DNA of 64,000 nucleotides from NCBI GenBank assembly GCA_020832445.1, contig JAFIEO010000038.1:1-64000 (forward strand). Direction: 5' to 3'. Position numbers and translations under genes: made by a program. The notes beneath the pieces are model-generated. The model worked only from the letters and a program-made list of their open reading frames with translations. It was not told where the DNA came from and made no database searches. Positions 1-64,000 of this stretch are shown piece by piece (the stretch's first letter is position 1; each line of letters begins with the position of its first letter). This DNA comes from Paracoccaceae bacterium (lineage in GTDB: Bacteria > Pseudomonadota > Alphaproteobacteria > Rhodobacterales > Rhodobacteraceae).

Positions 1-91
1 TTTTTGGGGGGGGTGTTATTTCCCAAAAAATGGGCGTTGGGGACAACTTTTTGTCGGGGGTCGGGGGCGTGGGCGGCGCCCGCGCGCTCCC
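1..91. other. window edge, no gene seen
   Basis: These 91 bases hold no convincing reading frame. The first 60 contain runs of T and G (five T, then eight G) and several more poly-G/poly-A stretches, unlike anything else in the window. This resembles a low-quality contig end or a degenerate intergenic spacer. Bases 56-91 are very GC-rich and contain a small GGGC/GCCC hairpin that leads into the repeat core at 92-114. In many relatives argF follows argD at this position, but no ArgF sequence is visible. Confidence 0.5.
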
Positions 92-114
92 GGGATATTT
101 TTACCAGAATGAAA
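92..114 (+). repeat. intergenic repeat core, copy 1
   Basis: The core reads GGGATATTTTTACCAGAATG plus AAA. It is the same element as the copies at 3655, 33964 and 40706. The GC-rich, hairpin-forming stretch just left of it corresponds to the hairpin half of the other copies. The stop codon of the leftward argD gene (115-117) directly abuts the core. Confidence 0.7.
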
Positions 115-1290
115 TCAGGCCAAGGCAGTGGCCGCACGGTCAAGCCGGTTCACACCGTCAGAAATTTCTGCTTCGGTGATTGTCAGCGGTGGCAGCAGGC
201 GGACGACATTGTCGGCAGCAGGCACTGTCAGAAGATGCTCTGCCTGTGCCGCCTTGACCAGATCGAGATTGGGCGCGCGGCATTTCAGCCCCAGCATCAG
301 CCCCAGACCGCGCACATCTTCAAAAACATCCGGATGGGCCGCGACAAGGGCTTCCAGTCGCTGGCGGAAAAACCCTGCCTTGCGGCGCACATCATCCAGA
401 AAGCCCGGTGTGGTTATAATCTCTATCACCTTGGCGCCGACGGCGCAGGCCAAGGGGTTGCCGCCATAGGTGGACCCATGCGTGCCTGCGGTCATGCCCG
501 ATGCCGCCCTGGCTGATGCGAGAACCGCGCCAAGCGGAAAGCCCCCGCCGATACCCTTGGCGACCATCATGATGTCGGGCGTAATACCTGCCCATTCATG
601 CGCAAAAAGCCGCCCCGTGCGGCCCATACCGCATTGCACTTCATCCAGAACCAGAAGCGCGCCGGTCTGGTCGCACAGCGCGCGCAAATCCTTCAGGCAT
701 TGATCCGGCAAGGGGCGGATGCCGCCTTCGCCTTGCACTGGTTCGATCATTACGGCGGCGACAGATGTATCAAGGGCTGCACGCAGCGCATCATGATCCC
801 CCCATGGCAACACCTTGAAACCGGGCATCAGCGGGCCAAAGCCTTTGGTCATTTTCTCGGACCCGGCGGCGGCTATGGCCCCGGTCGAGCGGCCATGAAA
901 CGCACCCTCAAAAGTCAGGATGGTGGGGCGGTCTTCACCGATTTCATACCAGTATTTGCGCACCATCTTGATTGCCAGTTCCGCGGCTTCTGTGCCGGAA
1001 TTGGTAAAGAATGCCGTGTCGGCGAATGTGTGCTCGACCAGGGCTTCGGCCAGTCTGGCCTGCGCTGGGATGTCATAAAGGTTGGAGACATGCCAAAGGG
1101 CCTGCGCCTGTTCGGTCAATGCCTGCACAAGTGCCGGATGGGCATGGCCCAGCGCATTGACTGCGATCCCTGATGTGAAATCAAGATAGCGCGTGCCGTT
1201 TTCTTCGATCAGCCATGCCCCTTCACCGCGGCGGAACGCCAGCGATGTACGGCTATAGGTCGGCAGAACAGCTGGAAATTGTGCAGTCAT
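115..1290 (-). CDS. argD: acetylornithine/succinylornithine-type aminotransferase
   Basis: Class III PLP-dependent aminotransferase of 391 residues, expected to transfer the amino group between N-acetylornithine and 2-oxoglutarate in cytoplasmic arginine synthesis. Visible family features are the NSGTEA cofactor-phosphate loop near residue 97, FHGRS near 131, LDEVQ with the cofactor-binding Asp near 216, and the Schiff-base lysine in VAKGIGGG near 245. I chose the ATG at 1290 because it aligns with the usual start of the fold; an in-frame ATG further upstream (1347) would add 19 unconserved residues spanning a tandem repeat. The partner argF is not visible in the 114 bases that remain downstream. 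Closely related ornithine or GABA aminotransferases cannot be excluded from sequence alone, but length and motifs fit ArgD best. Confidence 0.85.
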   Translation of the reverse strand: MTAQFPAVLPTYSRTSLAFRRGEGAWLIEENGTRYLDFTSGIAVNALGHAHPALVQALTEQAQALWHVSNLYDIPAQARLAEALVEHTFADTAFFTNSGTEAAELAIKMVRKYWYEIGEDRPTILTFEGAFHGRSTGAIAAAGSEKMTKGFGPLMPGFKVLPWGDHDALRAALDTSVAAVMIEPVQGEGGIRPLPDQCLKDLRALCDQTGALLVLDEVQCGMGRTGRLFAHEWAGITPDIMMVAKGIGGGFPLGAVLASARAASGMTAGTHGSTYGGNPLACAVGAKVIEIITTPGFLDDVRRKAGFFRQRLEALVAAHPDVFEDVRGLGLMLGLKCRAPNLDLVKAAQAEHLLTVPAADNVVRLLPPLTITEAEISDGVNRLDRAATALA

Positions 1291-1309
1291 CGGCATCATC
1301 CCGTTCAGG

Positions 1310-1336
1310 CAAAGCATTGACCTGCCAAAGCATTGA
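1310..1336 (-). promoter_or_regulatory. tandem 11-bp repeat upstream of argD
   Basis: Read on the minus strand, TCAATGCTTTG occurs twice (1326-1336 and 1310-1320), exactly 16 bp apart, 20 bp upstream of the argD start. A TTGACT hexamer that could be a -35 element lies just upstream (1342-1347). A regulator binding two helical turns is one possibility; nothing in the sequence names it. Confidence 0.35.
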
Positions 1337-1480
1337 GGACAAGTCAACGACGGTTTTTAGTTGGAAGGATCGATTTGGCGCGCGCTGTAGCAGCGCATGC
1401 GCAGGAACACTTACACCGCGTCAGCGGCGTCGCAAGATCAGGTGATATGCATATGTTGTGTTCATGATCAGGCCTTTAGC

Positions 1481-1494
1481 ACCGGCGCGCCGGT
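1481..1494. terminator. palindrome after DUF2794 gene
   Basis: A perfect 14-bp palindrome, ACCGGCGCGCCGGT, lies 10 bp beyond the stop of the leftward DUF2794 gene. No T-tract follows on the minus strand, so termination is only a guess. The rest of 1291-1504 shows no gene. Confidence 0.3.
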
Positions 1495-1504
1495 CTGTAA
1501 ATGC

Positions 1505-1840
1505 CTATTCACCGATGACGCGCAACAACCGCCGTTCAAGCACTTTGAGAACCTGAACCAGATCATGCCCGCGTTTCAGGATTTGCCCGTCCATGCTGAT
1601 GACCGCATACATGCCCTGCCTGTTTCGCAGATGCGGATGTTTTTCTATACGGTAGAGCGGTGTTTCAGCCGTGCGCCGGAACACCGAGAACACGGCGCAA
1701 TTGCGCAAACACGAAATCCCGTAATCGCGCCATTCCCCCGCAGCCACCATCCGGCCATAGAGCGACAGGATCACCGAAAGCTCTCGTCGGTCGAAGCTGA
1801 CCTGTTGTTCTGTCACGCGGGGCGGGTTTTGCATGTTCAT
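1505..1840 (-). CDS. DUF2794 domain protein
   Basis: Small cytoplasmic protein of 111 residues matching the alphaproteobacterial DUF2794 family. The characteristic string VSFDRRELSVILSLYGRMVA near the N-terminus is followed by EWRDYGI and an RIEKHPHLRNRQGMYAV segment. The family has no assigned function. There are two candidate starts, Met1 and Met3 (1840 or 1834). The gene is divergent from frmA, with about 150 bp between the starts. No membrane segment or signal peptide is present. Confidence 0.8.
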   Translation of the reverse strand: MNMQNPPRVTEQQVSFDRRELSVILSLYGRMVAAGEWRDYGISCLRNCAVFSVFRRTAETPLYRIEKHPHLRNRQGMYAVISMDGQILKRGHDLVQVLKVLERRLLRVIGE

Positions 1841-1987
1841 GGGCAGAGTTTGTGACCGAAACCCGCGAAAATCAAGCCTTCGCGCGGGGCATTGTTTTTT
1901 TCACCCTGAACTGCCGCTTTCGCTTGCAGCCTGCCCCTGTGCTGCTTCACACTGGGGCAAACCGGAAATCCTAAGGAGGACCCCACA

Positions 1988-3115
1988 ATGCGCACACGTG
2001 CCGCAGTCGCCCTTGAAGCGGGAAAACCCCTTCAAATCATGGATGTAAACCTGGACGGGCCAAAAGCCGGCGAGGTTCTGGTCGAGATCAAGGCCACAGG
2101 CATTTGCCACACAGATGAATTCACGCGATCGGGCGCGGACCCGGAAGGGCTGTTCCCGAGCATTCTGGGCCATGAGGGCGCGGGCGTGGTGGTGGAAGTG
2201 GGCGAAGGGGTCACGACCCTGAAGCCCGGCGATCATGTCATCCCGCTTTACACGCCCGAATGCCGCGAATGCTATTCCTGCCGGTCGGGAAAAACGAACC
2301 TGTGCACTGCCATTCGGGGCACGCAGGGCCAAGGGCTGATGCCCGATGGCACGACGCGGTTTTCCATGCTCGATGGCACGCCGATTTACCATTACATGGG
2401 GTGTTCAACCTTCGCCAATCATACGGTGATGCCCGAGATTGCGCTGGCAAAGGTGCGCGACGACGCGCCGTTTGACAAGATTTGCTATATCGGCTGCGGT
2501 GTGACCACGGGCATTGGCGCGGTCATTAACACGGCAGGGGTTGAAATCGGGTCCACGGCGGCGGTGTTCGGGCTGGGCGGGATTGGCCTGAATGTCATTC
2601 AGGGCCTGCGCATGGCGGGCGCGGATATGATCATCGGGGTGGACCTGAATGACAGCAAGGAGGAGATGGCGCGCAAATTCGGCATGACGCATTTTATCAA
2701 CCCGTCCAAGGTTGAAAATGTGGTGGCCGAGATTGTCCGGCTGACGCAGCGCGGGGATGACGCGATTGGCGGTGTGGATTACAGTTTTGATGCCACCGGC
2801 AATGTGAAAGTGATGCGCGACGCGCTGGAATGCAGCCACCGGGGCTGGGGTGTGTCGGTGATTATTGGTGTGGCGCCTGCGGGGGCAGAGATATCAACGC
2901 GGCCCTTCCAGCTGGTTACAGGGCGCGTGTGGAAGGGCACGGCGTTTGGCGGGGCCAAGGGGCGCAGCGATGTGCCGAAATTCGTGGACTGGTACATGAA
3001 TGGCAAGATCGAGATCGATTCGATGATCACGCATAAGCTGACGCTGGACCAGATCAATGAGGGTTTTGATCTGATGCATGAAGGCAAGTCCATTCGCGCG
3101 GTGGTCGAGTTTTGA
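1988..3115 (+). CDS. frmA: S-(hydroxymethyl)glutathione dehydrogenase (class III ADH)
   Basis: Zinc- and NAD-dependent class III alcohol dehydrogenase, 375 residues, that oxidises the spontaneous formaldehyde-glutathione adduct to S-formylglutathione; it belongs to the AdhI/FlhA/FrmA group. Catalytic zinc ligands are visible as Cys40, His62-Glu63 and Cys170. The structural-zinc Cys set lies at 92, 95, 98 and 106, and the Rossmann glycines GLGGIG near 195. A strong AAGGAGG ribosome-binding site at about 1974 fixes the ATG. The next gene, a GNAT protein, overlaps its stop by three bases, so the two are co-translated. The usual partner S-formylglutathione hydrolase is not adjacent. Confidence 0.95.
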
Positions 3116-3618
3116 GTAAAACCGGCACGGGCGGGGTGCATCTGCACCCCGCAACCAGCGCGGACCACCCGGCGCTATGGGCGATGCTGGAGCCGGTATT
3201 CCGCGCAGGCGACACGTATGCGATTGATCCCGCGATCAGCCGCGAGGACGCACTGGCATGGTGGTGCGCGGGCACGCATAACGCGTTTGTGGCACAAACC
3301 GGCGGGCAGCCCATGGGCAGCTATTACATCTGCCCCAACCAGCAGGGCGGCGGGGCGCATGTCGCCAACTGCGGCTTTGTCACGGCAGCGGCCGCGCAGG
3401 GGCGCGGGGTGGCGCGACAGATGCTGGAGCATGCGCTGGAGACAGCGCGCGCGCGGGGCTATCTGGCCATGCAGTTCAATTGCGTCGTGTCCAGCAACAC
3501 CCGCGCCGTCGCGACGTGGCAGGCCAACGGGTTTGATATTGTCGGTCGACTGCCCGGTGCATTCCGCCACCCTGTGCAGGGCTTTATTGATGCCTATGTG
3601 ATGTACCGGACGTTGTAA
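3112..3618 (+). CDS. GNAT family N-acetyltransferase
   Basis: Protein of 168 residues with the GNAT fold. The acetyl-CoA-binding motif A is visible as [10 protein letters not shown] near residues 101-110, followed by ALETARARG and the C-terminal [13 protein letters not shown] pattern. The acceptor is unknown. The start is TTG at 3112, overlapping the frmA stop (TTGA), which implies translational coupling. Placement after a formaldehyde-detoxifying enzyme hints at, but does not prove, a role with reactive small molecules. The gene ends immediately before the hairpin of repeat copy 2. Confidence 0.85.
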
Positions 3619-3677
3619 GGGGGCGCTGCCCCCGTCCCCTACGGGGCCTCCCCCGGGATATTTGATCCAGAATGAAA
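3619..3677 (+). repeat. intergenic repeat, copy 2 (hairpin plus core)
   Basis: GGGGGC (3619-3624), a three-base loop and GCCCCC (3628-3633) form a strong hairpin directly after the GNAT stop. A second CCCC/GGGG stem (3636-3646) follows, and then the core GGGATATTTGATCCAGAATG plus AA (3655-3676). The hairpin could terminate the frmA-GNAT transcript. The core ends 10 bp before the next start codon. Confidence 0.75.
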
Positions 3678-3686
3678 GAATGAACC

Positions 3687-4391
3687 ATGGCGCGTACAGG
3701 TATTCCACTGCTGGCAGTCTTGATCGACGCGGATAATTCATCACCCAAATGGGTGGAGGCGATATTCGAGGAGATTGCAGGGCTTGGCGAGGCCAGCGTG
3801 CGGCGCATCTATGGGGATTTTTCGCGCGCGCAGATGTCGGGCTGGCAGGAAAAGCTGCCGAGCCTGGCGCTGGTCCCCCATCATCAGCCCGCCAATACCG
3901 TGGGCAAGAATTCCAGTGATATAGCCCTGGTCATTGATGCGATGGACCTGCTGCATACGGGGCGGTTTGACGGGTTTGTGCTGATCAGTTCGGACAGTGA
4001 TTTCACGCGACTGGCAAGCCGCATCCGCGAGCAGGGACTGGATGTCTACGGGATCGGGCAGCAAAAAACGCCAGAGGCGTTTCGCAAGGCCTGCAAGCGG
4101 TTTATCTTTGTCGAGAATATTCTGCCGGATGCCGACCCCGAACCTGCCGAGAGCCGAAAATCCCACCCGTCAAAGGCCGTGCCCTTGATCAAGGCTGCGA
4201 TGCAGGCCATCGACAAGGATGAAGACTGGTTTTCACTGGGCCAGGTCGGCCAATTCATTGTCGCGGCCAATCCTGATTTCGACGCGCGCAATTACGGCTG
4301 CGCGAAATTGAGCGAGTTGGTCGCCAGATCGGGCGCGTTTGAATTGCGCAAATCGTCAGGCAACAGCATGCAGTTGCGCGTGAAACCCTAG
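3687..4391 (+). CDS. NYN-domain putative ribonuclease with C-terminal LOTUS domain
   Basis: Protein of 234 residues. The N-terminal half is a PIN-like NYN (LabA/limkain-b1) domain: LIDADN (Asp14, Asp16), SDIALVIDAMDLL near 79-91 and SSDSDFTRLASRIRE near 102-116 hold the conserved acidic residues of the metal site. The C-terminal part (about 165-232) resembles an OST-HTH/LOTUS winged-helix RNA-binding domain, with a D-F-D-x-R-N-Y-G-x-x-K-L-S-x-L pattern. Family knowledge suggests RNA cleavage or processing; the substrate is unknown. The ATG at 3687 lies just after repeat copy 2 and its ribosome-binding site is weak. smpB follows at 46 bp. Confidence 0.8.
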   Translation: MARTGIPLLAVLIDADNSSPKWVEAIFEEIAGLGEASVRRIYGDFSRAQMSGWQEKLPSLALVPHHQPANTVGKNSSDIALVIDAMDLLHTGRFDGFVLISSDSDFTRLASRIREQGLDVYGIGQQKTPEAFRKACKRFIFVENILPDADPEPAESRKSHPSKAVPLIKAAMQAIDKDEDWFSLGQVGQFIVAANPDFDARNYGCAKLSELVARSGAFELRKSSGNSMQLRVKP

Positions 4392-4437
4392 ACAGAGCCC
4401 CTAGACATGGGCGCATACGCCCCTTATCTGCACTGAC

Positions 4438-4911
4438 ATGGCCAAGAAATCTGATCCCAATTACCGCATTATCGCTGAAAACCGCCGCGCGCGGTATGAT
4501 TACGCCATTGAAGAAGATCTTGAATGCGGGATCATGCTGCACGGGTCCGAGGTGAAATCCCTGCGTGAGGGCAAGGCCAATATTGCCGAAAGCTATGCTA
4601 CGGTCGACAATGGCGAATTGTGGTTGGTGAATTCCTACATCGCGCCCTACAAGCAGGCAAATATCTGGGGCCATGAAGAACGCCGCCGCCGCAAGCTGCT
4701 GGTGAGCAAACGCGAGATGTCGCGGCTTTGGGCGGCGACCGCCAAGGAAGGCATGACGTTGGTGCCGCTGGTGATGTATTTCAACCATCGCGGGTTGGTG
4801 AAGATCAAGATCGCCATTGGCAAGGGCAAAAAACTGGCCGACAAACGCGCGACCGAGGCCAAGCGCGATTGGGACAAGCAAAAGCGCCGCCTGATGAAGG
4901 AACTGGGCTGA
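4438..4911 (+). CDS. smpB: SsrA-binding protein SmpB
   Basis: 157-residue partner of tmRNA in trans-translation, which rescues stalled ribosomes and tags the nascent peptide. Diagnostic strings are [18 protein letters not shown] near the N-terminus, [16 protein letters not shown] near 37, [18 protein letters not shown] near 71, and a basic C-terminal tail ([16 protein letters not shown]) that enters the ribosomal A-site. Full length. A GGGCG/CGCCC stem at 4409-4422 lies between the NYN gene and this ATG. The ssrA RNA gene itself is not in the window. Confidence 0.95.
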
Positions 4912-4917
4912 CACTGC

Positions 4918-5634
4918 CTATTGGAACAACCCCAGCGCCCAAGGGGCAAGCAGCGCGGTCAGCATGGCATTCAGCCCCATGCCGATGCCAGCGAATGCGC
5001 CCGCCTGCGGATTGACCTGAAACGCGCGGGCCGTGCCGATACCATGGGCGGCAACCCCCACGGCAAAGCCGCGCGCGCGCCAGTCACGAATGCCCATCAT
5101 GTTCATCATGGGCGTGATGACAATGGCCCCGATCATGCCGGTCAGGATAACCAGAACCGCCGTCAATGTGGGCGACCCGCCAAGGTTCTGGCTGATGCCC
5201 AGCGCCACGGGCGCCGTGGTGCCTTTGGGCGCAAGGGTTGCCAGCAATTCCGGCGACAGGCCCATCGCATGGCCGATTGCAAGTGCGGACAACACCGCCA
5301 TGCCCGACCCAGCCAGCAACGCCGCCACAATCGGCAGCGCCGCGCGGCGCACAGTGGGCCAGTTCAGCCACAGGGGCACCGCCAGCGCAACAGTGGCAGG
5401 GCCAAGCAGGAAATGGACAAATTGCGCCCCCTCGAAATACGTTGCATAGCTGGTCCCGGTGGCCCAGAGCAGGCCCGCAAGCAAGATAACCGCCACCAGA
5501 ACCGGGTTGACCAGCGGCGCGCGCCCGGCCCGTTGCGCCAGATAATCCCCCGCCAGATACGCAATCAGCGTTGCACTAAGCCAGATCAGCGGGGTTTCGG
5601 CCAGGTAGGACCAGATTTCTGCAAAATCACGCAT
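4918..5634 (-). CDS. lrgB: LrgB/CidB family membrane protein
   Basis: 238-residue integral membrane protein of the LrgB family with about seven hydrophobic segments. Its signature includes NPVLVAVILLAG near the N-terminus, GPATVALAVPL, and the conserved SPELLATLAPKGTTAPVALG region. In Firmicutes LrgAB modulate autolysis and pyruvate or other metabolite transport; the function in proteobacteria is unsettled. I chose the ATG at 5634, which follows a GGGGGCGAAG ribosome-binding stretch and overlaps the end of lrgA by eight bases; an in-frame ATG 18 bases further upstream is possible. Confidence 0.88.
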   Translation of the reverse strand: MRDFAEIWSYLAETPLIWLSATLIAYLAGDYLAQRAGRAPLVNPVLVAVILLAGLLWATGTSYATYFEGAQFVHFLLGPATVALAVPLWLNWPTVRRAALPIVAALLAGSGMAVLSALAIGHAMGLSPELLATLAPKGTTAPVALGISQNLGGSPTLTAVLVILTGMIGAIVITPMMNMMGIRDWRARGFAVGVAAHGIGTARAFQVNPQAGAFAGIGMGLNAMLTALLAPWALGLFQ

Positions 5635-5989
5635 CTTCGCCCCCTTTCGCACCCGTCAGCCGCGCCACGAACACAAAGGTCAGCACACCCGCCGCAATCG
5701 CCAGCACTGTGGAGGCAACAAGCGCCACGCCCAATGCCAGCCCGTTTTCCCCCAACTGGCGCAAATGCCCCACCACCCCCACGCCCGCAGGGACGAACAA
5801 AAGCGACAGGTGGCGCAAAATCCCTTCGCCCGTGGGGCGCATAAAATCGCCCAGCCGCGGCACTGTCAGCATCAGCAGGAACAACAGCCCCATCCCCAGC
5901 ACCGGGCCGGGGGCAGGCAGTCCAAACAAACGCGACAGGGCTTCGCCCGCCAGTTGGCACAGCAGGATCAGGGCAAGGGCATGGATCAT
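5627..5989 (-). CDS. lrgA: LrgA/CidA family membrane protein
   Basis: 120-residue holin-like membrane protein with four predicted transmembrane helices. The LrgA signature LCQLAGEALSRLFGLPAPGPVLGMGLLF is recognisable (quoted in parts: LCQLAGEALSRL, then PGPVLGMGLLF), as is RHLSLLFVPAGVG in the middle. It is the first gene of the lrgAB pair, with lrgB overlapping its 3' end. Its start codon lies inside the 3' arm of a leader hairpin (see 5988-6017), which suggests control of translation initiation. Confidence 0.88.
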   Translation of the reverse strand: MIHALALILLCQLAGEALSRLFGLPAPGPVLGMGLLFLLMLTVPRLGDFMRPTGEGILRHLSLLFVPAGVGVVGHLRQLGENGLALGVALVASTVLAIAAGVLTFVFVARLTGAKGGEDA

Positions 5990-6017
5990 GGGAAAACCTT
6001 TTTGTTGCTTTTCCCAT
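5988..6017 (-). promoter_or_regulatory. hairpin enclosing the lrgA start region
   Basis: On the minus strand a 9-bp perfect inverted repeat, ATGGGAAAA and TTTTCCCAT, flanks a 12-nt loop (GCAACAAAAAGG). The AT of the lrgA initiation codon is paired in the 3' arm, and the AAAGG that would serve as ribosome-binding site sits in the loop. Such a stem in the mRNA would partly hide the start codon. The structure is seen directly; the regulatory role is inference. Confidence 0.45.
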
Positions 6018-6039
6018 TAGCCCCGATCCGCGCAAAAAT

Positions 6040-6066
6040 AAAAGGGCCGCGTTATGCGGCCCTTTT
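6040..6066. terminator. bidirectional terminator between tsoY-like gene and lrgA
   Basis: A perfect 11-bp stem, AAAAGGGCCGC and GCGGCCCTTTT, encloses a five-base loop (gttat). It has A/T tracts on both sides, so it can work in either direction. It lies 20 bp downstream of the leftward membrane-protein gene ending at 6086, and it isolates lrgAB transcription from that gene. Confidence 0.88.
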
Positions 6067-6085
6067 CGTCAGTTTTGGTGCGGGG

Positions 6086-7297
6086 TTATTCTGCCGGCAC
6101 AGCTTCGGCATTTTTCGGGGTGCCGAAATGGCGCCGATTCAGATGCCAGACCAGCCAGATCATGGCAAATTGTGATGCCAGCGCCACCGCTGTGATGGCC
6201 CAATATCCTGCGCTGAATTTCACCATCAGGCCAGCATCCACCAGCCCTTTGTTCAGCCAGAAATGGGTCAACACCGCGAAACCCACACCGGGGCAGACCA
6301 GCGCATAAGACCCTGGCGAATTTTCAGCCCCGAAGATGAAGCGCTGCGCATAGCCCTGACGCACCAGCACCAGACCGGCAAACAGCAAAAACAGAATTTG
6401 CACGGACAGGAATTTTGTCAGCATGGCCAGCGTTTCACCTGCCATCTCGGACGATCCGAAATGCGCGCTTAGCCCGTGGCTTTGGCGCAGGCCCAGAATG
6501 CCCAGCACGGCCAGAAGCGGCACGATGATGGACAGCGTGGGGGCAGTTTCGGGGTTTGCGCCATGCTCCATCATGGACCGCAGACCCAGCACCATGGCGA
6601 CAACTGCGATAAGACCTGCTGTCATCAGAAAGAATGTGGACAGCACAAGGCCCAGTCCGGCCACTGCGGGAAGCGTGCTCATGGCTGCGGGGGCGGCAAG
6701 ACCGACACCGACCATCGCGAACGCGAAAGCTGGCAGGATTTGGCCGAAATTGTTATTTGCCGCGCAGTTAAAGCCGCCTTCGGTCAGGACACGGCCCAGA
6801 AAGCCGCCATAAAGTTTGAACCCGTAGGCCCCGATGGCCAGAAACGCGATCACTGCCAGCGGGAACAGATATTCCACCACCGACCACAGCCCCGGCACAA
6901 AGACCATGCCCAGAACGAACATGACATTTATTGACATGGCCAGCGCCAGCGGCAGCGCCATAACCTGACTTTGGGCATTGGTTTTGGCAAATTTTGCATA
7001 CGCGTCGGTCTTCGTCCAGGCGGCAAAACTGCGCAAGTTCCAGACCAGAAGTTTCAGGTTCAGAAATGCAAAGACTGCGATCCCGGCCATTGCCAGCACG
7101 ATCATGCCTTGGGTCACGACAGTTCCGCTGGCAAATGCGGCGGTAATATCTTCGAACACCGGCACGGTTTTGCCGGGATGTGGCAACCAGTGCATCAGCC
7201 ACATGAAAAAGCTGACTGCCAGCCCCCCTGCCCCAAGCGAGGCCAGAAAGTATAGCGGCGAATAGGTGTCTGCCGGGCGTGCGGGATTATGGGACAT
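6086..7297 (-). CDS. TsoY-like polytopic membrane protein
   Basis: 403-residue integral membrane protein with about ten hydrophobic helices. The N-terminal YSPLYFLASLGAGGLAVSFF segment matches proteins I know as the TsoY family of (seleno)proteins, which are distantly like TDT/TehA-type transporters. Two isolated cysteines stand out: FNCAANNNFGQ near residue 178 and LVCPGVGFAV near 333. In selenoprotein members a Sec residue occurs; here only ordinary Cys codons are present. Substrate and function are unknown. An AAAGGAG ribosome-binding site precedes the ATG. The gene is a single-gene unit with its own promoter and operator-like palindrome (7323-7351) and a strong terminator. Confidence 0.65.
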   Translation of the reverse strand: MSHNPARPADTYSPLYFLASLGAGGLAVSFFMWLMHWLPHPGKTVPVFEDITAAFASGTVVTQGMIVLAMAGIAVFAFLNLKLLVWNLRSFAAWTKTDAYAKFAKTNAQSQVMALPLALAMSINVMFVLGMVFVPGLWSVVEYLFPLAVIAFLAIGAYGFKLYGGFLGRVLTEGGFNCAANNNFGQILPAFAFAMVGVGLAAPAAMSTLPAVAGLGLVLSTFFLMTAGLIAVVAMVLGLRSMMEHGANPETAPTLSIIVPLLAVLGILGLRQSHGLSAHFGSSEMAGETLAMLTKFLSVQILFLLFAGLVLVRQGYAQRFIFGAENSPGSYALVCPGVGFAVLTHFWLNKGLVDAGLMVKFSAGYWAITAVALASQFAMIWLVWHLNRRHFGTPKNAEAVPAE

Positions 7298-7322
7298 GGG
7301 TGTCTCCTTTCATTCATATATA

Positions 7323-7351
7323 CAATTATGAATACGACTATATGTATTCAA
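7323..7351 (-). promoter_or_regulatory. promoter with overlapping operator, tsoY-like gene
   Basis: Read leftward, TTGAAT (7346-7351) and TAATTG (7323-7328) are spaced by exactly 17 bp, a plausible sigma-70 promoter 26 bp upstream of the start. An inverted repeat with 7-bp arms, TGAATAC and GTATTCA (7329-7335 and 7344-7350), fills the spacer and touches both hexamers. A repressor bound there would block RNA polymerase. The regulator is not identified. Confidence 0.5.
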
Positions 7352-7505
7352 AATACACTGTGGCGCGATGTCGCATATGGCGCGGATAAAATTCAACATC
7401 TTGTGGATAACTACGGATCAACAGCGACATACAGCGCAACTGCCTTGACTCTGGCTTGGGGATGCGGCCAGACTGGGGACGACTATTCCAAAGGTTCACC
7501 CACTC

Positions 7506-10500
7506 GTGCAATTCAACCGCCTGCGCCTGAACGGCTTCAAAAGCTTTGTCGACCCCACGGATCTGGTGATTCAGTCGGGCCTGACGGGTGTGGTTGGTCC
7601 CAATGGCTGCGGCAAGTCCAATTTGCTGGAGGCATTGCGCTGGGTCATGGGCGAAAACCGCCCGACGGCCATGCGCGGCGCAGGCATGGAAGATGTGATT
7701 TTTGCCGGAACCGACCAGCGCCCTGCACGCCATTTCGCCGAAGTCACGTTGCAACTTGATAACCGTGACCGCGTGGCCCCCGCCGCCTTTAATGATGCCG
7801 ACACACTGGACATTGTGCGCCGGATCACGCGCGATGCTGGCAGCGCCTACAAGATCAACGGCAAGGAAGCGCGCGCGCGCGATGTGCAGATGCTGTTTGC
7901 CGATGCATCGACCGGCGCGCATAGTCCCGCACTGGTGCGGCAAGGCCAGATTTCAGAACTGATCAACGCCAAGCCCAAGGCCCGCCGCCGCATTCTGGAA
8001 GAAGCGGCCGGTATCTCGGGCCTGTATCAGCGTCGCCACGAAGCCGAGCTGCGCCTGCGTGCAACAGAAACCAATCTGGAACGCGTCAGTGATGTGATCG
8101 ACCAGCTGGCCCAGCAGCTGGCGCAACTGTCGCGGCAGGCACGGCAGGCCGAACGCTACCGCCAGATTGGCACACGGCTGCGGCAGGTCGAAGGGCTGTT
8201 GCTGTACAGGCGCTGGCGCGAGGCCGATCAGGCCCTGCGTGACGCAGATGCCGCGCTGCAGGCCGCCCTGATCACCAGCGCCCAGACCGAAACAGACGCG
8301 CAACGCGCCAGCAGTGCCCGCCAAACAGCCGAGGACCGCCTGCCCCCCTTGCGCGAAGAAGACGCCATCGCAGGGGCCGTGCTGCAACGCCTGCATGTCA
8401 GCCGCGACACCCTGTCCGCAGAAGAAGCACGCGCGCAGGAAACCATCCGCACGCTGCAATCGCGTGTGCTGCAACTTGCGCAGGATATCGAGCGTGAGTC
8501 CGGCCTGAACCGCGATGCCGCAGAAACAATCGCACAGCTGGAATGGGAACAGGACCAGCTTGCCAAAGCCGCCGACGGCCATGACGAAAAACTGCAAGAC
8601 GCGACAGAGGCCGCAGCCGAGGCCGCCCAGCTTCTCGCCGATCACGAAGCGGACCTGACAAGCGCCACAGAAGATGTCGCGCGACTGGCCGCCCGCCACC
8701 AATCCGCCGACCGCCAGATCAACGAACTGACTGCCGCCCTTGCAAAAGCGCAAAATGCCAGCCTGCAAGCCGCAGATGCCCAGGCACAGGCGCAAGACGC
8801 CCTGCAAGCCGCCCAGGAGGAACTGGAACAGGCCCAAGAAGAACTGGACGCAACGCAGTCCCTGACCGAGGAAGCCGAATCCACCCTGCTGGAGGCCGAA
8901 GATGCCCGCCAGCACGCCCAAACCGAAGAAGCCGAAGCCCGCGGCGCATTGTCCGAGGCCGAGGGCGAGGCTGGCACACTGCGCGCGGAAACGGCAGCCC
9001 TATCGCGGCTGGTCGATCGCGAAGGCGGCGACGGCACCCAGCTTCTGGATTTGCTGCGCGTGGCGGACGGGCATGAACTGGCCCTGGGGGCGGCATTGGC
9101 CGATGATTTGCGCGCGCCCCTGTCGGATGGCGGGTCGGGCTGGGTGGCTTTGCCGGGCTATGATGATGCCGCCCCCCTGCCCGATGGCGCGGCCCCTATG
9201 GCCCCGCATGTGCAGGGACCGGATGCTTTGGCGCGCAGGCTGTCACAGACCGGTGTGATTGATGCCGCCGACGGTCCCCGATTGCAGCCAGCGCTGCGCC
9301 CGGGTCAACGGCTTGTCACATTGGCGGGCGATCTGTGGCGCTGGGACGGATTGCATGTTGCAGCACAGGACGCACCCAGCACCGCCGCGTTGCGCTTGCA
9401 GCAAATAAACCGTCTGGACAGGCTGAAAGTTGAACTGGAACAGGCCGAAGCGCGCCTTGATCGCGCCCGCGACACGCATGCAAGCTTCAAGTACCGCCTT
9501 GACGCGCTGAGTGGTGCTGAAAGACAGGCGCGCGATGCCCGCCGCGCCGCAGACCAGCGCCTGACAGATGCGGGCCGTGCCCTGTCGCGCACAGAGGCGG
9601 CCCGCGACAGCGCGCAGGTCCGGCTGGAGAACGCAACTGCGCAAATGGCACGGTTCAACGATGATGTTGAAGATCTGTCCGAAACACTGGCGAATGCAGA
9701 AGAACAGCGCGCCGAATTGTCCGATCTGGACAAGGCCCGTGCTGCAACCGACACTTTGCGCATGACGGTGGAAGCCGCGCGCATAAGTATGATGTCGCAT
9801 CGCGCGCAAGCAGATGAATTGCGCCGCGATGCCAAAGCGCGGCTGGCGCGCGGGCAGGAAATCACCAAGACCCTAAGCGGCTGGCGCCACCGTCTGGAAA
9901 CCGCCGAAACCCGTATTCAGGATCTGGAAGCGCGCAAACAAAACACCGAGGATGACCTGGCAGATGCCAGCGCCACGCCTGATGAACTGGCCGAGAAGCG
10001 CGCCGATCTAAGCGATGAAATAACCCGCGCCGAAGCCCGCCATGCAGCTGCGCGCGATGCCTTGGCCAGTGCGGAATCTGCCGCACGCGACGCAGCCGAC
10101 GCCGAACGCGCCGCTGAACGTGCCGCATCAGACGCCCGCGAGGGGCGCGCCCGCATTGAAGCGCGCCGCGATGCCGCGCGCGAAAGTGCCGCATTGGCCG
10201 AAACCCGTATCAGCGACGATTTGGACACAACCCCCCAAGACTTGCTGGAACAACTCGACAGTGACCCCGACACCATGCCGGACACCACCGCGTTGGAGGA
10301 CGAACTGACCCGCCTGCGCCGTGCGCGCGACGCATTGGGCGCTGTGAACCTGCGCGCCGAAGAAGATGCCCGCGAAATCCAAAGCGAACATGACATTCTG
10401 GTTCAGGAAAAGGCCGATCTGGAAGCCGCAATTGCCAAGCTGCGCTCTGGCATAAATGCGCTGAACCGCGAGGGGCGCGAACGCTTGCTGATTGCCTTTG

Positions 10501-10955
10501 ACAAGGTCAATGCCAATTTCTCAACATTATTCACGCATCTGTTCACGGGTGGTGAGGCGAAACTGGTGCTGGTCGAAAGCGAAGATCCGCTGGATGCAGG
10601 GCTGGAAATCATGTGCCAGCCACCGGGCAAGAAGCTGTCCATCCTGTCGCTTCTGTCGGGCGGCGAACAGACGCTGACCGCGCTGGCGTTGATTTTCGCG
10701 GTGTTCCTGGCCAATCCTGCCCCGATCTGCGTGCTGGACGAAGTGGACGCGCCGCTTGATGATGCCAATGTGGCGCGGTTTTGCGACCTGCTGGACGAAA
10801 TGTGCCGCCGGACCGAAACCCGCTATCTGATCATCACCCATAACGCGCTGTCGATGGCGCGCATGGACCGTTTGTTCGGGGTCACCATGGGCGAACGCGG
10901 TGTCAGCCAGCTGGTCAGTGTCGATTTGAAACATGCCGAAGCGCTGGTCGCGTAA
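7506..10955 (+). CDS. smc: chromosome segregation protein SMC
   Basis: 1149-residue SMC ATPase, the core of the condensin-like complex with ScpA/ScpB. Walker A GPNGCGKSN is at 31-39. Two long Ala/Glu/Arg-rich coiled coils occupy about 170-490 and 650-960. A hinge begins near 505 (GGDGTQLLDLLRVADGHE). The signature LSGGEQTLTALAL lies near 1051 and Walker B CVLDEVDAPLDDANVARF near 1077. Length is normal for Rhodobacteraceae. The start is GTG at 7506, placed just before the conserved beta-strand and after AAAGG. The dsbA-like and DUF721 genes often found upstream in relatives are absent; instead a roughly 200-bp intergenic region precedes it. Confidence 0.96.
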   Translation: MQFNRLRLNGFKSFVDPTDLVIQSGLTGVVGPNGCGKSNLLEALRWVMGENRPTAMRGAGMEDVIFAGTDQRPARHFAEVTLQLDNRDRVAPAAFNDADTLDIVRRITRDAGSAYKINGKEARARDVQMLFADASTGAHSPALVRQGQISELINAKPKARRRILEEAAGISGLYQRRHEAELRLRATETNLERVSDVIDQLAQQLAQLSRQARQAERYRQIGTRLRQVEGLLLYRRWREADQALRDADAALQAALITSAQTETDAQRASSARQTAEDRLPPLREEDAIAGAVLQRLHVSRDTLSAEEARAQETIRTLQSRVLQLAQDIERESGLNRDAAETIAQLEWEQDQLAKAADGHDEKLQDATEAAAEAAQLLADHEADLTSATEDVARLAARHQSADRQINELTAALAKAQNASLQAADAQAQAQDALQAAQEELEQAQEELDATQSLTEEAESTLLEAEDARQHAQTEEAEARGALSEAEGEAGTLRAETAALSRLVDREGGDGTQLLDLLRVADGHELALGAALADDLRAPLSDGGSGWVALPGYDDAAPLPDGAAPMAPHVQGPDALARRLSQTGVIDAADGPRLQPALRPGQRLVTLAGDLWRWDGLHVAAQDAPSTAALRLQQINRLDRLKVELEQAEARLDRARDTHASFKYRLDALSGAERQARDARRAADQRLTDAGRALSRTEAARDSAQVRLENATAQMARFNDDVEDLSETLANAEEQRAELSDLDKARAATDTLRMTVEAARISMMSHRAQADELRRDAKARLARGQEITKTLSGWRHRLETAETRIQDLEARKQNTEDDLADASATPDELAEKRADLSDEITRAEARHAAARDALASAESAARDAADAERAAERAASDAREGRARIEARRDAARESAALAETRISDDLDTTPQDLLEQLDSDPDTMPDTTALEDELTRLRRARDALGAVNLRAEEDAREIQSEHDILVQEKADLEAAIAKLRSGINALNREGRERLLIAFDKVNANFSTLFTHLFTGGEAKLVLVESEDPLDAGLEIMCQPPGKKLSILSLLSGGEQTLTALALIFAVFLANPAPICVLDEVDAPLDDANVARFCDLLDEMCRRTETRYLIITHNALSMARMDRLFGVTMGERGVSQLVSVDLKHAEALVA

Positions 10956-10966
10956 GCGCTTGACGC

Positions 10967-11009
10967 AGCTTTCAGAATTAAACATGTTAAGTGCGTATTT
11001 CTGAAAGCT
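10967..11009. promoter_or_regulatory. 11-bp inverted repeat between smc and MFS gene
   Basis: Perfect arms AGCTTTCAGAA (10967-10977) and TTCTGAAAGCT (10999-11009) are separated by 21 bp that contain the 8-bp palindrome AACATGTT (10981-10988). The repeat ends 6 bp before the MFS start codon. It could form an mRNA stem at the end of smc, but it lacks a T-tract. An operator for the transporter gene is equally possible. Confidence 0.45.
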
Positions 11010-11015
11010 TCCGCT

Positions 11016-12260
11016 ATGCCCCATTCCGCCCGCGCGCCCCTGATGACACCTGTTTTGATTGGTGGCTGCATCATCATCATGATCAGCTTTGCCATCCGCG
11101 CCAGCTTTGGCGTGTTCCAGATCCCCATTGCGGAAGAATTCGGCTGGCTGCGGGCCGAATTTTCACTGGCCATTGCCATTCAGAACCTTGCATGGGGCAT
11201 CGGCCAGCCCATTTTCGGCGCGATTGCAGAACGTTTTGGCGACCGCCGCGCAATTTTTCTGGGGGCGCTGGTCTATGCGGCGGGGCTGGTGTTGTCATCC
11301 TTCGCGGTGACACCCGGCGCGCATCAGTTGCTGGAAATTCTTGTGGGGTTCGGGGTTGCGGGCACCGGGTTCGGCGTGATTCTGGCCGTGGTCGGGCGCG
11401 CTGCATCAGATGAAAACCGCAGCCTTGCCTTGGGTATTGCGACCGCTGCTGGCAGCGCGGGTCAGGTGTTTGGCGCCCCCTTGGCCGAAATCCTGCTGTC
11501 GTTTTATTCCTGGCAAAGCGTGTTTGTTATTTTCGCAGCAATGGTGCTGCTAAGCCTGTTTGCCCTGCCCATGATGCGCAGCCCTGCGCCCGCCAGCCGC
11601 AACGAGCTGGAACAAAGCATGGGGGCTGCGCTGAAACAGGCGTTTCGTGATCCCAGTTTCACGCTGATCTTTCTGGGCTTCTTTTCATGCGGCTATCAGC
11701 TTGCCTTTGTCACTGCGCATTTTCCCGCGATGGTCACTGAAATGTGCGGCCCCATCAACCCCGACGGAATGCTGGCGGCCATCGGCATCACGACCACGTC
11801 GGCCCTTGGGGCTGTTGCCATTTCCCTGATCGGGCTGGCCAATATTGCGGGCACCCTGGCGGCGGCGTGGCTGGGCAAACGCTATTCCAAGAAATACCTG
11901 CTGGCATCAATCTATATGGCACGCACGGTGGTCGCTGCGGCGTTTATCCTGTCGCCCATCACGCCGGGGTCGGTTTTGGTGTTTTCCATTGTCATGGGGG
12001 CGTTATGGCTGGCCACAGTGCCGCTGACATCGGGGCTGATCGCGCATATTTACGGGTTGCGCTATATGGGCACGCTATACGGGATTGTGTTTTTCAGCCA
12101 CCAGTTGGGCAGTTTTCTGGGCGTCTGGCTGGGGGGCGCGTTGTATGACCTGCATGGCGACTACACGCTGGTCTGGTGGGTCGGCGTGGGCGTGGGGCTG
12201 TTTTCGGCCGTCGTGCATTTGCCGGTGCAGGAACGCGCGCTGAACCTGCGGCCTGCATAG
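11016..12260 (+). CDS. MFS transporter
   Basis: 414-residue major facilitator superfamily permease with 12 hydrophobic helices. The family motif A between helices 2 and 3 appears as GAIAERFGDRRAIFLG, and a shorter cytoplasmic loop follows helix 6. The overall pattern (IRASFGVFQIPIAEEFGW at the start, YGIVFFSHQLGSFLGVWLGG near the end) resembles monocarboxylate/oxalate-formate antiporter-like MFS members. The substrate is unknown. A perfect inverted repeat lies immediately upstream. The gene is convergent with the flavoprotein gene; the 57-bp gap holds a diverged copy of the intergenic repeat. Confidence 0.85.
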   Translation: MPHSARAPLMTPVLIGGCIIIMISFAIRASFGVFQIPIAEEFGWLRAEFSLAIAIQNLAWGIGQPIFGAIAERFGDRRAIFLGALVYAAGLVLSSFAVTPGAHQLLEILVGFGVAGTGFGVILAVVGRAASDENRSLALGIATAAGSAGQVFGAPLAEILLSFYSWQSVFVIFAAMVLLSLFALPMMRSPAPASRNELEQSMGAALKQAFRDPSFTLIFLGFFSCGYQLAFVTAHFPAMVTEMCGPINPDGMLAAIGITTTSALGAVAISLIGLANIAGTLAAAWLGKRYSKKYLLASIYMARTVVAAAFILSPITPGSVLVFSIVMGALWLATVPLTSGLIAHIYGLRYMGTLYGIVFFSHQLGSFLGVWLGGALYDLHGDYTLVWWVGVGVGLFSAVVHLPVQERALNLRPA

Positions 12261-12295
12261 CGGGGCATACGCAAAACCTGCGCCCGCGATGATTT

Positions 12296-12317
12296 GAGTA
12301 TTTGGGGCAAGATGAAA
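12296..12317 (+). repeat. diverged copy of the intergenic repeat core
   Basis: GAGTATTTGGGGCAAGATGA plus AA matches the repeat core (GGATATTTGnnCCAGAATGAA) at most positions. The GGGGGC hairpin is missing. As at 92-114, the copy is directly abutted by the stop codon (TCA on this strand, 12318-12320) of a leftward gene. Confidence 0.45.
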
Positions 12318-13496
12318 TCAGCCTTGCTGTGCGGCATGTTTGCCTGCCCAATGGCCGGTTGCAAGGCAGGCGGTCAGCAGATAGCCGCCAGTCGGCGCTT
12401 CCCAATCCAGCATTTCACCTGCGGCATAGACACCGGGCCAGTTGCGCAACTCCAGCCCGTCGGTCAGGGCGGCGCGCATGATCCCGCCTGCGGTCGAGAT
12501 GGCCTCGTCCAGCGGACGGGGGCCTTGCAGGGGGATCGGTAGCGCCTTCAGGCATTGGGCAAGTTCTGTTGTGTCCGTGGGCAAGGGGCGGGCCATTTCA
12601 TGCACCAGCGCAAGCCGCACCCCCGACAGACCCAGCGCCTTGCGCAGCCGGTTTGCTGTGGACAGCTTCGGTGGTTGCGCTGCCAGCCGTGCGGCAATGT
12701 CGGGCACGGTGCGGTCTGGCAGAAGGTCCAGCACCAGCGCGGCCCCGTCACGCAAAGGACGCGACAGCGTGTAGATACCGCCCCCTTCGACGCCACGCGC
12801 TGAAATGACGAATTCCGCGCGCACGGAGTGTTCGCCCGCGCGAAGCTGCACGCCCTTGACCGGCGCGCCAAAATGGGCGCGCATATGCGCGGACCAATCC
12901 ACCACGAACCCCATATTTGCGGGCTGAAACGGGGTAATCGGCACATCATGCGCGGCCAGTTCGGCGGTCCACGCCCCGTCAGACCCAAGCCGCGCCCAGC
13001 TTGCCCCGCCCAAGGCCAGCACGCAGACCCTGGGGCGCAGGCACCTTTCGCCGTGGGGCGTTGCAAATTCGAATGCCCCGCCCTGCCAGCGCCAGCCCCG
13101 TCGCAATGTCACGCCCGCATCATCCAGCCGGGCCAGCCAAGCCCGCAACAATGGCGAGGCCTTCATGACGCGCGGAAAGACGCGACCGGAGGAGCCGGTG
13201 AACAAATCCGCCCCCAGCCCGTTTGCCCAAAAGCGGATCTGATCAGGGCCGAAATCCCCAAGGATCGGGGCCAGCCATGCGCCCGCATCGCCATACTGAC
13301 TGATCTGGGTGTCGGGCGGGGCCGCATTCATCAGGTTCAGCCCCGATTTTCCGGCCATCAGGAATTTGCGCGCGGCCGAGGGCTTGGCGTCACAAATCAC
13401 GACCTTGCGCCCGCCCTTCGCCAGCACTTCTGCGGCCATCAATCCGGCCGGTCCGGCCCCTATGACCAGCGCGTCAATCGCCTCATTCTCGGTCAT
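12318..13496 (-). CDS. NAD(P)/FAD-dependent flavoprotein (TIGR03862/HI0933-like)
   Basis: 392-residue flavoprotein. The N-terminal FAD-binding dinucleotide fold reads DALVIGAGPAGLMAAEVL, followed by SAARKFLMAGKSGLNLMNA, which is typical of the HI0933/BaiN-like group and its TIGR03862 branch. Near the C-terminus AGGI and GVYAAGEMLDWEAPTGGYLL complete the FAD site. The substrate is unknown; BaiN relatives reduce bile-acid intermediates, others have no known role. I chose the ATG at 13496, five bases after AAAGGG; a GTG two codons upstream (13502) is the alternative. The gene is divergent from the EEP hydrolase gene with about 98 bp between. Confidence 0.82.
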   Translation of the reverse strand: MTENEAIDALVIGAGPAGLMAAEVLAKGGRKVVICDAKPSAARKFLMAGKSGLNLMNAAPPDTQISQYGDAGAWLAPILGDFGPDQIRFWANGLGADLFTGSSGRVFPRVMKASPLLRAWLARLDDAGVTLRRGWRWQGGAFEFATPHGERCLRPRVCVLALGGASWARLGSDGAWTAELAAHDVPITPFQPANMGFVVDWSAHMRAHFGAPVKGVQLRAGEHSVRAEFVISARGVEGGGIYTLSRPLRDGAALVLDLLPDRTVPDIAARLAAQPPKLSTANRLRKALGLSGVRLALVHEMARPLPTDTTELAQCLKALPIPLQGPRPLDEAISTAGGIMRAALTDGLELRNWPGVYAAGEMLDWEAPTGGYLLTACLATGHWAGKHAAQQG

Positions 13497-13594
13497 CTGC
13501 ACCCTTTAACATATTCTTGAGGATATCTTGCTATTGTGAAACGCGCCGATGATCCGCATATGATATGCATGTTGTATTCAAACCCCAAAGGCCA

Positions 13595-14332
13595 ATGTCC
13601 GATCTGATTGTCAGTTCCTACAATATTCACAAGGCGGTCGGAACCGATATGCGACGTGATCCGGCACGAACAGTGCAGGTTATTCGCGAATTGGGGGCGG
13701 ATATTGTCGCCTTGCAAGAAGTGGACCGCCGGTTTGGCGACCGCAAGGGTGTGCTGGACCCTGATATGTTGCGTGCTGAAACGGGGCTTACCCCGGTGAC
13801 ATTGACCGACAGGCTGGGCACGCATGCGCATGGCTGGCACGGCAACCTGTTGTTGCTGCGCGGGGCAGAAGTCGAACAGGCACGCGCCATCACCCTGCCG
13901 GGGCTGGAAGCGCGCGGCGCAATCGTTGCAGATATACGGCTGAACGGCCAACCCTTGCGGCTGATCACCGCCCATCTGGGCCTGTTGCATCAATCGCGCC
14001 TGTTGCAAGCCCGCCGCCTGTCTGAAGAAATAGATGGCGGCGACGGGCGGCCAACACTGGTGATGGGCGATTTCAACGAATGGCGGCTGGGCGCGCGCTG
14101 CTCGCTTATGCCAATGCGGCGCGAATTGCGCGCGGTCAAACGATCTGCCGCGACGATTGCCAGCTTTCCGGCGCAAATGCCTGTATTGCCGCTGGACCGT
14201 ATCATCACCTGCCGTCAAGCACTTATCAGTGATTTGCGCGCGCATGATACGGCACTGGCGCGCAAAGCATCTGATCATCTGCCGATTCGTGCAGCCCTTA
14301 GCTTGCCGCAGGCCGCAAGCGCGGCTATCTGA
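13595..14332 (+). CDS. endonuclease/exonuclease/phosphatase family protein
   Basis: 245-residue member of the EEP fold (DNase I/exonuclease III/phosphodiesterase superfamily). Catalytic motifs are visible in order: SYNIHKAVG with the metal-site Asn, LQEVDRR with the Glu, ITAHLGLLHQSR with the His, MGDFNEW with Asp/Asn, and the terminal KASDHLPIRA with the Asp-His pair. The substrate (phospholipid, nucleic acid or other phosphodiester) cannot be told from sequence. I chose the ATG at 13595 after AAAGG; an upstream in-frame ATG would add ten unconserved residues. The phospholipase-D gene often paired with it in relatives is absent; miaB follows. Confidence 0.85.
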   Translation: MSDLIVSSYNIHKAVGTDMRRDPARTVQVIRELGADIVALQEVDRRFGDRKGVLDPDMLRAETGLTPVTLTDRLGTHAHGWHGNLLLLRGAEVEQARAITLPGLEARGAIVADIRLNGQPLRLITAHLGLLHQSRLLQARRLSEEIDGGDGRPTLVMGDFNEWRLGARCSLMPMRRELRAVKRSAATIASFPAQMPVLPLDRIITCRQALISDLRAHDTALARKASDHLPIRAALSLPQAASAAI

Positions 14333-14401
14333 CCGGCTTGAGGGTGGGGCCGGTTTCCGCTATGGCCTCGTCAATCCGCTAAAATGCTGCAAGGGGGGCC
14401 T

Positions 14402-15721
14402 ATGGCCGACGCCAAGAAGCTATTTATCAAGACCTATGGCTGTCAGATGAATGTCTATGACAGTGAACGCATGGCCGAAGCGCTGGGCGCGTCAGGATAT
14501 TCACTGACCGATCAGGCCGAAGATGCCGATATGATCTTGCTGAATACATGCCATATCCGCGAAAAGGCCGCTGAAAAGGTCTATTCGGAACTGGGCCGCC
14601 TGAAACCGCTGAAACTGGCCAACCCCGACCTGAAAATTGGTGTCGCAGGCTGCGTGGCCCAGGCCGAGGGCGAGGAAATCATGCGCCGCCAGCCGTTGGT
14701 GGATCTGGTGGTCGGACCACAAACCTATCACCGGCTGCCGGCGATGGAAAAAGCCGTGCGCGATGGCGCGCGCGCTGTGGACACTGATTTTCCCGAAGAA
14801 GACAAATTCGAGCATTTGCCAAAGCCCCCCCGCACAGGGCGCGGGCCAACAGCATTTCTGACGGTTCAGGAAGGGTGCGACAAGTTTTGTGCGTTCTGTG
14901 TTGTCCCCTACACCCGCGGGACGGAAGTGTCGCGCCCGGTTCACCGCATTCTGACGGAAGCGCGTGATCTGGTGGACCGCGGGGTGCGCGAAATCACGTT
15001 GCTGGGGCAGAACGTCAACGCCTATCATGGCGCGGGCGACGGTGGCGCATGGACTTTGGCGCGGTTAATCCGCGAACTGGCGCGGGTGGACGGGCTGGAG
15101 CGTATCCGCTTCACCACGTCGCACCCCAATGACATGGATGATGAGCTGATCGCCGCGCATGGGGATGAACCCAAGCTGATGCCTTATCTGCACCTGCCGG
15201 TGCAATCAGGCAGTGACCGCATTCTGAAGGCAATGAACCGCAAACACACGGCAGAAAGCTATTTGCGCCTGATCGAGCGTTTGCGCGTTGCCCGCCCCGA
15301 TTTGCTGCTGTCGGGTGACTTCATTGTGGGGTTCCCCGGCGAAACTGATCGCGATTTCGAAGATACAATGGCGCTGGTGCGTCAGGTGGGCTACGGGCAG
15401 GCCTATAGTTTCAAATACTCGGCACGGCCCGGAACACCTGCGGCCGAACGTGCGGGGGTGCCCGATGATGTGGCACTGGACCGCCTGCACCGGTTGCAAG
15501 CACTTCTGCTGGAACAGCAACGCACGATACAAAACAGCATGGTCGGGCGCGATGTGCATGTGCTGTTCGAAAAACCGGGACGGGCTGCTGGACAGATGAC
15601 CGGCAAATCCGAATATCTGCACGCGGTGCATGTGACCGATCCGCAGGTAGAAAAGGGACAGATCGCGCGTGTCAGAATCATCGAAAGTAATGCGAATTCA
15701 CTTGCCGGTGTTCTGGCATGA
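14402..15721 (+). CDS. miaB: tRNA-2-methylthio-N6-dimethylallyladenosine synthase MiaB
   Basis: 439-residue radical-SAM methylthiotransferase that modifies i6A37 of tRNAs reading UNN codons. The N-terminal UPF0004 domain has cluster ligands Cys14 (TYGCQMN), Cys50 (NTCHIRE) and Cys84 (AGCVAQ). The radical-SAM triad is Cys159, Cys163, Cys166 in [15 protein letters not shown] domain occupies the last ~60 residues. The start at 14402 follows an AAGGGGGG ribosome-binding stretch; an ATG 18 bases earlier overlaps that site and is less likely. It heads the miaB-phoH-ybeY-corC-lnt order also known in E. coli, here separated from phoH by 240 bp. Confidence 0.95.
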
Positions 15722-15754
15722 TAGATGTCTGAAACAGGGTCTTTGCGGGCGTGG

Positions 15755-15774
15755 GGTGGCTGATACCCGCCACC
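15755..15774 (+). terminator. possible hairpin after miaB
   Basis: GGTGGC and GCCACC enclose an 8-nt loop, with a further GCGGG/CCCGC pairing outside. No T-run follows. The rest of the 240-bp gap to phoH contains a TTGACG hexamer at 15809 that could belong to a phoH promoter, though no good -10 element follows. No gene is visible in the gap. Confidence 0.3.
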
Positions 15775-15961
15775 GCCTCGCGGGTCATTTCCCGGCGCCG
15801 CTGTCACATTGACGCTACATTTTGAACGCAAAATGGCAGGGCATCGCCGATATGCCCCCCAACATACAGTGCGACGCAAACAATCCTTGCCAGCGGGCGG
15901 CGCAATTGGCAGCATGACAAAACGGCACAGCGCGCATTCGCGACCATCATAGGAGAACTAC

Positions 15962-16978
15962 TTGGGCATTGACGCCTTGACCCCGCCACACACCCCGCTG
16001 GAAGCAGCGCAAGCGCATATGGAATTTTCCGACAACCGCCTTCTGGTTGACTTATGCGGTGAATATGATCGCAATCTGACCCATCTTGAAAGTCAACTTG
16101 GCGTGCAAATCCTGCGGCGCGGAAACCAGTTGACGATCATCGGGGCTGAAGATGTGATCGCATTGGTGGCCCAGATCCTTGGCACCCTGTATCAGATGCT
16201 GGAAGAAGGTCGCCAGATCGAGTCGGGCGATATTGCAGCACTGATCCGCATGGGTCAGGCAGCGCCCAATGATGACGGCCCGCAGGAACAACTGGAAATG
16301 TTCCGCACCGGCAAGCTGGAAATCCGGACCCGCAAGAAAACCATCATCCCCCGCACCGAAGCGCAGCAGGCCTATGCGCGCGCGCTTTTGGGAAATGAGA
16401 TGAATTTCGGCATTGGTCCTGCCGGGACCGGCAAAACCTATATTGCGGTGGCCGTCGCGGTGCAGATGTTCACTGATGGCCATGTCGACAAGATATTGCT
16501 GTCGCGCCCCGCAGTCGAGGCGGGCGAACGTCTGGGTTTTCTGCCCGGCGACATGAAGGAAAAAATCGACCCTTACATGCAGCCGCTTTATGATGCGCTG
16601 AATGATTTTCTGCCCGGCAAGCAGTTGCAAAAGCTGATGGAAGAGCGCCGCATTGAAATTGCACCGCTGGCCTTCATGCGGGGCCGCACGCTGTCCAACG
16701 CCTTTGTTGTGCTGGACGAGGCGCAGAACGCAACCGAGATGCAGATGAAAATGTTTCTGACACGTCTGGGCGAAGGGTCGCGCATGGCCATTACCGGTGA
16801 TCGCAGTCAGGTTGATCTGCCGCGCGGCATGCATTCGGGCTTGCGGGCGGCGGAACGTATCCTTGAAGGCGTCAAGGGCATTGGGTTCAGCTATTTCACA
16901 TCGGCTGATGTCGTGCGCCACCCGCTGGTGGCACGCATCATTCAGGCCTATGAACGCGACGAAGAGCAGCATGGCTGA
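15962..16978 (+). CDS. ybeZ: PhoH family ATPase (YbeZ)
   Basis: 338-residue PhoH-like P-loop ATPase, associated in other bacteria with YbeY and RNA metabolism. An N-terminal KH-like region is followed by Walker A GPAGTGKT at 152-159, the SRPAVEAGERLGFLPGD segment near 184, Walker B VVLDEAQN near 248, and the TRLGEGSRMAITGDRSQVDL sensor region (quoted in part). The start is TTG at 15962, preceded by a clear AGGAG at 15951. Eight bases of its end are shared with ybeY, so translation is coupled. Confidence 0.93.
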   Translation: MGIDALTPPHTPLEAAQAHMEFSDNRLLVDLCGEYDRNLTHLESQLGVQILRRGNQLTIIGAEDVIALVAQILGTLYQMLEEGRQIESGDIAALIRMGQAAPNDDGPQEQLEMFRTGKLEIRTRKKTIIPRTEAQQAYARALLGNEMNFGIGPAGTGKTYIAVAVAVQMFTDGHVDKILLSRPAVEAGERLGFLPGDMKEKIDPYMQPLYDALNDFLPGKQLQKLMEERRIEIAPLAFMRGRTLSNAFVVLDEAQNATEMQMKMFLTRLGEGSRMAITGDRSQVDLPRGMHSGLRAAERILEGVKGIGFSYFTSADVVRHPLVARIIQAYERDEEQHG

Positions 16979-17507
16979 CACTGCGCCACTGGTTGATCTG
17001 GTTGTGGAAGATGATCGCTGGAATGCCGTTGCGCTGGACGCATTGGCACAAAACGCCGCCTGCGCCACATTGAACGCGCTGAACATGCAGGCGGCGGGCT
17101 ATGAAATCGTGCTTCTGGCCTGTGATGATGCCCGCATTGCAGAGTTGAACAGCCAGTTTCGCGGCAAACCCATGCCAACCAATGTTCTAAGCTGGCCAAG
17201 CTGGGATCTTGGCGCGGGTGATGACGGGGACACACCCGAACATGCCCCGCCGGGTGACCCTGATGACCCTGAATCCTTGGGGGATATTGCGATATCGTAT
17301 GACACCTGCGCACGCGAATCGCGCGAACAAGACAAGGCATTCCACGATCACCTGACCCATCTGGTCGTGCATTCAACCCTGCATCTTCTGGGATATGACC
17401 ATATTCGTGACAAAGATGCCGCCGTGATGGAAGAAATCGAAATCCGCATACTTGCATTATTGGGGGTGGCAGACCCATATGCGCACGGGGCAGAAATGCC
17501 GCTTTAA
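16971..17507 (+). CDS. ybeY: endoribonuclease YbeY
   Basis: 178-residue zinc-dependent RNase involved in 16S rRNA 3'-end maturation and ribosome quality control. The metal motif H-x3-H-x5-G-Y-D-H is seen as HSTLHLLGYDH near residue 126-136, preceded by GDIAIS, the usual strand before it. An acidic, Asp/Pro-rich insert (about residues 80-100) between PTNVLSWP and GDIAIS is somewhat longer than in E. coli. The start at 16971 is inside the last codons of phoH. A 15-bp gap leads to corC. Confidence 0.93.
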   Translation: MADTAPLVDLVVEDDRWNAVALDALAQNAACATLNALNMQAAGYEIVLLACDDARIAELNSQFRGKPMPTNVLSWPSWDLGAGDDGDTPEHAPPGDPDDPESLGDIAISYDTCARESREQDKAFHDHLTHLVVHSTLHLLGYDHIRDKDAAVMEEIEIRILALLGVADPYAHGAEMPL

Positions 17508-17522
17508 CACTGGAAAGGACCC

Positions 17523-18401
17523 ATGGGCGACACGACAGACGGATCTACAGCGGCGCATCGCGCGCAGGATGATCCAAAAGACAACGAGACGCGCGGCCTG
17601 TTTGGCCGGCTTTTTGACGCACTCTCTCCGGATGAGACAGATGATGAGCACAACGGCGCTGGCCGGTTGGGTCCGGCACTTCCCGGACTGGCCAACCTGT
17701 CCGACATGCGTGTCGAGGATGTCGCCGTTCCCAAAGCCGAAATCGTGGCCGTTGAACAAGGCGCACAGCTTGCGGAATTCGTGCAGGCCTTTCGCGATTC
17801 CGGCTATTCGCGCATTCCGGTTTATGCCGAAACGCTGGATAACCCCGTAGGCCTGCTACTGCTGAAGGATCTGGCGCTGCATTACGGTTTCAACGGCCAT
17901 CACAGCCTTGAACTGGCCCCGCTGCTGCGTCCCATCCTGTATGTGCCCCCGTCCATGCCGCTGGGCGTGCTGCTGCGCAAGATGCAGGCAGAGCGCACGC
18001 ATTTCGCCCTGATGATCGACGAATATGGGGGCGTGGACGGGCTGGTCACCATCGAGGATCTGCTGGAGCAGGTCGTGGGCGAGATCGAGGATGAACACGA
18101 CACCGCCGAAGAAGCCCATATTCAGGAAGAAACCCCTGCCACATGGCTGGCAGATGCCCGCACCCCCCTGGAAGATCTGGAACTTCGGCTTGGCTTTGCC
18201 CTGACCGCCGAGGATGAGGACGAGGAAATCGACACATTGGGCGGTCTGGTCTTTGTGCTGGTCGGGCGCGTGCCGGTGCGCGGGGAATTGATTGCGCATG
18301 ACTCCGGCCTTGAATTCGAAGTTATCGAAGCGGGCCTGCGCCGGATAGAACGGTTGCGCATCCACATTCCCGAAGCCTTGCGTGAACCTGTCGCGCCATG
18401 A
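17523..18401 (+). CDS. corC: CBS-pair/CorC-HlyC transporter-associated protein
   Basis: 292-residue soluble protein with a tandem CBS pair (about 65-185: SDMRVEDVAVPKAEIVAV, then MIDEYGGVDGLVTIEDLLEQVVGEI in parts) and a C-terminal CorC_HlyC domain (about 205-285). It lacks the DUF21 membrane domain, as does E. coli YbeX/CorC, its positional equivalent in the ybeZYX-lnt operon. Proposed roles are in Mg/Co efflux control and ribosome-related physiology; the former name hemolysin is misleading. A good GGAAAGGA ribosome-binding site precedes it. It overlaps lnt by four bases. Confidence 0.9.
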   Translation: MGDTTDGSTAAHRAQDDPKDNETRGLFGRLFDALSPDETDDEHNGAGRLGPALPGLANLSDMRVEDVAVPKAEIVAVEQGAQLAEFVQAFRDSGYSRIPVYAETLDNPVGLLLLKDLALHYGFNGHHSLELAPLLRPILYVPPSMPLGVLLRKMQAERTHFALMIDEYGGVDGLVTIEDLLEQVVGEIEDEHDTAEEAHIQEETPATWLADARTPLEDLELRLGFALTAEDEDEEIDTLGGLVFVLVGRVPVRGELIAHDSGLEFEVIEAGLRRIERLRIHIPEALREPVAP

Positions 18402-19960
18402 CGGGCAACAGCCCGCGCCCCCCGAATGGCGGACCGGACCCCGACAGGCATGGGGAACGGCGCTTCGCTGCATGGACAGCGCTGCTTGGCTATGGTGCGC
18501 TTGGTGCCATTATGGCGGCGGGTCAGGCACCGGTCGGGTGGTGGTGGGCGACCATTGCGGCGCTTCTGGTAATGTTTTGCGCGCTGCCCTTGCAGGCCAT
18601 GCCCCGAAGCTGGGGGTGGCGCTTATGGGCGGCGGGAACAGGGTATTTCGCAGCCAGCCTGTTCTGGATTGTGGAGCCATTTTTCATTGAACCCGAACGC
18701 CATGGCTGGATGGCGCCGTTTGCATTGGTGCTGATGGCAGGCGGTATGGCGCTGTTCTGGGCTGTTGCCGGATGGGTGGCCGCCCGACTGGGCCATGGGC
18801 GTGGACGACTGGTTGCATTGGTGGCCGCACTGGTCACGCTGGAATTGCTGCGCGGCTGGATATTCACGGGGTTTCCATGGGCCATGCTGGGGCATGTGCT
18901 GGTGGGCACGCCGTTGATGCAGCTTGCCGCAGTCGGGGGCGCAGGCGGATTGAGCTTGCTTGTGGTGGTTGCGGCCCTGCTGCCCGCACTGGGGCGGTCA
19001 ATGTCGCAGCGCGGGGGCGCGGTTCTGACAAGCGTGGCACTTATGGGAACCCTGTGGGTCTGGGGCAGCACCCAGACAGACCTTCCTACACCCGCCGATC
19101 ATGTGGTCCGGCTGGCACAACCCAACGCCCCGCAGGCCGAAAAGTGGCAAGGTGACAACCCGCAGCGTTTTTTCAACCGCCTTCTGGACCAGACCGCCGC
19201 ACCCGCCAGCCCTGCGCCTGCGCTGATTGTCTGGCCGGAAACGGCTGTGCCGTTCTTTTTGGAATATGCAGGCGACGGGCTTGCCATTATGGCGCAGGCC
19301 GCGCATGAACACGGCCCCGACACGCTGCTTGGGTTCGGCGTGCAGCGCCATGATGATGGTCGCTATTACAACAGTCTGGCAATTCTGGACATCACAGCAC
19401 GGGTCACCCAAGTCTATGACAAGCACCATCTGGTGCCGTTTGGCGAATATGTTCCGCTGTCAGAATTTCTGCTGGGCAGCGGCCTGGCGGGATTTGCGGC
19501 GCAGGTGCTGCAAGGCTACAGCCCCGGTCCCGGCCCTGCCCTGCTGGATTTCGGTCCATTGGGCCATGCATTGCCGCTGATTTGCTACGAATCCATATTC
19601 CCACGTCATTTGCGCGGCACGGAACGCCCTGATTGGGTGTTGCAGATCACCAATGACGCATGGTTCGGGGAAATGACAGGCCCGTTCCAGCACCTGGCGC
19701 AGGCACGGCTGCGCGCGGTAGAGCAGGGATTGCCGGTGCTGCGTTCGGCCAATACCGGCGTGTCTGCCGTCATTGATGCGCGCGGCGGGCTGGTTGCCGA
19801 ACTGGGGCTGGGCGAAACCGGTTTTCTGGACGCACCCTTGCCCGCCGCCCTTCCGCCCACGATTTATGCGCGCTTCGGGGATGTGCCCCTGTGGGGGGCC
19901 TTGCTGGCTATGCTTGGCACAATGGCTGCCCTACGGTGGCGCCACAGGACGGGCGCGTGA
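18398..19960 (+). CDS. lnt: apolipoprotein N-acyltransferase
   Basis: 520-residue inner-membrane enzyme that adds the third acyl chain to lipoproteins. The N-terminal half contains about six to seven membrane helices; the periplasmic nitrilase-like domain follows. The catalytic triad is readable: Glu in VWPETAVPF near 281, Lys in YDKHHLVPFGEY near 342, Cys in PLICYESIFP near 395. A final helix sits at the C-terminus. It is the last gene of the operon. Its stop codon abuts the stop codon of the convergent deoA gene with no base between them. Confidence 0.95.
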   Translation: MTGNSPRPPNGGPDPDRHGERRFAAWTALLGYGALGAIMAAGQAPVGWWWATIAALLVMFCALPLQAMPRSWGWRLWAAGTGYFAASLFWIVEPFFIEPERHGWMAPFALVLMAGGMALFWAVAGWVAARLGHGRGRLVALVAALVTLELLRGWIFTGFPWAMLGHVLVGTPLMQLAAVGGAGGLSLLVVVAALLPALGRSMSQRGGAVLTSVALMGTLWVWGSTQTDLPTPADHVVRLAQPNAPQAEKWQGDNPQRFFNRLLDQTAAPASPAPALIVWPETAVPFFLEYAGDGLAIMAQAAHEHGPDTLLGFGVQRHDDGRYYNSLAILDITARVTQVYDKHHLVPFGEYVPLSEFLLGSGLAGFAAQVLQGYSPGPGPALLDFGPLGHALPLICYESIFPRHLRGTERPDWVLQITNDAWFGEMTGPFQHLAQARLRAVEQGLPVLRSANTGVSAVIDARGGLVAELGLGETGFLDAPLPAALPPTIYARFGDVPLWGALLAMLGTMAALRWRHRTGA

Positions 19961-21268
19961 TTACGCGCTGATCCTGTCCAGAACCAGCGGCGCAAAAGGT
20001 TTTGCCACATCGCCAATCTGACAGGCGGCAAGAAATGCCGCTGCCGCCGTCGTTGCACTGTCGTCATCTGCGGCATGGACAAGTGCCAGCGCGTCGCCCG
20101 CGTTCAGCCTTGTGCCGACAGGGGCGATGTCTGCAAACCCCACGCGCGGGTCGATACTGTCCGAAGGCTGCCGTCGCCCCCCCCCCAGACCGATGACCGC
20201 AAGCCCAATGGCGCGCGTGTCATAGCCTGTCACCACCCCTGCGGTCGGGGCCACCACCACCTGCACCACAGGGGCGACAGGCAGATATGCCGATGCATTT
20301 TCCAGCAAATCCGCCGGACCACCAAGTGCGGCCACCATACGCCCGAAGCATTCTGCCGCAGCACCCGACTGAAAGGCGTGTTCCAGCATGGAAAACCCCT
20401 GTTCGGGATCGCGCGCCAGACCTGCAAGGGTCAGCGCCTCTGCGCCCAGCGCGCAGGTGATCTGCCACAGGCGCGTATCAACCGAATGTCCGGTCAGGAA
20501 ATCCAGCGCCAGGCGCACTTCCAGCGCGTTGCCCGCAGCGCCAGCAAGGGGCTGCGACATATCGGTGATCAATGCCACGGTCCGGCAACCGGCGCCGTTG
20601 CCCACATCCACCAGCGCGCGCGCCAAACCGCGCGCGGCATCCAGATCGGCCATGAACGCCCCGTTGCCGCATTTCACATCCAGCACCAGCGCATCCAGCC
20701 CCGCCGCCAGTTTCTTTGACAGGATCGACGCGGTTATCAGATCCAGTGATTCCACAGTGCCGGTGACATCGCGGATGGCGTAGAACCGCTTGTCGGCAGG
20801 CGCAAGCGCGGCGGTCTGCCCCACAATCGCGCAGCCGGTCTGTGCCACGATGCGCCGCAGGCGCGCAGCATCCGGGGCGATGTCATACCCCGGAATCGAC
20901 TCCAGCTTGTCCAGCGTGCCGCCGGTATGCCCAAGGCCCCGCCCCGCAATGCTTGGCACCACCGCCCCGCAGGCCGCCATGGCGGGCATCAGCATCAGTG
21001 ACACCGTGTCCCCGATACCGCCCGTAGAATGCTTGTCGATCACCGGACAGCTATCCCAGTCCAGCACCGCCCCCGAATCGCGCATGGCTGTGGTCAGGGC
21101 GACACGTTCACTCAGGTCCATGCCACGCAACAATACAGCCATTGAAAACGCGCCAAGCTGCGCATCGCCCATGCTGCCGTCGCAAATGCCCGCTACAATC
21201 GCGCGCAGTTCTGCGGGGGTCAGCGCTTCGCCATCGCGCTTGCGCCGGATAAGTTCCTGATACAACAT
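19961..21268 (-). CDS. deoA: thymidine phosphorylase
   Basis: 435-residue nucleoside phosphorylase that cleaves thymidine to thymine and deoxyribose-1-phosphate in pyrimidine salvage. The family signature is seen as the KHSTGGIGDTVSL segment near 79 and the glycine-rich AGRGLGHTGGTLDKLESIPG near 109 (quoted in part). The C-terminal alpha/beta domain contains GAVVTGYDTRAIG-like residues. Full length. AAGGGG precedes the ATG. Only 50 bp separate its start from the divergent thioesterase gene. The two other deo-pathway genes are not adjacent in this window. Confidence 0.93.
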   Translation of the reverse strand: MLYQELIRRKRDGEALTPAELRAIVAGICDGSMGDAQLGAFSMAVLLRGMDLSERVALTTAMRDSGAVLDWDSCPVIDKHSTGGIGDTVSLMLMPAMAACGAVVPSIAGRGLGHTGGTLDKLESIPGYDIAPDAARLRRIVAQTGCAIVGQTAALAPADKRFYAIRDVTGTVESLDLITASILSKKLAAGLDALVLDVKCGNGAFMADLDAARGLARALVDVGNGAGCRTVALITDMSQPLAGAAGNALEVRLALDFLTGHSVDTRLWQITCALGAEALTLAGLARDPEQGFSMLEHAFQSGAAAECFGRMVAALGGPADLLENASAYLPVAPVVQVVVAPTAGVVTGYDTRAIGLAVIGLGGGRRQPSDSIDPRVGFADIAPVGTRLNAGDALALVHAADDDSATTAAAAFLAACQIGDVAKPFAPLVLDRISA

Positions 21269-21318
21269 GGCGGTGCCCCTTATACATATGCCAATGCCAG
21301 CAAACCGGAGTTTGTGCC

Positions 21319-21723
21319 ATGATTGATCCGCGCATTGCAGAAAGTTTTGCCCGACAGTCCATGATGGCCAGCCTGAACGCGGAATTGCAAGCGGCCATGC
21401 AGGGGCGCTGCATCATTCATGCCCCGATCCTGCCCGCATTCGGCCAGCAACACGGTGCCGCACATGCAGCGGTTGCTTTCGCACTGGGCGATTCTGCCGC
21501 GGGCTATGCCGCGCTGACAACCATGCCCGCAGGGCAGGAAGTGATGACCGCCGAGATGAAGATCAACCTGTTATCCCCCGCCATAGGTGACATACTGGAA
21601 GCCACCGGCGAGGTTATCCGCGCAGGCCGCAGGCTTATTGTCGTGCGCGCGGAAGTGACCGCAGTGTCAGGAGATACCCGCAAGGTGGTGGCGGTGCTCC
21701 AAGGCACGATGATCGGGGTGTGA
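21319..21723 (+). CDS. PaaI-type hotdog thioesterase
   Basis: 134-residue single-hotdog protein. The region GQQHGAAHAAVAFALGDSAAGYAAL carries the helix with the catalytic acidic residue of PaaI thioesterases (quoted in parts: HGAAHAAVAFALGDS), followed by EVMTAEMKINLLSPA and the strands GEVIRAGRRLIVVRAEV. It probably hydrolyses an acyl-CoA or aryl-CoA; the substrate is unknown. It is transcribed alone and followed by a probable terminator. Confidence 0.85.
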   Translation: MIDPRIAESFARQSMMASLNAELQAAMQGRCIIHAPILPAFGQQHGAAHAAVAFALGDSAAGYAALTTMPAGQEVMTAEMKINLLSPAIGDILEATGEVIRAGRRLIVVRAEVTAVSGDTRKVVAVLQGTMIGV

Positions 21724-21753
21724 CGATCCACGCAGGCGCGGTCGGCGAAACAC

Positions 21754-21777
21754 AAGGCCGGTTGAAGATGGCCTTTT
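21754..21777 (+). terminator. probable terminator after the thioesterase gene
   Basis: AAGGCC (21754-21759) and GGCCTT (21770-21775) enclose a 10-nt loop and run into TT. It lies 30 bp after the stop codon of the PaaI-type gene. Confidence 0.5.
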
Positions 21778-21850
21778 GCAGACATCGGGAAAGCCCCAAG
21801 GCGCGGAGCAAAGGGCGCAGCCCGCCGCGCCATAGGTCTGGCCGTCCCGC

Positions 21851-21945
21851 GGCCTGCCGATTTGGCTGATGGCAATCCAAGCCTTTGAAGTAAGGAATAT
21901 GCAGCCTGCATAAACTGCATTCTTATAATGTCGGATCGGCAGACC
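21851..21945. repeat. imperfect inverted repeat in non-coding gap
   Basis: GGCCTGCCGAT (21851-21861) and ATCGGCAGACC (21935-21945) pair at 10 of 11 positions across 73 bp, with weaker complementarity continuing outward. Between them is a second palindrome (TATGCA/TGCATA, 21899-21913) and a TATAAT hexamer at 21924. No gene is supported in 21724-22009. A decayed MITE-like element is one reading; a structured leader or small RNA is another. Confidence 0.35.
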
Positions 21946-22009
21946 CCGGCCCACCGCTGGCGCGGGCTTTGTGCAAACGTGAATGACCGTAAAAGGCCAA
22001 ACCGAAATG

Positions 22010-22612
22010 CTACCCAAGTTCGTCAGACGCAATCACAGGGAAAAACACCCCGCCCGACCAGATGCCAAACCACTGCGCGCCTGCATGCATCTCATGGGTG
22101 CACAATTCCACCAGCCGGTAAAAGCTTTTGCGGTCAATCAATGCCTCCAGTCCGCTGCGGATCATGACATAGGGCGCAGGTTCACCAGTATCGCTGTCGC
22201 GAACAACGCGAATGGGGTGGTCCGCGCCTGCGGGAGCTTCATCGCCAACATTGGTTATGAACACTATTTCCTGTCCCTGTCCGGTCCCGTAAATACGGAA
22301 ATCCACCGCAACAAAGGGGGCGTCATCCACGGTGATTCCCACCTTTTCAACAGGTGTGACCAGGAAATACTTGCCATCTTCCAGTTTCAGAATGGTCGAA
22401 AACAACCGCACCAAGGCGGGCCTGCCAATGGGTGTGCCCTGATAAAACCACGTCCCGTCCCGCGCAATGCGCATATCCAGATCCCCGCAAAATGGCGGGT
22501 TCCACAGGTGCACAGGGGGCAAACCTTTGCCTTTTGCAGCGGCTTGTGCCGCCTGCGCCAGCGTATCTGCCGACGGGGTCACGCTATTTTGTTCATCAGA
22601 TGTTTTTGTCAT
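22010..22612 (-). CDS. DUF1285 domain protein
   Basis: 200-residue cytoplasmic protein of the proteobacterial DUF1285 family. The signature segments CGDLDMRIARDGTWFYQGTPI (quoted in parts: CGDLDMRI, DGTWFYQGTPIGR), ALVRLFSTIL, DGKYFLVTPVEKVGI and DAPFVAVD are all present. No function is established. I chose the ATG at 22612; an upstream in-frame ATG (22660) would overlap the promoter region of the divergent MoxR gene. Many relatives place DUF1285 next to the MoxR/DUF58 cluster exactly as here, which suggests a linked role. Confidence 0.85.
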   Translation of the reverse strand: MTKTSDEQNSVTPSADTLAQAAQAAAKGKGLPPVHLWNPPFCGDLDMRIARDGTWFYQGTPIGRPALVRLFSTILKLEDGKYFLVTPVEKVGITVDDAPFVAVDFRIYGTGQGQEIVFITNVGDEAPAGADHPIRVVRDSDTGEPAPYVMIRSGLEALIDRKSFYRLVELCTHEMHAGAQWFGIWSGGVFFPVIASDELG

Positions 22613-22687
22613 TGGCCGCCTATGCGATATGTCACAATCTGATAGATAGTCGTTTGACACGAAAAATCACCCCGAAGGAGCGCCCCG

Positions 22688-23695
22688 ATGAGCACTGAAA
22701 CCGACCTGATCGCCGCGATCGAGGCTTTGGGCGACAAACTGGCACAGGCCCGCGCCAGCATAAACCGCCGCTTCATCGGTCAGAAAAACGTCGTTGACCT
22801 GACGCTGATCGCCATGCTGTGCGGTGGCCACGGCCTTTTGATTGGCCTGCCCGGTCTGGGCAAAACGCGGCTGGTAGACACTGTTTCAACCGTCATGGGC
22901 CTGAAGGGCAACCGCATTCAGTTTACGCCCGATCTGATGCCTGCGGATATTCTGGGGTCGGAAGTGCTGGACATCGCTGACGATGGCAAGCGTGCGTTCC
23001 GGTTCATCAACGGACCGATTTTCTGTCAGTTGTTGATGGCCGACGAAATCAACCGCGCCAGCCCGCGCACGCAGGCCGCGCTGTTGCAGGCCATGCAGGA
23101 AGGCGAAGTCACTGTCGCGGGCGCACATCACCGGCTGGAACGCCCGTTTCATGTGCTGGCCACCCAGAACCCGATTGAACAGGAAGGCACATACCCCTTG
23201 CCCGAGGCGCAACTGGACCGGTTTTTGGTGCAGATTGATGTCGTCTATCCCGACCGCGACACAGAACGCGACATCCTGATGGCGACAACCGGTCTTGAAG
23301 ATAGTGCATCCCATCAGGTTTTCACTGCGGCTGAATTGCTGGAGGCACAGGCATTGTTGCGCCGCATGCCGGTTGGGGCGGGTGTGGTGGATGCGATTCT
23401 GGATCTGGTCCGCGCCTGCCGCCCGGACGAGCCGGAAGCCCATGAAGCCGCGCGCGACGCTGTCAGTTGGGGACCAGGGCCGCGCGCGGCGCAGGCGCTT
23501 ATGCTGACGGTGCGCGCACGCGCGCTGCTGGACGGGCGGCTTGCGCCATCGCTGGAAGATATCGCAGCCATGGCACGGCCCGTGCTGTCGCATCGCATGG
23601 CCCTTGGTTTTGCCGCAAGGGCACGCGGCGAAAACCTTGGCGCGATCATTGACCGTGTCGCCGCAACCGCCACCCGGATGGAGGACGCTGCTTGA
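22688..23695 (+). CDS. MoxR family AAA+ ATPase
   Basis: 335-residue MoxR-type AAA+ ATPase. Walker A is GLPGLGKT at 53-60, Walker B LLMADEIN near 115, and sensor-1 LATQNP near 157, followed by EGTYPLPEAQLDRF. These proteins act as chaperone-like remodelers that work with VWA or DUF58 partners. The ribosome-binding site is GAAGGAGCG. It is the first of four genes that overlap one after another (22688-29425), so they are almost certainly one transcription unit. Confidence 0.93.
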   Translation: MSTETDLIAAIEALGDKLAQARASINRRFIGQKNVVDLTLIAMLCGGHGLLIGLPGLGKTRLVDTVSTVMGLKGNRIQFTPDLMPADILGSEVLDIADDGKRAFRFINGPIFCQLLMADEINRASPRTQAALLQAMQEGEVTVAGAHHRLERPFHVLATQNPIEQEGTYPLPEAQLDRFLVQIDVVYPDRDTERDILMATTGLEDSASHQVFTAAELLEAQALLRRMPVGAGVVDAILDLVRACRPDEPEAHEAARDAVSWGPGPRAAQALMLTVRARALLDGRLAPSLEDIAAMARPVLSHRMALGFAARARGENLGAIIDRVAATATRMEDAA

Positions 23696-24585
23696 CCCAA
23701 ACAGATGCCGACCTGCAAGCCACCCTTCGCAGCCGCGCAGAAGGGCTTGCCGCCCCCCTGCCCGCGTTGCTGGCGCAGGCCGAGCAACTGGCAGCCTCGG
23801 TCCTGCCCGGCGCGCATGGGCGCAGACGTGCGGGCACGGGCGATGAATTCTGGCAATACCGGCCTGCAACCGCGTCAGATTGGGGTGCGCGTATCGACTG
23901 GCGGCGCTCGGCGCGGTCAGATGCGCATTTTGTGCGCGAAACCGAATGGCAGGCCGCACAAGCCGTGACGCTATGGGTTGATCAATCACAGGCCATGGAC
24001 TTTTCGGGCCACCGGTCGCGCCCGTCGAAAGCCGACCGCGCAAGGGTGCTTGCGCTGGCACTGTCCGTGTTGTTGCTGAAGGGCGGGGAACGTGTGGGGC
24101 TGATGCCGGATATGCCACCGCGCGCAGGCCGCGCGCAGCTTGATCCGCTGGCCGCGCGGTTGATGCAACACCATAGCGCGGAAGATTACGGCACACCGCC
24201 CATGTCCGTTTTGCCCGCGCACAGCCAGACTGTGTTTCTGTCCGATTTTCTGGGCGATCAGACTGCGCTGCAAGATGCGGTCGGGCGCGCGGCCGATCAG
24301 GGCGTGCGCGGGGCGCTGGTGCAAATTCTGGACCCCGCTGAGGAAGAATTTCCCTATCAGGGCCGGTCCATCTTCACGTCGATGGGGGGGGGCTTGCGCC
24401 ATGAAACACTGCGCGCCGCCGATTTGCGCACGCGCTATCGCAACCGTCTGGCCGAACGCAAGGATATGCTGGCAGATCTTGCGCGCGCGACCGGATGGCA
24501 GATGCTGACCCACCATACCGACCAGCCCCCCGGCCTTGCGCTGATGTGGCTTTGGCAACAGCTTGATGCAAGGCGGGTGCGCTGA
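23692..24585 (+). CDS. DUF58 domain protein
   Basis: 297-residue protein. The DUF58 signature GDEFWQYRPATASDWGARIDWRRSAR lies near residue 46-70 (quoted in parts: GDEFWQYRP, IDWRRSAR). It is followed by a VWA-like region, VTLWVDQSQAMDF near 90, whose DxSxx pattern resembles a metal-ion-dependent adhesion site, DQSQA. DUF58 proteins pair with MoxR ATPases. The start is TTG at 23692, overlapping the MoxR stop. No membrane helix is present. Confidence 0.88.
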   Translation: MTQTDADLQATLRSRAEGLAAPLPALLAQAEQLAASVLPGAHGRRRAGTGDEFWQYRPATASDWGARIDWRRSARSDAHFVRETEWQAAQAVTLWVDQSQAMDFSGHRSRPSKADRARVLALALSVLLLKGGERVGLMPDMPPRAGRAQLDPLAARLMQHHSAEDYGTPPMSVLPAHSQTVFLSDFLGDQTALQDAVGRAADQGVRGALVQILDPAEEEFPYQGRSIFTSMGGGLRHETLRAADLRTRYRNRLAERKDMLADLARATGWQMLTHHTDQPPGLALMWLWQQLDARRVR

Positions 24586-27356
24586 TGTTCACTGTTGGAC
24601 CAATAGGATTTGCAACCCCCGCCCTGCTGCTGGCCCTGATTGCGCTGCCCGTGCTGTGGTGGCTGCTGCGCGCAGTGCCGCCCGCGCCGGTCATCCGGCG
24701 TTTTCCGGGGGTGGCGCTGCTGATCGGGCTGAAGGATGAAACGTCTGAAACAGACCGCACACCGTGGTGGCTGCTGGTGCTGCGCGCATTGGCAGTGGCC
24801 GCATTGATCATCGCCTTTGCTGGCCCCGTTCTGAACCCCCAACCCGCGCGCGACGGCACTGGGCCGCTGCTGGTCATCACGGATGCAAGCTGGGCCAGTG
24901 CCCGCGACTGGCCCCAGCGGCAGGCGCGGATGCGCGATATTGTGACCGAGGCAGGCCGCACTGACCGCCCTGTTGCTGTGGTTGCGTTGACTGACCTGCC
25001 AACTGGCGAAATTACCTTTCGCACGGCCGATCACTGGCTGGAACGCCTGCCCGCGCTTGCCCCTGCCCCCTATGCGCCCGATGCGGAACGCGTGCAGGAA
25101 TGGCTTGGGGGACTGACCGGCGATTTCGACAGTTACTGGCTGTCTGACGGGCTGGACCATCCTTACCGGCCCACGGTTCTGGACGCGTTGCAAGCGCGCG
25201 GCGCGGTGACTGTCTTTGAAACATCGCGCCCTGTCATGACACTGGCACCGCCGGTTTTGCGTGATGGCGTGGTGCAGCTTACGGCCTATCGCCCTGCCGG
25301 TCTGGCGCAGCAAGACATCCAGATAGCGGCGACTGGCCGCGACCCTGCGGGAATGGAACGGGTGCTGGCCAGCGGCACGGCCAGCTTTGCCGAGGGCGGC
25401 ACCACTGCCGCGCTGGGGCTGACATTGCAGCCGGAACTGCGCAACAGGATTACCCGTTTCCAGATCACGGGTGAACGCAGCGCCGGTGCCGTGGCCCTGA
25501 CAGATGACGCGCTTCAACGCCGCAAGGTCGCCTTGCTGACGGGGCGCGAAGGGCGCGAGGGGCTGGATCTGTTGTCGCCGTTTCTGTATCTGCGCCAAGC
25601 GCTTGGTCCGGTGTCGGAGTTGATCGAAAGTGCATCCGTCGACGACCTTTTGCTGACCTCTCCTGATGCGTTGGTCCTTGTTGACATTGCGCAATTGTCC
25701 GAAGTTGAGTCCGCGCAGGTGCTGGATTTCGTCAATGATGGCGGGCTGCTGCTGCGTTTTGCAGGGCCACGTCTGGCCGCAAGTGATGTGGCGCGCAGCG
25801 AGGAAGACCCCTTGTTGCCGGTCCGTCTGCGCATTGGCGGGCGCACGGTCGGCGGCGCCATGAGTTGGGGCGAACCGCGCAGCCTGCGCGAGTTTGCGCC
25901 GGACTCGCCCTTTGCGGGGCTAAGCATTCCGCGTGATGTCACAATCAGCGCGCAGGTGCTGGCCCAGCCCGACCCCGGATTGGGTGAACGCACCATTGCA
26001 TCGCTTGCTGATGGCACGCCACTGGTCACACGCAAGTTCAGCGGCAGCGGCCAGGTCGTTCTGATTCACACCACCGCCAATGCGGACTGGTCCAACCTGC
26101 CACTATCGGGGTTGTTTGTGGACATGCTGGAACGGCTGGCCCTGTCCACCCGCCCCACCGCACCTGACGCGCAGGAACTGGCAGGCATGGACTGGCAGCC
26201 CCAGCGCGCCCTTGACGGCTTCGGGCAGGTTCTGGATGCCAGTTCAGCCCCCGTTGTGGCAGGCAGCGCGCTTGCAGACCGTGCCTTCGGGCCAGACCTG
26301 CCGCCCGGTGTCTATACCAGCGCCGCTGGCAGTTTCGCACTGAACATAGGCCAGGACGATATGACGCTTGTTCCCAGCCAATGGCCATCCACCCTGCCGC
26401 TGGAACGCGACAATGTGGCACAGGAACGGGACCTGAAGGCGCTGTTTTTGCTGGTGGGCTTTGCCGCATTAACACTGGACATTCTGGCCGCACTTTGGCT
26501 TTCGGGCCGGTTGCGGCGCGGACGCGGCGGTGTGACGGCTGTATTTCTGGTCGGTGCATTCATGGCGTTCGGCATGCCGCAAGATGCCCGCGCAGACGAT
26601 GACCGGCTGGCATTGGCGGCGACATCGGATGTGGTTCTGGCACATGTGTTGACGGGCAATTCGCGCATTGATGATGTGGCGCAGGCGGGCCTGCGCGGTT
26701 TGGGGCGGGTGCTGTACCAGCGGACATCTGTTGAACCGGCCGCCCCCATCGGGGTTGATCTGGAACGCGATGAACTGACCTTCTTTCCGTTCATTTACTG
26801 GCCCATCACCGAAGATACGCCAATCCCGTCGGACGCGGCCTATACGAAACTGAACCGCTACCTGCGCGGCGGCGGGATGATCATGTTCGACACACGCGAT
26901 GCGGAACTGGCCGGGCTGACACGCACCACCCCCGAAGCGCGCCGCCTGCAAGCCATCGCCCGCCCGCTGGATATTCCGCCGCTGGAACCTGTGCCCGAAG
27001 ATCATGTGCTGACGCGCACCTTCTATCTGTTGCAGGAATTTCCGGGCCGTCACACCGGCCGCGATGTCTGGGTCGAAGCCGCACCGCCAGATGCCGAACA
27101 GGCCGAGGGCATGCCCTTTCGCAACCTCAATGACGGGGTCACACCCGTCATTGTCGGCGGGCATGACTGGGCGTCGGCATGGGCCGTGGATGAAGGCGGG
27201 CAGCCCATGTTCCGCATCGGCATGGGCGTCACGGGCGAACGGCAGCGCGAAATGGCCTATCGGTTCGGGATCAACCTGATTACCCATGTGCTGACCGGCA
27301 ATTACAAATCCGATCAGGTGCATGTGCCCGCCCTGCTGGAAAGGTTGGGACAATGA
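24585..27356 (+). CDS. BatA-like N-terminal / DUF4159 membrane protein
   Basis: 923-residue membrane protein. The N-terminal BatA-type domain has two helices (about 5-30 and 62-85). A large periplasmic or cytoplasmic VWA/GATase-like region follows, with VITDASWAS near 104. Two more helices lie near 615-665. The C-terminal DUF4159 domain starts after ADDDRLALAATSD and contains DELTFFPFIYWPI and RGGGMIMFDTRD. Its ATG shares one base with the DUF58 stop (TGATG). The function is unknown; DUF4159 domains resemble sugar-binding or GATase-like folds. It is likely the membrane platform of the MoxR system. Confidence 0.85.
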   Translation: MFTVGPIGFATPALLLALIALPVLWWLLRAVPPAPVIRRFPGVALLIGLKDETSETDRTPWWLLVLRALAVAALIIAFAGPVLNPQPARDGTGPLLVITDASWASARDWPQRQARMRDIVTEAGRTDRPVAVVALTDLPTGEITFRTADHWLERLPALAPAPYAPDAERVQEWLGGLTGDFDSYWLSDGLDHPYRPTVLDALQARGAVTVFETSRPVMTLAPPVLRDGVVQLTAYRPAGLAQQDIQIAATGRDPAGMERVLASGTASFAEGGTTAALGLTLQPELRNRITRFQITGERSAGAVALTDDALQRRKVALLTGREGREGLDLLSPFLYLRQALGPVSELIESASVDDLLLTSPDALVLVDIAQLSEVESAQVLDFVNDGGLLLRFAGPRLAASDVARSEEDPLLPVRLRIGGRTVGGAMSWGEPRSLREFAPDSPFAGLSIPRDVTISAQVLAQPDPGLGERTIASLADGTPLVTRKFSGSGQVVLIHTTANADWSNLPLSGLFVDMLERLALSTRPTAPDAQELAGMDWQPQRALDGFGQVLDASSAPVVAGSALADRAFGPDLPPGVYTSAAGSFALNIGQDDMTLVPSQWPSTLPLERDNVAQERDLKALFLLVGFAALTLDILAALWLSGRLRRGRGGVTAVFLVGAFMAFGMPQDARADDDRLALAATSDVVLAHVLTGNSRIDDVAQAGLRGLGRVLYQRTSVEPAAPIGVDLERDELTFFPFIYWPITEDTPIPSDAAYTKLNRYLRGGGMIMFDTRDAELAGLTRTTPEARRLQAIARPLDIPPLEPVPEDHVLTRTFYLLQEFPGRHTGRDVWVEAAPPDAEQAEGMPFRNLNDGVTPVIVGGHDWASAWAVDEGGQPMFRIGMGVTGERQREMAYRFGINLITHVLTGNYKSDQVHVPALLERLGQ

Positions 27357-29425
27357 CAGGCACGCAGGATATCGTATTCGCCCCGCTGGTGCCTGTCTTG
27401 GCGCTATGGGTTCTGGCAGCGCTGGCGGCGGCAATGGTCGCACTGGCGCTATGGCAGGGGCTGCGCGGCTGGTGGTTGCGGGGGCTGGCGGCACTGGCGG
27501 TTCTGGCCGCACTGGCCAACCCGTCCTTGCAAAATGAAACGCGTGAAGCACTCTCCGACATCGCGCTGGTTTTGGTGGATGACACGGCATCAAACCGGAT
27601 CGGGGGACGTGACGCGCAGACTGAAGCTGCCCTTGCCCATCTGGAAGGCGCGCTTGCAGATCTGGCCATGGATACGCGCATCGTCACCGTCGAAGATGAC
27701 GCAGGCAACGCAGGCACACAGTTGAACACCGCCTTGGCCGAGGCATTGGCAGACCTGCCGCGCGACCGGCTTGCGGGGGTTTTCATTGTGTCTGACGGGC
27801 AGGTGCATGATGCCGACCTGCCGGTGTCGGTGCCTGCGCCGACCCATCTGCTGAAAACCGGACTGGCCAGTGACTGGGATCGCAGGCTGATCATTCGCAA
27901 TGCACCCGCCTTCGCCATTCTGGGCGAACCTGTGACCCTGACCCTGAAGGTCGAAGATCAGGGCGCGGTTCCGCCCGACACGTCGCGTTTTACGACGCTG
28001 CGCTATTCCATTGACGGTGCGGAAGAACAATCCGCCATGGTGCCGATTGGCGAAGAGATGGAACTGACCGTCACCCTTGATCGCGGGGGAATGAATGTTT
28101 TGCAGTTCGAACTGGACGAAGCACCGGGGGAACTGACCCCCCGCAACAACGCCGCCATTGTCCAGATCAACGGGGTGCGTGACCGGCTGAGTGTGCTGCT
28201 GGTATCGGGCGAGCCGAATGCGGGACAACGCACATGGCGCAACCTGCTGAAATCCGATCCGGCGGTCGATCTGGTCCATTTCACCATTCTGCGCCCGCCA
28301 GACCGCCAGGATGGTGTTCCGGTGGATGAATTATCGCTGATTGCCTTTCCCACGCGCGAGCTGTTTGTCGAAAAGATCGATGAATTTGATCTGATCATCT
28401 TTGACCGCTACCGCCGTCGGGGCATCCTGCCCAATGCGTATTTCAGCAATATCGCGCGATATGTGGAAGAAGGCGGCGCGCTGCTGGTCGTGGGTGGGCC
28501 GGAACTGGCTGGGGCCGAATCGATCTGGCGGTCGCCCTTGGGCGATATATTTCCGGCCCGCCCGACAGCGCGCGTTATTGAACAGGGCTTTCGCCCCCAG
28601 ATCACGGAACTTGGCCAACGCCACCCCGTCACAGGCGGCTTGCAGGATCAGGCCCCCGCATCCGAGGATGGCAGCCCTGCATGGGGACGCTGGTTCCGCC
28701 AGATTGAGATGGAGCATGAGCGCGGACAGGTTGTCATGACCGGCGTGAATGACCGCCCGCTGCTAATGCTGGACCGCGTCGGAAACGGGCGTCTGGCGTT
28801 GCTGGCATCGGATCAGACATGGCTTTGGGATCGCGGATTTGAAGGGGGCGGGCCACAACTGGAATTGCTGCGCAGGCTTGCACATTGGATGATGGGCGAA
28901 CCTGAACTGGAAGAAGAAACCCTGACGGCCACATCCGAAGGCAACCGTATCACCATTCTGCGCCGCACCCTGCGCGACGAGATGGGAGAAGTGACAATCA
29001 CGTCCCCTGACAGCACCGAAACCGTCACCAAACTGCGCGAAGACGGGCCGGGCGAATACCGCGCGGAATGGGACGCGCCCGAAGTGGGGCTGTATCGGCT
29101 GTCAGACGGGGAACTGGACACGGTCGTTGCACTTGGCCCCCGCGCCCCGCGCGAGTTTGAAGAAACCATCGCCACATCGGGGCATTTGCGCGCGCTGGTC
29201 GATTCACAACGTGGCGGCGTGGTTGATCTGGAAGATGGCATGCCCGATCTGCGGCTTGTGCGCGAAGGGCGCACCGCAGCGGGGCGGAACTGGCTGGGCC
29301 TGACCCCGCGCGACGCCTATCTGACAACCGAACTGCGCAGTGCCGCCTTGTTGCCGGGCTGGCTGTGGTTGATGCTGGCGGCAGGGTTTGCCCTGTGCGC
29401 ATGGCTGCGAGAGGGGCGCCGGTAG
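27353..29425 (+). CDS. large membrane protein with VWA/GATase-like region
   Basis: 690-residue protein with two N-terminal helices (about 8-35 and 42-60), a VWA-like segment (LVLVDDTASN near 75 and GVFIVSDGQVHDAD near 138) and a class-I glutamine-amidotransferase-like segment near 350-390 (DLIIFDRYRRRG, GGALLVVGGPE). One C-terminal helix occupies about 664-682. The catalytic Cys-His-Glu of a true amidotransferase is not seen, so this is probably a non-enzymatic fold. Four bases overlap with the preceding gene. Such proteins terminate the MoxR/DUF58/DUF4159 operon in other alphaproteobacteria and have no known function. Confidence 0.75.
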   Translation: MTGTQDIVFAPLVPVLALWVLAALAAAMVALALWQGLRGWWLRGLAALAVLAALANPSLQNETREALSDIALVLVDDTASNRIGGRDAQTEAALAHLEGALADLAMDTRIVTVEDDAGNAGTQLNTALAEALADLPRDRLAGVFIVSDGQVHDADLPVSVPAPTHLLKTGLASDWDRRLIIRNAPAFAILGEPVTLTLKVEDQGAVPPDTSRFTTLRYSIDGAEEQSAMVPIGEEMELTVTLDRGGMNVLQFELDEAPGELTPRNNAAIVQINGVRDRLSVLLVSGEPNAGQRTWRNLLKSDPAVDLVHFTILRPPDRQDGVPVDELSLIAFPTRELFVEKIDEFDLIIFDRYRRRGILPNAYFSNIARYVEEGGALLVVGGPELAGAESIWRSPLGDIFPARPTARVIEQGFRPQITELGQRHPVTGGLQDQAPASEDGSPAWGRWFRQIEMEHERGQVVMTGVNDRPLLMLDRVGNGRLALLASDQTWLWDRGFEGGGPQLELLRRLAHWMMGEPELEEETLTATSEGNRITILRRTLRDEMGEVTITSPDSTETVTKLREDGPGEYRAEWDAPEVGLYRLSDGELDTVVALGPRAPREFEETIATSGHLRALVDSQRGGVVDLEDGMPDLRLVREGRTAAGRNWLGLTPRDAYLTTELRSAALLPGWLWLMLAAGFALCAWLREGRR

Positions 29426-29490
29426 CACACTATTCAAGCGCCCGATACCAAGACCGGTTTCATGCACGGCCCCCTGAAGCCAGGTGGTTT

Positions 29491-29519
29491 GTATTGTTGT
29501 GCCTAAACAGTCACAATAC
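29491..29519. promoter_or_regulatory. inverted repeat upstream of the mla operon
   Basis: GTATTGT (29491-29497) and ACAATAC (29513-29519) form 7-bp perfect arms with a 15-bp spacer in the 211-bp gap between the MoxR cluster and the mlaE-like start. It may be an operator or a weak hairpin. The gap holds no gene. Confidence 0.3.
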
Positions 29520-29636
29520 CCCTGTTGCAGCAGTCATTCACGACCCCGAAGCATAGCCGCCACCGCATACTGGCGATATACGCTGGACTAATCAGACCAG
29601 AGTCTTGGTTCCGGGTTTCCATTAGAGGGCATTCAT

Positions 29637-30791
29637 TTGACCGAAGTTCAACCGATTGGTGACAAAGCGCAGATCGACAGCGCTGACCCCGATTTCGGGC
29701 TCGAACAACACGGCGATACATGGGTTCTGAGTGGCGAGTTAACGGTGCGCAGTCTGGGTGCAGCCCTGCCCCGGCTTATGGCACTGGATGGCACGACACT
29801 TGCGCTGGACCTGCGCGGCCTGACACGGTTTGACACTGCAGGGGCATGGGCGTTGTTGCATCTGCGTGACCAACGTCAATCTGCGGGCTATGACGTGACA
29901 GTGCACGCGCAGACCGCAGATCAAAAAGCGCTTATTGCCCGCGTCGAACAGGCCATTCCCGACGCACCGGAAACCCGCACTGAACGCCGCAGCATCAATG
30001 ATGTGCTGGCCGCGATTGGTCAGGGTGTTGTTGGCGTGGGACGGTTTCTGGCTGAAATTCTGGCCATGCTGGGCGTATTTCTGGCAAGGCTGGCCTATCT
30101 GGCGCGGAACCCGTCACAGTTCCGGTTAACCGCGCTGATCTATCACGCCGATCAGGTGGGATGGCGCGCGGTGCCCATTGTGTCGCTTATGGCATTTCTG
30201 ATCGGGGTTGTGCTGGCGTTTCAGGGGGCGGTGCAGTTGCGCCAGTTCGGGGCAGAAATTTTCGTGGTCGACCTGATTGCGATTTCGATTTTGCGTGAAT
30301 TGGGCATTTTGCTGACTGCCATTATTGTGGCGGGGCGCACCGCTTCCAGCTTCACAGCGGCCATCGGGTCCATGAAGATGCGCGAAGAAATCGACGCCAT
30401 GAACACGCTGGCCATCGATCCCGCAACCGTGCTGTTCGTGCCGCGCATTCTGGCGCTTTTGATCACCCTGCCCATTCTGGGTATGGTCGCGAATGTTATG
30501 GGGCTGTTTGGTGGCGCGCTGATGTCGTGGATTGAACTGGGCATTTCACCTGCCATGTTCCTGACACGGCTTATCGAAGATACCAGCCTGAACCATGTCA
30601 TTGTGGGCTTTGTAAAAGCACCGGTATTCGCCATCATAATCGGCGTGGTCGGGTGTCATGCCGGCATGCAAGTGGGGGGCAACGCCGAAAGTCTGGGGCA
30701 ACAGACATCATCGGCGGTGGTGCGCGCAATCTTCGCCGTGATCCTGGCAGACGCGCTGTTTTCCGTGTTCTTTGCGATGATGGGTATCTGA
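29637..30791 (+). CDS. mlaE: MlaE/YrbE-type permease with N-terminal STAS domain
   Basis: 384-residue permease of an MCE-type lipid ABC transporter. Residues about 10-110 resemble a STAS domain (GDTWVLSGELTVRSLGAALPRL, then LRGLTRFDTAGAWALLHLRDQ, both quoted in part), doing the job of the separate MlaB protein of E. coli. The MlaE domain follows, with FQGAVQLRQFGAEIFVVDLI, GRTASSFTAAIGSMKMREEIDAM and GCHAGMQVGGNAESLG-like segments. The start is TTG at 29637 after AGAGGGC. It shares one base with the ATPase gene. Confidence 0.9.
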   Translation: MTEVQPIGDKAQIDSADPDFGLEQHGDTWVLSGELTVRSLGAALPRLMALDGTTLALDLRGLTRFDTAGAWALLHLRDQRQSAGYDVTVHAQTADQKALIARVEQAIPDAPETRTERRSINDVLAAIGQGVVGVGRFLAEILAMLGVFLARLAYLARNPSQFRLTALIYHADQVGWRAVPIVSLMAFLIGVVLAFQGAVQLRQFGAEIFVVDLIAISILRELGILLTAIIVAGRTASSFTAAIGSMKMREEIDAMNTLAIDPATVLFVPRILALLITLPILGMVANVMGLFGGALMSWIELGISPAMFLTRLIEDTSLNHVIVGFVKAPVFAIIIGVVGCHAGMQVGGNAESLGQQTSSAVVRAIFAVILADALFSVFFAMMGI

Positions 30792-31570
30792 TGGAACACG
30801 ATACCGTCATCCGGCTAAGGGGCATTCGCAACCAGTTTGGCGCGCAGGTCGTGCATGAAAATCTGGATCTTGATGTCTATCGCGGCGAGGTTCTGGGCGT
30901 TGTCGGCGGTTCCGGCACCGGCAAATCGGTGCTGCTGCGTTGCATTGCGGGGCTGCGGCCGCCGCAGGCAGGCAGTATCGAGATTTTCGGGCACGATGCG
31001 CTGAACTGCACCGAAGCTGAACGCCGCGCCATTGACCAGCGCATGGGCGTCATGTTTCAGGATGGTGCCCTGTTTTCCAGCCTGACCGTGCGCGAGAATG
31101 TGGAAGTGCCGATGCGCACTGTTCCCGGCCTGACTGCCGCCATGCGCCGCGAACTGGCAGATCTGAAAATCTCTATGGCGGGGCTGCCCTATATTGCGGG
31201 CGACAAGTTTCCGTCAGAACTGTCGGGCGGCATGCGCAAGCGCGCAGGTCTGGCACGGGCGCTGGCGCTGGACCCTGAAATCGTGTTTCTGGATGAACCG
31301 ACCGCCGGGCTGGACCCGATCGGGGCATCGGCCTTCGACGAACTAATAAACGGGCTGTCGCAAAGCATGGGCCTGACGGTGTTTCTGGTCACCCATGATC
31401 TGGACACGCTGCACGCCACATGCGGCAGGATTGCCGTGCTGGCCGAAAAGAGGGTGATGTATACGGGCACAATGTCCGATATGCTGGATGTGGACCACCC
31501 TTGGGTACATGAATATTTCCACGGTCCACGCGCGCGCGCGGCACTGGACACGAAAGAAAGGATCGCCTGA
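30791..31570 (+). CDS. mlaF: MlaF-type ABC transporter ATPase
   Basis: 259-residue ATPase of the Mla system for phospholipid traffic between inner and outer membrane. Walker A GGSGTGKS is near 38-45, the Q-loop FQDGALFS near 89, the signature LSGGMRKRAG near 145, Walker B IVFLDEPTAGLDP near 165 and the H-loop VTHDLD near 202. I chose the ATG at 30791, which overlaps the mlaE stop (TGATG); the reading frame is open further upstream, inside mlaE, but that part is antiparallel to known MlaF starts. The MCE gene follows after 3 bp. Confidence 0.94.
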   Translation: MEHDTVIRLRGIRNQFGAQVVHENLDLDVYRGEVLGVVGGSGTGKSVLLRCIAGLRPPQAGSIEIFGHDALNCTEAERRAIDQRMGVMFQDGALFSSLTVRENVEVPMRTVPGLTAAMRRELADLKISMAGLPYIAGDKFPSELSGGMRKRAGLARALALDPEIVFLDEPTAGLDPIGASAFDELINGLSQSMGLTVFLVTHDLDTLHATCGRIAVLAEKRVMYTGTMSDMLDVDHPWVHEYFHGPRARAALDTKERIA

Positions 31571-31573
31571 CGC

Positions 31574-33280
31574 ATGGAAACGCGGGCAAATTATGTTCTG
31601 ATCGGTGCTTTCGCCCTGGCGGGTTTTCTGGGAATCCTGGCTTTTTTCTTAGCGTTCAGCAAATACCAGTTTGATCGGCAGTTCGCCTATTATGAGGCCA
31701 ATTTCGAAGCTGTCGCAGGGCTGTCACGGTCCGCCGATGTGCGTTTTGCAGGGCTGCCGGTCGGGCAGGTTCTGGATGTCAGCCTTGCGCCCGACGGACG
31801 TGTGCGTGTCGTTCTGGAGGTGGATCGCGCAACACCCGTGCGTGCGGATTCGGTGGCAATCGTCGACAGTTCAGGCATTACCGGTGTGGCGTTTGTGTCC
31901 ATATCGCCCGGTTCCGCGGCCGCCGAATTGATAAACGAGCGCGATGACGTGCCCGAACTGGAAGTCGGGCGTTCCACAATCCAGTCATTGACAGAAACCG
32001 CCCCGCGCATCCTTGAAGAAGCGCTGACCGTTGTTGAACAGGTCAACCAGTTGCTGGGCGAAGAAAACCAGAACCGCGTTGCAGGCATTCTGGACAATAT
32101 AGAACGTTCTTCAGGGGATCTGTCCGCTGCGCTGGACAGTTTTGCAGGCTTTACCGACACTGTAGCGGCCGCGACAACAACTTTCGCAGAGTTCAGCGAC
32201 AATCTGGCCCCCATTCTGCGGCAGGCAGAAAACACGCTGGAAAGTCTGGAATTCGCCATCGACGAAATTGCCCTTGTCGCAACCGAGGCGCGCTACACAT
32301 TCGAGGCGGGCACCCAAACACTGAACACGGCGGATACATTTGTGGCAGGAGAACTGACCGCACTAGTCGCCGAACTCAGCGATGCGGCGGCATCGATCCG
32401 CGCCGAACTGGAAGGGTTCAGCGAAGAAGCGCAGGTCATGTTTGGCGAATTCACCCGCACCAGCAGCGCTGCAACCCAACGCATCGAAGCGCTGGACCCT
32501 GCCCTTGCACGGCTGGACCCGCTATTGGCACGCGCCGATGCAACCCTGCAATCCGTCGAGCAGATGGCAGGAAACATCGACACCCTTGTCACCGGTGACG
32601 GCACTGCACTGGTGGCGGAAGCCCGTGAAATGGTGGCCAACGCGCGTGATGCAACTGCGTCCATTGCGCGGGCAGCCGAAACCGACCTGCCCCTGATCAT
32701 GGCCGATATTCGCGCCGCAACCGAAGAAATCCGCGGGGTGGTCGCAAATGTAGGCGAAGACCTGTCCAGCGCATCCGGCCAGATTGATGCCGTATCCGGC
32801 GCGGGGCTGCGCGCCCTTGATCAGGTGACCGACACATTCGCCAATGCCAACACCACACTGGATGCGATAAACCGCGCCCTGGTTACCGGTGAAAGCACCC
32901 TGCAAGCAGCGGAGCGCGCGTTTGTGGGCGCAGACCGTGTCATCAACGAGGATATCGGCCAGATCACCGAAGATCTGCGCGACGTGCTGGGCAGATTGGG
33001 GCGCGCGGTGGATTCCGTCGCTGATGATATTCCCGAAGTAACCGCCGATTTGCGCCGCACCGCCGAAAGTGCTGCACGCGCCTTTGATGACCTGAGCGCG
33101 ATCATCCGCGACAGTGGCGCGCCAGTGCGTGAATTTACCACGACCGGCTTGCCCAATATCAGCCAGCTGGCACGGGAAACGCGCGGTCTGATCTCGAATC
33201 TGGACCGGCTGACGCGCCAGATCGAACGTGACCCGACACGGTTTTTCCTGAACCGTCAGACACCGGAGTTCAGAAGATGA
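31574..33280 (+). CDS. mlaD: MlaD-type MCE domain protein with long C-terminal region
   Basis: 568-residue protein. The N-terminal membrane anchor (about 8-30) is followed by one MCE domain (about 38-118: VAGLSRSADVRFAGLPVGQV, then SSGITGVAFVSI). A very long alpha-helical, Ala/Thr/Glu-rich tail of some 430 residues with repeated LARL/DTL/VAE patterns comes next. E. coli MlaD has only 183 residues; such long helical tails in other MCE proteins build a needle-like tunnel spanning the periplasm. The gene ends four bases inside the lipoprotein gene. The substrate is presumed to be phospholipid. Confidence 0.88.
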   Translation: METRANYVLIGAFALAGFLGILAFFLAFSKYQFDRQFAYYEANFEAVAGLSRSADVRFAGLPVGQVLDVSLAPDGRVRVVLEVDRATPVRADSVAIVDSSGITGVAFVSISPGSAAAELINERDDVPELEVGRSTIQSLTETAPRILEEALTVVEQVNQLLGEENQNRVAGILDNIERSSGDLSAALDSFAGFTDTVAAATTTFAEFSDNLAPILRQAENTLESLEFAIDEIALVATEARYTFEAGTQTLNTADTFVAGELTALVAELSDAAASIRAELEGFSEEAQVMFGEFTRTSSAATQRIEALDPALARLDPLLARADATLQSVEQMAGNIDTLVTGDGTALVAEAREMVANARDATASIARAAETDLPLIMADIRAATEEIRGVVANVGEDLSSASGQIDAVSGAGLRALDQVTDTFANANTTLDAINRALVTGESTLQAAERAFVGADRVINEDIGQITEDLRDVLGRLGRAVDSVADDIPEVTADLRRTAESAARAFDDLSAIIRDSGAPVREFTTTGLPNISQLARETRGLISNLDRLTRQIERDPTRFFLNRQTPEFRR

Positions 33281-33918
33281 CCCTTACTCGCAGACATCTG
33301 ATAACCACCACGCTTGCGCTGACAGCCCTTTCGGGGTGCGGGGCAGTATCGGCGTTAAATCAGGCGACAACACCGCTGGACGCCTTTGAGCTGCGCGCCC
33401 CCCGTGATCTGCCGCAGGCCGGGCGCATGCTGGCGCGATCCCTGAGCGTGGAGCCGCCAACCACATCGGGCGCGCTGGACACAGACCGCATTCTGATCAA
33501 GCCCAATGCTGTGCAGTCGCTGTATCTGCCCGGAGTTCGCTGGTCCGAGGATGCGCCGCAAATGGTGCAAACGCTGGTGCTGCGCGCTTTTGAAGACACT
33601 GGCGCGCTGTCCTATGTCGGGCGCCGCCCCTTGGGTGGGTCGGGCGACTTTGCCTTGATCAGCGAAATCACGGATTTTCAGGCCGAACTTGGCCCTGATG
33701 GCGATTCTGTGTCAACGCGCATGCGTGTTACCGCGCGAATGGTGCGCGAATCTGATGCACATGTTCTGGCGCGGCGCAGTTTTTCGGCGACAGCACCTGC
33801 CACATCCAACAGCGCGCTGGATATCGTTGAAAGCTTCAATATAGTATCGGATGTGTTGATTGCCGATCTGGTGCGTTGGGGGCTGGACAGCATCGGTTTG
33901 CGTTTGCCCGCAGCGTGA
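33277..33918 (+). CDS. ABC-type transport auxiliary lipoprotein (PqiC/ABC_trans_aux)
   Basis: 213-residue predicted lipoprotein. The signal peptide ends in the lipobox LSGC with the modified Cys21. The body matches the ABC_trans_aux family: FELRAPRDLP, then VRWSEDAPQMVQTLVLRAFEDTG (in part) and the terminal FSATAPATSNSALDIVESFN pattern. It probably sits in the outer-membrane inner leaflet and receives or hands over lipid for the MlaFED-like complex encoded just upstream. Its ATG overlaps the MlaD stop. Repeat copy 3 follows 19 bp after the stop codon. Confidence 0.88.
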   Translation: MTLTRRHLITTTLALTALSGCGAVSALNQATTPLDAFELRAPRDLPQAGRMLARSLSVEPPTTSGALDTDRILIKPNAVQSLYLPGVRWSEDAPQMVQTLVLRAFEDTGALSYVGRRPLGGSGDFALISEITDFQAELGPDGDSVSTRMRVTARMVRESDAHVLARRSFSATAPATSNSALDIVESFNIVSDVLIADLVRWGLDSIGLRLPAA

Positions 33919-33937
33919 CAAACCCGCATTCCTGAAC

Positions 33938-33990
33938 GGGGGCTGCCAGCCCCCATACCCCCGGGGATATTTGCCCCAGAATGAAGGAGC
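33938..33990 (+). repeat. intergenic repeat, copy 3 (hairpin plus core)
   Basis: GGGGGCTG (33938-33945) and CAGCCCCC (33947-33954) form an 8-bp stem with a one-base loop. The core GGGGATATTTGCCCCAGAAT plus GAAGGAG follows (33963-33989). The GAAGGAG end of the core is the only plausible ribosome-binding site of the next gene (GTG at 34001). The hairpin may terminate the mla transcript. Confidence 0.8.
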
Positions 33991-34000
33991 GATCAGGTCT

Positions 34001-34579
34001 GTGTTGAAATCACTATATGAATGGACCATGTCACTGGCGCGCCATCCGCATGCGCTATGGGCATTGGCCGTCGTGGCCTTTATTGAGAGTTCGGTTTTTC
34101 CGATCCCACCCGATGTGTTGATGATTGCCATGATTGTGGCGCGCCCGTCACGGGCGTTCGTTATCGCAGGCGTGGCGACAGTGGCGTCTGTTGCAGGTGG
34201 GATGGCGGGCTATTTCATCGGGTATGGCGCATTCGAGACCCTGGGGCGACCGGTGCTGGAGTTCTATGGCAAAGATGCCTATTTCGAGCAGTTTCAGGTA
34301 CGCTACAATGAATGGGGGGCCTGGGCTGTATTGATCGCGGGGGTGACGCCTTTCCCGTACAAGGTGATCACCATTCTGTCAGGCGCGACCGGTTTGTCAT
34401 TACCAGTATTCATTATTGCATCAGTGATTGCGCGGGCAGTTCGCTTTTTTATTGTTGCGGCCTTGCTGTGGAAGTTCGGCGCACCGATCCGTGATTTCAT
34501 CGAGCGCCGTTTGGGGCTTATGTTCACGTTGTTTATGGCGCTGCTCTTGGGCGGTTTTCTGGTGGTGAGGTATCTGTGA
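34001..34579 (+). CDS. YqaA/DedA-like membrane protein
   Basis: 192-residue membrane protein of the SNARE-associated/VTT (DedA-like) superfamily, closest in pattern to YqaA. Family marks are ESSVFPIPPDVLMIAMIVARP near 27-47 (quoted in part), a glycine-rich GGMAGYFIGYGAFE segment, and AGVTPFPYKVITILSGATGL with the conserved TPFPYK. DedA proteins are implicated in lipid scrambling and membrane homeostasis; this one's substrate is unknown. The start is GTG at 34001, 11 bases after AAGGAG supplied by repeat copy 3. It overlaps dsbB by four bases. Confidence 0.87.
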   Translation: MLKSLYEWTMSLARHPHALWALAVVAFIESSVFPIPPDVLMIAMIVARPSRAFVIAGVATVASVAGGMAGYFIGYGAFETLGRPVLEFYGKDAYFEQFQVRYNEWGAWAVLIAGVTPFPYKVITILSGATGLSLPVFIIASVIARAVRFFIVAALLWKFGAPIRDFIERRLGLMFTLFMALLLGGFLVVRYL

Positions 34580-35034
34580 TACGAAAACGGGTGCAGTTGG
34601 CGGCGCTTGCAGGGTCGCTGGGGTTGCTGCTGGGGGCACTGGCGTTCCAGTATATTGGCGGCATGGCGCCTTGTGCCTTGTGTATCTGGCAACGCTGGCC
34701 CCATCTTGTTGCCCTGCTGGGCGCGGGCGCATTGGTTCTGCCCGGTCCGTATTTTGCGCTGATTGGCGCGGCGGGGGCGGCCACATCGGGGGCGATCGGT
34801 GTATACCATACCGGGGTAGAGCGCGCCTGGTGGGACGGCCCGTCAAGCTGTTCCGCCGGCGGCAACCTGTCGGGCATGAGTGCGCAGGAGTTGCTGGACC
34901 AGATCATGGCCGCGCCAGTGGTGCGCTGTGACGAAGTGCCATGGGAGATGCTGGGCCTGTCCATGGCAAGCTGGAATGCGGTGTTGTCCTTCGGCATTGC
35001 CGCACTGTGGCTGGCCAGCCTGCGTTTGCGCTAG
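34576..35034 (+). CDS. dsbB: disulfide bond formation protein B
   Basis: 152-residue inner-membrane quinone reductase that reoxidises DsbA. Four helices are visible. The first periplasmic redox pair is Cys33 and Cys36 (APCALCIWQR); the second pair is Cys92 (SSCSAGG) and Cys118 (VVRCDEVP). GTG at 34576 overlaps the stop of the yqaA-like gene. No dsbA lies in the operon; two thioredoxin-fold proteins elsewhere in the window (45058, 49345) are not periplasmic DsbA. Confidence 0.9.
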   Translation: MIRKRVQLAALAGSLGLLLGALAFQYIGGMAPCALCIWQRWPHLVALLGAGALVLPGPYFALIGAAGAATSGAIGVYHTGVERAWWDGPSSCSAGGNLSGMSAQELLDQIMAAPVVRCDEVPWEMLGLSMASWNAVLSFGIAALWLASLRLR

Positions 35035-35330
35035 GGTTTACGCAGGCGCCTGCCCGGAAATTCGCCGATCTTGAATTCCCCCACCACATGGCGCCATTCA
35101 CCTGCACGCAACTGTTTGCGATGGGTGAAGCGCACGGAATGCAGGGGGCCGTCGATACTGCCCTGCCAGAATTCGATGAATTCAAACAGCCGCGGATAGT
35201 CAGGCGCAAGGTCGTAATCCTGCCAGACAAAGGTGTTGAGCACATGGATGTGGTCGGGCATGCGGTAGGTCATTTCTGCCGTGGTCAGACCATAGCCCTT
35301 GAGCATAAGTTCGACAGGGGATGTGTCCAT
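35031..35330 (-). CDS. usg: Usg family protein
   Basis: 99-residue cytoplasmic protein of the alphaproteobacterial Usg family: LMLKGYGLTTAEMTYRMPDH, then NTFVWQDYDLAPDYPRLFEFI and the terminal VGEFKIGEF. The family is named from a position near tryptophan genes in other species; its function is unknown. It is convergent with dsbB, the two 3' ends overlapping by four bases. AGAGG precedes its ATG. It is divergent from gyrA across 192 bp. Confidence 0.88.
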   Translation of the reverse strand: MDTSPVELMLKGYGLTTAEMTYRMPDHIHVLNTFVWQDYDLAPDYPRLFEFIEFWQGSIDGPLHSVRFTHRKQLRAGEWRHVVGEFKIGEFPGRRLRKP

Positions 35331-35410
35331 TTCGGACCTCTTGTTGCTGCGGATACTTAAATCATGCCAAGAGAATAATAATAATCAATGAAAACATGCT
35401 GTTGTCACTA

Positions 35411-35438
35411 TTGACGGGCGGCTGCCAAGGGGTATCGC
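35411..35438 (+). promoter_or_regulatory. possible gyrA promoter
   Basis: TTGACG (35411-35416) is followed after 16 bp by TATCGC, a weak -10 element. It lies 85 bp upstream of the GTG start. An AT-rich run of AATAAT repeats sits at about 35375. No gene is present in 35331-35522. Confidence 0.35.
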
Positions 35439-35522
35439 TTTGCGGCATTGCACCCCATATGATGGTTCTGGTAAGGTGGCATCGACGAGATATAGTGAAT
35501 ACCCAAACCGCGCGAGGATCAG

Positions 35523-38276
35523 GTGAGCGATAGCCCCGAAACCCCTGAAAATATTGACGAAACACCACCGGCTGGCCCTGGCGGGTCAACTGTTTCGATC
35601 ACGCAGGAAATGCGCGCGTCTTATCTTGATTACGCGATGAGCGTGATTGTCAGCCGTGCCATTCCCGATTTGCGCGACGGCTTAAAACCTGTGCACCGGC
35701 GCATTCTTTATGCGATGCATGATACCGGCAACACCCATGACAAGCCTTATCGCAAGTCGGCGCGTGCCGTGGGCGAGGTGATGGGCACCTATCACCCGCA
35801 TGGTGACAGCGCGATTTATGACGCATTGGTGCGCATGGCGCAGCCGTTTTCCATGTCGCTGCCACTGCTGGACGGGCAAGGCAATTTCGGGTCCATGGAT
35901 GGCGATAATGCCGCCGCCATGCGCTATACCGAAGTGCGCATGGACAAGGCGGCTTCTGCGCTGCTGGCAGATATCGATAAGGATACGGTCGATTTCCAGC
36001 TGAACTATGACGGGCGCGACAAGGAACCGACCGTGTTGCCCGCGCGCTTCCCCAATATGCTGGTGAATGGCGCAGGCGGTATTGCCGTGGGCATGGCGAC
36101 CAATATTCCGCCCCATAACCTGGGCGAGGTGGTGGATGCCACGCTGGCGTTAATCGAAGACCCTGACCTGTCGTCGGAAGCGCTGATGCAGTATATCCCT
36201 GCACCGGACTTTCCGACGGGCGGGTTGATCCTTGGGCGGACAGGCGCACGCAAGGCCTATCTGGAAGGGCGTGGATCGGTTGTCATCCGTTCCAAAACCC
36301 ATATCGAGGAAGTGCGCAAGGATCGTTTCGCCATCATCGTGGACGAGATCCCGTATCAGGTGAACAAATCGACCATGGTCGAGAAAATCGCCGATGCCGT
36401 GCGCGAAAAGAAGATCGAAGGCATTTCTTCTGTCGCTGACGAATCCGACCGGACCGGTGTTCGGGTTGTCGTGGAACTGAAACGCGATGCGACCCCCGAT
36501 GTGGTGTTGAACCAGTTGTTCCGCTTCACCCCCATGCAAACCAGTTTCGGCTGCAACATGCTGGCGCTGAATGGCGGGCGGCCAGAGCAGTTGATGCTGC
36601 GCGATTTTCTGACCGCCTTCATCGGGTTCCGCGAAGAAGTGGTGACCCGCCGCACAGCCTATGAGTTGAACAAGGCCCGTGAACGCAGCCATGTCCTGTG
36701 TGGTCTGGCAGTCGCGGTGTCCAATGTCGACGAGGTTGTGGCCACAATCCGGTCTTCGGCCGATCCCGCAGAGGCGCGCGAGAAGCTGATGACGCGGCGC
36801 TGGCCTGCCATGGATATTGCGCCCTATATCCGGCTGATTGATGACCCCAGCCACACAATGAATGACGATGGCACCTATAACCTGTCGGAAGTTCAGGCCC
36901 GCGCCATTCTGGAGCTACGCCTGCAACGACTGACCGCCATGGGTGTCAAGGAAGTCACCGACGAGCTGGAAAGTCTTGCGGCCAAGATCAAGGATTATCT
37001 GGACATTCTGCGTTCCCGCGCACGGGTGATGGAAATTATCGGGACCGAATTGCGCGAAGTGCGCGACGCTTTTGCCGTACCGCGCCGCACCGAGATCGTC
37101 GACTGGGCCGGCGATATGGATGATGAAGACCTGATCGAACGCGAAGACATGGTCGTGACTATTACCAGTGGCGGCTATATCAAGCGCACACCTTTGGCTG
37201 ATTTCCGCGCGCAACGCCGCGGCGGCAAGGGGCTGTCAGGCATGGCCACCAAGGATGATGATGTTGTCACACAGCTGTTTGTGGCCAACACCCACACGCA
37301 GCTATTGTTCTTCACCACTGACGGGATGGCCTATAAGCTGAAAACATGGCGCCTGCCGTTGGGCGGGCGCACCACACGCGGCAAGGCGATGGTGAATATT
37401 CTGCCGATTGCCATAGGCGTCAGCATCGCGGCCATCATGCCGGTGGAACGCCCGGAAGATGAATGGGAAAACCTGCAAATCGTGTTCGCCACATCGGACG
37501 GGTCCGTGCGGCGCAATGCGCTGTCGGATTTTGTGAATGTGAAATCCAACGGCAAGATTGCGATGAAGCTGCCTGAAGGCGTCAGCCTTGTGAATGCGCG
37601 CATCTGTGACGAAGATGATGATGTCATGCTTGTCACCGCATCCGGGCGCGCAATCCGGTTCCGCACAACGGATGTGCGTGTGTTCAAGGGCCGCGATTCG
37701 ACCGGCGTGCGCGGTGTCCGGCTGGGCGACGGGGATAGTGTGGTCAGCATGGCCGTTATCCGCCATTTCGAGGCCAGCCCCGAAGAGCGTGCCACCTACC
37801 TGAAGATGCGTCGCGCCATGGCGGGCGTAACCGAGGATGAGGGCGAAGATGAAGAAGACGCCACCGAGGGGGCCTTGTCACCTGAACGCTATGCAGAAAT
37901 GTCCGCCTGTGAAGACCTGATTCTGACCATATCTGAAAAAGGTATGGGCAAATTGTCGTCCAGCCACAACTATCCTGTGCGCGGTCGCGGGGGTATGGGT
38001 GTTGCCGCAATGGACCGCGCGATGCGGGGCGGCGCGCTTGTGGCCTGCTTCCCGGTCGATGCCAATGACCAGATCATGCTGGCCACTTCCAAGGGCCAAT
38101 CCATTCGCGTGCCGGTGCAGGGGATCTCTTTCCGGTCGCGGTCTGCGGGCGGGGTAAAGGTGTTCAACACCTCGAACGGGGAATTAGTGGTGTCTGTGGC
38201 ACGCGTGGCAGAAACCGGCGACGAAGAAGCCGAGGCTGACATCATACAAGGTGACGAGGATGCTTCCGGGGCTTGA
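35523..38276 (+). CDS. gyrA: DNA gyrase subunit A
   Basis: 917-residue catalytic subunit of DNA gyrase. The active-site tyrosine is Tyr135 in [11 protein letters not shown]. The quinolone-resistance region reads [14 protein letters not shown] with Ser96 and Asp100, both the sensitive-type residues at the positions of E. coli Ser83 and Asp87. The GyrA box QRRGGKG lies near residue 562, showing true gyrase rather than topoisomerase IV. An acidic insert ([13 protein letters not shown]) near 769-781 interrupts the C-terminal beta-pinwheel. The start is GTG at 35523 after GAGG. A small unknown gene overlaps the 3' end. Confidence 0.97.
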
Positions 38277-38589
38277 GGAAGCCCTGAAGGATTGCGCAGG
38301 GCAGCGTATCACGCTGACCTATGGTCAAATTGCGGAGCGTCTGGAAATTGACGGTGCGCGCCGCATCGCAAAACTGACCACCGCGCTGGAAATCCTGATG
38401 GAACAGGATGCAGAAGCCCTGCAACCGCTGCGCGCCGCATTGGTTGTGGGGCGCGGCACAGACGGGATGCCTGCCCGGGGGTTCTTTCAGAAAGCACACG
38501 CACTCGGGCTGTGTGAATATCCCATTTCACCAACGCGGGCGCGGGAATTTCACGCCCGCCAGCTCAAAGACCTGTTTGCGGGCATCTGA
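38260..38589 (+). CDS. small unknown protein overlapping gyrA
   Basis: About 109 residues, unrecognised. The fragment [26 protein letters not shown] (quoted in parts: [20 protein letters not shown]) suggests a winged-helix or helix-turn-helix segment. It recalls the DNA-binding half of alkyltransferase-like proteins, but no PCHR-type active site is present. [20 protein letters not shown] follows. I chose ATG 38260, six bases after AAGGTG; GTG 38251 is possible. The 17- to 26-base overlap with gyrA and coding-like composition argue for a real, coupled gene. Confidence 0.6.
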
Positions 38590-38758
38590 AGCGAACAGAA
38601 GAAGATAAAACTTCCATAAAATACAATGAAACCTACATTGCACTGACGTGTCCCCGCCGCAAAGGCGACACGATGCGAGGGCTTGTTAAGGTCAGATCAT
38701 GCCAGCAATAAGGCAGGGCAGAAAGCATCAAGGTGGCGTTGTGGAGTATAATAAGTAC

Positions 38759-38920
38759 ATGAATAATTTCATCATTTCAGAATCAGGCGCAGTGACTGTG
38801 GATTGGGTTGTGCTGACGGCCGCGTTAGTGGGCCTGGGTGTTTCGGTCATTGCCTATGTGTCCACCGGGGCGCTTGATCTGGCAGACAAGATAGAACAGG
38901 AATTGATTGTAACCGAATAA
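38759..38920 (+). CDS. Flp-pilin-like small membrane peptide
   Basis: 53-residue peptide with a short polar head followed by ESGAVTVDWVVLTAALVGLG, the hydrophobic helix pattern of small Flp-type pilins and related peptides that are common in Rhodobacterales. The Glu preceding SGAVTVDWV would correspond to the conserved Glu5 of type IV-like pilins. No tad/cpa assembly genes are near. The start is uncertain: GTG at 38741 has a better-spaced AAGGTGG; ATG at 38759 gives the more typical length. A CCGCAT/ATGCGG hairpin follows the stop. Confidence 0.6.
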   Translation: MNNFIISESGAVTVDWVVLTAALVGLGVSVIAYVSTGALDLADKIEQELIVTE

Positions 38921-38937
38921 CCGCATGCGTGATGCGG
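38921..38937 (+). terminator. short hairpin after the pilin-like gene
   Basis: CCGCAT and ATGCGG with a five-base loop lie directly after the stop codon. No T-run follows, so it is a weak terminator candidate or an mRNA-stabilising stem. Confidence 0.35.
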
Positions 38938-39009
38938 TCGGCTCATGTCGGATGAAAACCTTTGTTAGGACTTTCATGACATCTTGCACACAGTCACAGG
39001 AAGGTGCCC

Positions 39010-39360
39010 ATGAATCAATATATCTGCATGATTGACCTGAAACCGAACGCACATCCATTGGCCTTTGCCCGGGCGGCGGAACAGTGGTTCGAGCGGCTGA
39101 AACATGCCGGGAAAATTTCTGGATGGTCCCTGCTGCGCCGCAAGCTGCGCCTTGCCGGTCCGGGATATGGTGATTTCATACTGATGGTTGAACTGGCCGA
39201 TCTGGCACAACTGGATCTGGCATTCGGGCACCTTGCCGAAGGGGACCATGACGCAGCGCGCGATTACGACCAGATACATGGCATGATCGACCGGGTCGAA
39301 GTCGGGCTATACCGGCCGTATCCGGATGATGCACAGGTGGAACGGCTGGCTGTGATCTAA
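39010..39360 (+). CDS. DUF6614-like small protein
   Basis: 116-residue cytoplasmic protein resembling a Rhodobacterales family I know as DUF6614: an N-terminal MNQYICMIDLK strand, FARAAEQWFERLKHAGKI and SGWSLLRRKLRLAGPGYGDFIL. The arrangement suggests a dimeric alpha/beta-barrel (ferredoxin-like) fold. Its function is unknown. The ATG at 39010 follows AGGAAGGTG; a GTG two codons earlier is inside that ribosome-binding stretch. It is convergent with arsJ. Confidence 0.7.
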   Translation: MNQYICMIDLKPNAHPLAFARAAEQWFERLKHAGKISGWSLLRRKLRLAGPGYGDFILMVELADLAQLDLAFGHLAEGDHDAARDYDQIHGMIDRVEVGLYRPYPDDAQVERLAVI

Positions 39361-39395
39361 GGCAATTTCAGATTCTTGAATATGCAAGGCGACCT

Positions 39396-40646
39396 TTACG
39401 GGCTTGTGACAAATCGCCTTGTGATCAGCCAGCTTGTGGCCGCCATCACCCCCGCAGTCGCAAGGCATAGTGGCAGCCCTCCGATCTGGTAGCTGATCCC
39501 CGACAGAAGCGTGCCCAGCAAGCGCCCCGCCGCATTTGCCATATAGTAGAAACCCACATCGCGTGTAATCCGGTCCGCCGCGCCAAACGCGAGGATCAAA
39601 TAGGAATGAACCGCCGAATTCAGCGCAAAGACAAACCCGAACACCAGCAAGCCCGCAACCAGCAAAACTGTCAGCCACGGTGCCGGACCACCCGCCAGCG
39701 CGGCCGCAGCGGCAAGCAGGAAGGGAACAGGAACCAGCAGCCCCGCCCACAAAATGGCCTTGCGGGTAATCGCGCCTTCGGATTGGGCCTTACCCCCCAG
39801 CAATTGCGGCGCGAAGGCCTGCACTGCACCATATCCGATGATCCACAACGCCATGAACCCGCCAACCAGAAAAAATGCCTCTCGTCGCCCTTCGGCGGTG
39901 CCGTCCGAGAAGACTGCCTGAAAATAGATCGGTATGCCCACCACGAACCACACATCGCGCGCCCCGAACAGAAACAGACGCGCCAAACTCAGGCGGTTCA
40001 CGCGCGCATCCAGCGATCGCCATCCCGACCATGTATCCGCACCCTTCATGCGCCCCGGCAGCCCTTCGGGCAAGAAGGCAAGCACCGCCACAAGTATGAT
40101 TGCAAGCACCGCCGCCATGCCCCAGACTGCCGCCTGAAATCCCGCAAACGCCAGCAGGGCCGCGCCCAGCAGAAAGCCCGCACCCTTGACTGCATTTTTC
40201 GACCCTGTCAGTGCTGCGACCCACTGAAACAAGGCCCCCTCACGCGACGGGGCCAACAGCTTCACGGCGGATTTGGATGACATTTTGGCCAGATCCTTGG
40301 CCACCCCCGACACGCCCTGCACAGCCATCACAAACACCACCGACGCTGTTATCGACCATGCCGGATCAAGCTGGGCAAGCGCCACAAGCGCTGCAATTTG
40401 CAAGCCAAGCCCGGCGTAAAGCGTTGCGGCCAGCCCGAACCGCGCGGCCAACCATCCCGCCGCAAGGTTTGTGATGATGCCAGCAACCTCATACAAGACA
40501 AACAGCCACGCCAATTGGACCGGGGAAAAGCCCAACGCGTTGAAATGCAAAAGCACCAGCATCCGCAATGCCCCGTCCGACAGCATGAAAGCCCAATATG
40601 CTGCTGTCACAGCCATGTAGGCGCGCAAAGGGTTGGCAGTGCTCAT
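39396..40646 (-). CDS. arsJ: organoarsenical efflux MFS transporter ArsJ
   Basis: 416-residue, 12-helix MFS permease. The strings AYWAFMLSDGALRMLVLLHF, then AGIITNLAAGWLAARFGL and GVSGVAKDLAKMSSKSAVKLL are those of ArsJ, which exports 1-arseno-3-phosphoglycerate and thereby removes arsenate. The neighbouring gapdh makes that compound, so the assignment is supported by context. I chose the ATG at 40646 after AAAGG; a TTG at 40673 is in frame. Repeat copy 4 lies between gapdh and this gene, so expression of arsJ may be reduced relative to gapdh by its hairpin. Confidence 0.92.
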   Translation of the reverse strand: MSTANPLRAYMAVTAAYWAFMLSDGALRMLVLLHFNALGFSPVQLAWLFVLYEVAGIITNLAAGWLAARFGLAATLYAGLGLQIAALVALAQLDPAWSITASVVFVMAVQGVSGVAKDLAKMSSKSAVKLLAPSREGALFQWVAALTGSKNAVKGAGFLLGAALLAFAGFQAAVWGMAAVLAIILVAVLAFLPEGLPGRMKGADTWSGWRSLDARVNRLSLARLFLFGARDVWFVVGIPIYFQAVFSDGTAEGRREAFFLVGGFMALWIIGYGAVQAFAPQLLGGKAQSEGAITRKAILWAGLLVPVPFLLAAAAALAGGPAPWLTVLLVAGLLVFGFVFALNSAVHSYLILAFGAADRITRDVGFYYMANAAGRLLGTLLSGISYQIGGLPLCLATAGVMAATSWLITRRFVTSP

Positions 40647-40674
40647 GGACAAGTGCCTTTGATTTGCAGACAAG

Positions 40675-40732
40675 GGTGGGGGGCTGTCTGCCCCCTACCC
40701 CCCCCGAGGATATTTGAGCCAGAATGAAGGGG
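40675..40732 (+). repeat. intergenic repeat, copy 4 (inside the arsenic operon)
   Basis: GGGGGC (40679-40684), a five-base loop and GCCCCC (40690-40695), with further GGG/CCC pairing outside, form the hairpin. The core GAGGATATTTGAGCCAGAAT plus GAAGG (40706-40730) follows. The element is oriented opposite to the operon it lies in, between gapdh and arsJ. In the leftward transcript the core is read first and the hairpin second, close to the arsJ start. Confidence 0.8.
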
Positions 40733-40750
40733 ATGAGGGGGGAGTAGGGA

Positions 40751-41776
40751 TTACAGAGATTTGACGACCATGCGGGTAATATCGCCCAGCCTACAGGCAT
40801 ATCCCCATTCGTTGTCATACCAGGCGTATAGCTTCAGCTGGGTGTCGTTGATCACCATTGTGGACGGTCCGTCGATGATGGCGGATCGTGGGTCATTGGT
40901 GAAATCACCGGAGACCAGCGGGCGTGTTTCAAAGCCCAGAATACCCTTGAGCGGGCCGTTTGCGGCATCGTTGAGCAGTGCATTCACCTTCTCAACGGTG
41001 GTGGGGCGTTCAAGTTCAAACACGCAATCGGTCAGCGAGGCATTCAGCAATGGCACGCGCACAGCATGCCCGTTCAGACGCCCCTTGAGTTCGGGATAGA
41101 TCAGCGTAATTGCGGTGGCGCTGCCGGTTGTTGTGGGAATAAGGTTCGTCAGCGCCGAACGCGCGCGGCGCATATCCTTGGCGGGGCGGTCAACGATGGT
41201 TTGGGTGTTGGTCACATCATGGATGGTGGTGATCGATCCATGCCGAATTCCAAGCGCTTCATGGATCACCTTGACCACAGGGGCCAGACAATTGGTTGTG
41301 CAGCTTGCAGCGGTCACAATGTCATGCTGCGCGCGATCATAGAGATGGTGATTGACGCCATAGACAAGGTTCAGCGCGCCTGCATCCTTGACCGGGGCGC
41401 TGACGACCACCTTGCGCACACCAGCGTCGCGATAGGGGGCCAGCTTTGCGACCGTCTTGAACACGCCGGTGCAATCCACCACGATATCGATGCCCATATC
41501 AGCCAGTGGCAAATCCTCGATCCGGCGCGCATGGGTCAGGCGGATACGCTGTCCGCCCAGCACCAGCGCGTCCCCGTCATGCGACACAGATGTGCGCCAC
41601 CGGCCATGGACACTGTCGAATTCCAGCAACAGCGCGTGTTGTTCCGCATCGCCAAGCGGGTCATTGAGCAGCACAATCTCGCCGCCCGACCCGCTGTCGA
41701 TCAGGTCACGCAGAACAAGTTTTCCGATACGTCCAAGGCCATTGATTGCAATTCTGGGCGGGTTTTGTGACGGCAT
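40751..41776 (-). CDS. gapdh: ArsJ-associated glyceraldehyde-3-phosphate dehydrogenase
   Basis: 341-residue GAPDH. The NAD-binding fold begins [15 protein letters not shown], the catalytic cysteine is Cys159 in [11 protein letters not shown], and [14 protein letters not shown] closes the protein. When arsenate replaces phosphate, GAPDH forms 1-arseno-3-phosphoglycerate, the substrate of ArsJ. The position between an arsR-arsC fusion and arsJ marks it as the arsenic-dedicated copy rather than the glycolytic one. It starts 3 bp after the fusion gene ends. Confidence 0.92.
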
Positions 41777-41779
41777 ATG

Positions 41780-42628
41780 TCAGGCTTTCTCTGTGATCAG
41801 GGCATCTGCATCAATTGCATCGATACGGGTTTGCAGGGCAAGCCGGTCAAGCGCGGCGACCGGCAAGGCAACAAAGGCTTCGATCCGGCGGCGTAGCGCG
41901 GCATAGGTCAGGGCGAAGGCGGCTGTTGCGTCGCCATTGGTTTGGCGCGCCTGCACCGGATCGGGCAGGCCCCAATGGCCCGTGATCGGGCACCCCGACC
42001 ATCGCGGGCAGTCCTGTGCTGCGGAGGCGTCGCAAACGGTGAACACAAAATCCATCTTCGGGGCGTCGGGTGCGCGAAATTCAGCGATATGTTTCGACCG
42101 CAAACCCCGCAGGTCGTGCCCATTCCGCCGAAGAGTATCGAGGGTAGCCGCATTGGGGTGCGCGGCGGGGCGTGTGCCTGCGGAATGGGCGGTGAAACGG
42201 TGGGCGCCAAGGTCGCGCAGCAACACTTCGGCCATGACCGAGCGCGCAGAATTGCCCGAGCAGACGAACAACACATTGAATACGTGCGCGCCGCCTGTAG
42301 ACAATTCCATGCGCGCAGGCGGCAAAGGCGCCAGCAGATCGGGGCGCGCGCGACCGACATCCAGCGCAAGATAGCCGATCAGCGCTTCCGCCATGTCCAG
42401 ATCGACCGCATAGTAAAGTGACCGGCCCTGACGAGAGGCTTGGAGCAGCCCGGAGTGCACCAGATCACGCAGATGATGCGACAACGTATTCTGCTTCAGC
42501 CCCAATGCCTGCGCAATTTCCGTAGGGCGTTGCCCGCGTGGCGCAAAGCGCATCAGCAACCGGAAGACCGAAAGGCGGTCAGGGTGACCAAGGATTGCAA
42601 AGACGTGTGCGGCATGTATTGATTCCAT
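41780..42628 (-). CDS. arsR-arsC: ArsR-family regulator fused to arsenate reductase (ArsC)
   Basis: 282-residue fusion. Residues about 1-95 form an ArsR/SmtB winged helix (HPDRLSVFRLLMRFAP, GLKQNTLSHHLRDLVHSGLL). Residues about 115-265 form a low-molecular-weight phosphatase-type, thioredoxin-coupled arsenate reductase: P-loop CSGNSAR with Cys123, and the redox pair Cys199 and Cys207 in TVCDASAAQDCPRW. The ArsR half contains no cysteine at all, so the usual ELCVCDLC arsenite site is missing; sensing may rely on the ArsC half. It is the first gene of the arsenic operon. The start codon lies inside the probable operator. Confidence 0.9.
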   Translation of the reverse strand: MESIHAAHVFAILGHPDRLSVFRLLMRFAPRGQRPTEIAQALGLKQNTLSHHLRDLVHSGLLQASRQGRSLYYAVDLDMAEALIGYLALDVGRARPDLLAPLPPARMELSTGGAHVFNVLFVCSGNSARSVMAEVLLRDLGAHRFTAHSAGTRPAAHPNAATLDTLRRNGHDLRGLRSKHIAEFRAPDAPKMDFVFTVCDASAAQDCPRWSGCPITGHWGLPDPVQARQTNGDATAAFALTYAALRRRIEAFVALPVAALDRLALQTRIDAIDADALITEKA

Positions 42629-42663
42629 ACTTCATGAATAATGGAAATATTTGGCGGCGACAA
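42623..42663 (-). promoter_or_regulatory. arsR promoter and overlapping operator
   Basis: Read leftward, TTGTCG (42658-42663) and TATTCA (42635-42640) are spaced by exactly 17 bp. A symmetric palindrome covers 42623-42646: outer arms TTCCAT and ATGGAA around TTCATGAA with two bases between on each side. It overlaps the -10 element and the arsR start codon (42626-42628). Transcription would begin at or within a few bases of the ATG, implying a leaderless or nearly leaderless mRNA. The rest of 42629-42859 contains only a GCGCGG/CCGCGC stem (42753-42767). Confidence 0.55.
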
Positions 42664-42859
42664 GTGATGATTTTGCGACAACCCTCGCCGGAACGAGGCC
42701 CGGGCAGCGTATGCACATTGCAAATCGGGATGCGGATTTGCTGCCCCGACCGGCGCGGACGCCGCGCAATACTTGGGGGGGTATTCATGCAACAGGCGCG
42801 GGCTTTCACGAAAGCTGGAAGCTTGCGATACTGGCACGTCCGTCAGGGCAAACAGGCTG

Positions 42860-43483
42860 TCAATCGAGTGAGGTGACCCAAAGGATCTCTGCATCCTCGC
42901 GCGAGAGGGAAATGACATTATGGCCCATGGTCGCGTCATAATAGGCGCTGTCACCGCGCTTCATGTCGACAGGCGCATAAAATTCTGTAATCAGACGGAC
43001 TTCACCCGTCAGGACATACAGGAATTCTTCGCCGCCATGGCGCACCCAGCCGTCAAAATCCTGCATGTCACGGGCGCGTACACGGGCCTGATAGGGCAGC
43101 ATCTTCTTGGATGTCAGTTGCGCCGCAAGCAAGCGGTGGTCATAGGTGGGCGTCGGGTGGGCCGTGCCTTCGTTGCGCAAGGTCAGGGCCATACGTCCGC
43201 TGGCACGCGTCACTTCAGGGGGAGTAAACAGTTGCGGGACCGAAATTTCCAACCCGCCCGCCAGTTTTTTCAACGCGTCATAGGTGGGCGACATCTGCCC
43301 GTTTTCGATTTTGGACAAGGTCGAGCGCGCCAGTCCGGCGGCCTTTGCTGCTTGCTCCAGCGTCCAGCCCCGCGCACGACGCAACGCGCGCACCCGTTCA
43401 GCCAGATCAATGGGCTGGGCGGGTTCGACCTCACCGCCCGATCGGGCAATTTTTATGACGTTTACGTTTTCAGGATCATTCAT
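42860..43483 (-). CDS. XRE-family regulator with cupin domain
   Basis: 207-residue transcription factor. A helix-turn-helix occupies about 28-85 (VRALRRARGWTLEQAAKAAGLARSTLSKIENGQMSPTY in parts) and a C-terminal cupin barrel about 125-205 (HGGEEFLYVLTGEVRL, KRGDSAYYDATMGHNV). Such regulators sense small carboxylates, amino acids or polyamines. I chose the ATG at 43483; an upstream in-frame ATG would run into the divergent gene. It faces the acyl-CoA ligase operon across 60 bp and probably controls it. Confidence 0.87.
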   Translation of the reverse strand: MNDPENVNVIKIARSGGEVEPAQPIDLAERVRALRRARGWTLEQAAKAAGLARSTLSKIENGQMSPTYDALKKLAGGLEISVPQLFTPPEVTRASGRMALTLRNEGTAHPTPTYDHRLLAAQLTSKKMLPYQARVRARDMQDFDGWVRHGGEEFLYVLTGEVRLITEFYAPVDMKRGDSAYYDATMGHNVISLSREDAEILWVTSLD

Positions 43484-43499
43484 AGCGGTTCTCTTTACG

Positions 43500-43543
43500 C
43501 AAGCGTGCTTGGACTTGCAACTGTCACACGGCGGGCATAAATC
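43500..43543 (+). promoter_or_regulatory. operator and promoter of the ligase operon
   Basis: CAAGC (43500-43504) and GCTTG (43507-43511) form a compact palindrome between the divergent genes. TTGCAA (43515-43520) and TAAATC (43538-43543) are spaced by 17 bp. The -10 element touches the annotated ATG at 43544, so the second ATG at 43550 could be a leaderless start. Confidence 0.4.
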
Positions 43544-45061
43544 ATGCACATGTTATCTATCACCGATACCGATATACCCCAGCCCTGCCCCTCGCCGTTC
43601 AACATGGCGCGCTATGTGCTGGCTGCGGGGGCGCAAACCCCTGACAAGGTGGCATTGCAGATTGTCCGTGCAGCCGGGGCCGAGCGTTGGTCATATGCGC
43701 GCCTGATTGCGGCGGTGCGAGGTACAGGGCAAGGGTTGCTGAATGCGGGCCTGCGCCCCGGTGACCGGGTGTTGCTGCGACTGGGCAACAGCGTGGATTT
43801 CCCCGTGGCCTATCTGGGTGCGCTGGCGGCGGGGCTGGTGCCTGTGCCCACATCCACACAACTGACCGGGCCGGAAGTGACCCGAATTGCGGCGCAGGTG
43901 GCGCCCGCGCTGGTGCTGGCATCTGCGGGGGTGGCCCTGCCGGACCATCCGGCCCCCACGGTTGATACCGCGCAGTTGCGCGCGATGCAGGACTTGTCGC
44001 CCTGCGACTGGCATATGGGCGCACCTGACAGGGCGGGGTATATCATCTACACATCCGGCAGCGGGGGAAATCCCCGCGCCGTGGTGCATGCCCACCGCGC
44101 CATCTGGGCACGCCGCATGATGTGGGACGGCTGGTATGGGCTGCGATCTGATGACCGTGTGCTGCATGCGGGCGCCTTCAACTGGACCTACACGCTGGGC
44201 ACCGGATTGATGGACCCTTGGTCCATTGGTGCGACCGCCCTTATTCCCGAAGCCGGTGCGCCACTGCCGCTGATGCTGAAACGCTTTGATGCGACAATCT
44301 TTGCGGCTGTGCCGGGGGTATACCGGCAAGTGCTGAAGGACGGGCGCAAGCTGGACCTGCCACGCCTGCGCCACGGGCTGTCTGCGGGTGAAAAACTGCC
44401 CGAGGTCATCCGCAAGGCGTGGCATGATGCGACAGGCACCGAAATCTATGAGGCGCTGGGAATGTCGGAATGCTCGACCTATGTATCGGCCAACCCCGCG
44501 CGCCCTGCACCCGCGGGGGCATCGGGTTATGCACAGCAGGGGCGACGGCTGGCTGTGCTGGGCACGGATGGCGACCCCATAACGCGCGGCACTGACGGCA
44601 TGCTGGCAATCCACCGCAGCGACCCCGGGCTGATGCTGGGCTATCTGGGCGAAAATGACACGCCGGACTTGCCATTGACGGGCGCGTGGTTCCTGACTGG
44701 CGATCATGCCCGCATGGCAGATGATGGCGCGATCACTTATGTCGGGCGCAATGACGACATGATGAATGCAGGCGGGTTTCGCGTCTCGCCCCTGGAGGTG
44801 GAGCGCGCGCTGGCCGACCATCCTGGAATTTCCGATATTGCCTGCACTGAAATCGAAGTGAAGCCCGGCGTCACCATCATTGCCGCGTTCTACACCGGAC
44901 CCGCCGCCCTGCCTGTGCCAGATCTGGAATCCTTCGCCGCCAGCAGGCTGGCGCGCTACAAACAACCGCGCCTGTACCGCCATTGTGACAGCCTGCCGCG
45001 CGGGGCCAATGGTAAATTGTCACGCCGCGCCCTGCGCACCATCCACAAGGCCCCGACATGA
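43544..45061 (+). CDS. AMP-forming acyl/aryl-CoA synthetase (benzoate-CoA ligase-like)
   Basis: 505-residue ANL-superfamily enzyme. The ATP-binding P-loop reads IIYTSGSGGNPRAVVH near 163, ALGMSECS near 304 is the adenylation core motif, LTGDHARMADDGAITYVGRNDDMMNAGG near 384 holds the hinge, and PRGANGKLSRRAL near 487 has the catalytic lysine. The N-terminal PSPFNMARYVLAAG opening is typical of the benzoate-CoA ligase branch, so an aromatic or short carboxylate is likely. It heads an operon of three genes, each overlapping the next by four bases. Confidence 0.85.
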   Translation: MHMLSITDTDIPQPCPSPFNMARYVLAAGAQTPDKVALQIVRAAGAERWSYARLIAAVRGTGQGLLNAGLRPGDRVLLRLGNSVDFPVAYLGALAAGLVPVPTSTQLTGPEVTRIAAQVAPALVLASAGVALPDHPAPTVDTAQLRAMQDLSPCDWHMGAPDRAGYIIYTSGSGGNPRAVVHAHRAIWARRMMWDGWYGLRSDDRVLHAGAFNWTYTLGTGLMDPWSIGATALIPEAGAPLPLMLKRFDATIFAAVPGVYRQVLKDGRKLDLPRLRHGLSAGEKLPEVIRKAWHDATGTEIYEALGMSECSTYVSANPARPAPAGASGYAQQGRRLAVLGTDGDPITRGTDGMLAIHRSDPGLMLGYLGENDTPDLPLTGAWFLTGDHARMADDGAITYVGRNDDMMNAGGFRVSPLEVERALADHPGISDIACTEIEVKPGVTIIAAFYTGPAALPVPDLESFAASRLARYKQPRLYRHCDSLPRGANGKLSRRALRTIHKAPT

Positions 45062-45690
45062 TCGTGCTAGAGATATATTCCGACCCCGTTTGCCCATGGT
45101 GCTTCATTGGCAAGGCGCGACTGGACCGCGCCCTTGAAAGCCGCCCCGACCACCCGTTTGATGTTCGTTGGCTGCCGTTTCAGCTAAACCCCGACATGCC
45201 CGCCGAAGGTATGGCGCGCAGTGATTACATGGCCATGAAATTTGGCGACGCCCAAGGGATACTGGATGCCCATAAACCGATCATCGACGCAGCGGAAAAC
45301 ACCGGTGTGACGCTGGACCTGCCCGCAATCACGCGCACGCCCAACACCCTGAACGCACACCGGCTGATCCATTGGGCGGGCCTTGAAGGGCGCCAGACCG
45401 CTATGGTCAGCACATTATTCCGCGCCTATTTCCAGCAAGGGCGCGATATCGGCGACGCGGCGACGTTGCTGGCACTGGCGGAAACCGTCGGTCTGGACCG
45501 CGCCTTGATTGCGCGGCTGCTGGACAGTGATGCGGACCGCGACATCATTGCGGCGGCCGACCGCGACGCCCGCGCGCGCGGCATTTCCGGTGTGCCGTTT
45601 TTCATTATTGACCAGCAATACGCGGTTTCAGGCGCGCAACCGGTCGAGACATGGCGCAATATCATTGATGAACTGGGCCTGCCTGAATGA
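45058..45690 (+). CDS. DsbA-family oxidoreductase (FrnE-like)
   Basis: 210-residue cytoplasmic thioredoxin-fold protein of the FrnE/DsbA family. The redox motif CPWC (Cys12, Cys15) sits at the start of helix 1 (YSDPVCPWCFIGKARLD), with the cis-proline region SGVPFFIID near 180. No signal peptide. Members include polyketide-modifying FrnE and enzymes acting on aromatic substrates or glutathione adducts. Four-base overlaps on both sides tie it to the CoA ligase and the efflux pump. Confidence 0.88.
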   Translation: MIVLEIYSDPVCPWCFIGKARLDRALESRPDHPFDVRWLPFQLNPDMPAEGMARSDYMAMKFGDAQGILDAHKPIIDAAENTGVTLDLPAITRTPNTLNAHRLIHWAGLEGRQTAMVSTLFRAYFQQGRDIGDAATLLALAETVGLDRALIARLLDSDADRDIIAAADRDARARGISGVPFFIIDQQYAVSGAQPVETWRNIIDELGLPE

Positions 45691-46910
45691 TACCTTTCCC
45701 CCCGACCAAACCCTTGCGTTTCGGGGAATTCGTGGCGCTGATGGCCCTTATGACGGCCATGGTCGCATTCTCCATTGATGCCATGCTGCCCGCCCTGCCC
45801 GTCATTGGCGCAGAACTGTCGCCATCCGCACCGACACGGGGACAGCTGGTCATCCCGGCCTTTGTTCTGGGGCTGGGGTTGGGCATTATGGTGTGCGGGC
45901 CGGTATCGGACGCCTATGGGCGCAAATCGGTGCTTCTGGTCGGGTTGATCCTGTATATCGGCGGGTCGCTGCTGGCGTCCAACGCCACCTCGATCGAGGG
46001 GCTTTTGGGTGCGCGCCTGTTGCAGGGGCTGGGGGCCGCGGCCCCGCGCGTGGTGGCCACGGCAATGGTGCGTGATCTGTATCAGGGCCGCGCCATGGCC
46101 CGCGTGACATCCATTATCATGACGCTGTTTGTGCTGTTTCCAGCGGTCGCGCCGTCCATCGGGGCGGGGATCATTCTGCTGGCAGACTGGCGCGCGATTT
46201 TCTATGCGTTTGTGGCATTCGGGATTGCCAGCGGGCTGTGGCTGATTTTGCGCCAGCCTGAATCCCTGCCGCCGGAACGACGCCGCCCCTTAAGCCCGAC
46301 AGCGATTGGCAGCGCGATTGCGGAAATCACCACCAACCGTGCGGTTATGGTCTATGTTTGCGCGCTGGTTTTTTCGTTTGCGCCACTGTTTACATGGCTG
46401 TCCAACCTGCCAATGATTTTTGACGAAGTTTTTGACCGCGCGTCCAGTTTCCACTTGTGGTTCGCCGCCACCGCGCTGATCTCCGGCAGCGCCAGCATGG
46501 TGAACGCACAGCTGGTCATGCGATTGGGCATGCGAAAACTGGCGACAATTGCATTCACATGGCAGGTGTGCGTTTCAGCACTGTTTTTGGTTGTCTGGCA
46601 GATGGATCTGCCCGCACCATGGGATTTCGGGGTGTTCTTCGCCTTCATGTGCTCAACCTTTTTCACCATCGGGCTGACATTCGGGAACCTGAACGCACTG
46701 GCCTTGCAACCACTGGGCCATATCGCGGGAACAGGTGCATCTGTGGTGATGTCGATATCGACGGTGGGGGCGGTTGCCGTGTCGGTGCCGGTTGCGCTGG
46801 CCTATGATGGCACGCCGCTGACATTGGTCGCCGGTAACCTTGCCTTCGCGTTGGGTGCGTTGGGGCTGGTGGTCTATTCACGACGGTTTGAAGCCGCCGA
46901 TATCGCTTGA
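45687..46910 (+). CDS. Bcr/CflA-type multidrug efflux MFS transporter
   Basis: 407-residue MFS exporter with 12 helices. The Bcr/CflA family marks are MVAFSIDAMLPALPVIGAEL near 25, GLGIMVCGPVSDAYGRKSVLL (motif A) near 66 and LQGLGAAAPRVVATAMVRDLY (motif C-like) near 112, all quoted in part. The substrate is unknown; its operon partners suggest export of an aromatic compound or by-product. A weak junction follows before the SPFH gene (66 bp, no clear terminator). Confidence 0.87.
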   Translation: MIPFPPTKPLRFGEFVALMALMTAMVAFSIDAMLPALPVIGAELSPSAPTRGQLVIPAFVLGLGLGIMVCGPVSDAYGRKSVLLVGLILYIGGSLLASNATSIEGLLGARLLQGLGAAAPRVVATAMVRDLYQGRAMARVTSIIMTLFVLFPAVAPSIGAGIILLADWRAIFYAFVAFGIASGLWLILRQPESLPPERRRPLSPTAIGSAIAEITTNRAVMVYVCALVFSFAPLFTWLSNLPMIFDEVFDRASSFHLWFAATALISGSASMVNAQLVMRLGMRKLATIAFTWQVCVSALFLVVWQMDLPAPWDFGVFFAFMCSTFFTIGLTFGNLNALALQPLGHIAGTGASVVMSISTVGAVAVSVPVALAYDGTPLTLVAGNLAFALGALGLVVYSRRFEAADIA

Positions 46911-46976
46911 ACACTGGCCCGTTTCGCGCGACCATGCGCGCCACAACCTGATACAACCGAATAAAAGGCGGAAATA

Positions 46977-47831
46977 ATGGAACTTATTCTGGCGCTTGTC
47001 GTCCTACTGGTCCTGATTGTGATCATGGGGCTGAAAATCGTGCCCCAATCACGCAATCTGGTCATCACACGGCTTGGTGCCTATCATCGGACACTGGATG
47101 CGGGCGTCAATATCATCGTCCCGTTTCTGGACCGCGTGCATGCGAATGTGCCGGTCAATGATCAGGTGCTGAACGATATCGAACTTGAAGTCGTCTCTGC
47201 TGATAACGTGGTGTTCGGCGCGCAGCTTCTGGTTGTCTACCGGATCGAGAACCCCGAAGCGGCGGTTTTCCGTGTTAACAAGATCGACGATCTGGTGGTC
47301 GGGCTGGTGCAGTCGCTGGTGCGGTCCGAATTGGGCAAGGTGGAACTGGATGCCGTGCAGTCTGATCGCGGGTCATTGAATCTTGCCCTGCTGGAAGCAC
47401 TGGAAGACGCCGGTAAAACATACGGCATTCGCATCAGCCGGTCAGAAATTACCGATGTCCGCCTGAACGAAACCACGCAAAAAGCCATGGCCGAAGTGCT
47501 ATCCGCTGAACGCGAGCGTCGCGCGGCCATTACACGTGCCGAAGGCCAGCGCCGCGCCGCCGAGTTGAACGCCGATGGCGAACTTTATGAAGCGCAGCGC
47601 CGCGCCGATGGCATTCGCGCCATTGCGCACGCAAACGCCGAAGCCAACCGCGAGATTGCAGCGTCGCTTGAAGGGGCGAATGCGCAGGAAGCGCTGGTGT
47701 TCCAGACGGCGCGCATGCAGATCGAAGCACTGGAAGGGCTGGCCAAATCCAACAATGCCAAGCTGATCATGCTGCCGGGCGGGCCGTCCAATGCCTTCAG
47801 GGAAGCGGCTGCCATTTTGAAAGACATCTAG
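46977..47831 (+). CDS. qmcA: SPFH/band-7 membrane scaffold protein (QmcA/stomatin-like)
   Basis: 284-residue protein with an N-terminal membrane hairpin (about 2-20) and an SPFH domain: VPQSRNLVITRLGAYHRTLDAG, then DNVVFGAQLLVVYRIENPE. A long Ala/Glu/Arg coiled coil follows (about 170-235), in which ERRAAITRAEGQRRAAELNADGE shows the classic heptads (quoted in parts). It forms membrane microdomain cages with NfeD partners. The ribosome-binding site is AAGGCGGA. nfeD follows after 3 bp. Confidence 0.92.
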   Translation: MELILALVVLLVLIVIMGLKIVPQSRNLVITRLGAYHRTLDAGVNIIVPFLDRVHANVPVNDQVLNDIELEVVSADNVVFGAQLLVVYRIENPEAAVFRVNKIDDLVVGLVQSLVRSELGKVELDAVQSDRGSLNLALLEALEDAGKTYGIRISRSEITDVRLNETTQKAMAEVLSAERERRAAITRAEGQRRAAELNADGELYEAQRRADGIRAIAHANAEANREIAASLEGANAQEALVFQTARMQIEALEGLAKSNNAKLIMLPGGPSNAFREAAAILKDI

Positions 47832-47834
47832 CCG

Positions 47835-48167
47835 ATGGGAAGCCTTGGCCTGCCGGAATGGATGATATGGGGCATCATTGCCGTGGTCTTGCTGATCGCG
47901 GAAATGGTGACCACAGTATATGTCGCCCTTGGATTTGCACTGGCGGCGGTGGCGGTGGCTGCACTTGTGTGGCTGCTGCCCGGACTTCCCGTGCTGGTTC
48001 AAGCCCTGATCTGGGCCATGCTGGGGCTGGTGGTATGGCTGGGCCTGTCACGCTGGAACACGGCGCGGCGCAAAGGCCGCCGTGACATCAACGATTTCGA
48101 CTCACTCGACTCTTTGCCGAAATCGGATCGCCGTAAAACCCCGCCATCCGATCCCTCGCAGGACTGA
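47835..48167 (+). CDS. nfeD: NfeD family protein
   Basis: 110-residue membrane protein with two to three helices (WMIWGIIAVVLLIAEMVTTV and two more) and a polar C-terminus. It is the short form without protease domain, which partners with the SPFH protein encoded 3 bp upstream. It lacks the usual C-terminal OB-fold, so it is a minimal NfeD. A terminator hairpin follows. Confidence 0.87.
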   Translation: MGSLGLPEWMIWGIIAVVLLIAEMVTTVYVALGFALAAVAVAALVWLLPGLPVLVQALIWAMLGLVVWLGLSRWNTARRKGRRDINDFDSLDSLPKSDRRKTPPSDPSQD

Positions 48168-48185
48168 CGCGCCCCTTGCCGGAAT

Positions 48186-48213
48186 AGGCGGGCACAATAC
48201 CCGCCTGTTTATT
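48186..48213 (+). terminator. terminator between nfeD and prs
   Basis: AGGCGGG (48186-48192) and CCCGCCT (48200-48206) enclose a seven-base loop and are followed by GTTTATT. It serves the rightward nfeD transcript and, less ideally, the convergent prs gene. Confidence 0.7.
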
Positions 48214-48218
48214 GCGCC

Positions 48219-49238
48219 CTAGACTTCGCCGTAAAGCCCCTCATAGATCGGGGTCAGCGTTTCAGTGTCAAACAGCGACGACACGGACGTGCCTTTCCAT
48301 GTGTTCAGAATGCCTTGGGCAAACATGGGCGCCGTTGGCACGATGCGGATATTATGGGCGGATTTCACGGCTTCCGTCGGCGCGATGGAGTCGGTGATAA
48401 CCAGTGATTTCATAACCGAGTTGGTAATCCGCTCTACCGCCGGGCCGGACAGCACACCGTGGGTGATGTAGCTGTGCACCTCTGTCGCGCCCGCCTCTAT
48501 CAACACTTCGGCGGCCTTGCACAGGGTTCCGGCAGTGTCACAAATATCATCCACGATGATGCAGCTTTTGCCGCGCACATCCCCGATGACTGTCATTTCT
48601 GCAATCTCTCCGGGTTTTTCGCGCCGTTTATCCACGATGGCCAGCGCGCAGCCAATACGTTTGGCCAGTTCACGCGCCCGCGCCACACCGCCAACATCAG
48701 GGGACACGACCGTCACATCCTGCAAGCGCCCCTTGAAATGATGCAGCACATCCAGCGAAAACACAGGGGCGGCATACAGGTTGTCCACCGGAATATCGAA
48801 GAACCCCTGAATCTGCGCCGCGTGCAAATCCAGCGTCAAAATGCGTTCGATTCCCGATTGCGCGATCATATTCGCCACCAGCTTGGCGGAAATCGGTGTG
48901 CGGGCCTTGGTGCGCCGGTCCTGACGGGCATAGCCGAAATAGGGAATGACCGCTGTGATCCGCGAGGCCGAAGACCGCTTCAGCGCATCTGCGATAATCA
49001 GCAACTCCATCAGGTTGTCATTGGCCGGATTCGACGTGGACTGGATGATAAACATATCCTCGCCACGGACATTCTCATACACTTCGACAAAAACTTCCTG
49101 ATCGTTGAACCGTTCGACCCTTGCATCAACAAGCCCCACACTCATGCCACGGTGCAGCGACATTCGTCGCGCTATGGCCTTGGCAAGCGGTATATTCGCG
49201 TTGCCGGAAATCAGCTTGGGTTCGGTACGGTCAATCAT
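48219..49238 (-). CDS. prs: ribose-phosphate pyrophosphokinase
   Basis: 339-residue class I PRPP synthase, which makes the shared precursor of purines, pyrimidines, histidine, tryptophan and NAD. Diagnostic strings are [20 protein letters not shown] near 45 (in part), [21 protein letters not shown] near 100 and the divalent-metal loop [20 protein letters not shown] near 138. The PRPP loop [11 protein letters not shown] lies near 228. The length is typical for this family in Rhodobacteraceae. The gene stands alone, divergent from the HCCA-isomerase-like gene across 106 bp. Confidence 0.95.
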
Positions 49239-49344
49239 GGGGCAATCCTTGACGAAATGGGGCCGGAGTGGATTCGGACAAGATTGACACCGCTTACCAC
49301 CCCGCTACGATCTTGCAAACCGCCAAGGCAAGGAGCCGTGACGA

Positions 49345-49941
49345 ATGCCACATATTGACTACTACTTTACGCCCCTGTCACCCTGGACCTATCTGGCAGG
49401 AAAGCGCCCGTCACAGATCGCCGCCAAGGCGGGGGCCAGTCTGCGCTACAAACCCATTGACCCGACAGCGCTGTTTGCACGCACAGGCGGGCAGGTGCTG
49501 GCCGAACGCCATGACAACCGCAAGGAATACAGGCTACAGGAATTGCGCCGCTGGTCGGACAGGCTGGACATGCCCCTGACGCTGCGCCCTGCATTTTTTC
49601 CGACAAACCCTGCGCCTGCATCCTATGCGATCATCGCAGCACAAGAAGAAGGCGGCGGCGACATGGCCGAATTGCTGCACTGCCTGACCCGCGCCTGCTG
49701 GACCGAAGACCGCGATATCGCCGATGATGATGTGATCCGCGACAGCCTGTCAGCAGCGGGATTTGACCCCGCGCTTGCTTTCAGCGGCATGTTGCAAGGT
49801 GCAGAAATCTACCCGCGCAATCTGGAAGATGCTGTGGCAGACGGTGCGTTCGGCGTGCCCTTTTTCGTTGTCGGACAGGAACGGTTCTGGGGGCAGGACC
49901 GGCTTGATTTTCTGGCGCAACACCTTGGGGTCACGACATAA
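49345..49941 (+). CDS. HCCA-isomerase/kappa-GST-like thioredoxin-fold protein
   Basis: 198-residue DsbA-fold protein of the 2-hydroxychromene-2-carboxylate isomerase group. In place of CxxC it has a serine, Ser12 in YFTPLSPWTYLAG, as in glutathione-dependent HCCA isomerases and kappa GSTs. FGVPFFVVGQERFWGQDRLDFL near the end holds the cis-proline and the family signature. The substrate is unknown; glutathione-dependent isomerisation of an aromatic is the family precedent. A strong terminator follows 80 bp after the stop. Confidence 0.87.
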   Translation: MPHIDYYFTPLSPWTYLAGKRPSQIAAKAGASLRYKPIDPTALFARTGGQVLAERHDNRKEYRLQELRRWSDRLDMPLTLRPAFFPTNPAPASYAIIAAQEEGGGDMAELLHCLTRACWTEDRDIADDDVIRDSLSAAGFDPALAFSGMLQGAEIYPRNLEDAVADGAFGVPFFVVGQERFWGQDRLDFLAQHLGVTT

Positions 49942-50020
49942 ATCCCTTATCAAATAGCGACAGAACGCGACCAGAGCACCGGCGATTCTAACAGCAGCCT
50001 TGCAGCCATTGTGGACAAAG

Positions 50021-50056
50021 AAAAACCCTGTGTCAGGCATCTGACACAGGGTTTTT
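50021..50056. terminator. strong bidirectional terminator
   Basis: A perfect 16-bp stem, AAAAACCCTGTGTCAG and CTGACACAGGGTTTTT, with a four-base loop (gcat) and flanking A and T tracts. It is placed between the convergent HCCA-isomerase-like and DUF6280-like genes and works for both. Confidence 0.95.
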
Positions 50057-50078
50057 TAATTTAGACCGTGGCGTTCAC

Positions 50079-50405
50079 TCAGGCTGCTTCAGCTTCCGCA
50101 GCAGCAGCAGCATGGCGACGCTCGCTTTCCTCGCGCGACAGTGCAACGGACGTGCGCACACCTTTGCCCACGAATTCCATCAGACCGGACACCACGCGTT
50201 CATTCGGGTCGATACCGGCACAGCTTAGCACTTCGCGGCCATCACGCGATCGCGCCCAACGTGCAATCTGTTCCGGCCCATTGCCGTATTTCTTGTCATC
50301 CGCAATCGCATCATCCAGTGCAGCCAGTACGACGGCTGCGAAAAGTTTGCGGGCACGGGCCCCTTGCTCATGCGTGAAGGCCGTTCCATCCGCTGCATCG
50401 AACAT
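50079..50405 (-). CDS. DUF6280-like conserved small protein
   Basis: 108-residue soluble protein with a highly conserved look: FTHEQGARARKLFAAVVLAALDDAI, KYGNGPEQIARWARSRDGREVLSCAGIDP, and a C-terminal Ala/Glu tail (fragments). It matches a Rhodobacterales family that I know as DUF6280. The function is unknown. The single Cys in EVLSCAGID is part of the conserved core. It is divergent from efp across 209 bp and ends at the strong terminator. Confidence 0.72.
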   Translation of the reverse strand: MFDAADGTAFTHEQGARARKLFAAVVLAALDDAIADDKKYGNGPEQIARWARSRDGREVLSCAGIDPNERVVSGLMEFVGKGVRTSVALSREESERRHAAAAAEAEAA

Positions 50406-50546
50406 ATTTCATTCCTTATTCTTGCTCTTGCATTTACCGCTTGCGCCTGCATACGCGGTTTATGCTGTGATTCGCTACGCTGAAGACGCATACCAGCCAT
50501 GCATTTTTTACATGGGTGCAAAAATACGTGGCACAAGATCGAGTTC

Positions 50547-50575
50547 TTGCTTAAGCCCCATCTGCGCGATATAGG
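50547..50575 (+). promoter_or_regulatory. efp promoter
   Basis: TTGCTT (50547-50552) and TATAGG (50570-50575) are spaced by exactly 17 bp, 39 bp upstream of the efp start. This is a good sigma-70-type promoter by alphaproteobacterial standards. Confidence 0.55.
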
Positions 50576-50614
50576 GGCGCAAACCAATTATTCAAGGCGA
50601 AGCAAGGTAATCCC

Positions 50615-51178
50615 ATGCCCAAAATCAACGGAAACGAGATTCGTCCCGGCAATGTTCTGGAACATGATGGCGGGCTATGGGCTGCGGTCAAGGTTAACCA
50701 TGTGAAGCCGGGAAAAGGTGGCGCATTTGCGCAGGTGGAAATGAAAAACCTGCGTGACGGGCGCAAGCTGAACGAACGCTTCCGTTCAGAAGACAAGGTT
50801 GAACGGGTGCGACTGGAACAAAAGGACCAGCAGTTCCTGTATGAAACCGACGGCCGCCTTGTTGTCATGGATATGGAATCCTTCGAGCAGGTCGAACTTG
50901 ACGTGGATATTCTGGGCGATCGCCGCCCCTTCTTGCAAGATGGCATGACTGTGACTGTGGAATATTACGGCGAAGAAGCGCTGAACATTTCGCTGCCGCA
51001 GAAGGTGGTGTGCAAAATCATCGAAACCGAACCGGTGGTCAAAGGGCAGACGGCCGCAAACAGCTTCAAACCTGCGGTTCTGGACAATGGCGTGCGTATT
51101 CTGGTGCCGCCCTTTGTCGGGCAGGACGAAGATATCGTGGTCAACACCGAAACATTCGAATATTCCGAACGCGCCTAA
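50615..51178 (+). CDS. efp: elongation factor P
   Basis: 187-residue translation factor that rescues ribosomes stalled at polyproline. Three beta domains are present. The modifiable tip lysine is Lys34 in KPGKGGAF, as in EpmA-modified factors. The C-terminal signature [20 protein letters not shown] (in part) is intact. No modification enzyme (epmA/B) is in this window. A GGCAATGC/GCATTGCC hairpin follows the stop. Confidence 0.96.
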
Positions 51179-51188
51179 GGCATTTGCG

Positions 51189-51209
51189 GGCAATGCGGGC
51201 GGCATTGCC
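51189..51209 (+). terminator. probable efp terminator
   Basis: GGCAATGC (51189-51196) and GCATTGCC (51202-51209) with a five-base loop, 11 bp after the efp stop. The T-richness beyond is modest (tgcatgctttgg). Confidence 0.5.
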
Positions 51210-51293
51210 TGCATGCTTTGGCAATACTTCTTGTCCCGCAGGGCGTGTGTGCGTTAAGCCCATCCTATGGGGCTGATACTGCCGGAGCATGCC

Positions 51294-52490
51294 ATGCGCC
51301 TTTATCTTGCTGTGATAGCCGTGCTTGGCACGGTTTTGCCTGTTGCCGCGCGCGATGTCACTGCGTCTGTTCAGTGGGACATGACGACCCCGCCGGGCGC
51401 GGAAACAGTGACCGTTGTTCTGAACAGTGCCGGGGATTTGCTGGCACAACAACGCCTTGACGCTGACCCCGACAGCAACACGGCCACACACAGCTTCACG
51501 GCGCTGCCACGGCAGGCAGGCAGCTTGCAGGCAGGGCTGGTGCTGGACGGCCAGCTTCTGGCGCAAAGCGCGCGGTTGCAACTGGACGGACGCAGCGCGG
51601 CCCCCGAACTGGCCTTGCACCCGATCCTTGCGCTTGGTTTCCGGTCACTATGGGCCTGCGACGACGACACGGTGTTGACGCTGGCCCCCGCAGACCAGGG
51701 GCTGCGCGCCATTACGCCACAGCCTGCGCGGGTGTTTCTTGAACACGACAATGACAGCTATATCGCCGATGATGGAACGACGCTGCATGATGACGGGCCG
51801 CATATCACCCTGACTGCATCTGATGACGCCGCGCCTGTGACATGCGCGCGCATACCGGCACAGCCGGTTCTGCCCATCAATGCGTTTGCGGCAGATGAAA
51901 GCTGGCAAATCGAACTAGGGCTGGAGCAAGCGCTGATCACACTGCCCCGACCTGACGGTGATCAGGATATTGTTGATCAGATGAAAGCGCGCCGCACCAG
52001 TGACGGTGCACTTGTGTTCGACACAGATGCGATGTCCCTGCGCCTGACAGATGAATATTGCCTGCTGGACAATGCAGCCATCCCCTATCCGGTTTCGGCA
52101 GTCTTGACGCGCCATGTATCATCTGTTGTCAGCCGCGGGTGCGCCGGGGCACCACTGCGGCTGCTGCAAGGACGCACATGGTATGTCGACTCGCTTTTCG
52201 GCATTAGACATGGCCCCAACATCCCCGACCTGACGCTAGAGGTGGCGAACGGACAAATCAGCGGACGCCTTGCCTGCAATTTGTATGTCGGGCAGGCTGC
52301 AATCGTGGATGGCGCGCTGTCATTTACCGAACTTGGCACAACACGGCTGGCCTGCCCCACGGCGCAGCGCAATCTGGAATTGCGGTTTCTGGATGCGCTG
52401 GAACACGCGGATGGGTTTGACATAGGCAATCGGGGCGAGTTGATTTTGCGCAGCGGGCCTGTCACGACACTTACGGCACGCCGCCGCTAA
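51294..52490 (+). CDS. exported protein with C-terminal META domain
   Basis: 398-residue predicted exported protein. The signal peptide MRLYLAVIAVLGTVLPVAA ends near residue 19. Residues about 20-290 are unrecognised, beta-rich, with two paired cysteines (WACDDD near 116 and VTCARIP near 180). The last ~100 residues resemble a META (HslJ-like) domain: WYVDSLFGIRHGPNIPDLTLE, SGRLACNLYVGQA and LACPTAQRNLELRFLDAL (in parts). META domains occur in heat-shock or envelope-stress proteins. The ATG at 51294 has GGAG eight bases upstream; an ATG 27 bases earlier would spoil the signal peptide. Confidence 0.72.
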   Translation: MRLYLAVIAVLGTVLPVAARDVTASVQWDMTTPPGAETVTVVLNSAGDLLAQQRLDADPDSNTATHSFTALPRQAGSLQAGLVLDGQLLAQSARLQLDGRSAAPELALHPILALGFRSLWACDDDTVLTLAPADQGLRAITPQPARVFLEHDNDSYIADDGTTLHDDGPHITLTASDDAAPVTCARIPAQPVLPINAFAADESWQIELGLEQALITLPRPDGDQDIVDQMKARRTSDGALVFDTDAMSLRLTDEYCLLDNAAIPYPVSAVLTRHVSSVVSRGCAGAPLRLLQGRTWYVDSLFGIRHGPNIPDLTLEVANGQISGRLACNLYVGQAAIVDGALSFTELGTTRLACPTAQRNLELRFLDALEHADGFDIGNRGELILRSGPVTTLTARRR

Positions 52491-52496
52491 ACCCTT

Positions 52497-52967
52497 TCAG
52501 AAAACCGGCTGCTCGCCGGTTTCCTTGACCGCTTCCATCACAACATGAGTCGATGTGGATGTAATATAAGGCAACCCGGAAATATGTTCGGCCAGAACGC
52601 GCCTGTAGGATGAAATATCACGGCTGCGCACCTTCAGCAGGTAATCAAACGCCCCGGCAATAAGATGGCATTCTTCAATCTCGGGAACATTGCGCACCGC
52701 ATCATTGAAGGCCTGTAGCGCGGTTTCCCGCGTATCCGACATCTTCACTTCGACAAATGCAATATGCGCCGCGTCGATCTGGTGCGGGTCGATCATTGCA
52801 CGGTATCCCAGAATGACGTTCTGTTCCTCCAGCCTGCGCAGGCGCGCCTGGGTGGGCGATTTTGTCAATCCAATGCGCGATGCAAGTTCTGTCACGCTAA
52901 GCCGGCCATCAACGGCAAGAATGCGTAAAATGGCATGGTCAAAACTATCCAGCTTGATACGGGTCAT
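52497..52967 (-). CDS. putR: Lrp/AsnC-family regulator, probable PutR
   Basis: 156-residue regulator. The DNA-binding domain (about 5-60) includes LDSFDHAILRILAVDGRLSV and TELASRIGLTKSPTQARLRRLEE; the ligand-binding ferredoxin-like RAM domain follows. It is divergent from putA, and in many alphaproteobacteria this Lrp-type gene activates putA in response to proline. It therefore supplies the DNA-binding function that the PutA protein lacks here. Confidence 0.88.
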   Translation of the reverse strand: MTRIKLDSFDHAILRILAVDGRLSVTELASRIGLTKSPTQARLRRLEEQNVILGYRAMIDPHQIDAAHIAFVEVKMSDTRETALQAFNDAVRNVPEIEECHLIAGAFDYLLKVRSRDISSYRRVLAEHISGLPYITSTSTHVVMEAVKETGEQPVF

Positions 52968-53082
52968 TGTTTTGCTTCTTTTGTTTATTTCGGACTTATT
53001 GACTGCATTTATAAAAACTTCAGGCGCAATTCAATCGCAATATGTGAAACACTGGATCATATTCCTGAACATGGTGAGCAAG

Positions 53083-56000
53083 ATGACAACGCGATTGCGG
53101 CCACCGGCCCAGATTACCGAACACATACTGCGCAATGAAGCACAAGCTGTAGCCGCCGCGCGTGATCTGGCCGCGCTGGACGACGATGCACGCGCGCAAA
53201 TCACCGCCGATGCAGCGCGCCTTGTCACAGATATTCGCACCCAGGCCGCCCCCGGCCTGATGGAGGTGTTTCTGGCCGAATACGGGCTTTCAACGGATGA
53301 AGGCATCGCATTGATGTGTCTGGCCGAGGCGCTGTTGCGCGTCCCCGATGCCGCCACCATCGACGATCTGATCGAAGACAAGATCGCGCCCTCGGATTGG
53401 GGCAAGCATCTGGGGCGGTCTTCTTCCAGTCTGGTAAATGCATCGACATGGGCATTGATGTTGACAGGCCGCGTGCTGGATGACCGCAGCAAAAGCGCAG
53501 CACAGGTTTTGCGCGGGGCGGTCAAGCGGCTGGGGGAACCCGTGATCCGCACCGCAGTCGGGCGCGCCATGAAGGAAATGGGGCGCCAGTTCGTGCTGGG
53601 CGAAACCATTGACACCGCCATGACACGCGCTGCCAAGATGGAAGCCCGCGGCTACAGCTATTCCTATGACATGCTGGGCGAAGCGGCGCGCACCATGGAT
53701 GATGCACAGCGCTATCACACGGCCTATCGCAGCGCCATTCGCAGTATTGGGGCTGCCGCAACCGGCAATGACATCCGCACCAATCCCGGCATTTCGGTCA
53801 AGCTGTCCGCACTGCATCCGCGCTATGAGTTGGCACAGGCAGATCGCGTCATGGACGAACTGGTGCCACGGCTGCGCGAACTGGCGCGGCTGGCGGCGGC
53901 GTTGGGCATGGGGTTCAACATCGACGCCGAAGAACAGGACCGTCTGGCCCTGTCGCTGGATGTCATCTCCGAAGTGCTGCAAGATCCCGCACTGGAAGGC
54001 TGGGACGGGTTCGGCGTCGTCGTGCAGGCCTATGCCCCGCGCGCAGCCGATGTGATAGACTGGTTGCATGAACTGGCCCAAAAGCATGACCGCAAATTGA
54101 TGGTCCGGCTGGTCAAAGGGGCGTATTGGGATACCGAAATCAAGCGCGCGCAAGTCATGGGGCTGGACGGGTTTCCGGTGCTAACCCAAAAAGCGGCGGC
54201 GGATGTCAATTTCATTGCCTGTGCACGCAAACTGCTGGGCATGACGTCACGGATATATCCGCAATTTGCCACCCATAATGCCCACACGGTCGCTGCCGTT
54301 TTGCACCTTGCCGGTGACATGCAGATCAGCCCGCTAGACTATGAGTTCCAGCGCCTGCACGGCATGGGCGAGTCGCTGCACGATCTGGTCCTGACGCGCA
54401 ACAGCACACGCTGCCGCATTTATGCGCCTGTCGGCGCACATAAGGATTTGTTGGCCTATCTGGTCCGGCGGCTGTTGGAAAACGGCGCAAATTCGTCATT
54501 CGTGAACCAGATTGTCGATGCGGATGTGCCCCCCGAAACCGTAGCAGCCTGCCCGTTTGCGGCACTGGATGCACTGCCCGACGGACGCAACCTGAAGCTT
54601 GCGGTCGGGCCGGAATTATTTGGCACGGACCGTCGCAATTCATGCGGTTGGGATCTGGCCTGCCAGTCTGATCTGTCGGCGATCGATACTGCACGCGCCC
54701 CCCATAAAACACAGCATTTCCGTGCCGCGCCACTGCTTGCGGGCGAAATGGTCGGGGGCGTGCGCTATGACGCGCGCAATCCGGCCAATCCCGCCGATCA
54801 TCTGGGCGAGGTGACACAGGCCGCGCAAGCCGATGTCGATACCGCGCTGGCAGCCGCGCGCCCGTGGAATGCGGATGTTGCCACGCGTGCGCAAGTGCTG
54901 AACCGCGCCGCTGATTTATATGAACAGCATTTCGGCACCATCTTTGCCATTCTGGCGCGCGAAGCTGGCAAGACCCAGCTTGATGCGGTGGGCGAGTTGC
55001 GCGAGGCAGTGGATTTCCTGCGCTACTATGCGTTGCAGGCACAAAACCTGACCACGCCCGCGCGCGGCATGTTCACCTGTATAAGCCCCTGGAATTTCCC
55101 GCTGGCCATTTTCACAGGCCAGATCGCGGGCGCGCTGGCCGCAGGCAATTCCGTGTTGGCCAAACCTGCTGAGCAAACACCCGTCATTGCGCATTACGCA
55201 GCAACCCTGCTGCATGAAGCGGGCGTGCCGCGCGATGTCTTGCAATTGCTGCCCGGTGACGGGGCCACCGTGGGCGCGGCGCTGACATCTGATGCGCGCG
55301 TGGGTGGTGTAGCCTTCACCGGTTCTACTGAAACCGGGCTGCTGATCCGGCGGTCAATGGCAAAACACCTGTCGCCGGATGCCCCGCTGATTGCGGAAAC
55401 CGGCGGGCTGAATGCCATGATCGTGGACAGCACGGCCCTGCCGGAACAGGCGGTGCGTGACATTCTGGCGTCTGCGTTCCAATCGGCAGGCCAGCGATGC
55501 TCGGCGCTGCGCTGCCTGTATCTGCAAGAAGACATCGCCGAGGATGTCGAAAAAATGCTGTTCGGTGCCATGCAGGAATTGCGCCTTGGCGATCCCTGGC
55601 AACTGACAACCGATATCGGGCCAGTCATCGACACGGACGCCCGCGACCAGATTGCGGCCTATGTCGCACAGGCCGCCACTGACGGGCGCTTGCTGCATCA
55701 GACACAGGCACCAGCAGAAGGGTATTTCATCGCGCCAGCGGCAGTGCGTGTGCGCGGCATTCAGGACCTGACGCGCGAAGTGTTCGGGCCGGTTTTGCAC
55801 ATTGCGCGCTTTCGCGCCGCCGATCTGGACCGCGTGATTGATGACATTAACGCCAGCGGCTATGGCCTGACCTTCGGGCTACATACCCGCATTGACGCGC
55901 GCGTACAGCATGTGGTCGAACGCGTGTGCGTCGGCAATATCTATGTCAATCGCAACCAGATCGGCGCAGTGGTGGGCAGCCAGCCATTTGGGGGGGAAGG

Positions 56001-56541
56001 GCTGTCAGGCACCGGGCCAAAAGCGGGCGGGCCACATTACCTGCACCGTTTCGCACGCGCACAGGTGGATCATTCCGACCAACACGCCCGGACTGTGCCA
56101 CAAACTGCGCTGCAACAGGCACTGGCAGCGCCGATGCCAGCCAGTGCGCCCCTGCCCCCCGAACAGGACCTGCCCGGCCCCACGGGCGAGACGAACCGCT
56201 TGCGCCACGCCGCGCGCCTGCCTGTCCTGTGCCTTGGGCCGAAGGACGAACAGGCGCAGGCACAAGCAGGCGCCGTGCGCGCGCTTGGCGGGACTGCCGT
56301 GACACTTGCCGGCATACCCGACGGGCTGGACACACTGGACGGGTTTTCAGCGGTAATTTTCTGGGGACCGGAAGAACAGGCACGCGACATTGCCCTTGCC
56401 CTTGCCCAACGCAAAGGCCCCATTGTGCCGCTGATCACGGGCGCGCCGGATGCAGGCTATGTGTTGCTTGAACGCCACCTATGTGTGGACACCACGGCAT
56501 CGGGGGGCAATGCGCAACTGCTGGCGGAAGTCGGCGCATAG
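53083..56541 (+). CDS. putA: bifunctional proline dehydrogenase / P5C dehydrogenase PutA
   Basis: About 1152 residues, converting proline to glutamate. The FAD-dependent proline dehydrogenase barrel covers about 60-480 (YSYDMLGEAARTMDDAQRY, SVKLSALHPRYE, LMVRLVKGAYWDTEIK). The aldehyde dehydrogenase domain covers about 560-1000 (SPWNFPLAIFTGQIAGALAAG, catalytic Glu772 in ETGGLNAM and Cys806 in GQRCSALR). A further ~150-residue C-terminal segment resembles the ALDH-like tail of type B PutA. No ribbon-helix-helix is present at the N-terminus, so it does not bind DNA. Starts at 53083 or 53071 are both possible; the ribosome-binding site is weak. Confidence 0.93.
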   Translation: MTTRLRPPAQITEHILRNEAQAVAAARDLAALDDDARAQITADAARLVTDIRTQAAPGLMEVFLAEYGLSTDEGIALMCLAEALLRVPDAATIDDLIEDKIAPSDWGKHLGRSSSSLVNASTWALMLTGRVLDDRSKSAAQVLRGAVKRLGEPVIRTAVGRAMKEMGRQFVLGETIDTAMTRAAKMEARGYSYSYDMLGEAARTMDDAQRYHTAYRSAIRSIGAAATGNDIRTNPGISVKLSALHPRYELAQADRVMDELVPRLRELARLAAALGMGFNIDAEEQDRLALSLDVISEVLQDPALEGWDGFGVVVQAYAPRAADVIDWLHELAQKHDRKLMVRLVKGAYWDTEIKRAQVMGLDGFPVLTQKAAADVNFIACARKLLGMTSRIYPQFATHNAHTVAAVLHLAGDMQISPLDYEFQRLHGMGESLHDLVLTRNSTRCRIYAPVGAHKDLLAYLVRRLLENGANSSFVNQIVDADVPPETVAACPFAALDALPDGRNLKLAVGPELFGTDRRNSCGWDLACQSDLSAIDTARAPHKTQHFRAAPLLAGEMVGGVRYDARNPANPADHLGEVTQAAQADVDTALAAARPWNADVATRAQVLNRAADLYEQHFGTIFAILAREAGKTQLDAVGELREAVDFLRYYALQAQNLTTPARGMFTCISPWNFPLAIFTGQIAGALAAGNSVLAKPAEQTPVIAHYAATLLHEAGVPRDVLQLLPGDGATVGAALTSDARVGGVAFTGSTETGLLIRRSMAKHLSPDAPLIAETGGLNAMIVDSTALPEQAVRDILASAFQSAGQRCSALRCLYLQEDIAEDVEKMLFGAMQELRLGDPWQLTTDIGPVIDTDARDQIAAYVAQAATDGRLLHQTQAPAEGYFIAPAAVRVRGIQDLTREVFGPVLHIARFRAADLDRVIDDINASGYGLTFGLHTRIDARVQHVVERVCVGNIYVNRNQIGAVVGSQPFGGEGLSGTGPKAGGPHYLHRFARAQVDHSDQHARTVPQTALQQALAAPMPASAPLPPEQDLPGPTGETNRLRHAARLPVLCLGPKDEQAQAQAGAVRALGGTAVTLAGIPDGLDTLDGFSAVIFWGPEEQARDIALALAQRKGPIVPLITGAPDAGYVLLERHLCVDTTASGGNAQLLAEVGA

Positions 56542-56552
56542 GGAAGATTAAT

Positions 56553-56591
56553 CCGTGCGGGGTGGCGGGATGCTACCAGCCCCCCGCACGG
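56553..56591. terminator. hairpin between putA and ispG
   Basis: CCGTGCGGGG (56553-56562) and CCCCGCACGG (56582-56591) form a 10-bp stem with a 19-base loop that has further pairing inside. It abuts the ispG stop and lies 11 bp after putA. No T-tract follows on either side. Confidence 0.55.
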
Positions 56592-57722
56592 CTATTCTGC
56601 GGCCTGCTCGCGTGCTTTCAGGTCGTCCAGTTCGGCTGCGCGACGTTCCACCTGTTCGACAATATGGTCGATCATGTCGGCATTTGACAGCTTGTGGCTT
56701 TGTTTGCCAGCCAGATACACCATACCGGACCCAGCCCCGCCGCCGGTAAAGCCGACATCGGTCATCAGCGCTTCGCCCGGGCCGTTGACGACGCAGCCGA
56801 TAATCGACAGGCTGATCGGGGTTTTTATATGGGCCAGCCGGTCTTCCAATGCGGAAACGGTCTTGATCACGTCAAAGCCTTGCCGCGCGCAGGATGGGCA
56901 GGAAATAATGCTGACCCCACGGTGACGCAGCCCAAGGGATTTCAGTATTTCATAGCCGATCTTCACCTCTTCGACCGGATCGGCGGACAGGGACACGCGG
57001 ATCGTATCGCCAATACCCATCCAAAGAAGATTGCCCAGACCGATGGCCGATTTGACCGTGCCTGAAACCAGACCACCCGCTTCGGTTATGCCCAGATGGA
57101 TGGGCGCATCGGTTGCTTCGGCCAGCCCCATATAGGCAGCCGCTGACATGAACACATCTGATGCCTTCACGCTGATCTTGAAATCATGAAAGTCATTGTC
57201 CTGAAGAATGCGAATATGCTCCAGCCCGCTTTCGATCATGGCATCGGGACAAGGCTCGCCATATTTTTCCAGCAAATGTTTTTCAAGTGATCCGGCATTC
57301 ACCCCGATGCGGATGGAACAGCCATGATCGCGCGCGGCCTTGATCACATCGCGCACGCGGCTTGCATCGCCAATATTGCCGGGATTGATGCGCAGGCAGG
57401 CAGCGCCTGCTTCGGCGGCTTCAATCCCGCGCTTATAGTGGAAATGAATATCGGCCACGATGGGCACAGGGCTTTCGCGCACCACGTCGCGCAGCGCGCG
57501 GCTGGCATTGGTATCGGGCACAGAAACCCGCACAATGTCTGCCCCTGCCTCGGCGCAGGCCAGAACCTGCCGGATGGTGGCGGGCGCATCGCCGGAATCC
57601 GTGTTCGTCATGGTCTGGACACTGATCGGGGCGCCGCCACCAACCGGCACATTGCCAACCATGATCTGCCGCGACTTGCGCCGCTCAATGTTACGCCATG
57701 GGCGAATATGGTTGTGATCCAT
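56592..57722 (-). CDS. ispG: 4-hydroxy-3-methylbut-2-enyl diphosphate synthase (flavodoxin)
   Basis: 376-residue [4Fe-4S] enzyme of the MEP isoprenoid pathway (GcpE). The N-terminal TIM-barrel begins [21 protein letters not shown] and includes RVSVPD and INPGNIGD. The cluster ligands are the CPSC pair in SCPSCARQG near 270 and the third Cys in [10 protein letters not shown] near 304. The C-terminal helix is rich in Glu/Arg. The ATG at 57722 is preceded by AAAGGG. It lies downstream of rodZ; many bacteria keep rodZ-ispG adjacent, and the same order is found here. Confidence 0.95.
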
Positions 57723-57770
57723 GCGAAAAGCGCCCTTTGTCAGAAAACATCATATGATAGATAATCCACA

Positions 57771-57809
57771 TGATGGCGCGCGGCAACCAGCAGTTACCGC
57801 GCGCCATCA
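57771..57809 (-). terminator. strong hairpin between the rodZ-like gene and ispG
   Basis: A perfect 13-bp stem, TGATGGCGCGCGG and CCGCGCGCCATCA, with a 13-base loop whose ends also pair. It lies 18 bp downstream of the leftward rodZ-like stop. There is no T-tract, so it may attenuate rather than stop transcription into ispG. Confidence 0.6.
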
Positions 57810-57827
57810 GATCACAAAAGCAATGTT

Positions 57828-59054
57828 TCAGTCTGCGACTTCAGCGAAATCTATGAAATTCAACAGCTCGCTGTCCCCGCTCAGGTCTGCCGCAGCGAAG
57901 CGTTCGGACACGGCATCGGGCGATAGCCTGACCTGATCGACAACTTGTGCGCCGGGCGCTGTTGGCCCGAAGGGTTGCCCATCCACAAGCATATAAACAG
58001 AACCCGAATTGCCAGCCCGCAGGATTGGCGGTTCTTCGGATTGTGGCACGACATAGCGTTCGCCAGCATCCAGAATACGCTCGAACAACACAGTTCCATC
58101 GGCCGAGCGCACGCGAATCCAGCTTGGCCGCACGGCCAGCACCTCTACCTGAGGCGGTCCGTCACGGGTGACACGCACCTCTGCGGTCTCCAGACCGTCA
58201 GCCTGCGGAACAATCCCCCCCGATGCATCGGCCAAGGCACGATCAATCGCGCTGCGCGTCTGGTCTATTCTATCGGATGTGTCCCCTTCGCGGGGATTAA
58301 TGGCCGCAATCGGACCATCACGCGACACCATAACGGGTTCATCCAGTGCTTCGGGGCGGTACGCGCGCACAACACCCTGCGCATTGGCCACAATCGATTC
58401 TTCGCGCCCGATGCGCAGGTCATCTTCGCCAGCATCCGCGATACGGGGGGATGCGGCACCACTCATGACGGGGTCAAGATCTGCCATAACCTCTGGGGGT
58501 TGGTCTGCCGGAACAAGGTTAACGCGCTGAACTTCCTTCAGCACGGTCCATCCGCCATATCCAAGCCCCGCAATCAGCGCCAGAAGAACTGTGATGGACC
58601 CCAAGGCCGCCATGTCCAAACGACGCCAGAACGGCTCGGGTTCGGCGGCCAGCCTTGTGCGTGACAACAGACCGGGCTGGAAATCACGGTTGATCGGCAC
58701 ATTCGGACGTTTAGGCGCCAGCGCCTTTTGCAAATCCGGGCTGATTGAAAAATTCGTCTCGGCGCAGAATTTCGCGTAGCACCAATCTGGGTCCATCCCC
58801 AGATAGCGCGAATAAGACCGGACATACCCTGCGACGAAGCTCGTTGCCTCGAACGCTGAAAGATCGCCCGCCTCGATTGCAGAAATATATGTTGCGCGAA
58901 TGTGCAACTCTCGTTGAACATCCAGCAAGGACTTGCCCATGGTGGCGCGTTCGCCACGCATAAGATCGCCTAGTCGTACCTCGAAATCATCAAAGCCCAC
59001 AGCACCAGACTGTGTTTCAGCCTCAAGCTCGGGTTTGCTGCCAAACCACTTCAT
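57828..59054 (-). CDS. rodZ: RodZ-like helix-turn-helix membrane protein
   Basis: 408-residue protein. The N-terminal helix-turn-helix (about 26-95: FEVRLGDLMRGERATMGKSLLDVQRELHIRATYISAIEAGDLSAF in parts) is followed by one membrane helix near 152-170 (ITVLLALIAGLGYGGWTVL). A long periplasmic linker comes next, then a C-terminal DUF4115/RodZ beta domain (about 315-385: VRPSWIRVRSADGTVLFERIL). In rods RodZ links MreB to the cell wall. mreB is not in the window. The ribosome-binding site is AAGGGGCGGG. Confidence 0.87.
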   Translation of the reverse strand: MKWFGSKPELEAETQSGAVGFDDFEVRLGDLMRGERATMGKSLLDVQRELHIRATYISAIEAGDLSAFEATSFVAGYVRSYSRYLGMDPDWCYAKFCAETNFSISPDLQKALAPKRPNVPINRDFQPGLLSRTRLAAEPEPFWRRLDMAALGSITVLLALIAGLGYGGWTVLKEVQRVNLVPADQPPEVMADLDPVMSGAASPRIADAGEDDLRIGREESIVANAQGVVRAYRPEALDEPVMVSRDGPIAAINPREGDTSDRIDQTRSAIDRALADASGGIVPQADGLETAEVRVTRDGPPQVEVLAVRPSWIRVRSADGTVLFERILDAGERYVVPQSEEPPILRAGNSGSVYMLVDGQPFGPTAPGAQVVDQVRLSPDAVSERFAAADLSGDSELLNFIDFAEVAD

Positions 59055-59177
59055 TCCCGCCCCTTAACACAGATATTGTTGCTCAAATGCCACAAAACCG
59101 ACACGGATTTCTTCTGATCCATTGACGATTTGTTACAGTATACGGGTTTTCACATCGATTTGAAGCGTTAAGATTTA

Positions 59178-60401
59178 TCAGGCAGATATTTCGGCACGAT
59201 TTAGCGCACAATGCGCCCACATCCCGTCCATTGCACGCACAAGGTCATCGATCATGCGCGGCTTGTGAACCGGCGACGGGGTGAAGCGCAGGCGTTCCGT
59301 TCCGCGCGGCACTGTCGGAAAGTTAATCGGCTGCACGTAAATTCCGTGTTGTGACAACAACATATCCGATATTGCCTTGCAATGCACAGGGTGCCCGACA
59401 TGCACAGGCACGATATGGCTGCCATGATCAATGATCGGCAGGCCCAGCCCACGCAAGCGCATTTTCAGAATGCGGGCGTTTTCCTGCTGCTTGTCGCGCA
59501 AATATTGTGCAGTCTTCAGGTATTCAACCGAAGCGACCGCCCCCGCTGCCACTGCGGGCGGAATTGACGTAGTGAAAATGAACCCCGGCGCATAGGACCG
59601 CACAGCATCGCACATCTTGGCAGAAGCCGCGATGTAGCCGCCCATCACGCCATATGCCTTGGCAAGCGTGCCGTTGATAATGTCGATCCGGTGCATCAAC
59701 CCGTCACGTTCACACACGCCCGCGCCGCGCGGGCCATACATGCCCACAGCGTGCACTTCGTCTATGTAGGTCAGCGCGCCGAATTCATCTGCAAGATCGC
59801 AGATTTCCTTGATCGGGCCAAAATCCCCGTCCATCGAATAAATCGATTCGAACGCGATCAGCTTGGGCGCGGCGGGGTCATCAGCTTCCAGCAACTCGCG
59901 CAGATGCGCGACATCGTTGTGACGGAAGATCCGCTTGGCACCACCATTGCGGCGCACCCCTTCGATCATGGACGCGTGATTCAGCGCGTCAGAATAGATG
60001 ATCAGGCCAGGAAACAACTTCGGCAAGGTCGAGAGCGTGGCATCATTGGCAATATACGCAGAGGTAAACACCAGCGCCGCTTCTTTGCCATGCAGATCGG
60101 CAAGCGAGGCTTCCAGCCGCTTGTGATATACTGTCGTGCCAGAGATATTCCGCGTGCCACCCGAACCCGCGCCCGTCGCATCAAGCGCTTCACGCATTGC
60201 CTGCAACACAACCGGGTTTTGGCCCATACCCAGATAATCATTGCCACACCAGACAACAATTTCCTGTTGCTCGCCATCCGGGCGGGTCCACATCGCGTGC
60301 GGAAACTGGCCCTGACGGCGTTCGATATCGATGAAAGTACGGTAGCGACCTTCATCATGAAGCCTTTGAATGGCGGTATCGAGCGCGGCGTTGTAGTTCA
60401 A
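59178..60401 (-). CDS. hemA: 5-aminolevulinate synthase
   Basis: 407-residue PLP enzyme that condenses glycine and succinyl-CoA, the first step of tetrapyrrole synthesis in the Shemin pathway. Landmarks are [42 protein letters not shown] and the Schiff-base lysine in [14 protein letters not shown] near 248. I chose a TTG start at 60401: it gives [11 protein letters not shown], matching the start and exact length of Rhodobacter HemA. A GGGAG ribosome-binding site lies upstream, and the probable promoter (-10 at 60437-60442) excludes the ATG at 60437. Confidence 0.94.
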
Positions 60402-60436
60402 GACCCTCTCCCTCGCGGCTGCTGGGTACATATTCA

Positions 60437-60522
60437 ATTATATCGATCTGCTGCTATTGATCAACAGTCCGATCCAATCCCTGATAGGACAGGAACCTGG
60501 CGCTGCCTTTGACCTAAATCAA
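60437..60522 (-). promoter_or_regulatory. hemA promoter with FNR-type box
   Basis: Read leftward, TTGATC (60459-60464) and TATAAT (60437-60442) are spaced by 16 bp. Further upstream, TTGACCTAAATCAA (60509-60522) matches the FNR/FnrL consensus TTGATN4ATCAA at nine of ten fixed bases. Its centre falls about 85 bp upstream of the predicted transcription start, a distance seen in class I activation. FnrL control of hemA is known in Rhodobacter sphaeroides; here it is inferred from the site. Confidence 0.6.
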
Positions 60523-60579
60523 ACATGCGCTTAGAACAAATCAAAATTGCAGCGACCGATTGTCGCGAACGCGCGCGGT

Positions 60580-60996
60580 TCAGCGCGGCGCAATCTCCAG
60601 AACAACTTCACAGGCGCGCCCGCCACTGCGCAAGCTGTTGCATTCCGCGATGGCGGCAGCTTTTGCGCCCTCGATATCCGGCAGGTCAGACAGCGCAACC
60701 GCAGACTCCGCCGGCATTCCCTGCCGTATGAACCCGTCGGCAGGCGCAACCGCCAAGGCCCCGAACCCGCCTGCCCCTTCGGGCAGGAACAGCGCAAGCG
60801 CTTCTTCATGCTGGCCGACAAGGCGCAATGTCGTCAGTTCCTCTTCATCAAGGAAGTCATGCACATGCAGTGTGACCTGCGCATTTGCCAGATCATAGCG
60901 TTCTGACATGGTGGGGTTGGCATGGGCCGTGGTCATCGCTGCGCCAAGAATGGCTGCGACAAGCGGCAACAGGATGCGTGTATTGTGTGGTTTCAT
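60580..60996 (-). CDS. small exported protein of unknown function
   Basis: 138-residue protein with a clear signal peptide (MKPHNTRILLPLVAAILGAAM, cut near TTAHA). The mature part has DLANAQVTLHVHDFLDEEELTTLRLVGQHEE and ends with a segment holding two cysteines (AECNSLRSGGRACEVVLEIAPR, in parts) that could form a disulfide. I do not recognise a family. The ATG at 60996 follows GAGGG; an ATG four codons earlier is less well placed. It is transcribed toward hemA, 178 bp upstream of it. Confidence 0.68.
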   Translation of the reverse strand: MKPHNTRILLPLVAAILGAAMTTAHANPTMSERYDLANAQVTLHVHDFLDEEELTTLRLVGQHEEALALFLPEGAGGFGALAVAPADGFIRQGMPAESAVALSDLPDIEGAKAAAIAECNSLRSGGRACEVVLEIAPR

Positions 60997-61112
60997 GTCG
61001 TCCCTCATCCGAATCAGTCAAAACACTACTACGGGTTATAAACCCTCATGCGGGACTGGACAGCCCGACATGCTTTGATAGGCTGCGCATAACCTGTAAC
61101 CCGGAGAAGATA

Positions 61113-62498
61113 ATGGCACCCGACCTGAACAAGGTTCTGGAACAGATTGACCAGGACCTGCCCAACGCGCTTGAGCGGCTGCAAGATTTGCTGCGTATCC
61201 CGTCCATTTCCACCGACCCCGCCTTCGCGCCCGATGTAGACCGCGCCGCGCAGTGGCTGGTTAACGACCTGAACACACTGGGCTTTTCTGCCCGAAAGGA
61301 TGAAACGTCAGGTCATCCGATGGTTGTCGCAACGGGCGGGGCAGCAGACGCCGCGCATTTGCTGTTTTACGGTCATTATGATGTGCAGCCGGTTGACCCG
61401 CTGAACCTGTGGGACCGTGACCCTTTCGATCCGGCAATCGAAGATACCCCCAACGGAAAAGTGATCCGCGGGCGCGGCGCATCCGACGACAAGGGCCAGT
61501 TGATGACCTTTATCGAAGCCTGCCGTGCGTGGCTGAAGGTTCACGGGTCACTTCCCGTGCAACTGACCTTCTGTCTGGAAGGGGAGGAAGAAAGCGGGTC
61601 ACCTTCGCTTGTGCCCTATCTGGAAGCGAACCGCGACGCGCTGCGCGCCGATCTGGCGCTGATATGTGACACAGGGCTGTTTGATGCACAAACCCCTGCC
61701 GTCACAACCATGTTGCGCGGCCTTCTGGGCGAAGAAATCATCGTTCACGGCCCCGCGCGTGACTTGCATTCAGGGTCATTCGGCGGCGCGGCAATGAACC
61801 CCGCGCGCGTGCTGGCCCGCATTCTGGCCGATCTGCACGACGATCAGGGCCGGATTACGGTTCCGGGCTTTTACGATGATGTTCCCGAACTGCCTGACAA
61901 TCTGCGGGCGCAATGGGATGGTCTGGGCTTTGACGCAGATGCGTTTCTGGGGTCCGTCGGGCTGAAACACCCCGCAGGCGAGGCCGGACGCAGCGCGCTG
62001 GAAATGATCTGGTCGCGCCCGACCTGCGAAATCAACGGCATGAACGCGGGCTATACCGGGGCGGGGTTCAAAACCGTGTTGCCCGCGCAGGCTTCGGCCA
62101 AGGTCAGCTTCCGTCTGGTGGGCCAGCAAGACCCGCATAAACTGCGTGCAGCCTTCCGTGATTTCGTGCGCGCCCGTATTCCGGCCGATTGCCGCGTGGA
62201 GTTTCTGGATCACGGCGCATCGCCCGCATCCGTGATGGAAACCAGCCACCCCGCATTCGAAGCCGCGCGTGCGGCCCTGACGGATGAATGGCCCAAACCC
62301 GCCGCTTTCGTCGGTGCGGGCGGGTCGATTCCGATCGCAGGCTATTTCAAGTCCATCTTGGGTATGGATTCCATGCTGATCGGCTTTGCCAAGGATGATG
62401 ACCAGATACACTCGCCAAATGAAAAGTATGATCTGGACAGCTTCCATCGTGGAATAAGATCATGGGCGCGCATTATCGATGCGGTTTCAAAGACCTGA
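61113..62498 (+). CDS. M20 family dipeptidase
   Basis: 461-residue dinuclear zinc peptidase of the M20 clan (CNDP/DapE-like). Metal ligands appear in order: YGHYDVQPVDP (His), GRGASDDKGQ (bridging Asp), LEGEEESGSPS (catalytic Glu and Glu ligand), CDTGLF (Asp) and HSPNEKYDLDSF (His). A lid or dimerisation domain sits between about 185 and 350. No signal peptide. The ATG at 61113 has GGAGA seven bases upstream. Dipeptide hydrolysis is the most likely activity. Confidence 0.9.
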   Translation: MAPDLNKVLEQIDQDLPNALERLQDLLRIPSISTDPAFAPDVDRAAQWLVNDLNTLGFSARKDETSGHPMVVATGGAADAAHLLFYGHYDVQPVDPLNLWDRDPFDPAIEDTPNGKVIRGRGASDDKGQLMTFIEACRAWLKVHGSLPVQLTFCLEGEEESGSPSLVPYLEANRDALRADLALICDTGLFDAQTPAVTTMLRGLLGEEIIVHGPARDLHSGSFGGAAMNPARVLARILADLHDDQGRITVPGFYDDVPELPDNLRAQWDGLGFDADAFLGSVGLKHPAGEAGRSALEMIWSRPTCEINGMNAGYTGAGFKTVLPAQASAKVSFRLVGQQDPHKLRAAFRDFVRARIPADCRVEFLDHGASPASVMETSHPAFEAARAALTDEWPKPAAFVGAGGSIPIAGYFKSILGMDSMLIGFAKDDDQIHSPNEKYDLDSFHRGIRSWARIIDAVSKT

Positions 62499-62728
62499 AA
62501 CGCGATCTTGCACCAACAGCCGCCGCGACCGGAAAGCGCGGCGATGTCGGGTTTGTGCAAGCGGCGGTCGGGGGCGGGCCATAGCCTGCATCCGCCGCAG
62601 ATGCGGGAAGGTTGGGCAATAACACACATCATGCCCCCTTCCCCTTGCACCTGCGCGGGATATGTTCCACAGACTAAGCAAACGCGCAACTGGCGCATCG
62701 ACGACACTTTCAGGCGGGAAATGACAGT

Positions 62729-63700
62729 ATGACGGCACCATTGAAACCGACCGAAGAAATCCATGTGCGGGATGTTTTCGGCATTGACAGTGATATGACG
62801 GTCAAGGGCTTTGCCGAGGCAACAGACCGCGTGCCCGCGCTGGACCCGACCTATAAATTCGACCCCGACACGACATTGGCCATCCTTGCGGGCTTTGCAT
62901 ATAACCGCCGCGTCATGGTGCAGGGCTATCACGGCACGGGCAAATCCACCCATATCGAACAAATTGCAGCGCGGCTGAACTGGCCCGCAGTGCGCGTCAA
63001 TCTGGACAGCCATATCAGCCGGATCGACCTAATCGGCAAGGACGCGATCAAGCTGAAGGATGGCGTGCAGGTCACCGAGTTTCAGGAAGGCATCCTGCCC
63101 TGGGCATTGCGCAATCCGGTTGCCATCGTGTTTGACGAATACGATGCAGGCCGCCCTGACGTGATGTTCGTGATCCAGCGCGTGCTGGAACATGATGGCA
63201 AGCTGACCCTGCTGGACCAGAATGAAATCATCACCCCGCACCCGTCCTTCCGGTTGTTTGCCACCGCAAACACCGTGGGGCTGGGCGACACAACGGGTCT
63301 GTATCACGGGGTGCAACAGATCAATCAGGCACAGATGGACCGCTGGTCGCTTGTTGCCACGCTGAACTATCTAAGCCATGACGCGGAAACCGCCATCGTT
63401 CTGTCCAAGAACCCGGCCTACAACACGGCCAAGGGGCGTCAGGAAATCAGCCAGATGGTGACAGTCGCGGACCTGACGCGCACGGCATTCATGAATGGTG
63501 ACCTGTCGACGGTCATGTCGCCGCGCACGGTTATCAACTGGGCTGAAAATGCGCGCATTTTCCGGTCCATCGGGTATGCGTTCAGGCTGTCTTTCCTGAA
63601 CAAATGCGACGAGCTGGAGCGCCAGACCGTGGCGGAGTTCTACCAGCGCTGCTTTGACGAGGAATTGCCCGAGTCCGCTGTCAGTATGGCGCTTGGCTAG
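62729..63700 (+). CDS. cobS: cobaltochelatase subunit CobS
   Basis: 323-residue AAA+ ATPase of the aerobic CobNST cobaltochelatase, which inserts Co2+ into hydrogenobyrinic acid a,c-diamide. Walker [10 protein letters not shown] lies near 69-77, Walker [16 protein letters not shown] near 133, and sensor motif FATANT near 175. The length fits the family. The ribosome-binding site is poorly defined (AGGCGGG 15 bp upstream). The 230 bp upstream contains no gene and no cobalamin-riboswitch-like B12 box that I can see. cobT, often found nearby, does not follow. Confidence 0.93.
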
Positions 63701-63712
63701 TCGTAGCCTTTT
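63695..63712 (+). terminator. short terminator at the cobS stop
   Basis: GGCTA (63695-63699) and TAGCC (63704-63708) with a four-base loop run into TTTT. The stem includes the last base pairs of the cobS coding end and its TAG stop. A second stem (TGCATGC/GCATGCA, 63728-63751) followed by a T-rich run may reinforce it. Confidence 0.45.
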
Positions 63713-63782
63713 GCGGCGGACAAGGCTTGCATGCATCGCGACGGGCATGCAGTAATTCTTTACTTTTTGCGCATATTCCTGC

Positions 63783-63811
63783 AACTGGCGCCAGCTTTCC
63801 GGACGCCAGTT
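63783..63811 (+). promoter_or_regulatory. inverted repeat before the chemoreceptor-like gene
   Basis: AACTGGCG (63783-63790) and CGCCAGTT (63804-63811) form 8-bp perfect arms with a 13-base spacer, just before the ribosome-binding site of the last gene. It may be a leader hairpin or an operator. Confidence 0.4.
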
Positions 63812-63825
63812 ACACGAGGCTGAGC

Positions 63826-64000
63826 GTGAAAGACAGCGGACAGACAGATCACCCCATCGAGCAACGCATCACGCTGGACGCGATTTCCGCACAATGCAAT
63901 GAAGCGGCACATCACGCCCGACGAAGCGTTGCCAGTATCAGTAAGATCACCGTCCAAATGAAAATGCTGGCAATCAATGCCAAGATCGAAGCGGCAAGGG
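63826..64000 (+). CDS. chemoreceptor-like protein, 5' part only
   Basis: 58 codons of a gene that runs off the window. The visible N-terminus is polar and helical, and ends in QMKMLAINAKIEAARG-like sequence (read to the last full codon as LAINAKIEAAR). This matches the start of the conserved methyl-accepting chemotaxis signalling tip (LLALNAAIEAARAGE). The motif comes unusually early, near residue 45, so the protein would lack a sensor or membrane region and be a short cytoplasmic receptor or a signalling-tip fragment. The start is GTG at 63826 after a CGAGG ribosome-binding stretch. Confidence 0.6.
   Translation, partial: MKDSGQTDHPIEQRITLDAISAQCNEAAHHARRSVASISKITVQMKMLAINAKIEAAR

Follow-up and report, generated by a model that had tools for sequence, protein, structure and literature searches.

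A predicted arsenate-export operon headed by an ArsR-ArsC fusion without arsenite-site cysteines, with the reductase half as a candidate sensor

What does an ArsR repressor respond to when the cysteines of its arsenite site are gone? ArsR is the textbook cysteine-based arsenite sensor, and operons that export 1-arseno-3-phosphoglycerate need no arsenite, which puts the signal of their repressors in question. The locus described here lies in a 64,000-nucleotide stretch of DNA from a Paracoccaceae bacterium (GenBank assembly GCA_020832445.1, contig JAFIEO010000038.1, positions 1 to 64,000 of the forward strand; hereafter the window) and carries an ArsR domain fused to an ArsC arsenate reductase. 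Fusions with a complete enzyme and no ArsR cysteine triad form a natural group that puts the sensing question to a direct test: the receptor would be either the enzyme half or a site in ArsR that needs no thiol.

The gene, arsRC, occupies 41780..42628 on the minus strand and is a single intact open reading frame of 282 amino acids, with an ATG start at 42628-42626, a stop codon at 41782-41780 and no internal stops. Its ArsR half (residues 1-98; 42335..42628, minus strand) was modelled as a winged helix with helix alpha5 at residues 77-94, using AlphaFold2 and comparison with AfArsR (6j05_B). Residues 7-82 matched the ArsR-type HTH model NF033788 (59.5 bits, cut-off 55), AfArsR was the best sequence match, and Foldseek aligned the half with 6j05_B at a TM-score of 0.91 by target length. 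The half thus has the ArsR/SmtB winged helix of the type 2 As(III) ArsRs. A low-confidence interdomain linker (residues 99-116; 42281..42334, minus strand; pLDDT 55 at residues 101-110) leads into the ArsC half (residues 117-282; 41783..42280, minus strand), where alignment and D. indicus ArsC2 (8p6m_B) place the P-loop C123-X5-R129, the redox pair C199/C207 and Asp223; the codon of the nucleophile Cys123 is at 42260..42262 (minus strand). Residues 119-252 matched LMWPc/ArsC (PF01451, 55.4 bits, cut-off 23.2), the half scored 48.1 bits against TIGR02691, under the cut-off of 174.3, and Foldseek gave a TM-score of 0.91 by target length against 8p6m_B. The AlphaFold2 monomer (one model; mean pLDDT 87, pTM 0.70) has two confident domains with a loose linker between them, and is less certain in the stretch after Cys199 (residues 201-210, pLDDT 60).

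The resolving cysteines of S. aureus pI258 ArsC are Cys82 and Cys89, 7 positions apart, whereas the window pair is 8 apart. The LMWP-type fold, the P-loop and the resolving pair are shared with this enzyme and with D. indicus ArsC2 (8p5n/8p6m), the difference being that the window ArsC is fused to a DNA-binding domain. The window protein sits on a long branch of the ArsC-half tree (0.6 changes per column) which, together with the TIGR02691 score under cut-off, means that constraint on it may be weaker than on its relatives.

Downstream on the same strand lie genes for an ArsJ-associated GAPDH (341 amino acids; 40751..41776, minus strand; NF033735, 544 bits, cut-off 450) and for ArsJ, the 1-arseno-3-phosphoglycerate (organoarsenical) exporter (up to 425 amino acids from a TTG; 39396..40673, minus strand; NF033734, 511 bits, cut-off 400). 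Both proteins are over the curated cut-offs, as expected of the GAPDH-ArsJ arsenate efflux pathway, and the order of fusion, gapdh and arsJ is the same in relatives. Lying directly 5' of the pair, arsRC is predicted to head an operon for arsenate export as 1-arseno-3-phosphoglycerate rather than a classical arsRBC operon, a context absent from an earlier note on this DNA. The 5' neighbour of the operon (42860-43549, minus strand), transcribed in the same direction, encodes 229 amino acids that read as an XRE-type HTH with a cupin-like C-terminal half.

Paracoccus sp. SY reportedly carries two arsRC genes with gapdh and arsJ, and As(III) is said to have been proposed to be channelled from ArsC to ArsR in their products. 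The earlier note's remark that ArsR-ArsC fusions are already known is correct, as ArsRC in gapdh-arsJ operons has been published (Chen, Galvan, Nadar, Yoshinaga & Rosen 2022, Environ Microbiol 24:1977, as cited in the accessible part of PMC9479143). The window protein is like those ArsRCs in its N-terminal ArsR, its C-terminal ArsC and its operon partners; judged from its sequence, it is a genuine and well-conserved variant of a fusion type already described, so no novelty attaches to the fusion as such. The SY proteins were not identified among the 101 Paracoccus genomes searched, and none of the 42 loci read held tandem arsRC genes, with one fusion per locus (30 of them read with only 1.5 kb flanks).

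The ArsR half of the window protein may depart from the published fusions in its cysteines. The fusion has four, at 123, 199, 207 and 213, and none in residues 1-122, so that the earlier note was right both about an ArsR half free of cysteine and about the retention of Cys123, Cys199 and Cys207 by the enzyme, with Cys213 omitted. AfArsR binds As(III) through Cys95, Cys96 and Cys102, according to the accessible text of PMC11868830, and these align with Val91, Gly92 and Leu99 of the window protein, within residues 90-99 (DVGRARPDLL; 42332..42361, minus strand), where related fusions have the triad DCCRGRPDLC. The alignment that the note had called for therefore confirms that the classical three-cysteine site at the end of alpha5 is absent, and the ArsR half has no thiol with which to receive arsenite in the manner reportedly proposed for the Chen et al. 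type. With no triad cysteines to accept As(III), the hand-over from ArsC to ArsR cysteines would not work in the window fusion as such.

Fusions were collected from plasmids by tblastn (ten matches read), from GTDB genomes, from surveyed GAPDH-ArsJ loci and from the 101 Paracoccus genomes, with an inclusion threshold of at least 100 bits to the window's ArsC half. The GTDB scan contributed the 80 best matches to an alignment headed by the window protein, which skews the class frequencies in favour of its kin. In total, at least 149 single-ORF ArsR-ArsC fusions were listed, 135 of them distinct. The columns corresponding to 91, 92 and 99 are all cysteine in 80 of the 149 (DCCRGRPDLC or similar), contain no cysteine in 62, window included (typically YLALDVGRARPDLL), and hold a partial triad in 7, such as the Cereibacter type DCGRGRPDLM; among distinct proteins the numbers are 75, 53 and 7. 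Most of the 80 triad-bearing fusions share the window's operon type. All listed fusions for which a class was given are from alphaproteobacteria, except one from a MAG titled Verrucomicrobiaceae (L030); the locus in that MAG is of the Rhodobacteraceae ArsRC-gapdh-arsJ type, reflecting contamination or transfer. A pseudogene or sequencing artefact was ruled out for the window gene by its intact reading frame and by a motif common to 62 of the 149 fusions (53 of 135 distinct).

In the ArsC half, the P-loop CX5R (C123-SGNSA-R129 in the window) and the C199, C207 and D223 positions are invariant in all 149 fusions. Within the Cys-less class, Cys123, Cys199 and Cys207 are present in 53/53 distinct proteins and any other ArsC-half cysteine in at most 2 of 53 per position (Cys213 in 1/53). 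The ArsR half is entirely without cysteine in 33 of the 53 and has scattered cysteines in the others, most commonly at position 59 (16/53). Among named strains, Tistrella mobilis KA081020-065 (L005) has an ArsR half free of cysteine, Rhodobacter capsulatus SB 1003 (L006) has lost the triad yet carries three further cysteines in that half, and Ruegeria conchae (L009) is an example with the triad. We estimate the chance of finding no cysteine over ∼120 residues at ∼1% Cys as roughly 0.3, so the absence of cysteine is weak by itself; the aligned loss of a specific triad is more than chance. The earlier note had suggested that the repressor, having no classical arsenite-binding site, may sense arsenate or its own catalytic thiol state through the enzyme domain. 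Loss of the triad in many relatives beside invariant ArsC cysteines does point to the ArsC half as the arsenate-recognizing part, but an enzyme domain in place of the As(III) site is not a rule for fusions as a whole, since 80 of 149 keep the triad.

The Cys-less state is clustered on the ArsC-half tree, with 3 changes (33 of 88 rows, two GTDB-scan fusions, L027 and L036, left out) against a shuffled mean of 26.8, with weak inner support, and a second ArsC-half tree gave 4 changes (33 of 107 rows) against 28.6. The state may have a single origin. Two triad-bearing members (L044, L050) and one single-cysteine member (L033) nest with weak support among Cys-less members in the 88-row tree, for which regain, a swap of domains or an error in the tree may account. 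The triad is probably ancestral, given that it is present in Azospirillum (L013), where a separate ArsR stands beside a separate ArsC; the alignments indicate that the As(III) site is truly lost in the Cys-less fusions, not merely unaligned. Median pairwise dN/dS was 0.18 for the ArsR half and 0.17 for the ArsC half in the Cys-less class (952 pairs), and 0.43 and 0.31 in the triad class (548 pairs), values that are crude, come from non-independent pairs and may be biased by saturation. Decay of the Cys-less ArsR was rejected on the class median of about 0.18, again from non-independent pairs. A replacement metal site in the ArsR half was likewise rejected, the class-specific conserved residues including no cysteine; two class-specific conserved histidines (51 and 52) fall in the recognition helix, as labelled from the alignment and model.

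The DNA in front of the gene suggests that the fusion still acts as a repressor. A 20-bp dyad (6 + 8 + 6) abuts the ATG in both the Cys-less and the triad class, with a mean arm complementarity of 4.79 of 6 (shuffled 1.69) and 4.75 of 6 (shuffled 1.96), respectively, and the signal appeared at one register only among the eight tried. The window copy, the operator-like ATTTCC-N8-TGAAGT at 42629..42648 (minus strand), has 4 of 6 complementary arm positions by hand count, against a class mean of 4.8. Many Cys-less members also have a PHO-box-like element (CTGTCATGAAACCTTCAT and similar) ∼15 bp upstream of the dyad; CTGTCAT repeats are described in the accessible parts of PMC3131613 and PMC4415409. 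Mean best scores were 11.8 in the Cys-less class (n = 53) and 10.2 in the triad class (n = 75), each against 9.2 for shuffled sequence. The putative window copy is degenerate (TTGTCGCAAAATCATCAC; 42664..42681, minus strand) and scores 10.0; many relatives have a better copy at a similar position. The element suggests a PhoB input to the arsenate-export operon and, with scores such as these, phosphate control is only a lead.

We then considered the fate of any arsenite produced. No match to ACR3 was found in the window genome (99.99% complete) by a model search or by a protein search, the latter run without a positive control. ArsB likewise gave no match with PF02040 and, because that model missed the E. 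coli control, ArsB was searched for again by protein, which was also empty but lacked a positive control. The two PF03960 matches in the genome both have CXXC, and we take them to be of the Spx/YffB kind. A bulk arsenate reductase would make arsenite in a cell with no recognized pump, so a sensing role fits the window genome better. This argument does not generalize. The ACR3 model, which works on kin, found ACR3 in 27 of the 45 genomes that hold related loci (46 loci given, L015 left out; MAGs included, completeness not stated): 18 of the 30 with a Cys-less fusion and 9 of the 15 others, by hand count. As these counts show no difference, the idea that triad loss followed from genome-wide loss of an arsenite pump was rejected.

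Within operons, whose genes were resolved by a walking rule in all but 12 of the 149 fusions, ACR3 was present, as far as read, in 25/75 triad, 0/53 Cys-less and 0/7 partial distinct fusions. Five of the 149, all triad-bearing, are followed by ACR3 without gapdh-arsJ under the walking rule. The raw association of triad loss with operon ACR3 absence was strong (0/60 versus 25/75 distinct; Fisher p 5e-8) but disappeared under phylogenetic pairing (4 supported pairs, sign test p 1). The notion that operons exporting arsenite retain the arsenite site has its appeal, but gains no support from the paired tree test.

The reading that we favour, and to which we give about an even chance, is that the window protein is an arsenate-responsive repressor of the GAPDH-ArsJ export operon with the ArsC half as its sensor. 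An ArsR dimer would sit on the dyad and block transcription until arsenate reached Cys123 in the P-loop. Its binding or turnover, together with reshaping of the C199-C207 segment, would act by way of the linker on alpha5, which forms the dimer helix, and so free the DNA. The GAPDH would produce 1-arseno-3-phosphoglycerate and ArsJ would export it, any arsenite from the ArsC half being a side product and not an inducer that ArsR binds. The gapdh-arsJ operon would explain why arsenate, rather than arsenite, is the signal wanted.

Arsenite could still be the signal if it stayed on cysteines 123, 199 and 207 and the As(III)-bound ArsC half released the DNA. These cysteines are invariant across the listed fusions, and a C15A form of S. 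aureus ArsC has been crystallized with arsenite (1lju, from the entry title); we nevertheless regard this as rather unlikely, as we saw no sign that a wild-type enzyme stably holds As(III), and the original form of the idea, with hand-over, fails for the 62 of 149 fusions without triad cysteines. Alternatively, arsenate or 1-arseno-3-phosphoglycerate might bind a site without thiols that evolved in the ArsR half, with ArsC merely an attached enzyme. Standalone ArsRs speak for such a site. In the GAPDH survey, which gave 109 loci (30 + 79) among over-cut-off matches, an ArsR lies upstream on the same strand in 68, by a rule that misses some (L155 and L164 hold fusions), and 11 of 50 standalone ArsRs upstream of gapdh-arsJ have lost the CVC of their arsenite site (hand count). 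A fused ArsC is thus not required for loss of the site, although several of these ArsRs keep other cysteines and one (L141) may be what is left of a fusion that broke up. Precedents for arsenate sensing by such proteins are the V. cholerae ArsR, proposed as an As(V) sensor by its authors in the accessible text of PMC9601151, and Thermus TtSmtB, which prefers arsenate according to that of PMC5658604. We consider a thiol-free site unlikely, because it leaves full conservation of the ArsC active site unexplained, given that no ACR3 or ArsB was found in the genome, and no new conserved cysteine has appeared in the ArsR half.

A repressor that senses no arsenic at all, with expression set by basal leakage or a PhoB-like activator and ArsC acting as a detoxifying reductase, would suit the PHO-box-like element at its nearly fixed place in the Cys-less class. 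It sits poorly with the conserved dyad and the constraint on the ArsR half, and the reductase would accumulate arsenite in a genome where neither ACR3 nor ArsB was found, barring another route such as the ArsP_1-type permease described below; we hold it to be quite unlikely. Very unlikely, in our judgement, is a mixed dimer that owes its As(III) site to a cysteine-bearing partner ArsR. The window genome has 17 matches to the ArsR family, 6 over cut-off including the fusion, and one of the other family members has CC and no third cysteine; against this, the operon has no ArsR partner, and the closest paralogue is 38% identical over 93 residues. The CC-bearing ArsR belongs to an ArsP_1-type permease on contig C98 (L002:393-1800). 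It ends SECCKGVPALARAP, with two cysteines and no third, like MAs(III)-type regulators without the third cysteine. On the minus strand of a further contig (C31; L132:4280-5732) lie a 122-amino-acid ArsR-type regulator with three cysteines and a 152-amino-acid LMWP-like protein, separated by one 160-amino-acid ORF.

Several described systems are close to the window fusion. The V. cholerae var operon, arsR-varG-varH-arsJ, is As(V)-inducible and, as in the window, combines gapdh-arsJ with an ArsR regulator whose As(III) motif is altered; its ArsR is standalone, however, and a dual-specificity phosphatase, VarH, takes the place of the fused ArsC (accessible text of PMC9601151). TtSmtB of Thermus thermophilus is an ArsR-family repressor that arsenate releases better than arsenite; unlike the window protein it is not fused and has cysteines, and the available part of PMC5658604 describes no gapdh-arsJ operon for it. 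The ArsR-ArsC fusions of clusters C4 and C7 have the same domain content as the window protein but are actinobacterial and fall in separate ArsC clusters, and sensing is not addressed in the portion of PMC6514093 available. A search of the open-access literature, with few subscription papers covered and the reverse order not queried by name, found no report of ArsRC fusions without ArsR cysteines or of reverse ArsC-ArsR fusions. If the enzyme half does sense arsenate, the fusion would offer an arsenate-specific biosensor part and a case in which a single polypeptide couples catalysis to the control of transcription.

A broader form of the favoured reading, which we advance more tentatively, is that in gapdh-arsJ operons the ArsC half took over detection, by arsenate binding or by one turnover and the thiol state of C199-C207, and that the ArsR site was discarded independently in the alphaproteobacterial ArsR-ArsC fusions and in fusions of the reverse order. 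Fusions with ArsC first and ArsR second (L242-L259, L284-L302; Pfam order confirmed for five) were found in another class of the same phylum, presumably the Gammaproteobacteria by our reading of the sequences, and lie mostly beside gapdh-arsJ and/or acr3-arsH. Of the 19 that were fully read, 10 have CVC at the R773-type site and 9 a broken version of it (CVY, CVN, SVG, TVS), and the P-loop and cysteine pair are intact in 19/19. The site has changed three times on the best tree, two of the changes being forced by supported branches. Operon ACR3 was again associated with the state of the site (p 0.02, from hand counts, one of which rests on a weak ACR3 match in L301), and the association again failed under phylogenetic pairing, with 1 pair only. 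Since the raw associations fail this pairing in both fusion orders, operon ACR3 was rejected as statistical proof and its link to the triad is descriptive only. In two reverse fusions with a broken site (L295 and L301), the DP-loop Asp seems, by pattern match and by eye, to be replaced too, which would suit binding without turnover.
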